From the NCBI GenBank assembly GCA_029891345.1, contig CM057006.1, positions 43,747,056 through 43,811,055 of the forward strand: DNA of 64,000 nucleotides, in the 5' to 3' direction. Shown piece by piece: positions 1 through 64,000 of this stretch (its first letter is position 1; every line of letters begins with the position of its first letter). Below the pieces are notes generated by a model that worked only from the letters and a program-made list of their open reading frames with translations, was not told where the DNA came from and made no database searches. This DNA is from Dryococelus australis (lineage: Eukaryota; Arthropoda; Insecta; Phasmatodea; Phasmatidae). The position numbers and the translations under genes were made by a program.

Positions 1-957
1 GTCATGCACATGAGACTAGGGGAAACAAGACAGATCTCCGATAAACCCCTTGTATCAACAACAATGTCCAACACAACATCCACATGTTCTCAATATTTTG
101 TTTATATGGTGTGACCAGCCCAGGGAGGCGAGTGTGCTAAGCGCTCAACCAACACGTTCCCTCTCTTTTTATGTCTAGCAAAAAAAAACTTTCCAACAGC
201 ATAATATATTCCATGTAACATAAATTTATATATTTGAGTATATTCAATATTTTGACAGTTTCCGACATAAGTTCAACGAAACAGTGCGAATACAGGCAGC
301 AATCATGTTTTTCATAGTTGGAATATAGTGATTGCCACATTATTTTTACTTTTTACTAAAAGGTTAAAATTCTTGTAAATTCACAGGAAAATAGTGGCCA
401 TTTTGAATCCTTACTGTATATAAAGAGGGATAAATTAATTTTGCTCAGTTTTAACTCGGCATCTGCTAAGGTCACTTCGAAGGTGTGTGTGTGCATTGCA
501 GTAGCATAGATAACAATGCCAGGTGTCTACTACAGGCTTCCAGGAAGTGTCGACATCAACGGCAAGCGTTGATAATCTGAACGACACCAGGCGTCCACTA
601 CAACAACAGATGCTCACTACAATGTTTACTATAATGACAAACATCCATCATGTCTACTACAACTCCAAGCGTCCACACCGAGAACGATGCCAGATATACA
701 CTACAACTTCGCTACATCTAGAACATCTCAATGCAGAATATACAAGGCATTTCATCTTTGCATCAGGTACAATGCATCAAGGTCACTGCTGTTGACAATT
801 GCGACTCTGAATGGGTTAAAACGTTCAATGCTATTTTAGCTTATAGGAAGGCAAAAACTTTATTGAGTCTAGAGTGTTCCCTACTGCGAGTATTGCTGAA
901 AGAATTCATAATTTGTTTTGTGGGGCACAAAATAAAACTAGTGTATCTGTTACTGGC
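1..957. other. No gene recognised
   Basis: AT-rich sequence. Short ORFs of up to 123 codons on both strands show no recognisable domain or consistent coding character. A cysteine-containing reading frame begins just downstream of this interval. Confidence 0.5.
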
Positions 958-960
958 TGA

Positions 961-1173
961 ACATTTAAAAGCCATATCCTCTATTTACCTTGTGATGGCT
1001 GTCCTTGCGGCATGCTTGCCTATGCTAATGATGAGAACTTACAGCATATGCGGAGGGATTGTATGTCGTGCAGACTGGAACAGCTACTTGAAGCTAGAAT
1101 AATTCCATATACAGTAATGGACGATTCCAGAGTTGCTGAAGTAGATTCCGAGGCGAACATGGTCATCTTATAA
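961..1173 (+). pseudogene. Cysteine-rich coding remnant, family unknown
   Basis: A 70-codon open stretch follows the TGA at 958-960 and ends at TAA 1171-1173; it has no ATG near its start. It reads as protein more than chance AT-rich sequence does: it contains CDGCPCG and, about 20 residues on, MRRDCMSC, then an acidic tail. The paired CxxC-type cysteines could bind metal or form disulfides. It lies upstream of the cysteine-rich modules at 1761-3718 and may be an exon or a decayed part of the same gene. I do not recognise the family. Confidence 0.3.
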
Positions 1174-1760
1174 AATTTTATACTAGAGACTTTTTTTTTT
1201 TTTGGAAGTAGTGTATAAAGAAATAACACAAAAATGATGTGCTATGGCAAGGGTTTCGAAAACTATCAAGACAACTCCTTTTAATTAAAGAGCTTGCTAT
1301 TTCTTATGCAACCAATGCTAATGACTAAATTATTATGCTTTAAATCTCACAGACCTTGGCACAGTTTAAAACCTGATATTAAAGTAATGTTTTGGGAACA
1401 GACTTAACAAATACATAACCTGAAATGGGACTCTGGTTATATATCTTACAAAAAACTTTTTCAATATGTAAATGATGCATTACTTGTAGACTACCCCATA
1501 TATGTGCTTGGAAAAATGCAGAAGGAGATTTTAAAAACTTTAACAAATGCAGAAGTAATAAAAAGAAATTAACATGACTGTTCGAGTATTAATTCAATAG
1601 TCAAATGCTATAGTACAAATCAATGTGAGGAAAAAACATTCTGCTCACAATGTAAAAGCGAAGCTTTAAGAGAATATTTGTACCAATATCCTACCTATGT
1701 GTAGAGATATTAATTTTTCGAATAAATGGTTTGTTCCAGGTAGCATAAGATTTCGAAAAA
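1174..1760 (+). pseudogene. Frame-broken cysteine-rich stretch upstream of module A
   Basis: Two short cysteine-containing readings follow each other in different frames: 1479-1577 (includes ITCRLPHICAWKN) and 1573-1704 (includes HDCSS, KCYSTNQCEEK and FCSQCK). They overlap by a few bases and are offset by one base, as expected of a decayed module with a frameshift. Homology to the modules downstream is plausible but weak. 1174-1478 shows no clear signal; a poly-T run lies at about 1191-1201. Confidence 0.25.
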
Positions 1761-2201
1761 ATGGATAAATTCGACCCAGAGAAGACGTACTTCACTGTTT
1801 TTCGAGGACACAAGAAAGTATGATTCCAGTCTCTAGGCAACATATACTTTCAAACACAGATGTGTAATGGAAATGAACATTGGAATTTCGCAGAAAGTTT
1901 TGGAGAAAGCCTGTATACAGAACGAGTGCTGTGTGATGAAGAATATTTTCCTGTTTTTAATATGCGGTGTGACAGCAAATAGCCCTGTTCTTCTAGGGAC
2001 CTATGTTTTAAAAATCTTAGTACAGAAATAACTAAAGAACCGGGTTTTCATCAAATCAAATATAAATTGATTAGAGAATTTTACGATATCACCACAACCT
2101 CATGAACTGAAACATGTAATAATAAGGAACACATCACGCATATACAAGGCAGTCGCACATTTTTAAGGTCGCCATGCAGAATGTGGGACTGTGAGGTTTG
2201 A
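1761..2201 (+). pseudogene. Module A of a repeated cysteine-rich protein, interrupted by stops
   Basis: One frame from ATG 1761 to TGA 2199-2201, about 146 codons, with internal stops at 1821, 1980 and 2103. Landmarks shared with modules B and C, in order: M(D)KF near the start, a basic (F)RGHKKV patch, QMCNGNEHW (from 1857), a DLCFKNLSTEI-type segment, then TETCNN..H and a final CRMWDCEV. Conservation across the stops shows this was once read through. The cysteine spacing suggests a secreted, disulfide-bonded domain. No signal peptide or known domain is recognised. Confidence 0.5.
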
Positions 2202-2317
2202 AAAAGCATGGTTCGTTTCTGTAAATTTTATCCAAAAAAGTTATTGTTGAAGAACTAATTTTAACTGGAAGAACATCTGTCTATATAAAGAGAGAATCGT
2301 ACACCAGAGCTTCAGTT

Positions 2318-2755
2318 ATGATGGAGAGGTTCGGCTCATCACCTCAGTATGCTAGTTTTACTACAGGATTCAGGCGAGTGTGGTCTCGAATAGAAGATGA
2401 AGATAGTCCATTACAGATACAGATGTGCAATGAAGATGAACATTGGTGTTCCTCATTAGTCAGTCCAACAGAAACTTTTAAAGTTTTCGACATATGTTAT
2501 GGGTGAAATTATTGTCCTTTATATAATTTACATCCTGACAACAAGCTACCTTGTAATGAAGGTAAACTAGAATTTGAAGCTCATGGTGGATACATCACCA
2601 AACACAAGTCCTGCAAGAAAATGAAATACATTGTGCAGGAGTTTAGTTGCAGTTCTCTTACTACAGTTTGAACAGAAGAATGCAACAACAAGCAACATTA
2701 TACATACATCGATGACCAAGAATTAACTTTTCCCTGTCACATGTAGCAATGCAAT
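2318..2755 (+). pseudogene. Module B of the repeated cysteine-rich protein
   Basis: Starts at ATG 2318 (MMERF) and stays alignable with modules A and C in one frame to about 2755. TGA 2504, TGA 2669 and TAG 2744 interrupt it. Shared landmarks are GFRRVW, LQIQMCNEDEHWC (MCN at 2423), LPCNEG, KYIVQEF, TEECNNKQH and a terminal FPC..(stop)QCNV. Module A's QMCN lies 563 bp upstream and module C's equivalent about 498 bp downstream. The family is unknown. Stop-codon readthrough or unusual splicing is not excluded but is less likely than decay. Confidence 0.5.
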
Positions 2756-2821
2756 GTTTTTCAAAGCAAGAGCATCTAGCAGACTATACAAAGGAGTGTG
2801 GCTAGTATTAAATTGTCAGTC

Positions 2822-3308
2822 ATGGCTAGGATCTTCAACCATACAGATGTATACAAAGTCCCGTAAATATGATACAGAAGAGTGTTCTTTAAACTATATG
2901 GTGGTATTCTACAAGTTCATGTCTGTAACATTAAAAGAACATTGGTGCTATACTTTCAACAACAGTCTCAGCATTCGTTTTGGTGAAGGACTAGCATACA
3001 AGGATTGTGCTGTGAGATATCTTCGCCCAGACAGTAACTTGCCATCAAGATTAGAAGATTTGATGATTGCCAGTCTTAGCAAGGAGATAGAAGAACAGGG
3101 ATACATAGTAATCGAGTACCAGCTCACCAGACCTCACCAAGGAATCACCATTTGTTGGAAGGAGACCTGCAACGGGGACATCCATAACTTTATTTTCGAA
3201 CAAGGAGGATTAGTTTTTCCGTCAATGTGTAATTTATATGTGTGTGAAGTGGTTATTCACAATAATGATCCCAATGTTCCCATTGTGCCCAATGAAATAC
3301 AAGTATGA
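2822..3308 (+). pseudogene. Module C of the repeated cysteine-rich protein, best preserved, frameshifted
   Basis: The N-terminal part aligns with module B in module B's frame: VMARIF at 2822, YRRVFF, then LQVHVCN ending at 2929, with stops at 2864 and 2870. The rest aligns one frame over, from EHWC at about 2937 to the stop at 3306-3308. A frameshift therefore lies between 2929 and 2937. The open part, about 120 codons, includes LPSRLEDL, GYIVIEYQL, KETCNGDIH and VCEVV, and ends in a 15-20-residue tail absent from the other modules. This ORF can be opened back to an ATG at 2754, but 2754-2930 in that frame matches no other module. Confidence 0.5.
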
Positions 3309-3376
3309 GTTTTTTACTAAAGGTTTGCATTCTGTAACACAGCATATTATAATAATCACATTTTGTTGTTAAGGAA

Positions 3377-3718
3377 ATGTGTGAGTCAGACATTCATTTC
3401 AAATGTTCATCTTTCTCCCAAGCTTTTAGAGGACATGGTAAACCAAATATTTATGATGCCACATTAACTAACTGCAACAGTTCTGAATGTCTTGTAAACC
3501 AGTACAGACCGCACAGAGTATATCGTAAGCATAAACTTAAGGACAAACACATTGTAACTTCATATTGTGAGGAAGAAAAATGTTTAAAACATCTTGTTTA
3601 TAATACAAACACTGTTTTGCCATATCAGTATTTTGAAGAATGTGATAATAATCGTCATACTTTATATCAATGTAGCAAAAATAATGTTGGTTACATGTTT
3701 TATACTGGGTGTTATTAA
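3377..3718 (+). pseudogene. Module D, divergent cysteine-rich module
   Basis: A 113-codon ORF in module B's frame. MCESDIHFKCSS at its start corresponds to MCNEDEHWCSS of module B, and ECDNNRHTLYQ near the end to ECNNKQHYTY. The remaining similarity is low, but cysteine density is high (10 of 113 residues). The MC position lies about 456 bp after module C's, continuing the spacing of 563, about 498 and about 456. It is intact over its own length, so it could be an exon. It could instead be read as a stand-alone small secreted protein, but no signal peptide is visible. Confidence 0.4.
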
Positions 3719-4306
3719 TCAAAATGTTATGTACATTGAGCAATAAAATTAGCAAAAAAAAATTTAGCCCTAAAACACGTTTCAACTTGCAAATTTTGAG
3801 GATGAATTTATATATATACACATTGTACCTTTCTAAGTCTTCTAAGTCGAGTGTTGGATGTCATAGTAGCAACATGACTTATTTTCATCCTGCAAACCAT
3901 TATTCCAGTGTTTAACAAGGAAAGTCATACACCGTATGGTGCCAGGAAATTTTGCAAGAATTTATAGAAACTTGTGACAAAATGTTTTATTTTAAAGTAA
4001 TTTACTTTTCTCTAGGAGATGAAAAGAGTCACAACACAAACTCATACTGTACGGTAACAATAAGAAATGTCCAGTGTTTAATATGACTGCAAACACACAT
4101 CTTCCATCTAGTATGAAGATTTTTACTCTCATTATGTTGAATCATATCCTGATTTGGTTGAAATCATTGTTTTACATGCTCCTTCTTGTAAACCTGGGTG
4201 TAATAAATCCTCACATCTTGAAAGCAGAGGCAAAGAAGGGGATCTGGATCCAATTTTAAGAAAATGCATGAAAACTTTGTTCACAGAAGTTGCTAACAGT
4301 TTATAA
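3719..4306 (+). pseudogene. C-terminal part of the cysteine-rich gene
   Basis: Two coding-like pieces: 3916-4086, directly after the TAA at 3913-3915 and containing IETCDKMFYF and SYCTVTIRNVQC; and 4112-4306, in the module B/D frame, containing SYPDLVEIIVLHAPSC, KPGCNKSSHL and DPILRKCMKTLF before TAA 4304-4306. The second piece looks like a genuine C-terminus. The intervening frames carry stops, so at least one frameshift is needed to join them. Confidence 0.35.
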
Positions 4307-4439
4307 AAATATTTGTTTTAAAGAAAAATGTTGTATGTATTTTGAATTAATGTTTTGTGTTACCTTGTAGGTGTTTCGAAGCAAGGTGTAATTGTTGCAC
4401 ATAAGTTTTTGAGCTATCTGTATTTTTGAAATAATTGTC

Positions 4440-4790
4440 TAATATGTTTTGTAACATGCTGTATATGCTAGTGTTAAAAAAAATGTTTTAAATATATTGT
4501 AAATTCACTTATGTTTGCTTAGCATGAAAATGTTTGGAGCAAATTCTACTTGGTAGTGTCAAAATGTTTTGTGTCATCCTATACTTGATAGTGTTTAAAT
4601 AATTTAAATAAGTGTGTAATTTGTATATGTTTTGGAGCAAAATTTTTTCTACTTGTTTAGATATGTTTTTGAACATAGTATGATGCTTCATATTTAAATT
4701 GATTTTTTTGGATCATCCTATATTTGTATATATCATTTAAAAAACAATTTTATAATATGTCCTATGTTTTGTAACATCCTGCAGGTTCCT
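4440..4790. repeat. Degenerate tandem repeat, about 100-bp unit
   Basis: ATGTTTTGTAACAT-like motifs recur at about 4444, 4563, 4666 and 4762. A second motif, TTGGAGCAAA followed by TCTACTTG, recurs at about 4532 and 4630. Copies are diverged. The array lies directly downstream of the cysteine-rich remnant and could be its former 3' untranslated region. Confidence 0.5.
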
Positions 4791-4799
4791 GATTTTGTA

Positions 4800-4805
4800 A
4801 ATAAA
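4800..4805 (+). promoter_or_regulatory. Possible polyadenylation signal AATAAA
   Basis: AATAAA lies 494 bp after the last stop of the cysteine-rich remnant. The hexamer is frequent by chance in AT-rich DNA, so only its position supports it. Confidence 0.2.
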
Positions 4806-4915
4806 TTAATGTTTTAAAATGAATTTTTTACATTTATTTAACCGATCCTTATTTAAAGTGAACTTGTTTTAGTAAGAAAAATATTTTTTCGACAGAGAGG
4901 GAAAAGTAATTAATT

Positions 4916-5022
4916 TATCTCAGAGAAAGAGTGAAAGAGAATGAGAAAGAATGAGATAGGATTAGAGAGAATGAGAGAGAGAGCGAGAGAGAGAGAGCAT
5001 GAGAGAGAGAGAGAGAAAATCA
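4916..5022. repeat. GA-rich low-complexity tract
   Basis: Repeated GAGA and GAAAGAGA motifs, purine-rich on the plus strand, grading into a nearly pure (GA)n run at about 4970-5015. Confidence 0.8.
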
Positions 5023-5379
5023 GCATTAGACTATAATTGATCATTGCGTATCCGTGTGTCATTTAGTTTTCCTGCGAACGCTGTAACCAAAAGGTGATAT
5101 GTCATGTCTGGCAAAGCTTCCACTTCCCTTCATTTACGAATTTTGACCATAATTTAAACTCAGTTATCTATCAGCCGTGCTAGACATCTCTACTCACAGC
5201 TCGATGTAAGTGCTACTCATTCATACATCGAACAGACTTATTTTAATATCATTTGGGGTAAGATTTTCTATCATTATTATCAGAATAGACATCACTAATA
5301 TGTCTGGTTTAAATCATATTCAGAGTTTTTTTGCCATAAGATATCATTCCCCAGGCTGAATCGTGTAATTTGTACGTGT

Positions 5380-5790
5380 AAACTTTTTAATTTATTATTA
5401 ATTCATACTGACTAGCTGGATTTCGTTTAAAGACAATAAAACATAGTTGTTCATTATACTTGTCTCTTGTGTCATTCATTCATCCTTAGAACTCGTTTGA
5501 GAATATTTTGTTTAAAGACTCTGCCTTGTGTAATTTCATACTGGCTAGTTGGATTTCGTTAGGTCAATTTGCACTTGTCGACATCAGATGATATTCAAGC
5601 AGTTAAAATTCTCACTCATGTAAATTATTATTCTAAGCTCGAGACTCGCGTTACATTTAATTTCATACTGGAGTAATTACATTTATTATTATTCATGTAG
5701 TCGTTTGAAATTTTCGATTCAATGTGTATAATGTATTCATATGTAGAACTCGTTTAAATACTCTGAAATTATCTCGTGTGTTAAATATAT
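5380..5790. repeat. Degenerate direct repeats
   Basis: TTCATACTG.CTAG.TGGAT occurs at about 5403 and 5534 (131 bp apart), with a shorter TTTCATACTGG at about 5660. AGAACTCGTTT occurs at about 5488 and 5746. This suggests an old tandem array or the interior of an unknown element. No gene is seen in 5023-6080. Confidence 0.4.
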
Positions 5791-6079
5791 TAGTAAAAAT
5801 CGCCTATCTACCACCAATATATCTACAAACACATCAAAATTAGAAAAAAATAAGATAATTTACACTTAGCCCACTCTTGCACTCAACTCAACACCTATAT
5901 AACACATTGCAACCTACCACTCTGGTCAGTCGCCTTCAGGACACTACAGCGTCAACATCGTACAGAGCTCCTGCTACCCCCTCCCCCACCCAAAAAGAAA
6001 GAAAGAAGTATAAAATCAACCTATTCAATACATTGAACCATTTCATTAAATTTAACCCTTTCGATTTATTTAACCCTTT

Positions 6080-6185
6080 CAATTTTTGATCGGATTAAGG
6101 ATAATACGATAATCAAATCGATAATCCTTCAATTAATCCCTTTGTATCTGACACCCCCCCCCCCACTCCCCCTCCACGGTTCTAC
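6080..6185. repeat. Dispersed repeat with GATCGGATTAAG motif
   Basis: The motif TTTTGATCGGATTAAG followed by GATAAT..GATAATCC reappears at 30560-30780. In both places it is followed by a C-rich run and CTACTAC..TACTCC. Here it abuts the truncated left side of a TATAG-1 element. Confidence 0.4.
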
Positions 6186-6553
6186 TACTCCTACCTGCTA
6201 TATTTTAACTGTCGCTATGAGTGGCATGTGTTCAGTAAAGTTGGTAACGATGGAGGGGAAATGTAGTTATATATATTAGCGTCAGACAAAAACTGTTAAA
6301 TAACCATTTGTGAACTTAAATTATTTCTCGCCCCCCTTTTTTTAATGCACCGAAGTGTAAAAATGAGGAGGTTTATACAGTGTTTACTTTTATAATAATT
6401 TCACAGTTTCACATGACCGACGCATGAATAAAGTGATGAGGCTCATGGCAACGTTAATCTTACATGATGCGAAAGAACACACACCGTGCATACAAGTAAA
6501 TCGATCTTAAGCAGGACTTTCAAAAGTGCTCATTTTACCGTGAACAGCCTATA
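6186..6553 (+). mobile_element. TATAG-1 element, left end missing
   Basis: First of about twelve copies of a non-autonomous TIR family of about 420 bp. Full copies run from TAGGCTGTTCACGGTAAAG to CTTTACCGTGAACAGCCTA. Conserved interior blocks are AGTAAAGTTGGTAACGATGG, ATCGAAGTGTAAAAATGAGC, TTGACCGACGCATGAATAAA and CTTAAGCAGGACTTTCAAAA. There is no ORF, so it would need a transposase supplied in trans. The TATA at the ends fits a TA target duplication as in Tc1/mariner elements (inference). This copy starts inside the family consensus, after ACTCCTACCTG. Confidence 0.75.
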
Positions 6554-7025
6554 GGAAGCACCTTCCTCACTCAGTCTGTCCAGGAAGTACTGTAGTTGTG
6601 TCGCCACTCAGTGCGCCGACGACTTGATCATCGGGAATCTCGCGGGCGGACAGACATGCAACTCGGCAGTGCTATACCGACCACGCGGCCTCAGCAGCCA
6701 CTGGCGGTCGACCCGCCTAATTGTCACGTGGGCTTCTAACGAGCCCCGTCTGACGCCATGGCGAGCTGCCGAAGGAAGCGGAGATTCCACGGAATTGCTC
6801 TCCAAGTCCCTTGTTCGAGTTCCCCTCGTTAGATTAACACGCTGCAGGCAAACCTTTGGGAGTGCGTGCGCCTGGAAAACAGATAAGATTGCCGAGTAGT
6901 TCAGTCTGCGGGGAAGTTTACTCGCGATCCTTCTCACTAGGCGGCGGCGTCGACCACCCGACGACGCGTGAGTAACGCGAGTTTGGATGCGTCGTGCAAA
7001 ATGTTCATCGCGCTATTCAGGTTAC
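6554..7025. other. No gene recognised
   Basis: Moderately CpG-rich single-copy-looking sequence. ORFs of 109 (minus strand) and 91 (plus strand) codons overlap each other and are probably chance. Confidence 0.5.
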
Positions 7026-7270
7026 TATAGGCTGTTCACGGTGTAGTGAGCACTTTTTGATGCCCTTCCATTTGGAATAATAATCAAAAAATATATTTTA
7101 TTGTTGTCCTAGACGTTAACATTGGAGTCCGGTGAAATATCCACACTGTGCTTTATTATTTACCTTGCAATATTTATTTTAAAATGTGGCTAAAAGGATT
7201 AAAAAAATAGCTGAAAGGAAAAAAGTAACTAGGGCCTCGAAAGTGCTCACTTTACCGTGAACAGCCTATA
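7026..7270 (+). mobile_element. TATAG-2 element, complete
   Basis: A shorter TIR family of about 240 bp. It shares about 30 bp of terminal sequence with TATAG-1 but has a different interior, with blocks such as GTTTATTA.T.AC.T.GCAAT and GGAAAAAGTAACCAGGGCC. Both TIRs are present here. TATAG-3 begins in the same TATA at its right end. Confidence 0.8.
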
Positions 7271-7683
7271 TAGTCTATTGGCGGTTTCTTCACACTTTTC
7301 GAATCAAACCGTTGAAAAATCACATCATGTATAACTTTTTTAGGTTATTTCCAAAATATGCTATGTATCACAAGCGTTATATACCTATGTTAATTTAAGT
7401 ATCTTATTTTTCGTTAAATTGAAGTTTTGCCTATATTTTATTTATAAAGTATAATATGTCATTTATAGTAAATATGAATAAAAACCGTATGAAAACGTGT
7501 GCGTTTGTAGCGCTTAGTAAGAAACAGTTCTCATGCGAAATATTATTACAAGTGAGTGCGCATGAATTCGGTGCGCTGTCCGTTGGTGTTAATTTCTAGA
7601 CTTAGTTAAGCTTTGTTTGTATGAGGCGGAGGAATAGCCTGGAAGTAGAATTTACGCAGGACTTCAGAAAAGTGTGAAGTAGG
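7269..7683 (-). mobile_element. TATAG-3 element, abutting TATAG-2
   Basis: A third TIR family of about 425 bp, with ends TATAGTC(T/C)ATT..CGGTTTCTTCACA and, at the other end, TTCAGAAAAGTG.GAAGTA. Interior blocks are TATCACAAGCGTTTTAT, TTCTAGACTTAGTTAAGCTT and GAGGCGGAGGAAT. This copy is inverted relative to 14675-15099 and lacks its last 15 or so bases. The head-to-tail contact with TATAG-2 means one probably inserted at the other's terminal TA. Confidence 0.75.
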
Positions 7684-7781
7684 CCTAACCCTTTAATGGA
7701 TTATATGTGGCACACTGTTTACACTAATGTGAGCTCTTTTGAAAACAACTGCCCATTTACTCTACATGTAGTACCGTATAC

Positions 7782-8695
7782 TATAGGCTAATCACGGTAA
7801 TATGACCACTTTTGAAAGCCCTGCTTAAGATCTACTTGCATGCACATAGTGTATTCTTTGGCCATACGTATAATCAACATTACAATGGGCGAATGCGTCG
7901 GTAAAGTGAAACTGTCAAATTATTGTAAAAGCCAGTACGCTGACAATTTGGTAATTCTTACACTTAATATGTATTAAGGCGAAAATTATTTTAGTATAGA
8001 CGAAAATGCGCATCAGAGGTAAACGGCACAATGTATGTTGTTACAAAATCGAGGTTTTGACATTTTCGTACTGTATTTTTCGCGTTATTTCTGGGTTGCA
8101 AAGCACTGTAGACTATACGTAATAATAAGCGACTTAGCCAGTAGGAAAAGGCACTAGGTGCCATTACGATATTGCGGTAAACAGCACTCCTATAAATTGT
8201 CATATTTGTGACCTTGTGCCCTTTAACACGAATGCACAGAAACGTTTATATGGAAGTAGTGGCGTGTGGTGAAGTGTTGGCAAAGTAAGGTGGTGCTTGC
8301 TCAGTGCTGTACACACTCGGCGCCCGCAGCAGGAACCAGCAACCAGTGCGGAGCCGGAAGAATCCGACTATTGCGGCCACTCACGAGAGAGCGACGAGCT
8401 ACCCATATGCTGTAACGTCAAATGCACTACCGCGTTTGAGTGGCCGATGTGTAAACCAGCATACCATTAGGTATAGCACGGAGCAAAACACGATTTGCCT
8501 TGAAACAGTTCACCACACGCCGTCGCATGAAACTTTTACCTCAACGTTAAAGCATGGAAGTACTTTTCATCCGTTGTTACCAACTTTACTGTGCGCATAA
8601 TAGTCAGTGTTCCCGTTAAAATATATGCAGGTTGGGGCTGTGGCATTTCTCAAAGTTTGGTTTCAAAAGTGCTCACTTTACCGTGAACAACCCTT
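7782..8695 (-). mobile_element. TATAG-1 element split by about 570 bp of unrelated sequence
   Basis: 7782-7985 matches the right part of TATAG-1 in reverse (TATAGGCTAATCACGG, then CTGCTTAAGATCTACTTG). 8555-8695 matches its left part in reverse (GTTACCAACTTTACTG, AAAATATATGCAGG, CACTTTACCGTGAACAA). The 7986-8554 middle matches nothing else seen in the window and is probably an insertion. Its 98-codon ORF at 8304-8600 runs into TATAG-1 sequence and is unlikely to be a gene. Confidence 0.6.
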
Positions 8696-8977
8696 AACAC
8701 ATTTACATTTCTAACTATTGCGTGATTTTACTTGGTCGACGCATGGCTAAAGTGATTTATAAGTGTGCCAGGAGTAGGAAACCCATATATACAGAATGTT
8801 TCAGAAGGAACAACTGACATTGTTAAGAGATGACAGTATGGACCATTCTGATGGGAAAACATCGATAAAAATATGCTCTATTCGCAATGGTGTCCGAGAG
8901 GCAGCTACGTGACACTCACGCGGTAGTTTCTCAGCGGTATCGTTCATAACCAAGTCATTGGTCCAGTTATTGTAGAT

Positions 8978-9054
8978 AACCGTTTTAAAGGAAAAAGTAA
9001 GCTAGAGCCCCAAAAGTGCTCACTTTACCGTGAACAGACTATACATCGTATAGA
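8978..9054 (+). mobile_element. TATAG-2 fragment, right end only
   Basis: GGAAAAAGTAAGCTAGAGCC followed by AAAAGTGCTCACTTTACCGT and GAACAGACTATA, the right terminus of TATAG-2. The left end is missing. 8700-8977 holds nothing recognised. Confidence 0.7.
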
Positions 9055-9174
9055 TTGTATGGGTGTGACCAGTGTGTATGCAGGTAACTTCTCACCGTCT
9101 TAAAGGCATATATGTGTATCACCATAGGCTCAGTTCGCTATGTTTGCGTAACAGTGTCCACAAGTTCGTATCGC

Positions 9175-9463
9175 AAAAAAAAAAAAAAAAAAAAAAATTA
9201 ACCGCTGAATGGCCTAGATAAGGAAACATCCCTTTGTGGGGCTGCAGTCGGTGGAGGCAAAACCGAGGTTTGATGTTTATAACCTCCATGTTGCAAAATC
9301 TTCCTAGCCAGGTTGAATGCTGGTGATGGGGTTTATGAACATGAAAACACGGGACTGTTACAGTAGCGGGCTATTCCCATGTTGGCTGTTATCAGATATA
9401 CTGCCATTATAGCAAGGTGGGCTACTATGACTACTACTATTACTACTACTACCACCACCCTGC
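9175..9463 (+). repeat. Poly-A run (9175-9197) and ACT/ACC trinucleotide repeat (about 9426-9463)
   Basis: A 23-base A run, then about 230 bp of unique-looking sequence, then imperfect (ACT)n(ACC)n. The A run could be the tail of a minus- or plus-strand retroposon, but no head is identified. Confidence 0.6.
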
Positions 9464-9975
9464 TACTGTACGCCAGTTGCCTTCATCTCTCTCCTTAAGG
9501 TGCGTAGACAAAAGACAGATTAGGTGCCAATAAAGGCGGTTGTCTCAGGGGTCGGTTGGTAAGAAGGGAAGATAACTCTGGCATCCTCCCCCTCTCGTCC
9601 ACGAGAAACAGCAAAACATTCTGCACGAGTGCTACGTTCCGACCCTGGGATTTGAGAAAGCTGTGTGCTTTGTGCTTTCTTCTTTCTCCTCCCCCAGGTT
9701 CATTTTCGTGTGCATCCTTAAACAAAATTCACGCGAGAGGGCCTGCGTTCAGGAAACTCTGTTTCGACGTAGTTTTGTGTAGTTTCCACGACGGCCGCTG
9801 CAACATAATATAACATTGGCAGCGTTCAAAGTGTGCCGGGGGTTGTGCGAACGCTACATTCGCGCGAAACGAAAACTTTCGTGACACTGAAACAATATTG
9901 AAAAATAATATTATAACATTTGTGCAAGTTATTCGTAATAACGAATTTGTTGCAAAAACCAAACAAAGAAAAAAT
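9464..9975. other. No gene recognised
   Basis: Overlapping ORFs on both strands of under 90 codons; none has a recognisable motif. Confidence 0.5.
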
Positions 9976-10156
9976 TAGGAGTGAAGAGATTTGGGCGGCT
10001 CTTAACAGCGAGGTCTTGAGACTCGATGGAGGGTGATCGAGGTGAGTATGGGGCTGCGCCGGAATGAAGGGGCGTGGGGGATCGAGAGCTCCCCGAGAAA
10101 ATCCGCGAACCAGCGGCATCGTCCGGCACAATTCCCACGTGCGAAAATCCGGGAGT
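9976..10156 (-). repeat. tRNA-derived SINE (family S), 3' body only
   Basis: Read on the minus strand this is the body of the SINE whose heads are preserved at 21603-21838, 58342-58615 and 61700-61915. Shared blocks on the plus strand are GGGCGGCTCTTAACAGCGAG, GCGCCGGAATGAA, CCAGCGGCATCGTCCGGCAC and GCGAAAATCC. The tRNA-like head is absent. Confidence 0.75.
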
Positions 10157-10562
10157 GAACGGTAAATAGCTATTCTTTGCTCTCGTTTCGGTATATCGAA
10201 TATTCGCACAGCCCTAAAATGTTGTATTACTTAAACGTACACGAAGGATTGTGTATTACTTTACTGTACGTAGGGAACAACGTTTGATTGGTAAATAACC
10301 AGCTCGGTATTACGTGCCGAAAGCGTAAGTGTGTCGATGTTTTCTGGGTCAGAGGCCGGAGATAAGCGAGAAAAAAAAAACAGACGAACAGAATTGGTGT
10401 TGACGCAGTGTTGGATACAGGCCTACTGTAAATTATACCTTTGTCTCGGACGTCTGTAAATTTTGTACCGATCTCAAAAGTGTTCTTAATTTTTGATGTA
10501 ATTGACACGCGCTTATTGCGAAAAGAGACCTCGCCGACGAGCACTGCCGTATTCAGTCACTT
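10157..10562. other. No gene recognised
   Basis: Unique-looking sequence between a SINE fragment and the TIR element starting at 10566. The 105-codon minus-strand ORF shows no known motif. Confidence 0.5.
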
Positions 10563-10565
10563 ATG

Positions 10566-11023
10566 GGCTGTGTTCGAATTCGCCAGCTAAGGGCCCTTAT
10601 TCGGCTTCGTGCCCTTGAAGGAGTGCATCCCGGATGTGACGTCATATTGCCGCCGTCCAAATTCAGAGCAAGGACACATTATGCACCCTAGAATGTCCCC
10701 TTCAACTAAGGGAACGGGCAACTTGCCCCTCTCGAGCCCTAGATAGTTCTCGGTTTGCAATTGTTCGAAATATTCCACTTGTTTGTGTTTGCTTTGCGTT
10801 TACAACTCTGCACGGCAGCAGAAAACACTTACAAACGCCACGAAAACAAATGAAACTCGCGTAGAGCGGAAATCGACAGAATGAAACTCGAGGAGGAAAC
10901 GGAAACAAGCGTCCGAATTCACTAACGAATACTTCTATGGGAGGGAACAAAGAGCTCGCGGAACGGCGAGGGATCAAGGTTAAGTGCGCAAGAGGGCACA
11001 TTTCACCGAAATCGAACACAGCC
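10566..11023. mobile_element. 458-bp TIR element with ATG flanks
   Basis: Ends are GGCTGTGTTCGAATTCG (10566-10582) and CGAAATCGAACACAGCC (11007-11023), inverted with a few mismatches. ATG flanks both sides (10563-10565 and 11024-11026), fitting a 3-bp target duplication. It has no transposase. A 3-bp duplication and G-rich TIR start fit PIF/Harbinger-like or CACTA-like non-autonomous elements, but three bases could match by chance. It carries a CRE-like TGACGTCA at about 10637. Confidence 0.55.
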
Positions 11024-11026
11024 ATG

Positions 11027-11939
11027 GTTTGATACATTGCAAAAGTAGACTTACGTATGTGTGGTAAAAATGTACCGATCACACTGCTAGGGCATCTTGC
11101 GAACTAGTTAAAAAAATTAGCAAGTGTCTTGGTTCGGTGTAATAAGTCCTGCATTTGAGCACCTCTTCAGCACTACACTACCTGTAGCCACTTCAGAGGA
11201 GCAGTCTTCAAATGTTCGCAAAACAGTCGACAAAGTTAAGACGAACCTGCGTGACTCTTGGAGTCATGGAAAATAAAATGTTCGTTGAAAGAAAATGTTA
11301 CCAGCACACCGTGCAATTCACGCTACTTTTTTTTTTTTTTTACACCAGCTACAGCCTTAAAGACGAAACTCAAAAACTTGGATTGGTTGCGATGATATTA
11401 ACTGGTAAAAATAGCTGTAAATGTTTATATACCCACAATACTGGTATTATGATAGGTAATAGGTAGTTAAACTCCAGTTACATTTAACTAACAGTTAAAA
11501 AGTAACCCTTTAAATAACTAATTTCGAAAATCCTCCGAATGTTCACACAGAATCCGCTAAATTCACGCCAAAAAAGTAAAGAATTCGAAAAAATCAAAAA
11601 TTTTTGTAATGATGATTTAAAAGAGAAACACGTTAAGAATTGTTACATTTGAAGCTATAAAGTAGTTTGATCACAATAGTAAAGAATTTTTATACATTTT
11701 TTACTCTAATTAAGTTACAAATTTACAACAATTTTTCAAACTCCGGCATGTAATAATCCTATTTCTGAAACCGTATTATATTGCGTTAAAAATTCCGCTG
11801 CCCGCTAAAGTGAATATTTCTACTCTAAATGTTTTTAAATCTCGTCAAATCCTAGGGGAAAGTCCACTATGTTCGACTGCACAGGACGTGAACCTTTTTT
11901 GTTGGTCGTTGTCTAGCGTTGCGGTGGCACTTTTTTTTG
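11027..11939. other. No gene recognised
   Basis: AT-rich sequence with a T14 run at about 11328. The 84-codon ORF at 11212-11466 spans the T run and resembles no family. Confidence 0.5.
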
Positions 11940-12262
11940 TATGGGTGAGTAAGGGACGCGTTGACTGTGGAGGGGGTTATGAGTAAGAGCGGCGCGGCCA
12001 ATGAGCTGGGCCGGTGATCGCTCCCCATTGTCAGTGTTATGGTATGTGGCTCCGCAGATGGGCCCCCCACTCCCTGTGCCATGAAGCGCGTTGAGCATCT
12101 TGGCGCCGCTTAATCTTCATCGCCAGCTGACGGCGCGATAAGCCAAGCCCCCTCCTTTGTACACCCCTCCAAGTCTGGTTCTACGTCTCGTCGCCAGGCG
12201 GCAGGGCGAGCCCGTCTGCGCAACATGGCCGCGCCCTTGTCGGGGACCGTAGACAATACGAA
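11940..12262. promoter_or_regulatory. CpG-rich interval, possible promoter or island
   Basis: Dense in CG dinucleotides compared with its AT-rich surroundings. It contains GCCAATGAG (CCAAT-box-like, about 11997) and AACATGGCCGCG (about 12223), which resembles the YY1-type initiator element. No ORF beyond 71 codons follows it, so promoter activity is a guess. Confidence 0.25.
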
Positions 12263-12480
12263 GTGGACCTCTCATTCGTCTTCTGCGCATGTACCGAACA
12301 TTGACGTACGCCCAAAGAACACAATTGTCAAAGCCACATGATCAGCAGTAATGAACTTGTTTGTTTAGATCTTAGTTTTCAAAAGACGTGCACTTTTATT
12401 ATATTAATTAAATACTTTTACCATTCTTAATTTAATCAGACTTCATTACGAATTGGTTAGAGGAAGTATACAAACATCTC
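12250..12480 (+). repeat. Dispersed repeat D, copy 1
   Basis: Blocks shared with 12640-13440: GTGGAC, TTCTG, CATTGAC, TGTCAAA, TTGTTTA.ATCTTA, and near the end ATTGGTTAGAGGA followed by GTATACAAACA.CTC. No coding capacity. The 12430-12480 part recurs 950 bp downstream. Confidence 0.55.
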
Positions 12481-12639
12481 AAAGCTAACCTCAAATCCAA
12501 TCCTCGTCGTTTTTTTTCTAGTCGTATTTGCAGAATGTTGGGTCACGGAGATTGGTTGTGCGCAGCCAGCGAGATCTTCAACCTAATATTTAGTCTATGG
12601 TCGGGACTAAAGCGTGTGGCACGCATGGACTACAGTTGC

Positions 12640-13440
12640 GAGGTGGACATTTTTTCGACTTCTGTGACATATCCCCGTCATTGACCTACCCAACGTCAGT
12701 ACAGCTGTCAAAAGTACGGGGTGAACGTTTGTTTATATCTTAACTAGGGGACCCAGCCCGTGACTTTTTTTTTGTATTGTCACGGGGCTAGAATAGGTAC
12801 CATGTTGAAAAATTTGCTTATCATACAAAGACAGAAATAAATATTGCATAGATATATGTAGGTAATAATGAAATGATGTGAAATTAACTCAACATTGAAG
12901 CGACTGTGGTTCCATTTAATATTTATCTATCCACTTAGCCACTGCGGCCCCACTTAACATAGTTCTATCCACTGAGCCACTAAGGACCCACTTGGAATCG
13001 CTCTATCCACTAAGCCACTGTGGCCCTACTTAATTAACTCAACATTGAAGTGAGACATTTAAAGTTAACAAAAATAATATTCCATTACCTTCATATCTTT
13101 ATGCAATATTCTCTATGCGTTGATACAAAACTTTACATAGGGAAAAAGTAATTTAAAAATGAGTTTTTAGGGTAAAAGGTAATGATTGCGTAATTTGATC
13201 TTGCTGAAATTCGAACTTGACCTGTATTTTACTCCGAGGATTCGCTCTGCAAAATTTGAAGAACTTTTGTTGAGTTTCAAGGTATTATAGACGGACGGAC
13301 GGACAGACAGAAAGAGATCGTCTACTTATTATATAGGATTATAGAAATACAAGCCCTTGCTTACAAATAAAATCATTTACCAATTTGAATCTAATTTAAC
13401 TCCATTAAAAATTGGTTAGAGGACGTATACAAACACCTCA
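12640..13440 (+). repeat. Dispersed repeat D, copy 2, interrupted by element E
   Basis: Left part 12640-12746 and right part 13346-13440 together match copy 1. The intervening 600 bp is element E, inserted after TATATCTTAAC, so E arrived after the D duplication. D may be a TIR or retro-derived repeat; its ends are not defined. Confidence 0.55.
12747..13345 (-). mobile_element. Element E, short-array copy (about 3 A-box units)
   Basis: Homologous over both flanks to 39711-41064 in the opposite orientation. One end has GTGACTTTTTTTTTGTATTGTCACGGGGCTA (read in two parts: GTGAC(T)9 and TATTGTCACGGGGCTA). The other has GACGGACGGACGGACAGACAG, then GATCGTCTACTTATTATA. Between them, at about 12915-13035, lie about three 38-bp tandem units on the minus strand (TCTATCCACT.AGCCACTG..GCC). 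There is no ORF. The tRNA-like unit and short microsatellite-like 3' end suggest a SINE-like retroelement; the exact class is uncertain. Confidence 0.6.
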
Positions 13441-13443
13441 AAG

Positions 13444-13538
13444 CACTTGTTTACATTAAACTTTAACGTAACACGACCTATAATAAGAGTAAATGTTAAT
13501 GGAGTTTAAACTAACGTAGGATAGTTGGTAAACAAGTG
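13444..13538. repeat. Imperfect palindrome, 11-bp perfect outer arms
   Basis: CACTTGTTTAC (13444-13454) and GTAAACAAGTG (13528-13538) are inverted; inside them TTAAACTTTAACGTAA partly pairs with GTTTAAACTAACGTA. It may be a small fold-back element or a remnant of repeat D. Confidence 0.4.
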
Positions 13539-13540
13539 TA

Positions 13541-14674
13541 TTATAAGCGCATGCGCGGAAGCGAAGGCCTGTTCTGACACTCTGTTCCTTGTCAGTTTCC
13601 AGTGCGTTAGAGACATCTGAATCAGAATGTGTACATACTGTATACGAAATACCAAAAAGAAGAGGAAAACGTTTTGTTTATAATATTTTACTAGTCAACC
13701 AATCGCACAAGGCTTGAAAATTAATTTGGTTTTGGTAAAATAATAATTTGTTAAAAGTAACTTAGTACGGCCATATTTGGTAAATGTGTGAAAGAGTATA
13801 ATTATACTGCCTGAGACTGTATTGGTTAAAACATGTATCGTAAAGTTAAGACTTCGTATATAATTTGTAAGATCACAACAAAAACTCAACACTATCTTAG
13901 ATATAATTTACTGAGCGTTCCGCGTCATTACGAGTATTACCACGAAGGAAAATAGAGGGGGGGGGGGAGGATCACTCCAAGAAGGCCATTTGGAAGAAGA
14001 AGAGGATAATACATCTACATCAATCATAAGAAGACGATGCCCTATGTTCAATTTGCCTAAAGCCATATTCATCATCCAAGCTTGGAGACGACCGGATACA
14101 ATGTGTTTCCATGCAAATACTGACCTGACATAAAATGTGGAAACGACATTCACTGCGAATTAGATACTGGCATTTTGCCCGAAGACAGTAAAAATTATTA
14201 ATATTTCGATTAACAGTACGAAATTAATTATTAATAATATTATGATACAATATATTAGTAACAGTGAGTAGTTTATTACATTCTACATATATTTAACAAT
14301 TCTGCTATTTGTGGTTTTTGCATTTGCATTGTTATGTCATAATTTATTAGACACCTCATTTAAAAAGAGTTTTCGTATATGTGTTAGTAATTTTTGTGTC
14401 GTATTAAAGTAAACGAAAAAAATATATAAAATTGAAAAAGAAAGTATTAACTCACCATGGTCTCCCTTACACGTCCTGTCACATACGATTTCCATCGCAA
14501 ACTGACCTTGACTGGCCGGGTCAAGCGGCATCTCGCTCTTTCGCTCACTGCCTCTGTCTGATACTGCCCCCATCTGTCCCCAAAATGCTGATTGGGTTCA
14601 CTTGCTCCATGACGGCCCGCTCGTTGCAAACGTACACCAAAGATTTTCGTCTTCTGCGCATGTACCCGTGCATT
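13541..14674. other. No gene recognised
   Basis: AT-rich. Poly-G at about 13957-13967. Overlapping opposite-strand ORFs at 14337-14761 look like chance, not conserved coding. Confidence 0.5.
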
Positions 14675-15099
14675 TATAATCCGTTCACAGTTACTTCGCA
14701 CTTTCCCGAAGTACTGCAAAAGTTCTACTTCCAGGATGTTCCTCCGCCTCGTGCGAACTAAGCTGAACTAAGTCTAGAAAATTACACCAAAGGGCAACGC
14801 ACCGAATTCGTGCGCACTCTCTTGTAATTATATTTTGCGTGATAACTATTTCTCACTAGTCGTTACCAACGCACATGTTTTCCCACTGTTTTTATCCACA
14901 TTTAATATGAATTAAATATCGTATACGAAATGCAGGTATAACCTAAATTTCACGAAAAATAAGACACTTTCATGTTAACAGAGGTATAAAACGTTTGTGA
15001 TACATCGCGTATTTAGGAAATAACTAAACGGGACATGCATGGGGAGATTTTTCAAAGGCTTGATTCAAACAGTGTGAAGAAACGGCGAATAGACTATAC
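14675..15099 (+). mobile_element. TATAG-3 element, complete
   Basis: Both ends are present: TATAATCCGTTCACAGTTAC at the left and AAACGGCGAATAGACTATA at the right. The interior blocks listed at 7269-7683 occur in the same order on the plus strand. It is non-coding. Confidence 0.8.
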
Positions 15100-15117
15100 T
15101 CGGCCATCGCTAGTACA

Positions 15118-15280
15118 CTGTCCGAGTCACGTGGTGAGCAGTGATGAACTTTATCTACATTAGAATTTTCCACAACCCCCCCCCCCCCCCCCCGGCCATC
15201 CATTTTATATGAATAGATCTTCCACTGACTTGAAATTATTCTAGCTGCATCAGGAGTAGGTTGGAGGAAGTTTGCTAGAA
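15118..15280 (+). repeat. Possible third copy of repeat D, with a poly-C run
   Basis: CACGTGGTGAGCAGTGATGAACTT resembles CACATGATCAGCAGTAATGAACTT of copy 1 (compared in segments), and GGTTGGAGGAAGT resembles its GGTTAGAGGAAGT. A 20-base C run lies between, at about 15175-15194. Confidence 0.35.
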
Positions 15281-15592
15281 TTGCATTAAAAAGGTTTTTA
15301 TTATTCTGCTATTGAAATTTATAATAAATTGCCCGTGGGATTAAAATTATTGTACAGTGGTGTGTGGTGACACTAGGATTATAAACAGGAACTTGAAAAA
15401 AGTATTTATTGTCAAATGTATTTTATCTTTAAAGGAGTGCCTATTTAGAGTTTTAAGCATTGCAACATTATAATAGTATGTAACTTTTTTTTGTATTGAT
15501 GACATGTTTTTCCACATCATGGAGACTTTTTGCTCATATATCAGGATTGAATAAATTGAATAAACAGTGCTGTAACCTTAACTCCTGTCCGC
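15281..15592. other. No gene recognised
   Basis: AT-rich sequence with no repeated or coding structure that I can see. Confidence 0.5.
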
Positions 15593-16083
15593 ATTGCTGG
15601 GCTCATAACCATCCGTCACACCTGTCAGGCGCCTGTCCGTCAGTCAGTCATCCGTCTGTTTTTTTCGTCCGTCTGTTGAAAGTGACTCAACAATCCGTCG
15701 TCAGTCGATCCTTCTGTCCGGCAAAATTTCAGCGTGACAACTTAACATCGCGATCTTTCTTTCGTAGAAGGTATATTTTGGTTGAAAATACATTCTCAAG
15801 AGAGAAGCATTTTGGGGGAAATAATTTTTTTACACGATAAAAAAAATTATACTGAATTATTGTATAGTACGCATATCCACCGCCTTGCATTTTATTCGAA
15901 AGTGCATATTCGCATCTACGGAATGTCGTCAGAAGGCGGTGGCCCATCCGTCCGTCTGTCGAAAGTTAAAGTTTGAGATATATTGAATGGATTGATAGGA
16001 TAGAAAAAAAAATTGCCTTCCGATTGGTCGAAGATCACTTAACCGCCTGACGGATGCGACGGATGTTTGTGAGTCCACCTTAA
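15593..16083. mobile_element. About 490-bp TIR element rich in CCGTC motifs
   Basis: The left end CTCATAACCATCCGTCACAC with CTGTCAGGCG is inverted relative to the right end, which reads on the minus strand CTCACAAACATCCGTCGCAT with CCGTCAGGCG. Subterminal CCGTCTGTTGAAAGT (left) and CCGTCTGTCGAAAGT (right, about 15951) repeat in direct orientation. No transposase. Probably a MITE of an undetermined DNA-transposon superfamily; target duplications were not resolved. Confidence 0.55.
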
Positions 16084-16299
16084 TACTATTTGCAGGAAAG
16101 CAGTCCAATGGGGGAAACACAGAGAAAGACTACTGCGCACTCTGTTTTTTTTTTCTTTCTATTTAATGTAGCAACAGAGATCCCGAAACTCGAATGAGGA
16201 AAACTAAATCCTTACCGGGAAACTGCGACGAGGAAAAAAAAAAAAAAAATTCTTCACCGAAAACACCCCAAGCCGAGGTTGTGGCCGTGTCTCGAAGAA

Positions 16300-16905
16300 T
16301 ACTCTTTCAGCAGAGCACTCTTTCGCACTCTCTCGCGCTCTCGCTCTGTGAAATCGATACTACCACACTCTCTCGTTTCTCTCCGGCATCACGCAGGCGC
16401 GAAGTCATTTTAAGATAATATTGCAGTCGTGGCTACTGGGAACGTGAAAAAATATTTACAAATAATTATAACACTATTGTAATAACTGTTAGTGCTTAAA
16501 ATATCTTTTGTTTTATACGTTACCGGCACGGTGCAGTAAAGTGACAAAAAATACGAGACTTTGTCAAAAAAATCTTTATTTATATTTTTGTAAATACGTG
16601 TTACAATTCCTCGATAACACTGTTTAAATTATTCGCTTACAATTAAAACGAGACGTGGTTTTGGCCCAGAAAGACACTACGGACTTACTCATCAAACTGA
16701 TAGCAAAATGTAAACGAATATGGCGCGTGGTCAGAGAGTGCGAGAGAGCGCCTGTGAGTATACAACTTCGTGCCCTCTCTTTGCTGTCGCTCTTTCGCGC
16801 TCTGTCCGACGAATTGAGGCGACCAGAGAGCGTGCTCTCTGACGTCATAACGACGCGGTCGCGGGAGCGAGTGCACATGAGAGCGCTCTCTGGGCCAGTT
16901 GAGAC
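16300..16905. promoter_or_regulatory. CpG- and GAGA-rich clusters with palindromes
   Basis: Two clusters of CTCTCGC/GAGAG motifs, 16300-16390 and 16720-16900, enriched in CG. The second contains CAGAGAGCGTGCTCTCTG (arms of 8 bp around GT, about 16823) and GAGAGCGCTCTC (about 16880). GAGAG is the binding motif of the insect GAGA factor, so a regulatory role is possible. The 84-codon plus-strand and 104-codon minus-strand ORFs over the same bases are probably by-products of the repeat content. Confidence 0.3.
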
Positions 16906-16919
16906 ATAGATAGCCATGG

Positions 16920-17285
16920 GCTCAACGGGTTTATTCATGTCAAGTGAAAACAGTGATATTGTTGGGAACCTATATGAGTTATTAATATGTGATATCGTAA
17001 TTTAGCACCAGTTTTATTTGCCATACAACGTCGAGGCTTGGAACTATTTTTCTTATTTCGCTGGCAACTTGGCTGTGATCCTGCTTTCCAATCTGTGCTA
17101 TAACATACGTGTACAGAATGTGCACAAAGTCCTGACACATTTCAGTTGTGAATTAAATCAGCCTGGTTGCAGGTACAAGTGAGATATCGGCACGTAGACA
17201 AATATACTAATACGAAACTTCTTGAACTTATGTGTTAATTGGTGCCACAATTTCATTTTAATCTTGGGACTTTGTGCACACTCTG
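16920..17285. other. No gene recognised
   Basis: No repeat or coding structure seen. Confidence 0.5.
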
Positions 17286-17729
17286 TATAGTCTGTTCGCG
17301 GTTTGAATCAAACCTTTGAAAAATTACCTCATGTATGACGTGTTCGATTATTTCCTAAATAAGCCGCGTATCACAAGCGTTTTATGCTTTTGTTAACATT
17401 GAAGGGCCTTGTTTTTGGGATAAATTAGAATTTCACTTATATTTATATTAAATATAAATAAATTTTTATTTATAATTAATATGAACAAACATAGGGAGAA
17501 AATAGGTGTGTTGGTAATGATTATTAAAAAACGGTTCTCATGCAAAATATGATTACACTGAGACTGAGTGCGCACGAATGCGGCGCGTTGTCCCTCTGGT
17601 GAAATTTTCTAGACTCGGTTAAGCTTTGTTTGCAAGAGGCGTAGGAATATCCTGAGAGTAGAACTTTAGCAGGGCTTCAGTAAAGTTGGAAGTAACCGTG
17701 AATATATTATTCACCGCGAACAGTCTGTA
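17286..17729 (-). mobile_element. TATAG-3 element, inverted
   Basis: TATAGTCTGTTCGCGGTTTG at the left and TTCAGTAAAGTTGGAAGTAA with CCGCGAACAGTCTGTA at the right. Blocks TATCACAAGCGTTTTAT and TTCTAGACTCGGTTAAGCTT are conserved. The right terminal sequence after 17695 looks like a TATAG-1/2 type end, so the copy may be chimeric there. Confidence 0.7.
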
Positions 17730-19515
17730 CGATTGCCTCGGGAGATTACTCATGTGTTTACAGGACAGCATGACGCAGGCGTGTTCAACTTGAACGCAAT
17801 TTCGTAACGCTGGTAAAATTTCGAGGCCGAAAATATAGATTTGGTGCATTCTCGCTCATTTGCAGCCTCCCGCAAGTCAGCACTTGCCTAAAACTCAGTG
17901 TATTTTAATATTGATGGGGAGATATCGAAAGCATCTTGATGTCAACGAATTTCTGAGCTACAGAGTATATTTAACTTAACATTATTACTAAAATATTTTT
18001 CTCTGACGATGCATAGTATGTGATTCAGTATATTGCCTAAAAGCAATATAGGCGAAAGGGCCTTTATTTGCTTACCACATAAATTGTAGTGAACTAATAT
18101 GACGTATTGAGAATGACTACAACGGCGATAATAGTGCAAATAAACTATAATCTTTAAAATATAATCAAGTAAGCTACTGTGCGCTAATAGTTACACTTCT
18201 ACAAAGAAAATAATCTTAAACAGATATAATGGCAAAAAAAAAAAAAATTGTAAGATAAAACCAAGTTGGTGTCAAATTGTTTCCATTAACTTTTCCTGGC
18301 GGAATTCCACTGATGTTTACGAAATAAAGTAGTGCTGTCTCAACTGCTTACTAAGCAGTATTGGTGCGGCCAAATAAATTTGTTTCGCTCTGTGTATTCG
18401 GGTAAAACTCTGGCGTAAAATATTTTGTGTTCGTGACAATTTTACAGTCGGCGATTGAATGCAGGTTAATAGACGAAGTTAAGTGGCGGAAGACTGCATA
18501 ATGGTATAAATAAGAAACTCAGTAGGTCTTTCAAAATGGTTTAATTGACAGAAAACCGCCTGTATCGCCAATCATAGGCGCGAAACTGCGATATATTTTC
18601 GGTTGCGTGACCGTCCGGAAAGATCTGCCATTTGTGTCATCAAGGCTGTGCATCTTAGTAAACCGAAAGATTACTCATGCGTCTAAAATATTGTAGTACT
18701 TTATATACAAATTAAATTAATTTTTAGGAAATTCGTGTGTAATAAGGTTTTAATAAAATACTGAAAAGCGTTAGTAGGTTGTGTATTCGTTGATCTGCAG
18801 TGGGCCGTTAATCTATAAGTGTTATAATCCCAAGTTCCACAATAGGCAACCTATATGTGTCGCTTTTAAGGATTGATTCCGTAGTTCCTAAGTTACATGG
18901 GGATGTCGGCATGGACCTGTCGGTCAGATGTTTTTAATTTATGCCAAATAAACACTACGACTTGAAAACGCAAAACAGTGTACTATGTGTACACACACTA
19001 GTCAAGTCGTCAGTTTCTAGACATTATTTCACTGTCAACGGAAGACGGGGAACTAGTGTTTGACAAGTTAACTGGCGTGGACATGCTAGTGTTTACAGAC
19101 TAAGCTGTAGCTACAATGTAAAAATTGTCTATATTTTTACAAATATTTCTTTGGAAACTAGTTCTCAAGAATATATTTTTTTTGCAACACTACAAATGAA
19201 TTATAGCAAATTTTACGAAACTTTAGCGCGAAGTGTGTCAAAACTAATGCCACTTGATCAAATATAATAATTTTCTATACATTGAGCATGTAAGTTTGAA
19301 ATTCGAAAAACATTTGTTACTGTTGATGTTGGTAACTTTTGGTCGATTTACATGCTAGTAGGTTTCTACGGAGCTATGGAACGTAAATTAATTTAAAAAT
19401 TCTTACAAATACTAGGCACATTTATAGTATCCGTTACATATCTGCATGTCGCCTTTCTCTGTGACAACCTTTGCTACCCGCAGGACAGCGCTGGTTACGC
19501 CAGAAAAGATGTGGT
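17730..19515. other. No gene recognised
   Basis: AT-rich, mostly single-copy within the window. An A13 run lies at about 18235. No ORF over about 76 codons and no known motif. Confidence 0.5.
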
Positions 19516-20001
19516 GGGGGGGGGGGGAGCGGGGCTGATGTACGAGGGTCTCCCTCCCCCCCCCACCCGTCTGCGATGACGTAATTGCCTGCTGGGACAA
19601 CAACGCTTGCTCTTGTCCGGGCACGACGTACGGGGGCGCTCAAAAGTCTGTGCAACACGATAAGGACCATTCTGATTCGTCATCTCCCGTCGCGCGTAGT
19701 TCCACTTTCTGTTGCACAGTCACGCTGGGATCGTGTTTTTTTTTTTTTTTTTTTTAAGCTTAATCGCAACTGTGCGATTACTGCCGGGAAATTACTGGAC
19801 TTATCTTTGAAACGACCTCCCCCCCCCCCCCCCCCCGAGATAAAATTCGATGACTTAGTTATCTCCGACGTACAGGTCGCTGAACCACAATATTTTTTTT
19901 TTTTTTTTCGATCAAGTCCCTTGGGATTATTCATGATTTCTTAAGTTTTACGATTCGTTTTCTGTTACTGTTTATTTTTTACGTGAAAGTACCCGCAAAT
20001 T

Positions 20002-20033
<32 letters not shown>
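19516..20033. repeat. Cluster of long homopolymer runs
   Basis: Within 520 bp: G runs at about 19516-19527, C at 19554-19563, T18 at about 19738-19755, C16 at about 19821-19836, T16 at about 19893-19908 and T30 at 20004-20033. ORFs crossing these encode poly-Phe and poly-Pro and are not credible genes. Length calls in such runs are unreliable. Confidence 0.8.
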
Positions 20034-20035
<2 letters not shown>

Positions 20036-21105
20036 AGTAGAGTCTTTCCTCAAGTTACACATAATTCTAAACTACGTACACATATTCACACACATACATA
20101 AGCGGTGGCGAAATGTTCGTTTAAGGACATGTAAAAAGTTACTAAAACATTGCGTTGCGGAATGAGAATGGATTATTTCGACCTTCATTCTCTCCACACG
20201 AGTGTAACACAAGTTTGGTGGTAGGAAATCGTCCACAGCGACCTCATTGTGTTACCTTGTAAGACCATCGAATGCTGCCGTGGTGTGGAGCTAAACGACA
20301 ACAGACAAGTGTTGAAAGAAGACGTAAGTCTACGAAGGGGAGATAAGTTGTTTTTCCCCCACTTTTTTTTTTTTTTGTGCATTGAAATAAACTCGCGTCT
20401 TCGATAGACTACGCAATATTTTGACAAATCCTCTTCTATGCCCGTTTTTATCCTGCCATCTCCAAATAGCTTTAAAAAATTTATCGAGACCGAGACATCA
20501 TGCTGATATAACGAAACTATGAAAAGATTAAATCGAAATCCCATTAATATTGTAAAACTTAAGTGCCAAAAATACTCTTGGAGTTATGCATACCAATATT
20601 AAATCTGTAATGTGTAAATGTATCACAGGCACTTTGTTCATTGCTGCATTTAACTGCTGTCGTTTTTTTTTGTATTGAATTACTAGATAAAAAAAAATAC
20701 TTTCAACAGATATCTGGGGTGGAGGGATGTTTTAACACAATATTTATCTCACAGACAGTAGGCTAACGATCCGGATTTGCTTAGCAACATGCTGGGAAAA
20801 GGATGATAATTCGTGCTTTAACACTCGACATAAATTATATACAATTCCCGGCAGCAAATCCACGTACGTTTTTTTTATATTTCTTCCTATATTTAGGGTT
20901 CGCAAACTCTCAGATGGTTATGTGATGAGATTTCTCCAGAACTGCGAACCTAACAGTCCCTGCATATCATCATTACTCTGTTACCACGATATGATATTAG
21001 GGATACCGCGCTTTAAACTTTGCACGACCAAGGCGGTAATTTTTATTTTTATTTTTTTCAAAACTCCTCGCAGTGTTAATTTCCTTAGCAATCTTGTCCC
21101 ACGAT
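20034..21105. other. No gene recognised
   Basis: The longest ORF is a 119-codon minus-strand one at 20185-20544. It crosses a poly-T/poly-Lys run and has no recognisable domain. Confidence 0.45.
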
Positions 21106-21107
21106 TC

Positions 21108-21590
21108 CGCAGAGGAAACTGCGAGTGAAGAGATTTAGGCTGCTCTTAAGAGTGGGGTGGACCCTTGATTCCAAGGTCAAGAAGCGAGGGAGCGATACGG
21201 GCGACACTAACACGCACTTCTAGTGACTCATCGCTCTTACGCGCAAGGCGTGCAGTGTCTCCGTCGTGACGCTGTACTGTGTTAATTAAATCTGTAACAG
21301 TGAAGTTTTATTACACGCGATGAAAGACCACAGATTAAACTACGCCCGTATATGTATACTTTTCTCTTGCCGCTTAAGGAAATTGCATAGGCAAGCTAGA
21401 AATGCGATATTTGACCGTATTCACGAGTTTTTTCCTCCGAGAATACACTTAATATGACAAAAGTAAAAAAAAAAAAAATTGGAACGGGGGGTATATAATT
21501 GTTTTTTATCTTTCCTGACAAAAAGTCGTATTTGCAGAACATTTATTTACCAAGATACGCGTATTCGCGCAAACAACTATATATGAGAAA
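21108..21590 (+). repeat. SINE S tail joined to a repeat SB copy
   Basis: 21118-21155 (GAGTGAAGAGATTTAGGCTG) is the S-family tail. From about 21165 a second dispersed repeat, SB, begins: CAAGGTCAAGAAGCGAGG, GCGATACGGGCGACAC, TTTTATTACACGCGATGAAA, CTTGCCGCTTAAGGAAA, TTTATTTACCAAGATACGCG. The same blocks occur in order, inverted, at 29368-29756. SB is about 400 bp with no ORF of note. Confidence 0.6.
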
Positions 21591-21602
21591 AAAAAAAAAC
21601 GT

Positions 21603-21838
21603 GGGGTTCCATCCCACTCTTAACAGCGAGATCTTGAGAACAGATGAGAGTTGTTGAGGTGAGTATAGAGCAACGCCGGGGGGGGGGGGGGTATCCCCGA
21701 GAAGTCCCGCCGACCAGCGGCATCGTCCGGCACGATTCCCACATGCGAAAATCCAGGAGTAGCCCGGCCGGGGATTGAACCCGGTTCGCCTTGGTGGGAG
21801 GCGGGCAGGCTAACCGCTCAGTCACCGCCCCCCCCCCA
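21603..21838 (-). repeat. tRNA-derived SINE S, with head
   Basis: On the minus strand it begins with a tRNA-like head: A-box-like TGACTGAGCGGTTAGCC and a perfect T-arm CCGGGTTCAATCCCCGG (B box GGTTCAATCC), the internal promoter layout of RNA polymerase III. The body then runs CGCATGTGGGAATCGTGCCG to CGGCG(C)n and a CTGTTAAGAG tail. A G13 run at about 21679-21691 interrupts the body. Confidence 0.8.
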
Positions 21839-22118
21839 TCTACCAGCAGAGGAAACTGTGAGTGCATGGGGTTGGAGCAGTTAATACCCCCCCCCTTTTT
21901 TTTTCGACCACTTTTCTGTATTTTCTCAATCCTTACTACCTTGTGCGTGCCCCCTTTGGCTTTGTTCCTGGGCGTGCACCACTCTACCCAGTCGCCGGGT
22001 AAATTTAGTCGCCGAGAAGCAGCAGCCGATCACAGGTTTGCCAAGTTGCAATGGCGGCCTTAGGCTCGGCTTCGTCCGCTTATTTATTTATTTTAAAATG
22101 GCGCAGTTAAGGCATGTA
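21839..22118. other. No gene recognised
   Basis: C/T-run-containing sequence between a SINE and a TATAG-1 copy. Confidence 0.5.
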
Positions 22119-22537
22119 AAGGCTGTTCACGATAAAGTGAGTACTTTTGAAGTCAATCCTTGAAAAATGTCACTGTCCCTGCCTGTATATATTTTAATTG
22201 AGTGGCATGTGCCGTCAAGTTGGTAGAAATGAATGGAAGATAGTTCCATATCTAAACGTCGAATAAAAAGTGTCACGTAACCATTTGTAATAGATTAAAT
22301 AATTTCTTTTACTTTTTTTTTTTTTTTAATTCTAACTTATCGCAGTCTTAAAATGAGCAGATTTGCAAAATATTTACGTTTGTGATGATTTCACAGTTTC
22401 GCCTGACTGACGCATGAATAAAGTGACGAGACCCATGGTAATGTTAATTTTACATACGGCGGAAGAAGACACAATGCGCATGCAAGTAGATCGTCAGCAG
22501 GGCTTTCAAAAGTGCTCATTTTACGCTGAACAAACTA
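22119..22537 (+). mobile_element. TATAG-1 element, followed directly by a Tc1-like insertion
   Basis: AGGCTGTTCACGATAAAGTG at the left; CACAGTTTCGCCTGACTGAC and TTCAAAAGTGCTCATTTTAC at the right. A second terminal piece, TATTTTACCCTGAACAGCCTATA, lies at 23107-23129 beyond the Tc1-like element. Part of the terminal sequence is therefore present on both sides of that insertion. Confidence 0.75.
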
Positions 22538-22539
22538 CG

Positions 22540-23104
22540 CTATCTACCAAAAAGTAATTGGGTACCAGTCCACAATGTTTGCTCGGTGGTTGTCACCCCG
22601 TTAGAATCTCGTAGGGCCACCTCTTGCGTCTATAACAACAGCCACCCTGTCTGGCATGCTCTCTACGAGTGTTTGCAGGACATCCACGGGGATTCGTCGC
22701 CATTCCTCTTGCAACCATTCTATGAGTTGAGCAATGGATTTTGGCCGCGCCTGACGAGCCCTCACCCGGCGATCCAATTCGTCCCAAAGATGTTCTATAG
22801 GGTTGAGGTCGGGGCTCTGGGCGGGCCAGTCCAATCGGCGAACATTGTTGTCGGCGTACCACTGCATAGTAGCCCATGAAACATGGCACCTGGCATTGTC
22901 ATCCTGGAAGTGACATGGGTCCATTCCGTAAAAACGCCTCAATGTTGGGAGCATTTCATTATCCGGAATGTTACAATAGGCCCCTGTGTTCATGCTACCA
23001 CGGACAAACACCAGCGGTCCTACGCCGAAGGCCGTGAAACACAAGTCAACTGACGTACTGAATTACATATCTTCACGGGTGTCCAATTACTTTTTGGTAG
23101 ATAG
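22540..23104 (-). mobile_element. Internally deleted Tc1-like transposon with both TIRs
   Basis: Perfect inverted ends CTATCTACCAAAAAGTAATTGG (22540-22561; first 20 CTATCTACCAAAAAGTAATT) and the complement at 23083-23104. TA dinucleotides at the edges fit the Tc1/mariner target site. At 565 bp it is far shorter than a full Tc1-like element (about 1.3-1.7 kb); it keeps the 3' half of the transposase. The left half of the gene is missing on the 23044 side. Confidence 0.9.
22601..23044 (-). pseudogene. Tc1-like transposase, C-terminal half
   Basis: 147 open codons. The second catalytic Asp is in FQDDNARCHVS and the Glu region in DWPAQSPDLNPIEHLWDEL, the standard DDE signature of Tc1 transposases (cut-and-paste, TA targets). 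A C-terminal ARGGPTRF tail is present. The helix-turn-helix DNA-binding domains and the first Asp are absent, so the product cannot be active. The apparent start Met is an internal residue (family proteins are about 340 residues). The reading frame is uninterrupted, which suggests a young deletion copy. Confidence 0.9.
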
Positions 23105-24761
23105 TGTATTTTACCCTGAACAGCCTATAATGTGCGTGACGTCTTAAAAAGCACTGAACAGGCCTCGCCTGAAGTGTGTTATTTCCCTATATCGGTACTA
23201 GACGCAAGTTTACTAGTTTCATGGGGAAACTGTGTATTTTAAACACACTTCGCAATAAACTGTAGTTGTTTCGCTGTTTAAAATGAGCATTCTTTTAAAG
23301 ACCCTGTTTATTTCCTTCTTTTCTGTTCACTTGTACATCTTTCCGTCACAAATAAAGGTTAAAAGACCCTGTACAACTAAAATAACCACACCCGTATCAA
23401 TAAAAGTACCAAAAGCTTTGCACAGGGAAAAAATAAAGTTTAATCCGAAATAAGCTCTACCCTGAATTACCAGATCAATTTGGCCACACGTATAATTTTA
23501 ATGGTTGACAATAAAAGAACGTAGTAATATGCAGCGATTATTGGAACCGACCTACAAAGCAGCATTTTCTCTCCTCCACGTGTGGACAGATTTAACATGT
23601 TATAACAATACAAAACGATGTTAGCGAAAACCAGACTCGCGTAACTACGCACGGAGCGCAGAGAAATGCATGTTGTAAAACATTTCACCATCTGTAATTT
23701 AATTTTTTGTACAATATGATTATGTTCTTTCGCATGACTACTTTTATGTTTTGAGTACGAATGAATATTTTTTTTCAAACAAAAAAATGAGTAGCAATAA
23801 TGGGCGAGTCGTAACAAAATGGGAAATTGCAACACAAGCAAATTAAATGTAAACCATAGTGTGCTACATAGAATCGGCTGTGCTTTAAGTTTGAATTGTT
23901 TTGGCCGAGTATAATAATTCGAAACCTTCTCAGAGAAAGAAAAAAAAAAAAAACGAGATATTCCACTACACATAGGGCGGGCAGGCATATTAATTTTCGA
24001 GGTACAGAAGGCGCTGTATTGAAAAGCCTGAATGAGGATTTCACTTAAGTTTATATTTGTTTTTAAATAAATAAGTATTGCGATTTTTAGTAGCTTCAGA
24101 AATGTGTCTGCTGGCTTGTGTCCGTTTTATAACCGTGTTTGCCCATTGTGCATTGCGTTTTAAATTAACGTCAGAACGTCGACATATTAGAGACTTTGAA
24201 ATGCGTCCAACATACGAGGTGAATTTAGTGTCGGAGTACGTAATGTGTCACATTTTATACAGAAGTTTAAAAACTTCTAGATCTCTACCCCCCCCCCCCC
24301 ATGCATAATTATAGTGATGAATTGCGCAATTTATCAGAAAATGCATTTAAGATAAAGGAGGAAAAATAATTTCATCTTATCGGCATGTACAGGAATGGTG
24401 TGTGTCATTTCTATTTTTAGTTATGTTCAAAGTTGAAATCGCGTTTTATTTTTTTTCCTGACACTTTTATTTATTTTTCACGCTGTCTTCGTTTTATGGA
24501 GATATTTAATTCACATCTCCTATAAAAACGTTTATTAAAATACTGTTTAATTCTTTTGTCTAAATGTTTTAACTGTTGCTCCGTTGAAACTTAAAAAAAA
24601 TATTAAGTGGGGTGTGATATTTTGTAATTCATTCACGGCAACTCCGTTAGGATCTGAACACAGACCGACAGAGATAAAAGAGGCACTTGCAGAGAAAACA
24701 GAGTCAGCGCTGTACTGGCTGTTCCGAAAACATCAGGCTATCGCACTGCGTACGTTGAAAT
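23105..24761. other. No gene recognised
   Basis: Begins with a 25-bp TATAG terminal piece. The 173-codon minus-strand ORF at 23467-23988 is the longest here. It is rich in Phe from an A-run, has no conserved motif, and is probably chance. C11 run at about 24290. Confidence 0.45.
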
Positions 24762-24873
24762 GAGAGATTAGGACGGCTCTTAAGAAGGTATTGAGAGCCG
24801 ATGAGGGTGAAACGAGGTTACAATGGAGCAGCGCCGGAATTCAAGGGAGGGGGGAACGGGATATCCCACTTGC
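24762..24873 (-). repeat. SINE S fragment, 3' body
   Basis: GGACGGCTCTTAAGAAGGT, GAGAGCCGATGAGGGTGAAA and GGAGCAGCGCCGGAATTCAA match the S body. The tRNA head is missing. Confidence 0.7.
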
Positions 24874-27048
24874 GGCTCGCGAAATTTACAGATTTAGTTG
24901 AACGTTAACATTTTCCGTGTACTTAAATTGCGTCAACCCCCCATTTTCGATTATTTCCGCTTTGCTTCAGAGCAATTTATAACATCTCCATGCCAACATG
25001 TTTTGAAAATAAAGATTCGAGTGGCGACCAATTCGTCCCCGTTTTTCCGTGCAGCGGTTAAAAAACTTAAAGCCGTTTTCCACTGAACAGATTTAATTTA
25101 CAAAACGGTCACGTGATCCGATTTAGTATGCTGATAATGTGCCATATTGGTTTTCTATTTAAGGCAGCAAGAAATTTCCACACATTCCCCAAGTAATTAA
25201 ATTTGCACATAAGTCAATACTCGTGTACACGAATTTGATTACGATGAGGATTCGTGAAATGTGAAGAGGTGATTAACACTTTGCTCGACAGATAAAATAT
25301 CAGCATCGTTAAACAAATGACTATCGACAACGTTCAAATTTAACCATACTAAATTACTAAGTTGTCAATTTGAACATGGCCTAGATTTCTGTTCCATATT
25401 ATTCTACACACTTTTTCCCGTCGGAAACTGTTCAGAATTATCTCACTCCAGTCCTCTTTCGGGGTCCGAGTGTATTTTGAATTAGGTACGTAACCCAACC
25501 AGAAACCTACACCGTATAAAAATACCAGATGGCTTGCGCACAGAGTTACCAACTTGGTGATTTTCTCACCAGATCTGGTGATTTTACATTACGGGTTTGT
25601 AGCCAAATTTCATATTTGTGATAGGTCGGAAAGTTGGTGATTTGTGTGAAAATCTGGTGGCAGATCTGGAAGACATTATCAGATAATTTCACATCCATAT
25701 TGCCAAGATTGTTCATTTCCCTGGAGTATATTGTGTTAATCTGAAGAGAGTATTAGAATATCTTGAGACGCACATTGCATGCTTTATTGCATGTGATTAA
25801 CTCTTTATAGGTGGACTGTCTTGTAGGAATTACGATACGGTTTGGATTACAACCGGAGAGCACTGTAGGCTACATTTGTACGTATTATCTATCGAGTATG
25901 TTATGAAAGTATTTCATACAAGCCTCTATTTTCGCGTTTAAATTTTGTTTCGATATCTGACAAATATACTAGATTGCGATCTAGTGATTTTCCGGTGGTT
26001 TTTGAATGTTGATTTAGAAATTTCCTCTCAAAAAAGGTGGCAGCTCTTCGTGTGCACGTTTGCGGGACACCATGGTGGTATTGTCATCTTCAATCAACAC
26101 AGCTGCACTTACTGATGTTCGGTAATGCGATTAATTATCCAAAACTTACAATGCCAATATAATGGGCCGAGATACTTAACTTTATTTTATTTGCGATAAA
26201 CTACCATCCCCCGTTCTCCCTGGAACAATAGCCAATGTGTAACGACAAAATCGGGACTTCAGACAAGTCAGATTCATGCAGAGAGGACACTACTTTAAAA
26301 ATTCATGACATATATTCTGGCTGTATTCAGTATTTTATATTGTCTAAGGACCCTTACCTGGCATCGTACCATAAAAAAGTGCAGCTAAGTCGTGGCGTTA
26401 CATGCCGCTGTTCGAATTAACAGGAAGGGCATCATCCCCTTTAGCCAACGACACGAGTCGCACTTATCAACCCCTATATCGTTCCCGTTGCTCGACTGTT
26501 TGACGTATTTCGTTCGTCGGCGTATTTTGGTCTGATACAATTTTATTTATACTCAAAACGTGCGGTTAAGATGAAATACACTTTCTTGGATTAGATTCGG
26601 AGACTTTGAGACTGCACAATTAAGTCATTTAGTTAAGAAAAAAAATGTTTAAACTATTTACAAATGGCAAGTTTACTCTCCTATCTCAGACATTTTCGCG
26701 CAAATGAAATCTTGTTATGTTCGTGTTCATATCCATGCTTTATTTCGCAGTAATGTGTACCACATAGTAGCTAAACCAACGCGCGTACCTGATAACTCGC
26801 CTGCCTGATACCGAGTAACTGATAACATGGAAGGACAAGGCTAATCGAGAGACTGGCGAAGCGGCGCGTGGAGGACGCACTCGGGGTTTACCCGTTATTC
26901 TGGTACCGAAAGTATCAGATACAAGTATACATATATCTGTATCACCTTGGAACAGGTACAGAAAATAGCTGTAACGACCCATTTCTAAACGATCTCGGGG
27001 TCTCTTCGCGAACGGGCGGGGCAGTCTTTGAGCATGCATCTCTCACGA
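24874..27048. other. No gene recognised; short TGGTGATTTT repeats
   Basis: AT-rich. At 25546-25665 the motif TTGGTGATTTT or TCTGGTGATTTT occurs four times, with CCAGATCTGGTGA partly palindromic. A related CTAGTGATTTTCCGGTGG lies at about 25980. This could mark the ends of an unknown element of about 500 bp. Nothing else is supported. Confidence 0.4.
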
Positions 27049-27288
27049 TATAGGCTGTTCACGGTAAAGTGAGCACTTTTTAAGGCCCTTCCAGCAGGCG
27101 TTAACCACCAATAAATATATCTTATTGCAGACTCAGGCATTAAATTTAGAGGGTGATAAAATGTACACACTGTGTTTATTGATCACATTGCAATGTTTAT
27201 ATTAAAAGCTGCAGGAAGATGGAAATTAGATGAAACGAAAAATTTATAAGGGCCTTAAAAAGTGCCCACTTTACCGTGAACAGCCTAC
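27049..27288 (+). mobile_element. TATAG-2 element, complete
   Basis: TATAGGCTGTTCACGGTAAA at the left and TTTACCGTGAACAGCCTA at the right, 240 bp. The best-preserved copy of this family in the window. Confidence 0.85.
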
Positions 27289-27294
27289 ATATGC

Positions 27295-28295
27295 CTTTAT
27301 CGCAGTGCACCTCCGGTTCCCGGACTTTCGCAACATGGCCACCCTATCCCCCTACCATCCCCCCCCCCCGACCAACAACAAAAACCCAATGGCGCCCCGT
27401 AGCCGGAAGCTGCAGCCACGTGAACTCCTTCCTCTATCACCTTCGTGTTGGAAGTGGGGGGAGGAGGTGAGGTGTCTTCGTGAGTTCGCGTCCAACTGAC
27501 TCACCTTGGTACGATACCTTTGACGTTGGTTGTCTTCCCCACCTCAACTCATTACTCCTCGGCCGGACATCTCGATGAGAAACTAATCGTCGCCCTTCTT
27601 CCCCACCTTCATGGGGGCTGTGAGTCGATCTCCCCCCCCCCTCTCCCCGGAGTGGGGGTTGAGGAGGAGGTGAGGTGGGGTGTCGCATCGCGTCCCGCGG
27701 GGACTCACCTGGGCACCTTCGTCGCGGTCCTTCCGTTTCTTTCGAAAGGCGGGAGCTGCCGCGGAGACTTCGTCCCCGCCGGCGGCGACGCGGCTAGTTG
27801 AAGGATGCGAGGGATTAAATCGGCAAGTAGACCGCGTCCCACGATGGCCTGCGACTGACGACTCGCTGCCCCGGGATGACTCTTGAGTGCCGGGCGTGGG
27901 GGGTCATGCTTCTTTTCCTGCCCTCCCTCCCGTCGAGTTCCTTCCTCCCCCGTACCTCCCACCATCATTGGTGCACCCCACCCCCGTGCGCCGCGAGGGG
28001 GAGAAGGCAGGAGGGCCTCCATTAACCCAAACCCTCACACGCAGCGAAACACATGTGCGGCGCGCGAGATGAGAGCGTAACACACGGACGGTCGCGCGCG
28101 CACACACACAACGACTCGGCGACGGGAAGGAGAAAAAAAATTCCTTGGTCGTCCGCGGGGGAAGGCAAGGAGGCCTCACATGGCCACGACGACCCAGAGA
28201 CAGCTCCGGGGCTCGGGCTTCCTCCGTCAGGGGTGTCCCAAAGTGTGGCGCCTAGCGGGTGCTTCGACACCGCCGCAGACGTCACTTCTTTGCAA
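27295..28295. promoter_or_regulatory. GC- and CpG-rich island, about 1 kb
   Basis: In sharp contrast with the AT-rich surroundings, this kilobase is GC-rich with many CpGs. A GAGGAGGTGAGGTG...GACTCACCT(T/G)G block is duplicated (about 27460-27525 and about 27663-27720). ORFs of 60-124 codons in all frames are low-complexity Pro/Arg/Gly and do not exclude each other, so none is called. It could be a promoter or first exon, GC-rich satellite debris, or transferred DNA. Confidence 0.3.
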
Positions 28296-28420
28296 TGTAC
28301 ATAACCCCGGGACTTTCTTTTTTCTTCGTGTCTGAGTAACGACGATACGGGCGACAATAAGACGCGCGACCGGCGCCCCGTCTCCCCTACGCGCAAGGAG
28401 CTGAACCTGCGTGCAATGCT
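28296..28420 (+). repeat. Repeat SB fragment
   Basis: ACGATACGGGCGACAATAAG, CTACGCGCAAGG and GCGTGCAATGC match SB blocks at 21165-21280. Truncated. Confidence 0.45.
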
Positions 28421-28468
28421 TTCCCCTGCAAATGAAATCTGTAGTGAACCTAAGTTTCTTCACGTGTA

Positions 28469-28891
28469 AAGGCTGTTCACGGTTAAGTGAGCACTTTTGA
28501 TATCAACCTTAGAAAAACGCCACTGCTCCTACCCGAATATATTTTAATGGACGCACAGAGTGACATTCGCCCAGTAAAGTTGGTAACGCTGGTTGGAAAG
28601 TGGTCCCCTATTTTAGCGTCGAATAAAAAGTGTTAGGTAACTACATGTGATAACGTAAGTTATTTCGCTTTCTGTTTTTTTTTTTTTAACGCATCGAAGT
28701 GTAGGAATGAGCACGTTAAAAATATATTAACTTTCCTAACGAATTTAATAGTTTCACTTGACCGACGCATGAATGAAGTGATGAGGCCCACTCCAATATT
28801 AATTTCACTTAAGACGGAAGAATACACGACGGGCATAAACGTATATCGTAAGCAAGGCTTTCAAAAGTGCTCATTTTACCGTGAACAGTCT
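28469..28891 (+). mobile_element. TATAG-1 element, full length
   Basis: AAGGCTGTTCACGGTTAAGT to ATTTTACCGTGAACAGTCT, 423 bp, with all interior blocks present. A T14 run sits at about 28677 in the usual T-rich position. Confidence 0.8.
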
Positions 28892-29218
28892 CTGAGAAGA
28901 TTTTTCTGCTTTTCCATTTCGCTGCAGGCTGGTTCGTTCGTGATTTTTGATATTCGAAAATCGGTTATGAACAACAAACTAGAGACTGCCATGTCTCAAC
29001 TCTCTATTTATTCATTCCAGTGCGATACGAATGTTTACCGAAGTATTTTCAAGAGACTGTAATTTTGTTTTATACATCCAAGAATACTTTACAAATTAGT
29101 GCTGTCTACCGGCTAATTTCCAAACTAACTATTTGTTTAATACGAGTGTTGATTAAAATAGAAGTTTATGTTCACGTATTTCGTTATATATACACACATT
29201 GGAATAGTATGTACTATT
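28892..29218. other. No gene recognised
   Basis: Short spacer between two TATAG-1 copies. Confidence 0.5.
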
Positions 29219-30053
29219 AAAGGCTGTACAGAATAGTCAGCAGTTTTGAAGTCAACCTTAGAAAAAAATCACTTCTCCTACTTGCATATATTTTAAGGGG
29301 CGTACTGAGTGACATGTTCCCAGTAAAGATGATAACAACGGAGGGAAAATAGTTTCGTACCTTAAGGGGATTATGTACGGGAACATTTTCTGTGAAATCG
29401 TCCTTTGCGCGCAAACGCGTACCTCGGTAAATAAAAGCCGCCGAAGTGCGACTTTTGACAAAGGAGGAAAAAAAAAAAAAAACTATCGCCTGTATCCCTA
29501 TCGTTTTACTTTGGTCATATTTAGTGCATTCTTCGAGAAAACATTCATGAACGTGGTCAAATATCACATTTTTAAAGCTTGCCAATGCAGTTTCCTTAAG
29601 CGGCAAGATAAAGGTACAACGATACGGGCGTAGTTTGATCTGTGGGTCTTTCATCGCGGGCAATAAAACCCCACAGGAGCGATGAAGCACTGGGCGTGCG
29701 TGTGTCGCCCGTATCGCTCTCTCGCTTCTTGACCTTGGACGCGCAGATACACAATACCCTTAACGTTGAATAAAATGTGTTAGGTAACTATTTTGATTAC
29801 TTAAATTATTTCATCAGCTTTCTGTTTTTTTTTTTTTTATATATATTAATCATCGAAGTGTAAAAATGAGCAGATTTCCAAAGTATTTACTTTTATAATA
29901 ATTTCACTGTTTCACTTAAACGACGCTTGATTAAAGTGATGAGGCTCACGGCAATGTTAATTTTACATGAGGCGGAAGAACACACAACGTGGATACAAGT
30001 AGATCTTAGGCAGGGCTTTCAAAAGTGCTCGGTTTACCGTGATCCACCTATAC
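29219..30053 (+). mobile_element. TATAG-1 element interrupted by repeat SB
   Basis: 29219-29367 is the left part (AAGGCTGTACAGAATAGTC to TTTCGTACCTTAAG). 29757-30053 is the right part, resuming at CCTTAACGTTGAATAAAATG and ending GTTTACCGTGATCCACCTAT. CCTTAA on both sides of the insert may be a target-site duplication. Confidence 0.75.
29368..29756 (-). mobile_element. Repeat SB, near-complete copy inside TATAG-1
   Basis: Read on the minus strand: CAAGGTCAAGAAGCGAGAGA, GCGATACGGGCGACAC, CCCGCGATGAAAGACC, CTTGCCGCTTAAGGAAACTG, a T15 run and TTTATTTACCGAGGTACGCG. The insertion context defines the element at about 389 bp. A 157-codon minus-strand ORF over it runs on into TATAG-1 and is not conserved. 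Its class is uncertain; the flanking duplication and T/A run fit a SINE-like retroposon. Confidence 0.6.
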
Positions 30054-30124
30054 GTCAATGCACGTTGATTGCCCAACAAATTAGTGGTATAAAATATTTG
30101 AACCAACTGACTTCTGGAAAATGT

Positions 30125-30400
30125 CGGTTAAGCCTGCTCTTTTCCGCTAAACTTCTGTGTGAACTCAATTTTACGGCGTCGCTCGTGCGCAAAACGCAGA
30201 CGAGTTCTGATTGTCTTTCCGGCATCCCGCTCTTTCTGTTCGGCGATCTTGGCGTGCACGTGAAACAAGCACAATACTGGGATTTTATTACACGTAATGA
30301 AAGCTCTATAAATTAAAGTAAGACTGTACAGTTTTATTTTTCTCCTGCCTATTAAGTAAACTGCAGATGGAAAACTGTAATCAACGTATTTCGTACCCAA
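30125..30400 (+). repeat. Repeat SB, diverged fragment
   Basis: GATTTTATTACACGTAATGA and CTGCCTATTAAGTAAACTG match SB's TTTTATTACACGCGATGAAA and TTGCCGCTTAAGGAAA. Ends are unclear. Confidence 0.4.
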
Positions 30401-30559
30401 AACTACATCTACTTCACAAAAAGTTGTTCCAGCTAACGTTGCACCTTGAGAAAGGTCAAAATGAAATCTCAATTTAGCTAATATCAGAGCTTCATCTGCT
30501 TCATATATCCTTGCAGAATAATAGGTGGACTCATTAGACATCTCAATAGTGGAATAAGA

Positions 30560-30780
30560 AAATTTCATACATCAAAAAAGTTTGATTGATTAATTCAATT
30601 AAAGTAATTGGACCAATCAATCAAATTATAGCAGATTAGCAATATGCGGATTAAATTTTTTGATCGGATTAAGATCGGATTAAGGATTAATCCGATTAGT
30701 CAAGTTGATGTCAAATTGATAATCCGATCAATCAAATGTGGGGTGAAACACCCACGCCCCTACTACTTTCGATTACTCCC
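30560..30780. repeat. GATCGGATTAAG dispersed repeat, second copy
   Basis: AATCAATCAAATT and TTGATCGGATTAAG followed by AGATCGGATTAAGG and GATAATCCGATCAATCAA. It is partly self-complementary. Related to 6080-6185. Confidence 0.45.
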
Positions 30781-30954
30781 ATCAATTCTGTACATTCTAT
30801 TTCGCCAAGGAATTTTGGAATCTGAAATAACATTTCAATAGGAATGTTGCTAGGTACTAAGTGTAGGTGGGTGGGCTTAAGTGAATATCATCACCATATA
30901 ATATTTAACAAAATAAATTTACCAAATAACTGCAAAGGAAATACACACATCTTT

Positions 30955-31430
30955 TCAAACTATATTATTATTCATACTGCGATTTTTGATCATTTTCACG
31001 ATTTCTTTCTCTTAGAATAAACTTAATGTCATAAAAACAAAACTGTACGGGTTTGGATTTTTTTTTCTGGCAAAATGTATTCCCAGGATATTTATTTGCT
31101 GAGATACACGTAAACGTGCGTACATCGAATGTACAAAAATATGTCCGGTTACACATTTCAGGGCACGCGGAGAAAACTTAATTTTTTTTTTCATAGTCCC
31201 GCCTGCCTGCAGCTCTGTCGCGCGCTTTAGTCCTTCGAGGACGTGAGCTCTAAGGCCAAGTCTCGATCGCTGGCCACTTGGTCGTGTCGCCTCTACGAGC
31301 AAGGCACCCAACAGGCGCTGCAGTCTTTCCGTCGGCGACTTGACTGGACGTGACTTTAAAGCTGCGACCCTATCATTTTACGGCGCGCTGATAAAGGTGA
31401 AAGTATGGCAGATGTCTGAAAATCACTCTG
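30955..31430 (+). repeat. Repeat SB, rearranged copy
   Basis: 30955-31160 matches the distal part of SB (TCTTAGAATAAACTTAATG, TTTATTTGCTGAGATACACG). 31195-31430 matches another SB-like segment also found at 62135-62320 (AAAGC.G.GACCCTATCATTTTAC). The order is not that of the 29.4-kb copy, so two partial copies may be joined. Confidence 0.4.
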
Positions 31431-31574
31431 AGGTTCTGCGTAGGTAATCTAGTAGCGAAAACTGATTCTGAAAACTCCCGTTTTAGCCATTTTCGCCCCT
31501 ACAAGAATTACACTTGACGTTGAAACGACAACTGAAACTTGTCTTAGTAAAATCTAAATTTTATTAGTACGTTT

Positions 31575-31918
31575 AATAATTTCATTAGTACTTTTAATGG
31601 AACGATGATACGCGTCCCTCATTCACTGCCTACATTTCTAGTACCCAATCCTGTTTACTTAATAATTTCATTAGTACTTTTAATGGAACGATGATACGCG
31701 TCCCTGATTCACTGCCTACATTTCTAGTACCCAATCCTGTTTACGTAATAATTTCATTAGTACTTTTAATGGAACGATGATACGTGTCCCTCATTCACTG
31801 CCTACATTTCTAGTACCCAATCCTGTTTACTTAATAATTTCCTTAGTACTTTTAATGGAACGATTATACGCGTCCCTCATTCACTGCCTGCATTTCTAGT
31901 ACCCAATCCTGTTTACTT
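31575..31918. repeat. 86-bp tandem satellite, four units
   Basis: AATAATTTCATTAGTACTTT begins units at 31575, 31661, 31747 and 31833, exactly 86 bp apart; a fifth start at 31919 diverges after AATAAT. Units differ by one to four substitutions. GATACGCGTCCCTCATTCAC and TTCTAGTACCCAATCCTG recur in each. Confidence 0.95.
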
Positions 31919-31929
31919 AATAATGTTAC

Positions 31930-32380
31930 GCATATCATTACAAGGGGCGTTTTTTTTCCTTCTTCTGAAGACTGCTCTCGGGAGATGTCAAATAAACTTT
32001 TAACTAGCTATATATAGCTTCAGAACAATCTGTAGTTAAACCTGCAGAAGTAGACTGATGCGTCTTCTACAAATGCTCCCAACGTTGCCTGACGAATTGC
32101 CAACACAACTGTCAAAACGGCGTAATCATGATCAAATGGTGACGTGGAAGTTTGTTTACCAATTTTTTCCAACGGACAAAACCTTCCGTTTACAAAAAAA
32201 AAAAAAGTTTAACGTACCTTGAATATGTTCTCGATGCAGGGGCACCGCACCGGAAGTTGTTAGTCATTAGGGGGGAAAAATATCAAGATATCTATTAAAA
32301 TATACTTTCATTTTGCGTATTTTATACAAAGTTTTAAATTGAAATTAATATTTGTAAATATCACAGGAAAGTTCTTACCT
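31930..32380. other. No gene recognised
   Basis: AT-rich; CAACACAACTGTCAAAAC at about 32101 and GTTTGTTTACC at about 32153 weakly recall repeat D. Confidence 0.4.
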
Positions 32381-32909
32381 AAGGCTGTTCACGGCAAATG
32401 GAGTCGTTTTGAAAGTTCTCCCTAATATCAACTTGTGTGCACAATGCATAGACTATTCAAGGTTTCTTCACCTTTTTTGAATCAAACATTTGGAAAATTA
32501 CACTATGTATGACGTGTTTAGTTATTTCATAATTATTTTATGTATCACAAGCGTTTTATACATGTGTTAACATAAAATTACCTTATTTTTGGTTGAACTG
32601 AAATTTTATGTGTATTTTATCTATAAACGTATTAGAAAAGTTATTATTTTACAAATCTGCTCATTTTCACATTTTGATGCATTAAAAGAAAACAGAAAGT
32701 GAAAAAAGAAATAATTCAAATGATCAGAAATGGTTACCTATCTCTTTTTATTTGGTGCGTTAAGATATGGAACTACTTCCTATCAATTGTTACCAACTTG
32801 AACTGGGCGCATTTCACTCAGGGTGCCCGTTAAAATATATGCAGGTAGAGGCAGTAACTTTTTTCTAAGGTTGAATTCTAAAATGCTCACTTTATCGTGA
32901 ACAGCCTTC
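32381..32909 (-). mobile_element. TATAG-1 element with a TATAG-3 fragment inside
   Basis: 32381-32446 and 32638-32909 are TATAG-1 in reverse (AAGGCTGTTCACGGCAAAT; CACTTTATCGTGAACAGCCT). 32447-32637 is TATAG-3 in reverse (CATAGACTATTCAAGGTTTC, TATCACAAGCGTTTTATAC). The TATAG-3 piece lacks its other end, so a deletion or a template-switch origin followed the insertion. Confidence 0.6.
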
Positions 32910-33003
32910 AGCAAAAAGCGATTCAGTGTTTGGGCTTATAAATATGGTATGCGCAGCTGACAGGCGCCCTCTACGTAACATCTCGTCTAGAGTCGGGGCA
33001 GTG

Positions 33004-33006
<3 letters not shown>

Positions 33007-33057
<51 letters not shown>
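33007..33057. repeat. Poly-T run of 51 bases
   Basis: An uninterrupted T tract, the longest homopolymer in the window. It could be a minus-strand retroposon tail; assembled length is not reliable. Confidence 0.9.
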
Positions 33058-33320
33058 CAAATCGGCGAGCTGCGAGTGCAAACAAATGAAAAATGCTCAC
33101 CGAATTTTATTACAGTGACCAAATTTTCGCGCGGCAGCATTCTGCAGATGCAAATTGCCGATTTAGTTTTACCATCGAGTTTTAAGAATTTTGTAGAAGT
33201 AACGAAGTAGTTTTTGACTGTTTCGTTTGGAGAGATTTCCGAAAACCATAAAAAAAACCTATATCAGAATGGTCGGATCGGGATTTGAACCCAGGTCCTC
33301 CCGAATGCGGTTACATTGTG

Positions 33321-33553
33321 AGTGGGTTAAGTGAACGAAGAGATCTGGGCGGCTCTTAACAGCGAGGCCTTGAGAGCCGATGAGGGTGAAGCGAGATAAA
33401 CATGGAGCAGCGCCGGAATGAAAGGACGAGGGAAACGAGGAGATCCCCGAGAAAACCCGCCGACCAGCGGCATCTTCCGGTACGATTCCCACATGCGAAA
33501 ATCCGGTGGTGGCCCGGCCGGGATTAGACCCCTGTTTGCCTATGTGGAAGGCG
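33321..33553 (-). repeat. SINE S, nearly complete
   Basis: The body is well preserved (GGGCGGCTCTTAACAGCGAG, GGAGCAGCGCCGGAATGAAA, GCGAAAATCCGGTGGTGGCC). The minus-strand T-arm region is degraded (GGCCGGGATTAGACCCC), so the B box is damaged. Confidence 0.75.
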
Positions 33554-34040
33554 GCGAATACGTCGTGTTGCATCCGGCTTACGCCACGTGGATCTTCGTG
33601 AGCAACCGAGAGAAGTGAATTTCTTTTTTCGATATACAAAAGGTTTCTATGATTTTTTCCTCCTCCCTTTAGGGCTTTGTTGTTATATTTAATTTGCATA
33701 AACGAGAAGGAATTACCCTAGGCGGTAGCTGCCTTGCGTCAGGATTGGCAGAACTGACGCAGAGTTGTCGCGCTTTGTGCGGCGCGGAGAGGGTTATTTT
33801 GGTTTGCCTGGCGTAAAATATTACTTGAGCAGCATAAAATTCTTCAAGGCGTTGCAAACGACTGTAAACAAAAGAAATTAATTAATTAAAAATTAAAATT
33901 CCATGCAAATTTTTTTTTGTTTAAACAAAACTATGACCATTTCTTCATTTAATGAGTGCATGAAGCCTGTCCATTTGGTTTAAGTTAGTCTGCAGTGTAT
34001 GACGTTTACATCTCAGTTTATGTTACCCTCCCTGGCAGCA
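33554..34040. other. No gene recognised
   Basis: No repeat or coding structure seen. Confidence 0.5.
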
Positions 34041-34362
34041 GTGATGTTAGACGTACCATTTTCATGGTACGTGTACCATAATCTGATTACAGTAAAAATA
34101 TGCAGCTAATGACTCTAAAGCATAGTAAAATATGAACAGTTTGTAGCGCTTGGTTTAAGTCAAAAGCCGAATCCCTATGATTTATCTCGAACTAGAGGTA
34201 TCTCACTTGTCTTTGATATCAGTAGTGTAGACGTTCCTACAACTGTTGTGTAATGAAAGCAAAGCAAACATTTGTTAGAAATGTACCGTAATTTTGTACC
34301 AGTGTACCATTATTTTGAATGCCCCGTACCATGATGGAGCACTGACGATCTAACATCCCCGC
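34041..34362. repeat. Palindrome-bearing segment with GTACCAT motifs
   Basis: A perfect hairpin ACGTACCAT-TTTC-ATGGTACGT lies at 34051-34072. GTACCAT-type motifs recur at about 34073, 34305 and 34326. GATGTTAGA (34043) is inverted relative to GATCTAACATC (34347), so the segment may be a small TIR element of about 320 bp. Confidence 0.35.
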
Positions 34363-35384
34363 CTGTCACCCGCGCACCACATATGTTTACAGAATTGGGG
34401 ACCGCAGACTGGTGTCAGCGCGTAAAACCCTGTACACACGATCACCCCACTGTCCGCACGGCTCCGCGGCAAAACCACTATTAACCGTTCACACATTCGC
34501 TGTGTACCTACGAGATTCTATATCGAAACGACGGTTGGTGGGTTGGATAGGGCGGGGGAGGCGCATTTTTTTTTAAAATCTAACAACGTGTAGCAGAAGA
34601 AATGCCTTGCTAGAGGCATAACTATTTTGAATTAAATAAAAGCGAATTACAAAAAATAGAAACTCTATTACTTGCATTAATTAAAAGCAAGGATTTTTTT
34701 TTCTTTGGTACGCAGTTAAAAAAAATCGCACACAAAGTAAAAACTCCTATTTTTCAATTTCATTTTTTTAAATCTGAAAATAATCACGATCAGGTCCCTC
34801 AAGGCTATGTATGTAACTGCACGAAGGCGTTTTATGAATTTTTAAAATTGTTCTATGGGAAATTTTGGCATATCAGTATCTTCTTTGCTTTTTGTGTGTG
34901 TGTGAAATAACTTTTTCTAAACACATTTTAGTAAGATAATATCGTTATGCTCTCCTTGTTTCATTTTTTTTTAAACGGTTGGTATGTTTTTTTTTTCTGC
35001 TCTGCAAGAAAAGTAAAAATAATGACATTGACATAGTTTCAGTGTGATCATATGCAGTCGAGGTTATTATTTGCGTATAGTGCCACGCAGAAGTGATTCT
35101 CTGCAGGAAATAGGCAGAAAACTATATTGTTTTGCATACGCAATCGGGATTGAACTTAATGATGGCAAATGTTCATTGTGAATATCAAGCTTTTTGTTTA
35201 CTGGCATACTGGGGACGAGCTATGTATGTACGACTCAAAACGTGATATATATACATATAAGCAGTTTCCATCACAGTAGTTGGAAAAACAATGGTACGTG
35301 TTAGGGATTCAATCTCGCCTTCCGCTGTAGTATTGTGTCACATCAACGTATAACGCCACTTGAGGGAGGAGGGTCATGAACTGT
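34363..35384. other. No gene recognised
   Basis: AT-rich with many T8-T10 runs; no ORF or repeated block recognised. Confidence 0.5.
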
Positions 35385-35800
35385 TGGTTTATAATCCACT
35401 CATGATTACTTCACATTTTTCTGAAGGCCTGCTAAAGTTGTACTCCCAGGATATTCCTCCGCCTCGTGCAAACTAAGCGTAACTAAGTCCGGGAAATTAC
35501 ACCACGGGAAAACGCACCGCTTTATTGCGCACTCAGTTGTAACCGGCCATTCACGTTAAAGTGAAAGCCTTCTCATTTGGAATAATAGTTAATTAGTATG
35601 CTTTACTTTAGTCTTGGACGTTAACTTCCGAGTGCGGTGGAGTATACACACTGTGTTTATTACTTACATGGCAATATTTATTTTAAAAGATGCTTAAAGG
35701 ATAAAAAATGGCTGAAAGGAAAAAGTAACCAGGCCGTCAAAAGTGCTCACTTTACCGTGAACAGCCTATAATATTATATTGCATGAAAACTATTGACTGA
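35385..35800 (+). mobile_element. TATAG-3 remnant interrupted by TATAG-2
   Basis: 35385-35542 is the left part of TATAG-3 (ATAATCCACTCATGATTACT, GATATTCCTCCGCCTCGTGC). TATAG-2 occupies 35545-35770. Beyond it TTATATTGCATGAAAACTAT resembles the next block of TATAG-3 (TTATATTTTGCGTGATAACT). TATAG-3 was therefore already present when TATAG-2 inserted. Confidence 0.6.
35545..35770 (+). mobile_element. TATAG-2 element nested in TATAG-3
   Basis: GGCCATTCACGTTAAAGTGA at the left and CTCACTTTACCGTGAACAGC at the right. The left TIR is diverged and the family's GAGCACTTTT block is partly deleted. Confidence 0.75.
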
Positions 35801-35881
35801 AAAAAAATTCGCAAAAAACGTTATTGATTACATTGAAACAAAAGTTATGACACGAATTTGAAGTACCTGCTTAAGTGGTGA

Positions 35882-36306
35882 TAAAGACTGTTCACGATAA
35901 AGTGAGCACTTTAGAAAAGAACCTTACAAAAAAGTTACTGCCCTTGTATGCTTATATTTTAATGGGCGCAATGAGTGACATTCGCCCAGTAAAGTTGGTA
36001 GCGATGGATGGAAAGTAGCCCCATATCTTAACGTCGAATAAAAAGTGTTAGGTGACCATTTGTGTTAACTTAAAATTTTTTTTTAGCTTAATTAATTTTT
36101 TTTTAATCCATCGAACTGTAAAAATGAGCAGATTTGTAAAGTATTTACTTCCTTAATAATTTGACAGTTTCATTTGACCGACGCATGAATAAAGTGGTCC
36201 CATGGCAATGTTAATCTTACATAAGGCGGAAGAATGCACGACGTGTATAAAAGTAGATCTTAAGCAGGATTTTGAAAAGTGCTCACTTCACCGTGAACAG
36301 CTTATA
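35882..36306 (+). mobile_element. TATAG-1 element, full length
   Basis: AAGACTGTTCACGATAAAGT to CTTCACCGTGAACAGCTTAT, 425 bp, all interior blocks present. Confidence 0.8.
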
Positions 36307-36784
36307 CCTACCACTAACTCTTGTAACGTTCACATTACTTTTTTCATCCCCAGTGTTGCAACATAAGGTATTGTTGGCCTTGGAAGTTGTTTTTAAACAC
36401 CTGATAGTAACTCGCACACTAGAGCCCGTGATGCGATACCTCTTTGTAAATTCTGGCGTGTCAAGGACTGTCCAGTTGTGTCACCCACGGAACAAGCTAT
36501 CTCCCTATATATGCTAGTTCCTGAGCGTGGCCATGATTTGGCTTTTTCGGCAGCATCCGTGAAACAGCGAACGTACTAGGGATACAGTGTTGAGGGATCA
36601 AGTACGAAACCATAGGAGCTTTCGTGATCGGAAGATTTCATACAAAGAATATTACATAAGAAATTGTCTTCGTAGTTTTGAAAGTTTCCTTCCTGTGGCA
36701 CGACATTAAGTTAGCTCTCTCATTCACCCGTGTTGCTCTCGTGTGAGGCAAGTAACTTTAGACATCGTTCCTTATAATGATAAG
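36307..36784. other. No gene recognised
   Basis: An 81-codon ORF starts in the TATAG-1 terminus and is not credible as a gene. Confidence 0.5.
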
Positions 36785-36960
36785 AACGTCAATTGTGCGC
36801 CACTGGTGTGCCACCGATCTAAGGCGCGGGAGGTTCTGGGTTCGAATCGTGGGTAAGGCATGGGTGTTAATTAAAGGTATGTTATAAGTTAGCCTGTAAG
36901 CCGTCCCCTGCTAAGCTTTACAGCACAAAACCGGGGATTTTAAAAAGCCCTTTACAATTA
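36785..36960 (+). repeat. tRNA-derived SINE, different family, with B box
   Basis: TTCTGGGTTCGAATCGTGGG contains a canonical B box (GGTTCGAATC). Upstream GCGCCACTGGTGTGCCACCG is a possible degenerate A-box region. The body (TGTTAATTAAAGG, AAACCGGGGATTT) ends near an AATTATT-rich tail. Unlike family S; the only copy I see here. Confidence 0.5.
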
Positions 36961-37354
36961 TTAAAAGTTGAAAAGGTGGAAGGGGGTGGGTGGGGGATAT
37001 AACTTCCCTGTTAATCGGCCTTATACGGCTTCATTTTTTATCCTTCCACAACTTTTTAAGATAAATATTGCCATTTATTTTTCGCGAAAATATTTCAAGA
37101 CTAGTTGCACTCCAAAACACTTTTGTTCATATGTACTTTCGTGGTTTGATGATTTTAAATGTCACGCGCCTCAAGTGTCTGCGAATCATAGACGTTCAGT
37201 ATAGGAGTACTTTATTCTGATTGGCCAAGTCAAATAAGAACATGTCTTCTCACGTAAATACGCGGGCAATAACCAAAGGAAGTTGTGGTTGTTGATGTAG
37301 GATATTTAAATCTAGCATGGCCATAAATATTTTCGCGTAAAAAAAACCTGTCTC

Positions 37355-37497
37355 TACGTGTAAGTAATAAACACAGTGTATATATTTCACCGGACTCGAA
37401 AGTTAACATATATGGCTACAATAAAATACATTTGGTGACTATTACTGCAAATGACAGGGCTTCAAAAAGTGCTCACTTCACCGTGAATAGCTTGTAC
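37355..37497 (-). mobile_element. TATAG-2 fragment
   Basis: TAATAAACACAGTGTATATA, then CTCGAAAGTTAACATATATG and GTGCTCACTTCACCGTGAAT. One TIR and the adjoining interior only. 36961-37354 holds nothing recognised. Confidence 0.65.
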
Positions 37498-38105
37498 TTA
37501 ATTTAAAAGTTCCGAAGTGCCAGCCACGCGCTCGTGTAAGCGTGTTCGCAAAGGAAAGGGGATAGTGTGTGTCGGGATTTTCGTGCCATCTGTCTTGCAG
37601 CCGCCACTCGACATCGCAGGTTCTTTGTCGCGGGGGGAGACAGCCAGGGAATGGCACTGGTTAGGATACGTTATATATATAAAAAAATAAGTACGCCTGT
37701 TCCTTGAGCCCAGCACGCAGGCATACAACATACACGCATACAACACACACAGTAAAGTGTGCGTGTACGCGGCGAGACAAACTTTCGATGTCGGCGGCTT
37801 TAGGCCCCAGCAATTCGGACAGGGAAAACGAACCCTAAAGCCTGATACAGACGGGCATATTTTGTGAACAAGAAAGTGATCACCAGAAGGTTAACAAGAA
37901 TGCGAACATCCTCTTGTATTAAAGTCCCATTGACATACTGTACACACAGTAGAAGTACTCGAATGTTGCAGCATGCCTGTCGCTCACATTTACCACAACA
38001 TAAAAAAAGATTTCACAGACCAAACAAATCAGTAATACAGAATTAAAATCCGTTTTCTACTCTCCAGTTTACAATATCAGCATAAATAAACATACGGGAA
38101 CTACA
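37498..38105. other. No gene recognised
   Basis: Short ORFs of 60-82 codons without motifs; a CA-rich stretch at about 37740. Confidence 0.5.
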
Positions 38106-38360
38106 TAAATGTGACGCGTTCTTAGAAAAGGTACCTTAGGGCGAAAACGTAAGTTTTTCAGGAAGCCCAAAAAAAGGTTGAAAATGCGAAAATTATAGTT
38201 TTTTTAGGTATAATAGTGAACGGAACTTGGGGAGAGTATAAACTCTACAAGTGTGCGACTTGTTTCATTGAATTCCTCGTAGAGTAGTGTACACAAACAG
38301 CCCAAAACCCGAAAATGGTTTCCACCCTAAGGCACCTTTTCTGAGAACGCATCACAAATG
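38106..38360. mobile_element. 255-bp fold-back element with long imperfect arms
   Basis: GTGACGCGTTCTTAGAAAAG with GTACCTTAGGGCGAAAACG is inverted relative to CACCCTAAGGCACCTTTTCT with GAGAACGCATCACA; arms are about 50-65 bp around a loop of about 130 bp. Transcripts would fold into a long hairpin. MITE-like, family unknown; not seen elsewhere in the window. Confidence 0.7.
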
Positions 38361-38519
38361 TATAAAACGCAAACGTAAACAAACGACTTGCACAAGAAGG
38401 TGAACGAAATACAGAACCGTCTCTAAACGATTCTAGCTGGCATGCAAGCCCTAGTATGCACATCGCTTGCATACACGTTAGCCAGTCAGACGATGCAAGT
38501 TGATTTGAACAATAAGGTG

Positions 38520-38763
38520 TATAGGCTATTCACGGTAAAGTGAGCACTTTTTAAGGCCCTTCTAAAATTTTCTTTTAACCAATTTTTTTTTATCTTACAG
38601 CCACTTTCTAATATCAAAATTACCTTGTGACTAATAAATACAGTGTGTACTTATACCACGCTCAAAAGTTAATGCCTGAGGTTGCAATAAAACCTATTTA
38701 TTAGTGGTTAGTGCCTATTGGGAGGGCCTTGAAAAGTGTTCACTTTACCGTAAAAATCCTATA
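38520..38763 (-). mobile_element. TATAG-2 element, complete
   Basis: TATAGGCTATTCACGGTAAA at the left and TTCACTTTACCGTAAAAATC at the right. The interior is in the orientation of 37355-37497, opposite to 27049-27288. Confidence 0.75.
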
Positions 38764-39710
38764 CAAGAAAATTAAGCGCGTGTAACAGGAATTAAACTAA
38801 AGATATCCTAGGTAGAGGGTCTACGTCGTGGAACTCCAGCATTAAAATATATATATATTTTTTATTTTACTTATTCAAACTTAATATTTCTGCCTGTGCG
38901 TCGCGTAAATATACAATAAACGATAATGTAGCTTTTTTCTTTTTAGATATTTTAGAAAATGTGCTTGGTTTCACAAATTTTCATTTTGATGTTGGTAGCA
39001 CAGGATTCTTTGTCTGTGTGGCCTTGAACAGTGCTATTACATACCACGTGTATTTTCATGAATATTAGTACGAGAATGATTATAAGGTAGTATTTCATCT
39101 CCGATTCTTGTTCTCTCGAATGCATTTGTGCTATGAAAAAAACTGTAAATGAACGACGCGATCTATTAAATAGCCTGTCGGGAAATAAAATAAAACACCG
39201 GCTGGAGACGCCGTGTATATTGTCTGCCAATATAAGAAAGTTGACATTTCTAGTTTACCCTGTGTTCTAACGTTGGCAGTACCGTAGAAGTTACTCCAGT
39301 AAACAAATGAACAAGATAAGGTTCTCTAATTGCACTGCTAAGTTTGCAACTCTTTCCTTACGCATCTTTGGGGGTTTTAATATCGTCTCGCTTTGACTGT
39401 AAACCCCAATGTGCATAGACACTGTAGAATTAGGGGGGATAGGGGTGGGACATTGCCTACCCCAGGTTAATGTTTGGAAGAGGCTAGAAAAGGGAAAAAT
39501 TTTCTGTAGCATTAAAGGAAGGGTAATTTTTGTCACTTTCACACAGTCTGTAACTTAGCCTCTGAGTATCAGCCTATCGGCGAGCATTACCAAACCCGGC
39601 TGCCACATTTGTCAAGCGCCCGCCCCGTTATAATAAGTGTGTTGTAAAATATCTCAGTTGTAGAAATATGAAATAATTTTTTTTTTTACATAAACAGGAA
39701 CATTTGAATA
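38764..39710. other. No gene recognised
   Basis: AT-rich; ORFs under 93 codons without motifs. Confidence 0.5.
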
Positions 39711-41064
39711 TCTACCTGTATAATAAGTAGACGATCTCTGTCTGTCTGTCTGTCTATCCGTCTGTCTTTAATACCTCTGAGTCCCTTGAAACTCAACAGA
39801 AGTTCTTCCAATTTTGCAGACCGAATCCTCAGGGTAAAATACAGGCCAAGTTCGAATTTCAGCAAAATCAGTTGATGTAATCATTAAGTTTTGCCTTGAA
39901 AACTCATTTTTAAATTACTTTTTTCCTATAAAAAGTTTTTTATTAATGCATACAGAATATCGCTTAGAGATATGAAGGTAATGGAATACCATTTTTGCAT
40001 TTTTGTTTACTTTAAATGTCTCGCTTTAATATTGAGTTAATTTCCAAGTGGGGTCTTAGTGGCTCAGTGGATAGAGCGATTCCAAGTGGGGCCGTAGTGT
40101 CCCAGTGGATAGAGCGATTCCAAGTGGGGCCTTAGTAGCTCAGTGGATAGAGAGATTCCAAGTGGGGCCGCATTGGCTCAGTGGATAGAGCTATTCCAAA
40201 TGAGGCCTTAGTGGCTCAGTGGATAGAGAGATTCCAAGTGGAGCCGTAGTGGTTCAGTGGATATAACTATATCAAGTGGGGTCGCAGTGGCTCAGTGGAT
40301 ATAGATATTCCAAGTGGGGCCTTAGTAGCTCAGTGGATAGAGAGATTCCAAGTGGGGCCTTAGTAGCTCAGAGGATAGAGAGATGGCAAGTGGGGCCACA
40401 GTGGCTCAGTGGATAGAGCGATTCCAAGTGGGGCCACAGTGGCTCAGTGGATAGAGCGATCCAAGTGGGGACTCAGTGGCTCAGAGGATAGAACTATGTT
40501 AATTGGGGTCGCAGTGGCTTAGTGGATAGAACTATATAAATTGGGGCCGCGTAGGCAAAGTGGATAGTTATATATCAAATGGGGTCTTAGTATCTCAGTG
40601 GATAGAGAGATTCCAAGTAGGTCCGTAGTGGCAGTGTTGATAGATATATATAAAATGGAGCTTTAGCAGCTCAGTGAATTGAGAGATTCCATGTGGGGCC
40701 GCAGTGGCTCAGTGGATATAGATATTCCAAGTGGGGCCTTAGTAGCTCAGACGACAGAGAAATGGCAAGTGGGGCCACAGTGGCTCAGTGAATAGAGAGA
40801 TTCCACGTGGGGCCTTAGTGGCTCAGTGGATAGAGAAATTGTAAGTGAGGCCGCAGTGTCTAAGTGGATAGATAAATATTAAATGGGACCGCAGTCGCTT
40901 CAATGATGAGTCAATTTCACATAATTTCATTATTGCCTCTATATATATATATAGGCAATATTTTTTTCGGCCTTTGTATAGTAACCAAATTTTTTGACAT
41001 GGTAACTGTTTTAGCCCCGTGACAATACAAAAAAAAAAGGTCACGTGTTTGGTCACCTAGTATT
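39711..41064 (+). mobile_element. Element E, expanded-array copy
   Basis: Same flanks as 12747-13345, inverted. Left: TATAATAAGTAGACGATCTC then (CTGT)n. Right: CCGTGACAATACAAAAAAAA and GTCACGTGTTTGGTCACCTA. The left unique part (AACTCAACAGAAGTTCTTCC, CAAGTTCGAATTTCAGCAAA) is conserved between copies. The difference in length comes mainly from the central array of about 22 units. No ORF. Confidence 0.65.
40044..40903 (+). repeat. 38-bp tandem array of tRNA D-arm/A-box-like units, about 22 copies
   Basis: Unit CCAAGTGGGGCC.(T/C)AGT.GCTCAGTGGATAGAG..ATT; the first three starts, 40044, 40082 and 40120, are exactly 38 bp apart. T(A/G)GCTCAGTGGATAGAGC matches a tRNA D-arm, with GCTC pairing with GAGC, and fits the RNA polymerase III A box T(A/G)GCNNAGNNGG. 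There is no B box in the unit. Units vary by point changes and small indels. Confidence 0.9.
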
Positions 41065-42104
41065 ATTATATTTGGGTCTTTAAATGTATTAAGAAACTGC
41101 TTGAACAGACAAAATGCTAAATTTTTACCTTCGTAGTAAAAACGTTCTGAATCATAGACTAACTTTACAAACTAACCTCGGCTGTTAAACGTAGATGAAA
41201 TAATTTTTATTTATTCACAGTTGCTTACAGTATAGAAAAAATTAATTCATATTTTTTTTCTGTAGCCGCACATGCTCCTCTCCCGTGTCCGAACAGTCGT
41301 TTCGGCATTCCTTTCTATTACTAACTTTCGCCCGTAATTAGATTTATTATAACAAAAAATGACACTTTTCAACAAATTCACTAAGAAACTCGTCGAAATC
41401 ATGTAACCCATTTTCTTGCAGCATCGCACATTGCTGCAAAAATTATTTTTTATTTTATTTATTTTTTTCGGAATTTACCTCTTTATCGTAAACTTGTACA
41501 CCGTTTTTTTTTTTTAAAGTCTAAATTTAACACTTGTTTCCTGGCAAAACTCATTTTTTTCTTAGGTGACACAAATATTGCTTTTGACGTAGATGCAATG
41601 CTACCTTTCGTCCTTTCATATCTGTTACATTGTGCCGTCACAGAAATCGCACGCTTTCGCCGTCAAATTGTTAATTTGTTTACAATTTATACTTTCGCGT
41701 TATATTTTTTTTTATAATTTAGTAAAAATATAATGCACACGAGAAATTACAGGGTGACCTTGATTGTGAACCACTTAGAGTTTGTAACTATTGATGCTAG
41801 CACAAACTTGCAGAACCCCATAATTCCAATGAAAACTTAAAACGCAAGCGAAACGGTGAGAATCGTCGAAAGTCCGCCGCGGTACTGCACACAAAGCAAG
41901 TGAGATAAAGAGATGAAGCTCAGTGCTGTTTAGGTGGGCCCAACGAGCTATATAGTAAACATAGAGAGGGTGACTGAGTGATTACAGCGCTCTTAGCGGA
42001 AGCCATAGGCAAACTGTCCTGCCATTTTCATTTCAGTCAAAACATTGTCAGCTGATTCTTATTGTCATGTTGATGCCGTGAATGAGACGGGATAAGTTTT
42101 TGAA
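41065..42104. other. No gene recognised
   Basis: AT-rich. CCAACGAGCTATATAGTAAACATAGAG at about 41940 (read in parts) and CCATTTTCATTTCAGTCAAA at about 42023 reappear inverted at about 45583-45715. The duplication around TATAG-4 therefore extends beyond the element. Confidence 0.4.
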
Positions 42105-42809
42105 CATTAATATACTGTTACGTGTGTTTCGTTTACAGCTGCTTGTAAAGTGGCGTCGCTGTGTGTGTGTGATTTCAAATGTTTGATGTGCATTATTTAT
42201 ACGTTTTAACTGTTAACTTTTTTTATTTACATCCAAGTCTGTTTAGTTATCACAACGTTGTACCTTTGCCCTAAGTGTTTGAAACACAGTCGTGTAGCGT
42301 GATTTGCCACAATCGCGACGAAATACTAAGCCCAGCCCTAATAAACAGTAGGTAGCAATACATATAAATATGAGCAGAATAAAAGTTACCGTAGGCTTAT
42401 TTGTTTACATGTTCACAGTTATTTTTTAAGTTTCTATGACAACAAATAAGCAACACGAGTTGCCTGCTTGACTTTAATGTGCCTTTTTCGTTTCTCTGGT
42501 TGTTCCTTCGTTCCAATATGTATTCCAACTGAGTCCGTCCTTTAGAAGAAACAACCCAACAAGTATCAATAACAAATGAATAAATACTACAGTTCTTTAC
42601 CTCGCAGTCACAACAGTGTTAAACACAGTCGCGGCAAAATATTAACGTGCATTACGTGTAATGTGCTATGTCGTGAAAAACAAATGTTAATTAAAAATAA
42701 CCGTAAGAACTATCGTCAATTCAGGAATTTTTAAAACATCATAAAGCTGACCTAAATTATATTAGAGGCCTAAACTATGAATATTCGTACGGAATGGTTT
42801 TTGAAATAG
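42105..42809 (-). mobile_element. TATAG-4 interior, truncated copy
   Basis: Matches the 60090-60850 part of the TATAG-4 copy in the same orientation: ACAACGTTGTACCTTTGCCC, ACTACAGTTCTTTACCTCGC, AAACACAGTCGCGGCAAAAT, ATTCGTACGGAATGGTTTTT. No TIR at either end. It is inverted relative to the neighbouring copy at 43317-45217. Confidence 0.75.
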
Positions 42810-42827
42810 GCCTATGACGATTTTTTT

Positions 42828-42990
42828 ATCAGGGAAATTGTGGGGTAAAACGAGTGGAGAATATGTACTTCATAATAATATTTACACATGGAAATACATT
42901 AATAGCCAAAAAGACATAACTGAACCAATACAAACACCTAAATTGATAGTTGGGGAGGGCAATGAAGATCAGGGAAATTGTGGGGTAAAA
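42828..42990. repeat. Pair of 23-bp perfect direct repeats, 140 bp apart
   Basis: ATCAGGGAAATTGTGGGGTA(AAA) occurs at 42828-42850 and 42968-42990. It could be an insertion footprint or a slipped duplication. The 68-codon ORF across it repeats the same residues and is not a recognised gene. Confidence 0.8.
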
Positions 42991-43316
42991 AATTACAAAA
43001 TACGTACATTTTCATTATAAGCTTTTATTTTCCTACAGTTCATAGCCCTCCCCATCAGGTGAAATATTGATGCGCCTCATAAAATCTGTGTTCTGTATTA
43101 ATAATAGAGTGGATTTATACTATTTTCCGTTTTTTTTCCTCCCCAAAAAAACCCTCTGCTTTACATTACCTCGACGATATGTTTACATTTACCGGAACCT
43201 GCTTTCCGTGAACACCCACAAAATATAATTTCCACGACGGTTTCAATACACGAAAATAATTATGTTGATTACGAGGTCAATCCACCAACTTTGTGGTTTG
43301 ATGCCAGACTGCTGCA

Positions 43317-45217
43317 TAGTCCATTCGCTACTGGAAGCAACTTTCTCGGAGCCCTGCTAAATATCTACTTGCTGGCCCGTTTCGTATCCTTCCGCCAAAT
43401 GTAAACAAACATTGCCAATTGACTGCCATGCAACATCTGTCAAAATCAATGTTTATATTCCATTGTGTGTGTACATATGTATGCATACTTTATCTACACC
43501 CAAAAATAAACATTGAAATGTGACTTCTACGTTTATAGCTGTAAAATGTGTTCTTTACTGTTTATAGCTTTTCAAAGAATTCTGACTTGCGTCGATTTAA
43601 AAAACCATTTCGCACGAATATTCACAGTTTATGCCTATACCATTATTTAGGTCAGCTTTATGATGTTTTAAAAATGCCTGAATTAACGGTAGTTCTTACG
43701 GTTACGTTACATTAACATATTTGTTTTCCACGACATAGCACATTACACGTAATGCACGTTAATATTTTGCCGCGACTGTGTTTAACACTGTTACAACTGC
43801 GAGGTAAAGGGTTGTGCTAATTATCCTTTTGTTATTGATATGTGTTGGGTCATTTCTTTAAAAGGACGGCCTCAGTTGGAATAAATATTAAAACGAAGGA
43901 ACAACCAAACGAAAAAGGCACATTGAATTCAAGAACGCAACTCGTGTTTCTCATTTTTGTCATACAAACTTTAAAAGATAGCGGTGAACATGCACGCAAA
44001 TAAGCCTACGATAACTTTTATTCCGCTCATATTTCTATGTATTACTACTTACTGTTTACTAGGTTTATTGAAATTTATCGGGCTGAACTTAGAATTTTTT
44101 TCTGGGATTGTGGCAAATTATATTACACAACTGTGTTTCAAACCCCTTAGGGCAAAGGTACAATGTTGTGATTAATATACAGACTTGGATTTAAATAATT
44201 AACTTCGTCATAAAAACAGTTCACAGTTAAAACGTATAAATAGTGCTAATAAAATAGTTGAAATCACGTACACACAGGGCCAGCGTATCGACTACGATGC
44301 ACAAAGGCACGCCATTCCACAGACGCAATAATTAACGAAACACATGTCACAGTATATTTATTACTGCCGTGGAAACACAGATTTTTCACAACATCGTAAC
44401 TTGCCTCAGTGGGTTTAAAAAACACAACGTCTACAAACGTGATGTAATTTGAAATATTTTTTCCGAGTAAGAATAATCTACGTTTTGTTTGGCAAAAAGC
44501 AACACGCCATGTCATGGCTCGCAACGTCTGCCAACTTCACATGGTAACTGCCCCGCCGTCATATCTAAATGTATTAAATTAAGTATTCAGACTTTAAAAT
44601 CTCTTTCAGTTGTAAATTACAAATTCAAAAATCATTATTTTGCTGCAATAAGTATGAAATATGCTACAATTGAAACATTTATAATTCCGTTGCTTATTAG
44701 CGAAGTGAAATTTCCCGAGTTTGAAAGAGACGAAGAAAGAGAGAGAAAGCTACAAGCCTCGCCAAGCAGACAGTTTTTCAGATGCTTTCTCGCTCGATAA
44801 AACAACACCGTACCATACTCACGATATTTTCCGCTCTTATTTTGAAATGTAAAAATGATATATGTTGCCATCGGGGCTACCTAAATATTTCAATAGGCAT
44901 CGGTTAATTTACAAATAGTATTCTAAAAAACTAGGTTAAAATAATATATTTACTGTGAACTATTTCTCACCGGTCGTTGCCAACACGTCGCTGCTCTCGC
45001 TGTTATTAATTCGTATTTAAAAGGAAATAAATATTACAAGTTATAGAAGATATTAAGGTAAAGTTTCATTTATTCAATAATACAGTACTCTAAGTTAACC
45101 ACAGTGTTATATATTGTGGTATACGGGTTATTGAAAAAACAAGTTGACATGTTATGCCTAGAGTGTTTTTTCAACGGTTGATTTTCATAAGTCGCTTCCA
45201 ATCGGGAATAGACTATA
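43317..45217 (+). mobile_element. TATAG-4 element, full length, about 1.9 kb
   Basis: Ends ATAGTCCATTCGCTACTGGA and GCTTCCAATCGGGAATAGAC are inverted. Subterminal GAGCCCTGCTAAATATCTAC and TATCCTTCCGCCAAATGTAA are related to TATAG-1 and -3 subterminals. No ORF exceeds 103 codons, so it is a long non-autonomous element. The copy at 59250-61121 is inverted and similar in length. Confidence 0.8.
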
Positions 45218-46709
45218 GTGTATAAATTATTTGCATTGCGGTTTGGAGCCGAAACACCACAGCCTATTCACACCTTTAATATTTCCGAGCACTCAATTAA
45301 ATGGATACATAAATCACTTACATGCTCCCATACATAGGCTTATACACTGTAATCGCAAACATGCAGGCTCGTTTGATATTAACACAATTGTTCACAAAAA
45401 TATCATTCACAACACTACACTATACAACTTCCCAGCTGTTTGTTTTATGCCATCTTTAACCCTGCAAAGCAAAATCCGCGAATTACACTTTATTTCCAGC
45501 CAGCACGTGCGTGAAAATGACAAATTGAATTTTATTTGTCGATTATTTTGGGTACGTATGCTTGATATCCCTACCACGGACCTTTGTTTTGACTGAAATG
45601 AAAATGGCGGACAGAGGTTCAAGTGCCCTCAGTCTGGAAACGCTTCCGCTACTCTATGTTTTCTAATAGCTCGTTGGGTTGGCCCTTATTTTCCTCTATG
45701 TTTGGCTATTAGGTAGAATTTGCTCCCAACCATACAACTCTTAAACATAATTATTATAATTTTCACATAGACGTTGTAGTTATTGCTAATAACAATTTGG
45801 TAAAAATGTTGTAATTAAATGCTGTATTTACAAACGGTAACATGGAACTAAATGTGTGTTTAACAATTGATGTTAGAGCATTTATAGGTTGGCTACTCTA
45901 ACTGCACAATCGTGTACTAAAATGCTAATTGTACATACTTCTTTCTTTTAAAAAAGCATTGTCGCTGATATCAATAACTGTTATACCATTTATTCTTAGG
46001 CAATCAGCATTTGAAAATTCAATAAATCTCTACCTTCTCCAGCAACGAACATAACGGAAACAAAACAACTCAACGCCCATGCGCTGACAGTGTATGTCTA
46101 CATCATAATTATATAGGCTATTTAATGAATGATGATAAGAATAATTAAACTTATTTTACTTGTGACTTAGGTATATTTATAAAATATACAGCTTTCTTTA
46201 TTAATGAGCATTATTTTCATTTTTTTTCAATAGTTGGCGAAGTCATTCTACCCTATAATTTAGTGGCCCACAAGATCCCTGTAGAGCTTCGACCCCCTGG
46301 TACTGCGGCTACAGACTACAGCAGAAACCAAAGTTGGGTGGAGTGAGGCAGCATTATCTTTCGTCGGCTAAACAGGCTAAACAGTGTCAAGGCTTCGTTA
46401 TCTGATTCCAAAGCAAGGGGGAAATATTTTGATAAACGTATGAAACACGCGTTTCCTATCAGGTGAAGAACGAAAGATATTCTCTATTCTGAAGAATAGC
46501 TGTAAGTTTATGCCAGTTGTCATCCACACTCCTTAATAACATAAAACACGAACGGATAAAAATACAGACTTAGGGTTTTCACCTACTTACTAAGCGAAAT
46601 AATGGGACTGCAAAAAATGGTCGAATTTTAATTAAACATTCCACGATTTTCTGAGCGCCTCTGAGTAAAATATTGCTCGACTCGCTGTGGCCACTGTAGC
46701 ACTGCGAAC
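45218..46709. other. No gene recognised
   Basis: AT-rich; the 121-codon ORF at 45231-45596 has no recognisable domain. Holds the inverted counterpart of the 41.9-42.1 kb motif at 45583-45715. Confidence 0.45.
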
Positions 46710-46940
46710 TATAGGCTGTTCACAGTAAAGTGAGCACTTTTGGAAGCCCTCTCATGAGTAAATTAAAATATTTTATTGTAGCCTTAGACGTGAACTTCCG
46801 ATTGCTGTGGAATATACAAACTGCGTGTATTACATACGTGGCCATAATTATTTTAAAATTTGGTTAAAGGACAAAAAATGGCTGGAAGGAAAAAGTAACC
46901 AGGGCCTCAAAAGTGCTCACTTTACCGTGAACAGCCTATA
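46710..46940 (+). mobile_element. TATAG-2 element, complete
   Basis: TATAGGCTGTTCACAGTAAA at the left and CTTTACCGTGAACAGCCTAT at the right; GGAAAAAGTAACCAGGGCC is conserved. Confidence 0.85.
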
Positions 46941-47151
46941 TGCAACAGCGCACGGCCGTGATAGGCTACTGGCACCAGCCAGTGGCAGGAGTGCCGCTGA
47001 TCGACTAACCTCGAGCGGCCAAGAAGTTCTGTGCCTGGTAAACAGGATGCTTCCCAGGCGACGCGATTTGATTTGTCTACAGATATTCCTCCCATTTACC
47101 CATAGTGTATTTCTGTGATTAGCGGGAAGAGAACATAAAAGTTAGCGCGTG
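46941..47151. other. Short spacer, no gene
   Basis: The ORF 46807-47118 begins inside TATAG-2 and translates its terminus as KSAHFTVNSLY, an artefact repeated wherever this TIR lies in an ORF. Confidence 0.5.
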
Positions 47152-47453
47152 TATAGGCTATTCACGTATTCACGGTAAAATGAGCACTTTTGAAAGTCCT
47201 GCTTAAGATCTAATTGTACGCACGTTGTGTATTCTTCCGCCTTATGTAAGATTAACATTGCCATGGGCCGCATCACTTTATTCATGTATCGGTCAAGTGA
47301 AACTGTGAAATTATTAGAAAAGTAAATATTTAACAGTTCTTCTCATTTTTACACTTTGATGAATTAGAAGCCACAGAAAGCGAAATAATTAATTTAAGTT
47401 ATCAGAAATGGTTGCCTAACACTTTTTATTCGAAGTTAAGATACGTAACTTGA
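47152..47453 (-). mobile_element. TATAG-1 element, far end missing
   Basis: TATAGGCTATTCACGTATTC then ACGGTAAAATGAGCACTTTT: the TIR has an 8-base internal duplication (ATTCACGT). The sequence then runs in reverse through CTTAAGATCTAATTGTACGC and TATTCTTCCGCCTTATGTAA to about 47453, where the match ends. Confidence 0.75.
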
Positions 47454-47642
47454 ATGCTGCGTCCGCACAACTGGGTTAGTCCAACCGACAACAGAGGTCG
47501 TCGCGTGAGACGACCTGTGAGATACAAGAGGGCTGTATGGATGGACTTGCTGCCATGGCAGTTAATCATCATTATTCCACACGGAGGATTGCCCGCGACT
47601 CAGGATGAACCGAAAGTACAATGTGGAGAATCCTCGCCGATA

Positions 47643-47891
47643 AGGGCTATTCACTGTAAAGTGAGCACTTTTTAATACTACCCCCCCCCCCCGAAGAGGC
47701 ATTAACAACTAATAAAATTGTTTTATTGCAGCTTCGGACGTTAACTTTCAGGATTGGTGGAATGCATAGACTGTGTTTATTATTCACGTGGCAATGTTTG
47801 TATTAAGAAATGGCGGAAAAATAAATATTGGCGCAAAGGATAAAAATTAGCAGGGCCTTAAAAGTGTTCACTTTACCGTGCATAGCTTATA
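47643..47891 (+). mobile_element. TATAG-2 element with poly-C insertion
   Basis: AGGGCTATTCACTGTAAAGT at the left and CACTTTACCGTGCATAGCTT at the right; a C12 run at about 47681 sits in the interior. Confidence 0.75.
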
Positions 47892-48150
47892 ATCGTTTAC
47901 ATCCGTACCAGGAACTTGGGGAAAACGACTTTTCTAAGCGCATTGGTTTATGCAGCTGGTACCCGAGCAATGACCGTGATTTCCATCGTAGCATTTTGTG
48001 CACTGATGAGGCCACATTCAAGAGTAATTGTGACGTTAACATCTATAGTACCCATTACTGGTCTGCATCCAACCCACATTGGCTGCGTCAAGTGGATGAC
48101 TAGCATGTGTGGGGCCTTAATACTTGGCGTGGCCTTCTCGGTGCAGCTTA
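47891..48150 (+). pseudogene. DDE transposase fragment (mariner/Tc1-type)
   Basis: Reads NRLHPYQELGENDF and CTDEATFKSNCDVN (first catalytic Asp, codon 48005-48007), YWSASNPHWLRQV, a TAG stop at 48101-48103, then HVWGLNTW in the same frame. This is the block around the first Asp of an insect transposase family whose usual motif is TDEATF...NLHN.HYW....PRWLRQV (recalled from memory). The N-terminal DNA-binding part and the second Asp/Glu are absent. It starts exactly where a TATAG-2 copy ends. It is not evidence that this transposase moves TATAG elements. Confidence 0.7.
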
Positions 48151-49998
48151 TGCACCATGGGGTTTGTTTTCCGTTTGCCCATGTTTGTGTTTATTAATTA
48201 TTGAACCCACCGCAGTAAAGCTAATGCTGAGAGTTTTCCCAGTCTCGCAATAGCTCGCGCCTTGTTTATGCAGTACGTCACGTTGAGACACTGGAAGTTC
48301 CCCCCGCTTCCGCCCGATACTGACTGAACTACCACACACTGCAGCGCCAATGCTGGCTGAGGAGTAGATATCCCGTTCTGCAGGCAGAGAAGCCTGACCT
48401 TGTCCATAAAGCGATCAACAAATCACGAAGGTAGTATATCAGTCATGTACGAATACTTGCTTGGGCGTTCGATCTACAGTCTGCTGAACATTTTACATTA
48501 TCATAACCATACTCTTAATTCAAAATGTGCATTTGTTTGTCATTATCACGTATATAGGGCACATCTCACCTTCGAGCGTTCTCCCGTACTGCAATACCAT
48601 CACATTGAGTTGGTGTACCAATACTTTTTGTGCCTACTGTATATGTACCCGAAGTGATAGCAGGTGGTATGAGTAGTTCACGAGACTGGTATCACTGGTG
48701 CTGTATGACTGATGTAGAGAAATTGACTATATTTTATTAATGGGATTTATTTAATAATTTGATTGGTCATTGTTACGCGATATTAAGCAGCAATGGCCAA
48801 TTGCGGAAATTAACCGTTGCCTTCGCACTTATTACTGTGATGTAGTAAGTGATAGTACATTATGAAAGATGTAGCTATTTTAGCAGTATTTTAAATACTT
48901 TAAATAATTAAATTCAGCTCTTTTTAGTACTTTAATCCCCTCGCCCGCTTGTCAACGTCCCGGCTGTTTTAACACTACCAATTATACACCTCGCGGTTTC
49001 CTCCAGTTGCCACTATAACGTTGGCAAAATTCACCCATGTCGCTGAACGTTTTGCAGTACCATACACGCCACAAAAACTAAAATACAGAATTCCGCTCAT
49101 ACAGCTGCGTTTAATTTCCTGTGGCGCTTAAGTAAAATATTGTAATAATAACGCAGGAAATAATTTTTATAATTGATTTTACGTGCATCCATTTGTTACA
49201 AACATTTGCGACTGAAACTGACGTAAATGAAGTGAATTATAAAATTGATATGAGACTTTATTACTATGATTTTCTTACAATCGTGGCAAACATTATTACG
49301 ATCTTTCTTGTAAGAAGATTTTCTTGCAAATTCTGCTTTCCGAAGCATTCAGAACGGAAATGCGCTTAAATTTTGCTAAGAATGCGGACTCGCGATTATT
49401 TTTTTTACATTTAGAAAATAATATTTTAGTAAAATATGTTATAATGTTGCAAAAAAATATACATTCTTCTTTCATATACAGCATAAATCACACTTTTCTG
49501 ACAATTTTCATGGCGTCTGTACTACTTTCTAATGAGTTCTTCGCGTTGTATAGTTGGGTGCAGTGCTACATAGGCATTTGCTGTACTTCAACCTTAAAGT
49601 AGGACGACCAGGCGTCCTGCTTTTCACAGGACAGTCCTTTTTTCTAAAGCGTTGTCCTGCGGAATGCGAAATGCCAAATAAAGATATGATATTTCGTTCT
49701 TTAGCCAAGTATCTTGCGAAACTTCCTGTTTTTATACATAAATTACAAATGAAAATTTTATATTATTTACACATGCAGGGAGTTTCATTAACATTTTTTT
49801 TTTACAAAATAGTACTTTGATGCGTGCCATTCATTGAAATGAAACTTTTTTTTCACAGAAATATAAGTATTAAATGTTTCTATTAGTTTCTGTTAACTTA
49901 CAATTGAATAGTAATAATGATTTTAAATTACATCGAGATACTTCTCGGGTATACTCTTTTCAATTATTCAATCGCATTAGATTGTATTTACATCACTA
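48151..49998. other. No gene recognised
   Basis: AT-rich. Around 49600-49670, GTCCTGCTTTTCACAGGACA with repeated GTCCTG and a short self-complementary core could be an element end. The ORF over it has no domain I can defend. Confidence 0.45.
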
Positions 49999-50275
49999 AA
50001 GGTTATTCACGATAAAGTGAGCACTTTTGAAATCAACCTTGGAAAAAAATCACTGGCCCTACCTACATATATTTTAACGGGCGCGACGAGTGACATGTGT
50101 CCAGTAAAGTTGGTAACGACAAAGGGGAAAGTAGTTCCATATATTAACGTCCAACAGAAAGTGTTAGGTAAACATTTGTGATAACTTTTATTTCTCTCTC
50201 TCTTTCTGTACTTTTTAATGCATCGAAGTGTAAAAATGAGCAAATTTGTACAATATTTACTTTTATAATAATTTC

Positions 50276-52194
50276 TGACCTTGCTGCGTTTCAAACCAAG
50301 GGTGTGGCAAGGCAGGATTTGCATAAAACCTAGCAAAACCAATCAGAACACTAATAATGGCAAAAGCCATGCAAAAGTCATTTTTCTATTCATTGTAAGG
50401 GTAGTTAAATGTTTGAAACGATTTTTAATAGAAACAAAGAAGTGTAGTCGTTATTTTTTTAATTTTAAGTACGTCTTTCAATTTTTCTTGTCATTCACAT
50501 TTCACAAATATTACCCTGGAAAACTTCTTTGGTTAGCTTTCTTACATTTCATATTGAAGGGTAACATTATTATTTTCTTTTTTATATATGACAATTTTAT
50601 ACTAAAAAAAAAAAAATTTACATAAAACCCAAGTTGCCAAAATATAGAATAAAATGCAACCAAATTCAGGTACCAAAACTTTCGCTGGTATTAAGATAAT
50701 ACTTATAAAGGTTATATTTATGCTCCTTACTGGCCATATTGATAAGTAAATACAAACTGTAAAAGGCCATCACAAAATATCTTGAGCAGGTGACCCCAAA
50801 TTACCAAAGTTACAAATGGCTGCTATATTTCTGTCGCACCTACATTTACCATTGACACTATTACATCATTATTAATTTCTACACCAGGAAAGACCTCTTT
50901 TGGTAACACATTATTGGTCATCGAATGATAGTTATGTTCTGTTTTACTCGTGATCCCAAGTGGATGGGAGCAACTGCTAAGCAATGCCAGCCCCTTAACT
51001 CCAGCGAGTAAAATTGATTTTTGGAACAAGCCCTAAACTTAGTAAAGTTTCTCTTAAAAATGCCACAAAAACAAGGAGTTTTGCATTGCTCCTACTTAAC
51101 ACCAAAGGCTGAGACCATATTCAACGACTATTGGCAAATGTTTACAAAAGTTTACAAATGTTTTTATCAAGGTTTGCAATAGTTTACAAGTGTTTGAAAA
51201 TGTTTACAAGTGGTTGCAAACGTTTACCCGTGGTTCTTAGTGGTTACCACCAGTTACGTCTTGGTAACGACATAGCCACTAATACTTGGTTACAAAAGGT
51301 AACAGTATTGGATTTTTGGCAAAAAGGCCAACATTTCGCAAAATTTAAAACTTTGAATTATTTTCCGGCCATCATGTTCCCTGCCTAACGTCAAAGTGAC
51401 GTAAGTGACCTGTTCGCTATAGGAGCCTACATTGGTGGTTCAAATAAAGTGCTACTTATCTCGTGGTAGAAACTTGCCCCCTCGAGGTCGTTGAACTGAC
51501 CCTGAGAGCAGCGCATGCCGGCATTAAATACACTGCTCTGCCCTCTTGCTCTACCAATCAAATTAATTTTCCCCTCAAAAAGCCGTTTTTCTAAGAAATC
51601 GTGGGGTTTTCAATTACTCCTGGGAGGGTTCAAGCGATTCCCTTAGGAGGCATAACACAATGAAATTTAAAACACCCAATTAGATTACAAATACACCCTC
51701 AACTTCCGTCCTCTTGACCAAGATGCCGGAGATAACGCAACGAACCATCCCAAGCTGGTTACCAAGCTTGTCGTCGACTGTGCTGCACTCCCACGACGAA
51801 TCACTGAAACATCAGTCCGCTGCACACTTCTTTGCCAGGCCTTATTGTTGCAGCACGTGAAATATAGGTACGGACATTTACAGTTATTTTCCCGGCGCCT
51901 CAGATATTTTAAAGTATTCAGTAGTGACGTGAAGCTGGTAAGAACATCAGAGTTTTATTCTATTTGTGTTTCAAGCCTCATAGGAAAGTTTTAAACCTCG
52001 AAACAACGCGTGAGAAAGTTCGTGCGTAATGGGTCGTACGCTGCACAATTCAACATGTTACCAGGCGGACACAGTAAGTACTTTTCTAGGGCATGTGCTA
52101 CGTGGTCACAACCCACTAGTTTTAACAGTGTTTTTACTTTGTTTTGCAAGTTGAGAATTATTTACAGACAAGCGGTGATGGGTCGCCCATCACA
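50276..52194. mobile_element. 1.9-kb insertion with TG...CA ends and 6-bp target duplication
   Basis: Starts TGACCTTGCTGCG and ends CGCCCATCACA, flanked by AATTTC on both sides. TG...CA with a short duplication fits a solo LTR, though 1919 bp is long for one. There is no gag/pol-like ORF and no obvious internal primer-binding site, so an LTR pair was not found. The last 20 bp form a perfect hairpin, GTGATGGG-TCG-CCCATCAC, which is unusual for an LTR end. Confidence 0.5.
51130..51300. repeat. GTTTACAAGTG minisatellite within the insertion
   Basis: GTTTACAAATG or GTTTACAAGTG variants recur about every 10-24 bp (for example at about 51139, 51149, 51182 and 51200), drifting to GGTTACCA toward 51250. 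Confidence 0.6.
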
Positions 52195-52350
52195 AATTTC
52201 ACAGTTTCACTTCACCGACGCATGGATAAACTGATGAGGCCCATGGCAAAGTTAATTTTACATAAGACGGAAAAACACACATTGTGTATACAAGTAGATG
52301 TTAAGCAGGACTTTTAAAAGTGAACATTTTTACCGTGAATATACTGTATA

Positions 52351-53150
52351 ATGCTTGAATGTTAACCACAACCCTTTTACAATAAATCTCATTTCTTATG
52401 TGAAGTGTCCTACTTCATGTATTAAAATATGTGGTCATCCTAGCTTAAAGGCGCACACTTAAGATGCGTAGAACTCTCAACTCTTAATTTCTACGTGAAG
52501 AGATTAAATGAGCCTACAAACGGGTGGAAATAAAAGTCATCCGTCGACTACAGAGGCGAAGCTCCAAGTGTCCGTCAGCACTGCTAGACGATAAAATCAC
52601 GCCATTGTGCCCCTCGAACCAGCGAGCACGCGGCGAACGAAAATAACGGTTTTTGTCTGGCTGGGTCTTTGGGGATTAGTTCCCCTGGAGAGGGGGGGGG
52701 GGGGAGGGGGTCGTGTTCTGGCGAACGCGAGTTTGAAATCGCACCACACCGCCGTGGACGGCCAAAAATAAATCCCTGGGGGGGGGGGGGGGAGGCGATC
52801 TTCCAGCGCTCCATTGTTAAGAGCACGATGTGCGGGGGAGTGTTTTAGGGGGGGTTAGTACCCCCCACCCCAACTCTCTCCATCCAGGAGGGCATAACGT
52901 GCAGTTCGACTCTATATTTGAGCCAAGCGAGGGTCTGCTTGTGGCTTCTGGATGCAGCTGCCGATTGGCGTCCATATTTGGCTGTGGACGCTGCTTGTAA
53001 TAGCGACGGCGCCCCACAGCGTGTTGCAATCCGTCAGTAGCGTTGGATATACAGAATGATTTATAATGAGAGAAACTAATTTGTGAGGTTGTTCATCACG
53101 TAAAAAAAAAACAAAAAAAAAAAACCTGGGTATCTGTAATTGTGCGTGTG
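52351..53150. other. No gene recognised; poly-G runs
   Basis: G-rich runs at about 52691-52710 and 52779-52792. Three overlapping minus-strand ORFs of 70-82 codons have no conserved motif. Confidence 0.5.
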
Positions 53151-53578
53151 TATAGTCCATTCACAGGTACTTACCGTTTTTCTGAAGCCTTGCTAAAAGC
53201 ACACTTTCGTGATATTCCTCCTCCTCGTGCAAACAAAGATTAACCAAGTCTAGAAAATTACAACGAAGGGACCACGCACTGCATTCGTGTGCACCCAGTT
53301 TAATGATATTTTTCACAACAATTTCTTACTAGGCATTACCAACACACCCATTTCTCTCTGATTTTATTCATTTTAATTATAAATGAAATATTATAATTTA
53401 TCGTTAAGATATAAATTAAAGTTCAATTTAATAAATAAAGTAAGACACACTTATGTTAACAGAAGTGCAAAACGCTTGTGATACATGGGGTATTTAGGAA
53501 ACAACTAAACGTGTCATTTGTTGGGTAATTTTCAAAGGTTTGATTCAAGATGCGTGAGGAAACCTCTAATAGGCTATA
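53151..53578 (+). mobile_element. TATAG-3 element, complete
   Basis: TATAGTCCATTCACAGGTAC at the left and GAAACCTCTAATAGGCTATA at the right. Confidence 0.8.
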
Positions 53579-53594
53579 CATAGGCATATACATA

Positions 53595-53816
53595 TATAGG
53601 CTGTTCACGGGTAAAGTGAGTACTTTTGAGGCCCTAGTTACTCTTTTTTATCCTTTAACTACCTTTAAAATAAATATTACAATGCAAATAATAAACCCAG
53701 TGTATAGATTCCACCGCACTCGGAAATTAACGTCTAAGGCTAAAATAAAATATATTTGACTATTATTTCAAATGAGAGGGCTTTCAAAAGTGCTCACTTT
53801 ACCGTAAATAGCCTAT
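53595..53816 (-). mobile_element. TATAG-2 element, complete
   Basis: TATAGGCTGTTCACGGGTAA at the left and CACTTTACCGTAAATAGCCT at the right. It lies 16 bp from TATAG-3. Confidence 0.8.
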
Positions 53817-53867
53817 ACATACGTACATACATACATTCATTGAGGGGGGGGGGGGTCTGTGACGGTG

Positions 53868-54075
53868 TTGGTTGTCAGGCAATCGTCCTCTCACCAAAGC
53901 GAACCGGGTTCGATTCACTTAGAGGTCACCAGCATTTTCGCGTGTTGGAGAACGTGTCGGACATTGCCGACGAGATTTGATTTCTCGGGGTTATTCAGTT
54001 TCCTCCACCTCTACGTTCCGCCTCTGCTCCATCTTTACCTCATTTCACCCTCGCCGAAGCTGAAGAAAGACCTTT
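53868..54075 (+). repeat. SINE S-related copy with degraded head
   Basis: CACCAAAGCGAACCGGGTTC with GATTCAC is the T-arm region (B box GGTTCGATTC). The body runs CGGACATTGCCGACGAGATT, CGCCTCTGCTCCAT, TTCACCCTCGCCGAAGCTGA. Diverged from other S copies. A G12 run at about 53843 precedes it. Confidence 0.6.
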
Positions 54076-54134
54076 CTTTCAGGCGACCACCGAAACGTCT
54101 CGCCCCAACTCATGCGTCCGTGGTGTCCAAAAAC

Positions 54135-54305
54135 TTTTTTAATCGAACCTTTAAAAAAATCACACCATTCATGACGTGTTTAGTTCTTTACTTAATATAC
54201 GTATGTCACGTGTGACAGCGTTTTATGCTTATTTTAACATAAAATTGACTTATTTTTGGTTAAATTGAATTTCTATTTACATTTGATGTGTATATATACA
54301 TTGCA
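54135..54305 (-). mobile_element. TATAG-3 fragment
   Basis: AATCGAACCTTTAAAAAAAT, ATGACGTGTTTAGTTCTTTA and TAACATAAAATTGACTTATT, the end half of TATAG-3 in reverse. Confidence 0.65.
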
Positions 54306-55318
54306 ATATTTCAAACGGTGAATGGAGAACTGGCGCTGCTTACAGTGTTGGCAGTACATGAAAAAAAAAAAAGACGACAAAAGTAAATAAACGTACGTAT
54401 ATCCGTTTTGGGCTTGCTAACGGTGATATGCGTAGCCAAGGTGTGTGCGTGTGATGACTGGTGACGTACAGTGAGGAGAATGTGTGGACGTTGCGTCATC
54501 ATAGGCGAATCAGTGGCCAATGCGTATTAGTATGGGGCACAGAGTACAGAAGGTATAGAGGGGAAACTACCATGCTTACAATTCAGACCACGATACTAGC
54601 GCTATCTCTGTTTCGGGAACGAAACTGCAAGCGCCATTGATTGCGACAATCGATTAGTTGTATTCGCGAGGTATTTCGATCCACCTGTTTTGATCGTTTT
54701 CAAAATTGATAGCTTCATATTTCTACTAGTAAACGGAAAATAATTATTAGAATCATTATGTCGGGCGTGATAAATATATATAGGGAGAGGGAAAGGAAGA
54801 CTATCATAAGCATTGACACTTTTACACATTATTACATAGCAACTATCTTTCTTGCCTGTCTTAAAAACTCGAGTGCACACAATTATTATAATGCTTCTGC
54901 ATAACGATGAAATATCAATTTAACTATGTACACCTAGTTTTTACCTAAGAAGAAAAACCCAAATATTAATGTTTACGTCTGTAGTTGTGTGAACAGCAGA
55001 CTCATTTTTATTTTATATCCTTTGCAGCCATGGACGACGATGTAGAATTTAATTAGTCCTGAGAAAAACAGGAACAAAATGCCGTATCTTCGCTGTTTTC
55101 TCCCTACTCACTACTCAAAATCTTAAAACAGAAATGTTTTCAATACTAACTACTCTGGAACACATGTTTTCACTACACTCATAAAATATAAAACCATTTA
55201 CAGTAACGGCCATTCTGCCATGATACAAAAAAAAATGGAGTTTTTTTTTTCGCTGGACACTAACGCCATCTAACTTTCGGGGACACAACTTCTTGAGTTC
55301 ACACGGAATCAGTCTGCC
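54306..55318. other. No gene recognised
   Basis: AT-rich; an A14 run at about 54360. Short ORFs only. Confidence 0.5.
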
Positions 55319-55693
55319 TATAGGTTGTTCACGGTAAAATGAGCACTTTTGAAAGCCTTGCTTAAGATCTATTTGTATGTACAGTGTGTATTCTTACACC
55401 ATGTATACAGTTAACGTTATCATGGGCCTGATCACTTAATTCGTGAGTCGGCCAAGGGCAGTTGTAACATTTTTTTTTATTTTAGAAAAGTATATATTTT
55501 ACAGATGATTTTTATTCTTACAGTTTATATATATATATACAACGATAACATATAGAACTACTTTCTCTCTGTCGTTGCCAACTTTACTGGGCGCTTGACA
55601 GTCAGTTTGCCTGTTAAAATGTACGCAGCTAGGGGCAGTGACATTTTTCAAAGGTTGATTTCAGAAATGCTCACTTTACCGTGAACAGCCTTT
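55319..55693 (-). mobile_element. TATAG-1 element, full length, inverted
   Basis: TATAGGTTGTTCACGGTAAA to CTCACTTTACCGTGAACAGC; a TATATATATATA run replaces part of the interior. Confidence 0.8.
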
Positions 55694-56009
55694 ATCTGAG
55701 TTTTCTCTCCGCCTGGTATGGGGAGTGACGTGGGAGCCCATTTGTCATTGGTTTATAATGTGTTACTGGAGGCCGCCATCTTGGTTGTAGAGTTGCCTGC
55801 TAGGAGCGCTGGTGTCGCTCTCATTCGAATTAGCTCTGGCTGGAGTTGGCCGCTAGGGGCGCTGCTTATTTTAGAACTCAAAATACCATCTAGAATGGAA
55901 GCGTAAAGAAATGGAGCGACATTCATCTGTAAAAAAAAAAACGACGTGGCATTAATCTACAGACTCGCTAATCGCCAGTGTAATCGCGCGTAATAGAAGT
56001 GTCTTAAAA

Positions 56010-56040
<31 letters not shown>

Positions 56041-56237
56041 CACACAAGGGGGAAAATCACACATTCAGCCGGACAAAAATAGCTAAGCGTTAACAGTTTC
56101 ATTGTACTTCGTTGATATAAATTTTCAAACAGCTGTTTTACAAAATACATGCGTCAGAAAGATGCAAAAATACTTCAAGGGCACTGCATGGAATCAAGCT
56201 GCGGACTTTCCGCCAGTAAAATGATACGGTCACTGAC
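55694..56237. repeat. Spacer with poly-A/CA microsatellite
   Basis: A21 (56006-56026) runs into (CA)n at 56027-56046. The 62-codon ORF at 55718-55906 has no known motif. Otherwise nothing is recognised. Confidence 0.6.
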
Positions 56238-56503
56238 GACTGTTCACGATAAAGTGAGCACGTTAGAAACGAACCTTAGAAAAAAGTCACTGCTCTTGCA
56301 TGCATGTATATTAATGGGCGCACTGAGTCACATTCTCCCGGTAAAGTTGGTAACGATGGATGGAAAATAGTTACAGATCTTAACGCAGAATAAAAAGTGT
56401 TAGATAACCATTTGTGATAACTTAAAATTATTTCTTTCGCGTTCTGTTTTTTTAATGCACGGAAGTGTAAAAATGAGCATTTTGTAAAGTATTTACTTTT
56501 AGT
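56238..56503 (+). mobile_element. TATAG-1 element, right part missing
   Basis: GACTGTTCACGATAAAGTGA at the left; the match ends at AGTATTTACTTTTAGTCCCA. The right TIR is absent. Confidence 0.75.
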
Positions 56504-57292
56504 CCCATAGGTATACGCCGTACGACGACGCCAGTTCAGAGTCTTGCGCTTAGTGGTGATGGCGCACTTGAGACGTGTGGCATAATCGCTCTTATGGATC
56601 TCACGCTTCTCGGCCTCGAACGCCGAAAATAGATCCAGGTAGGCGGAAGCCTATTAAATAATGCAATGTTGAAAATAGATTTCGCTATTATGTAAAATTA
56701 TATTTGTTTTTGATTGTCGGGCCAGCATACAAATACGGTTCGTTCGTTTCTCCTCGTCGTTTTCTTCTGGACGTGTTCACGTTTTGTTTGTTTTGTTTGG
56801 CTGTGGCGGAAGGATATGTAGTGAGTATACCGAAAGTACAACTTTAGCAAGGCTTCAAGTTGGAAGTAAGCCCCAACAAGCTATAAACACTGGTTCGAAT
56901 ACTGACATTTGAATACGATTAAGCTAATAATTATAACATAATTACTTTCGTAACAATTTCGCTGCATCGCTTAAACGATACAAGCATACAGTCATTAGGA
57001 TTGTTTTAATTTATGTATTCTTCCATGTAGTGTAACAGTAGCAACTGGTTTTGTAATAATGATATGTCAACATGCATGGTACATGGAAATTAAATACTAA
57101 AATGTAGAGATTTTGTTTTGATTACGGCTTTCAGGTTAATTGGTCCCGCGTTGTACAAACATTCGTGCGCCGAGCGAAAATATTTGAGGGCACAGTATTA
57201 TCTTAAGTTCAGAGCTATAGGGCAGCAAATTTTATGCGTGCCGTTTAAAACCGGGCAGTGTTAATCGGAAAGTTTATCTGATAACTAACTCG
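56504..57292. other. No gene recognised
   Basis: 56800-56895 (GGCGGAAGGATATG, TTTAGCAAGGCTTCAAGTTG) resembles a TATAG-3/4 end but is short. The rest is AT-rich unique sequence. Confidence 0.4.
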
Positions 57293-57532
57293 TATAGGCT
57301 GTTCACGGTAACGTGAGAACTTTTAAAGGTCATTCTTAAAAGTTCCCTTCAGCTTGTTTCTATCATGTTGTTAATATTTAGTATAAAAGTTACCATGTGA
57401 CTAATAAACACAGTATATACATTTAATAACTCTCAAAAGTTATCGTCTAACGCCACAATTAAAACTGTTTTTTTTTGTTATGTCTGCTGGGAGGGCATTA
57501 AAAAGTGCTCACTTTACCGTGGATAGCATATA
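57293..57532 (-). mobile_element. TATAG-2 element, complete
   Basis: TATAGGCTGTTCACGGTAAC at the left and CTCACTTTACCGTGGATAGC at the right. Confidence 0.8.
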
Positions 57533-57591
57533 CAATGTTGCATGAGTTACAGAGCACAGGAGTTAATGGCTCGCAATGTATTATTGTCAGA

Positions 57592-58222
57592 TATAGGCTA
57601 TTCACAGCAAAGTAAGCACTTTTTAAGGCTCTTCCAAAAGGCTCTAACCAACAAATAAATATACAGGATGGTCCGCCTAGCGAGGAAACCCCCAAAATTT
57701 CCAGAATGCTTGCAGATCACGAAATGTGGGTTTTCATCGAAATTACATGCGAGAGCAAGTAATTTGGCCCAAAGTGACTATTCGTAACACGTTTATGAAC
57801 AGAAATAGTTAAACCACGTATGATTTTTCCTCTGGAAACATACATTTATTTCAACGGCATCTGACCTACGCGCAAAGAGGAATTCAGTGATATAACTTAT
57901 GCAACAGATAGTAACACAGAAACGCCAAAAAATAAAATGTGCAAATATGGCTAAGTTAGGTGGGCCGGTAGTATGGGGCATGGGACCTGTACTCACAGAT
58001 GTAAGCAAGCAACACGCGCCGTGACTCATCCAGGCGGGACCATCCTGTATTTCATAGCTGCTTCAGACGTTTACTTTTGGGGTTCATGAAATGTAATGGA
58101 CTGTGTTTATTAGTCACATAGCAATGTTTGTATTAACAAGTGTTAGAAATATAGAAATTGGCTTAAAACAAAAATTTATCAGGGCCTTAAAAACTGCTCA
58201 ATTTACAATTAATAGTCTATAT
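57592..58222 (+). mobile_element. TATAG-2 element split by a TA-flanked TIR element
   Basis: The left part ends CAACAAATAAATATA (57663); the right part resumes at TATTTCATAGCTGCTTCAGA (58048). This is the usual AATAAATATATTTTATTGCAG junction of the family. Confidence 0.8.
57664..58047. mobile_element. 384-bp TIR element, TA target, nested in TATAG-2
   Basis: Ends CAGGATGGTCCGCCTAG and CCAGGCGGGACCATCCTG are inverted, differing by one base insertion. TA lies on both sides (57662-57663, 58048-58049). No transposase ORF; the 78-codon minus-strand ORF at 57793-58029 shows no DDE motif. TA duplication and CAG-type TIR fit the Tc1/mariner superfamily. Confidence 0.85.
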
Positions 58223-58251
58223 AAATAATCATGTATATGTTTTTTGTGGTC

Positions 58252-58341
58252 AATCGAGCCCTTCTGAAAGGCCTGCTCTATATCTACTTTTCTTATTTTA
58301 TATTCTTCCGCCGTGTGTAAAATTTACATTGTCATGGACCT
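58252..58341 (-). mobile_element. TATAG-1 fragment cut by a SINE
   Basis: GCCCTTCTGAAAGGCCTGCT and TATTCTTCCGCCGTGTGTAA. The match stops at CATGGACC, where SINE S begins. Confidence 0.6.
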
Positions 58342-58615
58342 AAATGGGGCCGCGGTGTTGTAATGGTCAGACCACTCGCCTCCAACCTAGGTGAACCGGG
58401 TTCGATACCCGGCGAGGTTACCCCCGGACTTTCGCACGTAGGAATCGCGAAGGACAATGTCGCTGGTCGGCGGGTTTTCCTTAGTGATCTCCCGTTTCCC
58501 CCCGCCATTGCATTCCGGCGCTGCTCCATACACTCGCCTCGCTTCACCGTCATCGGCTCTCAATACCTCGTTGTCAATATCCGCTCAAACCTCTCCACTC
58601 ACTCCCCTTTTGTTT
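58342..58615 (+). repeat. SINE S with the best-preserved tRNA-like head
   Basis: GGGGCCGCGGTGTTGTAATG (A-box region), CCGGGTTCGATACCCGG (perfect T-stem, B box GGTTCGATACC), then the body GTCGCTGGTCGGCGGGTTTT, TTCCGGCGCTGCTCCATACA, CATCGGCTCTCAATACCTCG. On the minus strand the head translates as GIEPGSPRLEAS, hence the apparent 73-codon ORF there, which is not a gene. Confidence 0.85.
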
Positions 58616-59249
58616 CCTCTTACCGGTGATGATGGTACACTCGGAGGCTATCGACGCGGTCGACTGTCCAGATCGAGCTAATCTCGAGCCCTCATTGGAG
58701 GTCGGATGATATCGACGATCCCACGGGATTCGCAGTGGTGTTGGCCTGAAAGCGCCGGCGATTCTTCTGCGAGTCGAGTAAGACCTCACCCCCCCCCCCC
58801 ATCCCTTTTTAACCTTTTATCTCGTGTTCTTGTTCCTATGGCGCGGGGGCGGGGGGGGAGGGGGGAGCAGCACACGATCGTTTCCTGGCCCGTTGAAAAG
58901 ATCCATCCCTTCGTAAACAAACAACGTGGTCCAGGCAGGAAGCTGGCTTCGGTCAATAGCTGGTGTTGTAGTAACACGTGTGGTACAGCTCTCGCCAAAA
59001 ATAAATAAGCCCCCACGAGCGGGAAGTGGCGGGCAAAGCCTAATAGGAACGCCCGTCCGGGAGATAAAATTCGTGATTGAGCGACGCGAGCTGTGACGCT
59101 AAGTGTTAATCATTCGCATGCATACACTCGTAATATAATGTTATAAAATACAGCATAATAACATGTAATGTTATATACATTGGCGGCAATTGGGTGCAAA
59201 TTTTTTTTGAGGGGGGAGGGGGCAATTATTTGGCATTATAACTAGAATA
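58616..59249. other. No gene recognised; C and G runs
   Basis: C11 at about 58789 and G-rich 58848-58867. ORFs across them are low-complexity. Confidence 0.5.
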
Positions 59250-61121
59250 TATAGTCCATTACCGACTGGAAGAGACTTATGAAAATCAACCTTTGAAAAA
59301 TTACTCAAGGCGTAACATGCCAATCTGTTTTTTTCAGTAACCTGTATTCCACAAATATATAACACCGTGGTTAACTTTAGAGTAATGTATTATTGAATAA
59401 ATTAAACTTTACCTTAATATCTTCTGTAACTTGTAATATTTATTTCGTATTAAATATGAATTAACAACAGCAACGGTCGGTAAGAAATAGTTCACAGTTA
59501 AAATGTTATTTTAACCTAGTTTTTTAGTATGCTATTTGTAAATTAAACGGTGTCTATTGAAATATTTACGTAGCCCCGATGGCACCATATTTAATTTTTA
59601 CAGTTTAAAATAACAGAGCAAAATATCGTGCGTAGGCCCTATGGTTTTACAGACTGAGGAAGCAACTGTCGGCTGGTCGAGGCTTGTCGCTCTCTCTCAC
59701 TGTTGTCTCTCTCTCCCTCGGGAAGTTTCGCTTCGTTAAGTAGCAAACAAAATATACATGCTTAAAATGTTAGTATATTTCATACTTATTACAGCAAAAT
59801 AATGATTTTTGAATTTGTAATTTACAACTGAAAAGAGATTTTAATGTTTGAATACTTATTCTAATATATTTAGATATGATGGCAGGACTGTTACCACATG
59901 GAGTTGGCAGACGTGGCGAGCTATTGCATGGCGATGGCGTGTTGATTTTTGACAAACGAAGCGTAAATTATATTTACTCCAAAAAATACTTTAAATTACC
60001 ACATCACGTTTGTAGACGTTTTTTTTTTTAAACCTACCTTGGCATGTTACGATGTTGTGATAAATCTGTGTTTCCATGGCAGTAATAAATATACTATTAC
60101 GTGTGTTTGGTTAACCACTGCGTGTGAAATCGCGTGACGCTGCTGCGTGGTTATCGTTACGCTGTCCCTGTGTATGGCGTGATTTAAAATATTTGATGTG
60201 CTCTATTTATACATTTAAACTGCGAACTGTTTTATGTCGAAGTTATTTATTTACATCCACGTCTGTTTATTTAACACAACGTTGTACCTTTGCCCTAGAA
60301 GTTTGAAATACAGCCGTGTAACCTAATTTGCCACAATCCCAACAAAATACTAAGCCCAACCCCAATAAATTGCAATACACCTAATAAACAGTAAGTATCA
60401 ATATATATACCTATGAGCGGAATAAAAACTTACGGTAGGCTTATTTCTGTGCATGTTCATCTCTATCTTTTAAGTTTGTATAGCAAGAAATAAGCGACAC
60501 GAATTGCGTGCTTGAATTTAATGTGTCTTTTTCATTGGACTTGTTGTTCCTTTATTTTAATATTTATTCCAACAGGCCCTCCTTCTAAAGAAATAACCCA
60601 ACACAATAACAAAAGGATAAATACTACAGTTCTTTACGTCGCAGTTGTAACAGTGTTAAACACAGTCGCGGCAAAATATTAACGTGCATTACATGTGATG
60701 TGCTATGTCGTGGAAAACAAACATGTTAATATAAAATAACCTTAAGAACTATCGTCAATGCAGGCATTTTTAAAGCGTCATAAAGTTGACCTAAATAACG
60801 TTATAGGCCTAAACTGTGAACATTCGTACGGAATGGTTTTTGGAATATGATAGAATTCTTTGAAAAGCTGTAAACACTAAACAACACATTGACAGGTATA
60901 AAAGTAGAAGTCACAATTCAGTGTTTATGTTTAGGTGTAGCGAAAGTATACGAACACATATACACGTACACAATGGCATGTAAACATTGATTTTGACAGA
61001 TGCTACATGGCAGTCACATGGCAGTGTTTGTTTACACTTGGCGGAAGGATACGAAACGGGCCTACAAGTATATATTTAGAAGGGCTTCGAGAAAGTTTCT
61101 TCCAGTAGGGAATGGACTATA
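59250..61121 (-). mobile_element. TATAG-4 element, full length
   Basis: TATAGTCCATTACCGACTGG at the left and TTCTTCCAGTAGGGAATGGA at the right. It is collinear (inverted) with 43317-45217 at 1872 bp. No ORF above 61 codons. Confidence 0.8.
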
Positions 61122-61699
61122 ATTATCATGTCTCCGCGAAAAATCGCGAAATTACAGCAAAATCGTATAGTGAAATTAAAATTAAATAGATCCCTTTCAT
61201 ACTACTAATAAAAAAAAGTGTCCTAGGCAAGTTGAAATGGCAGATGATCTGTTAGTAAAATTTTTAGTTTTTACTGTAATTTTATGTTCTTGGGTTGATA
61301 ATGTATTTGCGACGTGTTTACGATTTATGGCTTTAAATAACTTCTCGGTGTAATGCTTGGGAGTGTTGACCTCTATACATAGTTGTTCAACTGTTAGACG
61401 TGAAAAAAAATTTGTATGGTAATCTTAAAAATTGCGTGGTTTTCAAAAGCAATACTAAATTAATTAATGCAAAAGTGGGAGGGGGTCACTGTTTCCTTTG
61501 CTCCCGGAATCACCACCACTGGTTATAAATTATATCATAATATAATACATTATGATGTTATACACTACTATTATACTGTATAATACTGTTATTTAATATT
61601 ATAAAGAACTTTTTATATAATATACAACAATAATAAATACATTTTTATGTACATGGGTTGAGAAGGATGATAATGTAATCGTGAGGAATTGAAAAGGTG
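61122..61699. other. No gene recognised
   Basis: AT-rich; TATAATA-rich stretch at 61528-61640. Confidence 0.5.
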
Positions 61700-61915
61700 G
61701 CGGGACCACGGTGGCTGATTGGTTAGCCTGCTCGCCTCCCACTAAGACGAACCGGGTTTAATCCCCGGCCGGGTCACTGGGTTTTCGCAAGTGGTAATCG
61801 TGCCGGTCGATGCCGTTGGTCGGCGGGTTTCCCCCGCCCTTTCATTCCGGCGCCTCTCTATACTCACCTACGATGTTGAGAGCCGCCCAAATCTCTTCAT
61901 TTACTCAATTGAGAA
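61700..61915 (+). repeat. SINE S with head
   Basis: CACGGTGGCTGATTGGTTAG (A-box region), CCGGGTTTAATCCCCGG (T-stem intact, B box changed to GGTTTAATCC), the body GTTGGTCGGCGGGTTTCCCC, CATTCCGGCGCCTCTC, and tail GAGAGCCGCCCAAATCTCTT. Confidence 0.8.
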
Positions 61916-62134
61916 TGTTGCAATCCAGAGACGCTGCCACTTGACCAAACACTTATTATGCAGATATGACAGCCGGGCAGTCTAGTGGAAATGAAGATGA
62001 TCAGTAGGTTCTTCATGCTTGTGGATGGTTTTTTTTATTGGCATTTGTGGTGAGCTTCATATTGCAAAATTCACTGTCCTTTTCATAAGGGGTCCGCCTA
62101 CCCGGGCCTATTTTCCGCAATTGAGGTACTGAAG

Positions 62135-62320
62135 GAAGGGAGTGGTAAGGGCGACACTGTAACGTGCATTAGGTGCATCATCACCTCTAGGGGAAAGGTT
62201 CTGTACTGGCGTGCAGTGTTCTCGTCGTGCTGCGTGTACCTGTGGAACTTAAAGCGGACACCCTATCATTTTACTTGTTGAAAGTCTGTAGCAAGCTTCA
62301 CCGCATGTCCCCTTGAGTAT
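62135..62320 (+). repeat. Repeat SB, partial
   Basis: GGAGTGGTAAGGGCGACAC, GCGTGCAGTGTTCTCGTCG and ACACCCTATCATTTTACTTG resemble the copies at 21165 and 31195. Ends are not defined. Confidence 0.4.
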
Positions 62321-62574
62321 TTTTATGTATCTGTATTCAAGGTAAAGCATTTTGAAAAGGTCTCTTGTAACTATGTTGGAGTGCTCCGAAATGTTATTTA
62401 TAAAGTGCACGATGTCTTCAAATCACTCTACAGGTCTCGTCTGAAGTTTATGTTCGTTTTGAAGATCAGAACATTGGAAATGTAGAAGTTTCTAGTTACA
62501 AGTAACGATGTTTACGGATCTCTTTATCATAAAGATAATCTCGGTGGCTGCAATGAGAGAAAATCGTACAAAAT

Positions 62575-63300
62575 ATTTGTTTGTATAGGGCCAAATATAT
62601 ATTTAGTTGCCCTAACAAAATATATTGTTGAGCAAACAAAATTTGAAAAGCAACAAAATTGCTTTTGTTCGTGTAGCAAAATATATGTTTGAATAAACCA
62701 AATCTCTGTGCTGGGCCCAAAAAAAAAATTAGACTGCCAAGTAAATATTTTGTTGAATCAAGTGTATATATTTGTTTGGCCACTCAGTTGACTGCCTTCG
62801 TTCGAAAATACAGCTCGAGAGTGTGTTTGTTTTTGTTGGGACAGTCAGGATAGTAACCGTGTTTGTTAGTGCATCTATTGATGCTTAACAATCGTATAAA
62901 CACATTAATAAAACAATGCAACAGGAAACTGCATAGTAAAGCTGTAAAACTTGAAATATTTGTTTTCTCACATTGCCCAATATTTGCAGTAAGTATATCT
63001 ATTTAAAAGCTTTCCGGCGTCATCAGTTGCCATGTTAGCTGAGATTACTAACGCGTAGCGCTCGGATGCAGGTGATCTAAGTACGAAACTCGGTCGAACT
63101 TTTAAAATTTTGTATATCGGCGCAAAGTGTTTAATGCACGTGTAGCCAAACAAATATTACAGTTTGGGGCAACCAGTTGAGAACAACAAATTAATTTGGT
63201 TTCAGAAACAAAATATTTCATTGCCCCTATACAAACAAATAATTTGGTTGCACCAAACAAATCTTGTTTGATTAAACAAAATCTTTTTCTCATGGTGTCT
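62575..63300. repeat. Long AT-rich fold-back repeat built of CAAACAAA/TTTGTTTG motifs
   Basis: The arms 62575-62795 and 63140-63300 are inverted relatives: ATTTGTTTGTATAGGG begins one, and CCCCTATACAAACAAAT occurs in the other. Both end near TTTGTTTGGC(C/T)AC. Within the arms AACAAAATATTT-type motifs recur every 20-30 bp. The 340-bp centre is unique-looking. The structure fits a foldback-type element. ORFs here encode repeated KIF/NKLF-like residues and are by-products. Confidence 0.6.
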
Positions 63301-63574
63301 TCAAGTAAGCTCAAGTTAGCGAATAGGGTGCGGAATACGAGTGGAAGACCACTTACAACCCGAAATCTCTTCCATATTCAGGATGGTTTTAGATGTAGCT
63401 TTCTGTACTTGAACTGACATTTTACTTGTTTCGTTACCGCTAACAACGAGCGGTAAGATATACCCCCACTGAATAAATATTTCTTCACAACCGCAACATT
63501 TTTCTATTTATCTTCTGTATTGTAAGTTATACTAATTCTATGATCTTTAAAAGAGTTGGAGGGGGCCTGTAACA

Positions 63575-64000
63575 GTCAGCGAAACTGTTGTAATTACCAT
63601 ACTTATTTGGTAACCTTACAAAACTAGCTCTGTAATTTTAACAGAAGCAGTTGGTTTTTCTAACATTTCACGGTACTTTTGTAACTATAATACCTGCTTG
63701 TTAACTCTGCAATACTAGTTCTGTAATCTTAACAGAATTGGATGGTACCTCCAACAATTCGCGACACTGTTGTAGCTACCATAAGGTTTCTGGGGAAAAA
63801 AAACCGAGTTTATTTCCACAGAATATTCTGTTGCAGTTACCACACAGCACTATTGGGTTTACAATATCCTGCTCTGTTATCGTAACAATACTGTAGTAAA
63901 GTTTTTGTTCGCAACTATCTGTATAGTTCCTATTACAGAAAACACTGTTATTGCAACAAAAAAGATGGTTACCGCAACGGAATAACTTTTAACAATATTT
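63575..64000. repeat. Degenerate tandem array, about 88-bp unit
   Basis: CGAAACTGTTGTAATTACCA (about 63579), CGGTACTTTTGTAACTATAA (about 63671) and CGACACTGTTGTAGCTACCA (about 63760) are spaced about 88-90 bp. TCTGTAAT(C/T)TTAACAGAA recurs between them. The array continues, more diverged, to the window edge and probably beyond. Confidence 0.7.

Follow-up and report, generated by a model that had tools for sequence, protein, structure and literature searches.

What are the repeated cysteine-rich modules at positions 1761-3718 of a 64,000-nucleotide stretch of the Dryococelus australis genome (GCA_029891345.1, contig CM057006.1, forward-strand positions 43,747,056 to 43,811,055; hereafter the window)? 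An earlier note, made from the letters alone, described them as modules A-D of a single secreted host protein, repeated in tandem and now broken. We conclude that they very probably belong to the left-hand gene array of a decayed copy of an abundant Maverick/Polinton-like transposon, a reading that combines tandem genes with a mobile element.

The modules are related to one another at the protein level. Naturally open stretches from other copies were compared by Smith-Waterman alignment against 500 shuffles, and A-B, A-C and B-C gave z scores of 16.8, 19.4 and 11.5, respectively. The proposed similarity of these three is borne out at the place where it was reported, as is the recurrence of the MCN block after 563 bp (1848 and 2411). 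A fifth paralogue, gene E, which the four-module description missed, lies downstream of D at 3874-4306 and resembles A (z 5.1, a score reached by none of the 500 shuffles), B (z 3.1; 3 of 500) and C (z 2.5; 10 of 500). Module D resembles C (z 3.3; 3 of 500), and the pairs A-D, B-D and D-E showed no significant similarity in these comparisons. In a second comparison, with frames trimmed to begin at Met and the D piece taken from an internal Met, the z scores were 12.4 for C-E, 7.8 for C-D, 4.9 for A-E and 3.9 for B-E, and A-D, B-D and D-E were likewise not above chance. D is thus tied to the family through C only. On these scores A-E are paralogues in tandem, as the duplication proposed earlier implied. 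The product of N2, a gene upstream of A, is not clearly related to them: one comparison, with A, gave z 2.8 (7 of 500 shuffles), and the other four gave nothing.

The ancestral array would have consisted of ORF0, N2 and the five paralogues on one strand, each of about 130-165 codons. Conservation of starts and stops was scored site by site across up to 15 genomic copies, and the features of the window copy are as follows.

772..1173, + strand: ORF0 (~133 codons), now decayed; start codon present in 9 of 9 copies and stop codon in 8 of 9
1234..1680 (end approximate in the window), + strand: N2 gene, now decayed; start codon present in 8 of 9 copies
1761..2258, + strand: gene A (module A), now decayed; start codon present in 9 of 15 copies and stop codon in 13 of 15
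2321..2791, + strand: gene B (module B), now decayed; start codon present in 14 of 15 copies and stop codon in 11 of 15
2822..3265, + strand: gene C (module C), now decayed; start codon present in 12 of 15 copies and stop codon in 13 of 14
3265..3718 (end as in the earlier note), + strand: gene D (module D); start codon present in 13 of 14 copies
3874..4306, + strand: gene E, now decayed; start codon present in 9 of 13 copies and stop codon in 5 of 8

Some of these genes are open elsewhere in the genome. N2 is a natural 146-aa ORF in copy L010, and copy L017 carries natural ATG-to-stop ORFs for C (148 aa) and E (155 aa), with homologous starts and ends, both closing in EVANS plus one residue. 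A-E are most likely tandem paralogous genes of about 145-165 codons, each with its own start and stop and, by implication, expressed separately.

Core-promoter motifs accompany several of the starts.

417..450, + strand: promoter-like TATATAAAG...TCAGTT upstream of ORF0, 34 nt (at 3473 in L009)
2282..2316, + strand: gene B core promoter, TATATAA ... TCAGT; TATATAA in 10 of 15 copies, TCAGT in 14 of 15
2785..2820, + strand: gene C core promoter; TATATAA in 10 of 15 copies, TCAGT exact in only 9 of 15

In both B and C, a TATA box stands about 30 nt ahead of the arthropod initiator TCAGT, just before the ATG; in other copies, the stop of B sits within the TATA box of C. The TATA distance and initiator agree with those given for Drosophila, where a TATA box about 30 bp upstream is combined with a TCAGTY/TCAGTT initiator (as described in PMC6483594). 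A scan for TATA[AT]A[AG], 14-32 nt, TCAGT[CTG] and an ATG within 12 nt returned 25 forward matches across 16 stretches, where dinucleotide shuffles predict 0.60. Most of the matches are doubled by nested starts, and 13 distinct sites are left; among 10 left-half loci, these precede B in seven and C in five, and the remaining one lies upstream of E in L014, where its ATG is not the proposed start of E. Gene E has a weaker TATACAT-like box, with CTCAGTC about 28 nt ahead of the start in 8 of the 12 copies listed. Gene A has no clear TATA, and gene D gave no TATA-initiator-ATG match in the scan. The motif columns are only modestly better conserved between copies than their own spacers (likeness of 0.907 vs 0.849 and 0.806 vs 0.765). 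Host RNA polymerase II would read the core promoters of B and C, as well as the less clear one of E. Other promoter-like sites were seen: a TATATAAC...TCAGTC site in the right arm of the window copy (5896-5931) is directed outward, L013 and L019 have comparable forward sites close to their right ends, and there are three reverse-strand matches to the pattern, one each in L009, L012 and L014.

The array lies within an element with recognizable ends.

1..6189, + strand: part of the element copy within the window, with inverted repeats, tips and target duplication
5124..6189, - strand: right terminal inverted repeat, with the tip AGTAGTAG (minus strand) at its outer end
6190..6195, no strand: 6-bp target-site duplication CCTACC, with its partner at window -2478 to -2473

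The whole copy runs from window -2472 to 6189 (L009 584-9245; 8662 bp). Its left arm lies outside the window, from -2472 to about -1383, and its two arms are 97.2% identical over 968 bp. A copy in L015 measures 17,495 bp from tip to tip, with 911 of 1028 aligned arm bases identical, and six further arm pairs imply elements of about 9.4-17.8 kb. Both ends were read in eight elements, namely the window copy, the one in L015 and the six arm pairs. Seven have recognizable tips, which in the window copy read AGTAGTAG with CCTACC on either side. The flanks of these seven agree at 6 of 6 positions in two elements, 5 of 6 in two, 4 of 6 in two and 1 of 6 in one, in a set that includes mutated tips at C3:107 Mb, C17 and C14:84 Mb (both ends) and at the right end at C3:69 Mb, for which the boundary was set by eye with the flanks known, which may favor agreement. 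Where the tips are clear on both sides, agreement is 6 of 6 (window copy), 5 of 6 (L015) and 5 of 6 (C4:95.68 Mb); with equal base frequencies, the chance of 5 or 6 of 6 agreeing is about 0.5% per element. Long inverted repeats, 6-bp duplications and tips beginning AG liken the element to Mavericks/Polintons, the last two being hallmarks of Polintons.

The element is abundant. A DNA search of the genome with 1761-3718 gave 2965 first-look candidates, of which 40 were scored to give 46 matches including the window, the other copies among them being 80-88% identical. The module B protein gave 7572 first-look candidates and N2 9396, with 150 matches from 150 scored in each case. First-look counts are not copy numbers, and our figure of thousands of dispersed copies is an estimate. 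In four places inspected by eye, a distance of about 1.0-1.06 kb separates N2 from a module B on the same strand (C10:82.207/82.208 Mb, C6:11.737/11.738, C14:54.803/54.804 and C1:253.974/253.975). The earlier idea of a gene that lost function here is correct as to decay, but this gene array is repeated at dispersed sites, and 1761-3718 represents a single copy. The window copy is a deletion derivative without the right (polymerase) half: homology of its left part to nine other copies ends by 5021, one short inverted match excepted. A search with the deletion junction matched the whole junction solely at the window itself (40 of 5075 candidates scored, 43 listed); the scored candidates thus include no second copy that shares this deletion.

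Elsewhere in the window, a minus-strand ORF at 22604-23062 matches the DDE_3 endonuclease domain (E 6.1e-9) and is probably a remnant of a Tc1-type transposase. Another dispersed repeat, about 240 bp long and roughly 72-79% identical to part of L007, is present at 7023-7270, 27049-27287, 35545-35770, 46710-46940 and 53595-53817. Rfam and tRNA searches of the window gave no credible result.

Copies longer than the window's contain, ahead of the right arm, a coding stretch with DNA_pol_B_2 and Endonuclease_7 similarity. Both domains exceed the cut-off in L019 (3.2e-6 and 1e-5; one of six pieces), and in L023 both fall below the curated cut-offs (1.6e-4 and 1.5e-4). The inverted repeats, the 6-bp duplication and a PolB of the protein-primed type suggest that the element would replicate by protein priming and then insert by an integrase-type reaction. 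A genome-wide look for DNA_pol_B_2 gave 6287 first-look candidates, of which 91 were scored with at least 54 matches, some without internal stops, and the genome may contain several families of PolB elements.

The core Polinton set comprises PolB, integrase, a C5 protease and an ATPase (as listed in PMC3671162). Pfam was scanned with raw six-frame translations, with X at stops, of L015 1-4500 and 5400-9900 and of L023, L018 and L016 5400-9900; in the L015 element, about 13.5 kb of the 17.5 kb were read in this way, all but the B-C region, some arm sequence and a spacer. In the scanned parts of these decayed copies there was no match to an RVE integrase (rve), a packaging ATPase, a cysteine protease, a jelly-roll capsid, a Superfamily 3 helicase or a parvovirus-type capsid. 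Two Spodoptera Maverick elements reach 4e-12 and 6e-16 for rve in CDD, and the ATPase and protease domains score weakly even in those elements (figures from PMC5803895). The absence of integrase, ATPase, protease and capsid from the element is suggestive and, since the copies are decayed, not proof; with core genes unrecognized in such copies, we use the term Maverick-like and stop short of counting the element as a full Maverick/Polinton. Low-complexity rows for DUF3915 (0.0027 at best) and Atrophin-1 also appeared in the six-frame scans and were not taken as real.

How did the genes decay? In-frame dN/dS, from a set in which overlapping loci can make one copy count twice and in which stop counts lean toward the open frame (an open query having been selected), is 0.28 for N2, 0.51 for A, 0.60 for B, 0.56 for C, 0.67 for D and 0.50 for E, and 0.50 and 0.52 for PolB. 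Off-frame values are mostly higher; the exceptions are frame 2 of module B (0.48) and of module D (0.54), and in module C frame 1 equals frame 0. Distinct stops among 11-14 copies number 13 in N2, 16 in A, 20 in B, 20 in C, 11 in D and 13 in E. Three of them recur in three or more copies, a single one each in N2, A and E, and stops and frameshifts are mostly private to a single copy or a few. With lesions mostly private and in-frame dN/dS of 0.28-0.67, constraint probably acted on the genes during the spread of the family, each copy seemingly inserting with coding genes and then decaying in place. The past constraint and the loss of function supposed in the earlier note both stand, the former with values of 0.50-0.67 for A-E; its description of in-frame stops plus one frameshift is to be corrected, the window copy having several lesions.

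Divergence between copies is about 10-16% from N2 to E, about 13-23% from the left arm to ORF0 and about 14-26% from E to the start of the polymerase region; we read the more divergent stretches as mostly non-coding. Codon-position periodicity is weak and patchy, modules included, with single windows above threshold also outside genes, and so does not settle the coding extent.

The arms of the window copy have a history of their own. Between L009 707-1674 and 8180-9147 (window -2349 to -1382 and 5124-6091), a near-identical center of about 600 bp is bordered by diverged edges. In slices of 121 bp, the five central ones are identical at 119-120 of 120 positions, the outermost at 112, the one next to the innermost at 116 and the innermost at 106; the tips beyond the arm core (123 and 98 bases) give 79 aligned columns, 72 of them identical. 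This pattern is best read as gene conversion between the inverted repeats. A recent insertion, which the 97% identity of the arms might suggest, was rejected, because an identical center with diverged edges fits conversion.

The A-E pieces, 116-155 residues long, contain 6-9 Cys and 4-8 His each, in keeping with the cysteine-rich products described earlier; a lesion cuts the B piece short, and the D piece is read from an internal Met. Simple hydropathy found no hydrophobic N-terminus or transmembrane stretch in A-E (maximal 9-residue value near the N-terminus 0.21-1.42; maximal 19-residue mean at most 0.92), leaving the idea of a secreted protein unsupported. The products are probably small, intracellular and Cys/His-rich and are likely to bind metal, presumably zinc. 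There was no credible match for the small proteins in Pfam or NCBIfam (Pfam on single pieces gave matches below cut-off or none), PDB, phages, PHROGs (top row at 0.008, which we discount) or viral contigs (a short-peptide search confirmed by tblastn); LEDGF rows in PDB (E 0.19-0.48) were judged to be chance. The collections searched hold no whole eukaryote proteomes, and relatives in other insects are possible. A profile search of the modules had been suggested earlier, with the prospect that a lack of profile matches together with a lack of any sign of selection would reduce their similarity to that of nucleotide repeats. Half of this holds: the available libraries gave no match, but in-frame dN/dS is 0.50-0.67, with off-frame values not always higher. 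A-E would have multiplied by tandem duplication, by analogy with the multigene families of large DNA viruses; that they act as accessory or host-interaction proteins is a plausible role that we propose tentatively.

So, could A-E after all be exons or in-frame modules of one gene, spliced or read through, with stops that are intronic or leaky? The regular spacing is compatible with this, and in window coordinates B and C share a frame in which the B stop and the C start are 33 nt apart, so that a single stop codon divides the two. Two copies read through from B into C (L037, 327 aa; L038, 264 aa), and close to the D start (~3303-3342) 11 of 14 copies show a GT..CAG stretch of 40-47 nt that resembles an intron, so that D possibly has a short intron of about 40 nt. 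A further point against separate genes is that a start of A can be recognized in no more than 9 of 15 copies. However, each unit opens with a common ATG and closes with a common stop, C and E occur as natural ORFs with homologous ends, core-promoter motifs stand directly ahead of the ATGs of B and C, and the start of D overlaps the stop of C in another frame. We take the read-through frames to be a derived state, since the B stop is present in 11 of 15 copies (11 of the 14 compared with L038). A frame change between B and C, to which seemingly shared 1-bp indels might point, was discarded, the indels being private changes of the reference copies L038 and L008. Because the starts and stops common among copies sit at module boundaries, the single modular protein of the earlier note is improbable.

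A host origin fares worse. A degenerate secreted-protein gene, duplicated and then lost with no mobile element involved, would account for cysteine-rich, tandem, decayed sequences that match no family, but not for candidate sites dispersed in their thousands, for terminal repeats that have tips and target duplications, for the PolB found among related copies, or for the lack of a hydrophobic N-terminus. We rejected it on repeat structure and hydropathy as barely credible, and the host gene of the earlier note gives way to part of a Maverick-like mobile element. Another proposal concerns only the accessory role and is compatible with tandem genes: A-E might be divergent capsid or surface proteins that took the place of the standard morphogenesis genes of Polintons. 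The scanned parts gave no recognizable capsid gene of the usual kind, and several paralogues share an element with PolB, but the products are short and Cys/His-rich and match no structural protein by sequence, and we regard a structural function as unlikely.

Returning to tandem genes in a Maverick-like element, it is conceivable, if doubtful, that the family represents a lineage without integrase and particle genes that kept PolB and gained a small promoter-driven tandem family. With borrowed or unrecognized integration activity, that tandem family would have allowed the lineage to reach thousands of copies in the stick insect genome. Mavericks are the most abundant repeat type in Timema cristinae and the third in Clitarchus hookeri (according to PMC5691397). 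For D. australis, 1.56 Gb of repeats could not be classified, and the words Maverick and Polinton are absent from the main text of the genome paper (PMC10268593). We found no description of this family among the open-licence papers searched. If our reading is correct, part of the unclassified repeat fraction of D. australis is an amplified Maverick-like family, and an uncharacterized gene family with readable core promoters joins the gene set of Maverick/Polinton-type elements. It also poses the question of how an element without a recognized integrase inserted so frequently with 6-bp duplications.

Large DNA viruses carry multigene families of tandem small paralogues with their own promoters. 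The array here is similar in both respects, although no sequence relation was found and the elements are of a different kind. With the Bidnaviridae (as characterized in PMC4061559), the element shares a Polinton-type PolB, inverted repeats and genes of other origin; in contrast, no helicase or parvovirus-type capsid was recognized here, and the element is dispersed in a genome with target duplications. Nine Polinton elements without a capsid gene are reported also to lack the protease and ATPase (PMC4028283), as the element described here may; the passages on those elements do not describe them as without integrase or as carrying a tandem family. A parallel in build is the insect Maverick/Polinton of Spodoptera, which is of the same size class and whose POLB carries an adjoining endonuclease VII domain (PMC5803895), as in the element described here. 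Unlike it, the D. australis element has no recognized integrase, A32-like ATPase, protease or capsid, and it carries a tandem family of small genes.
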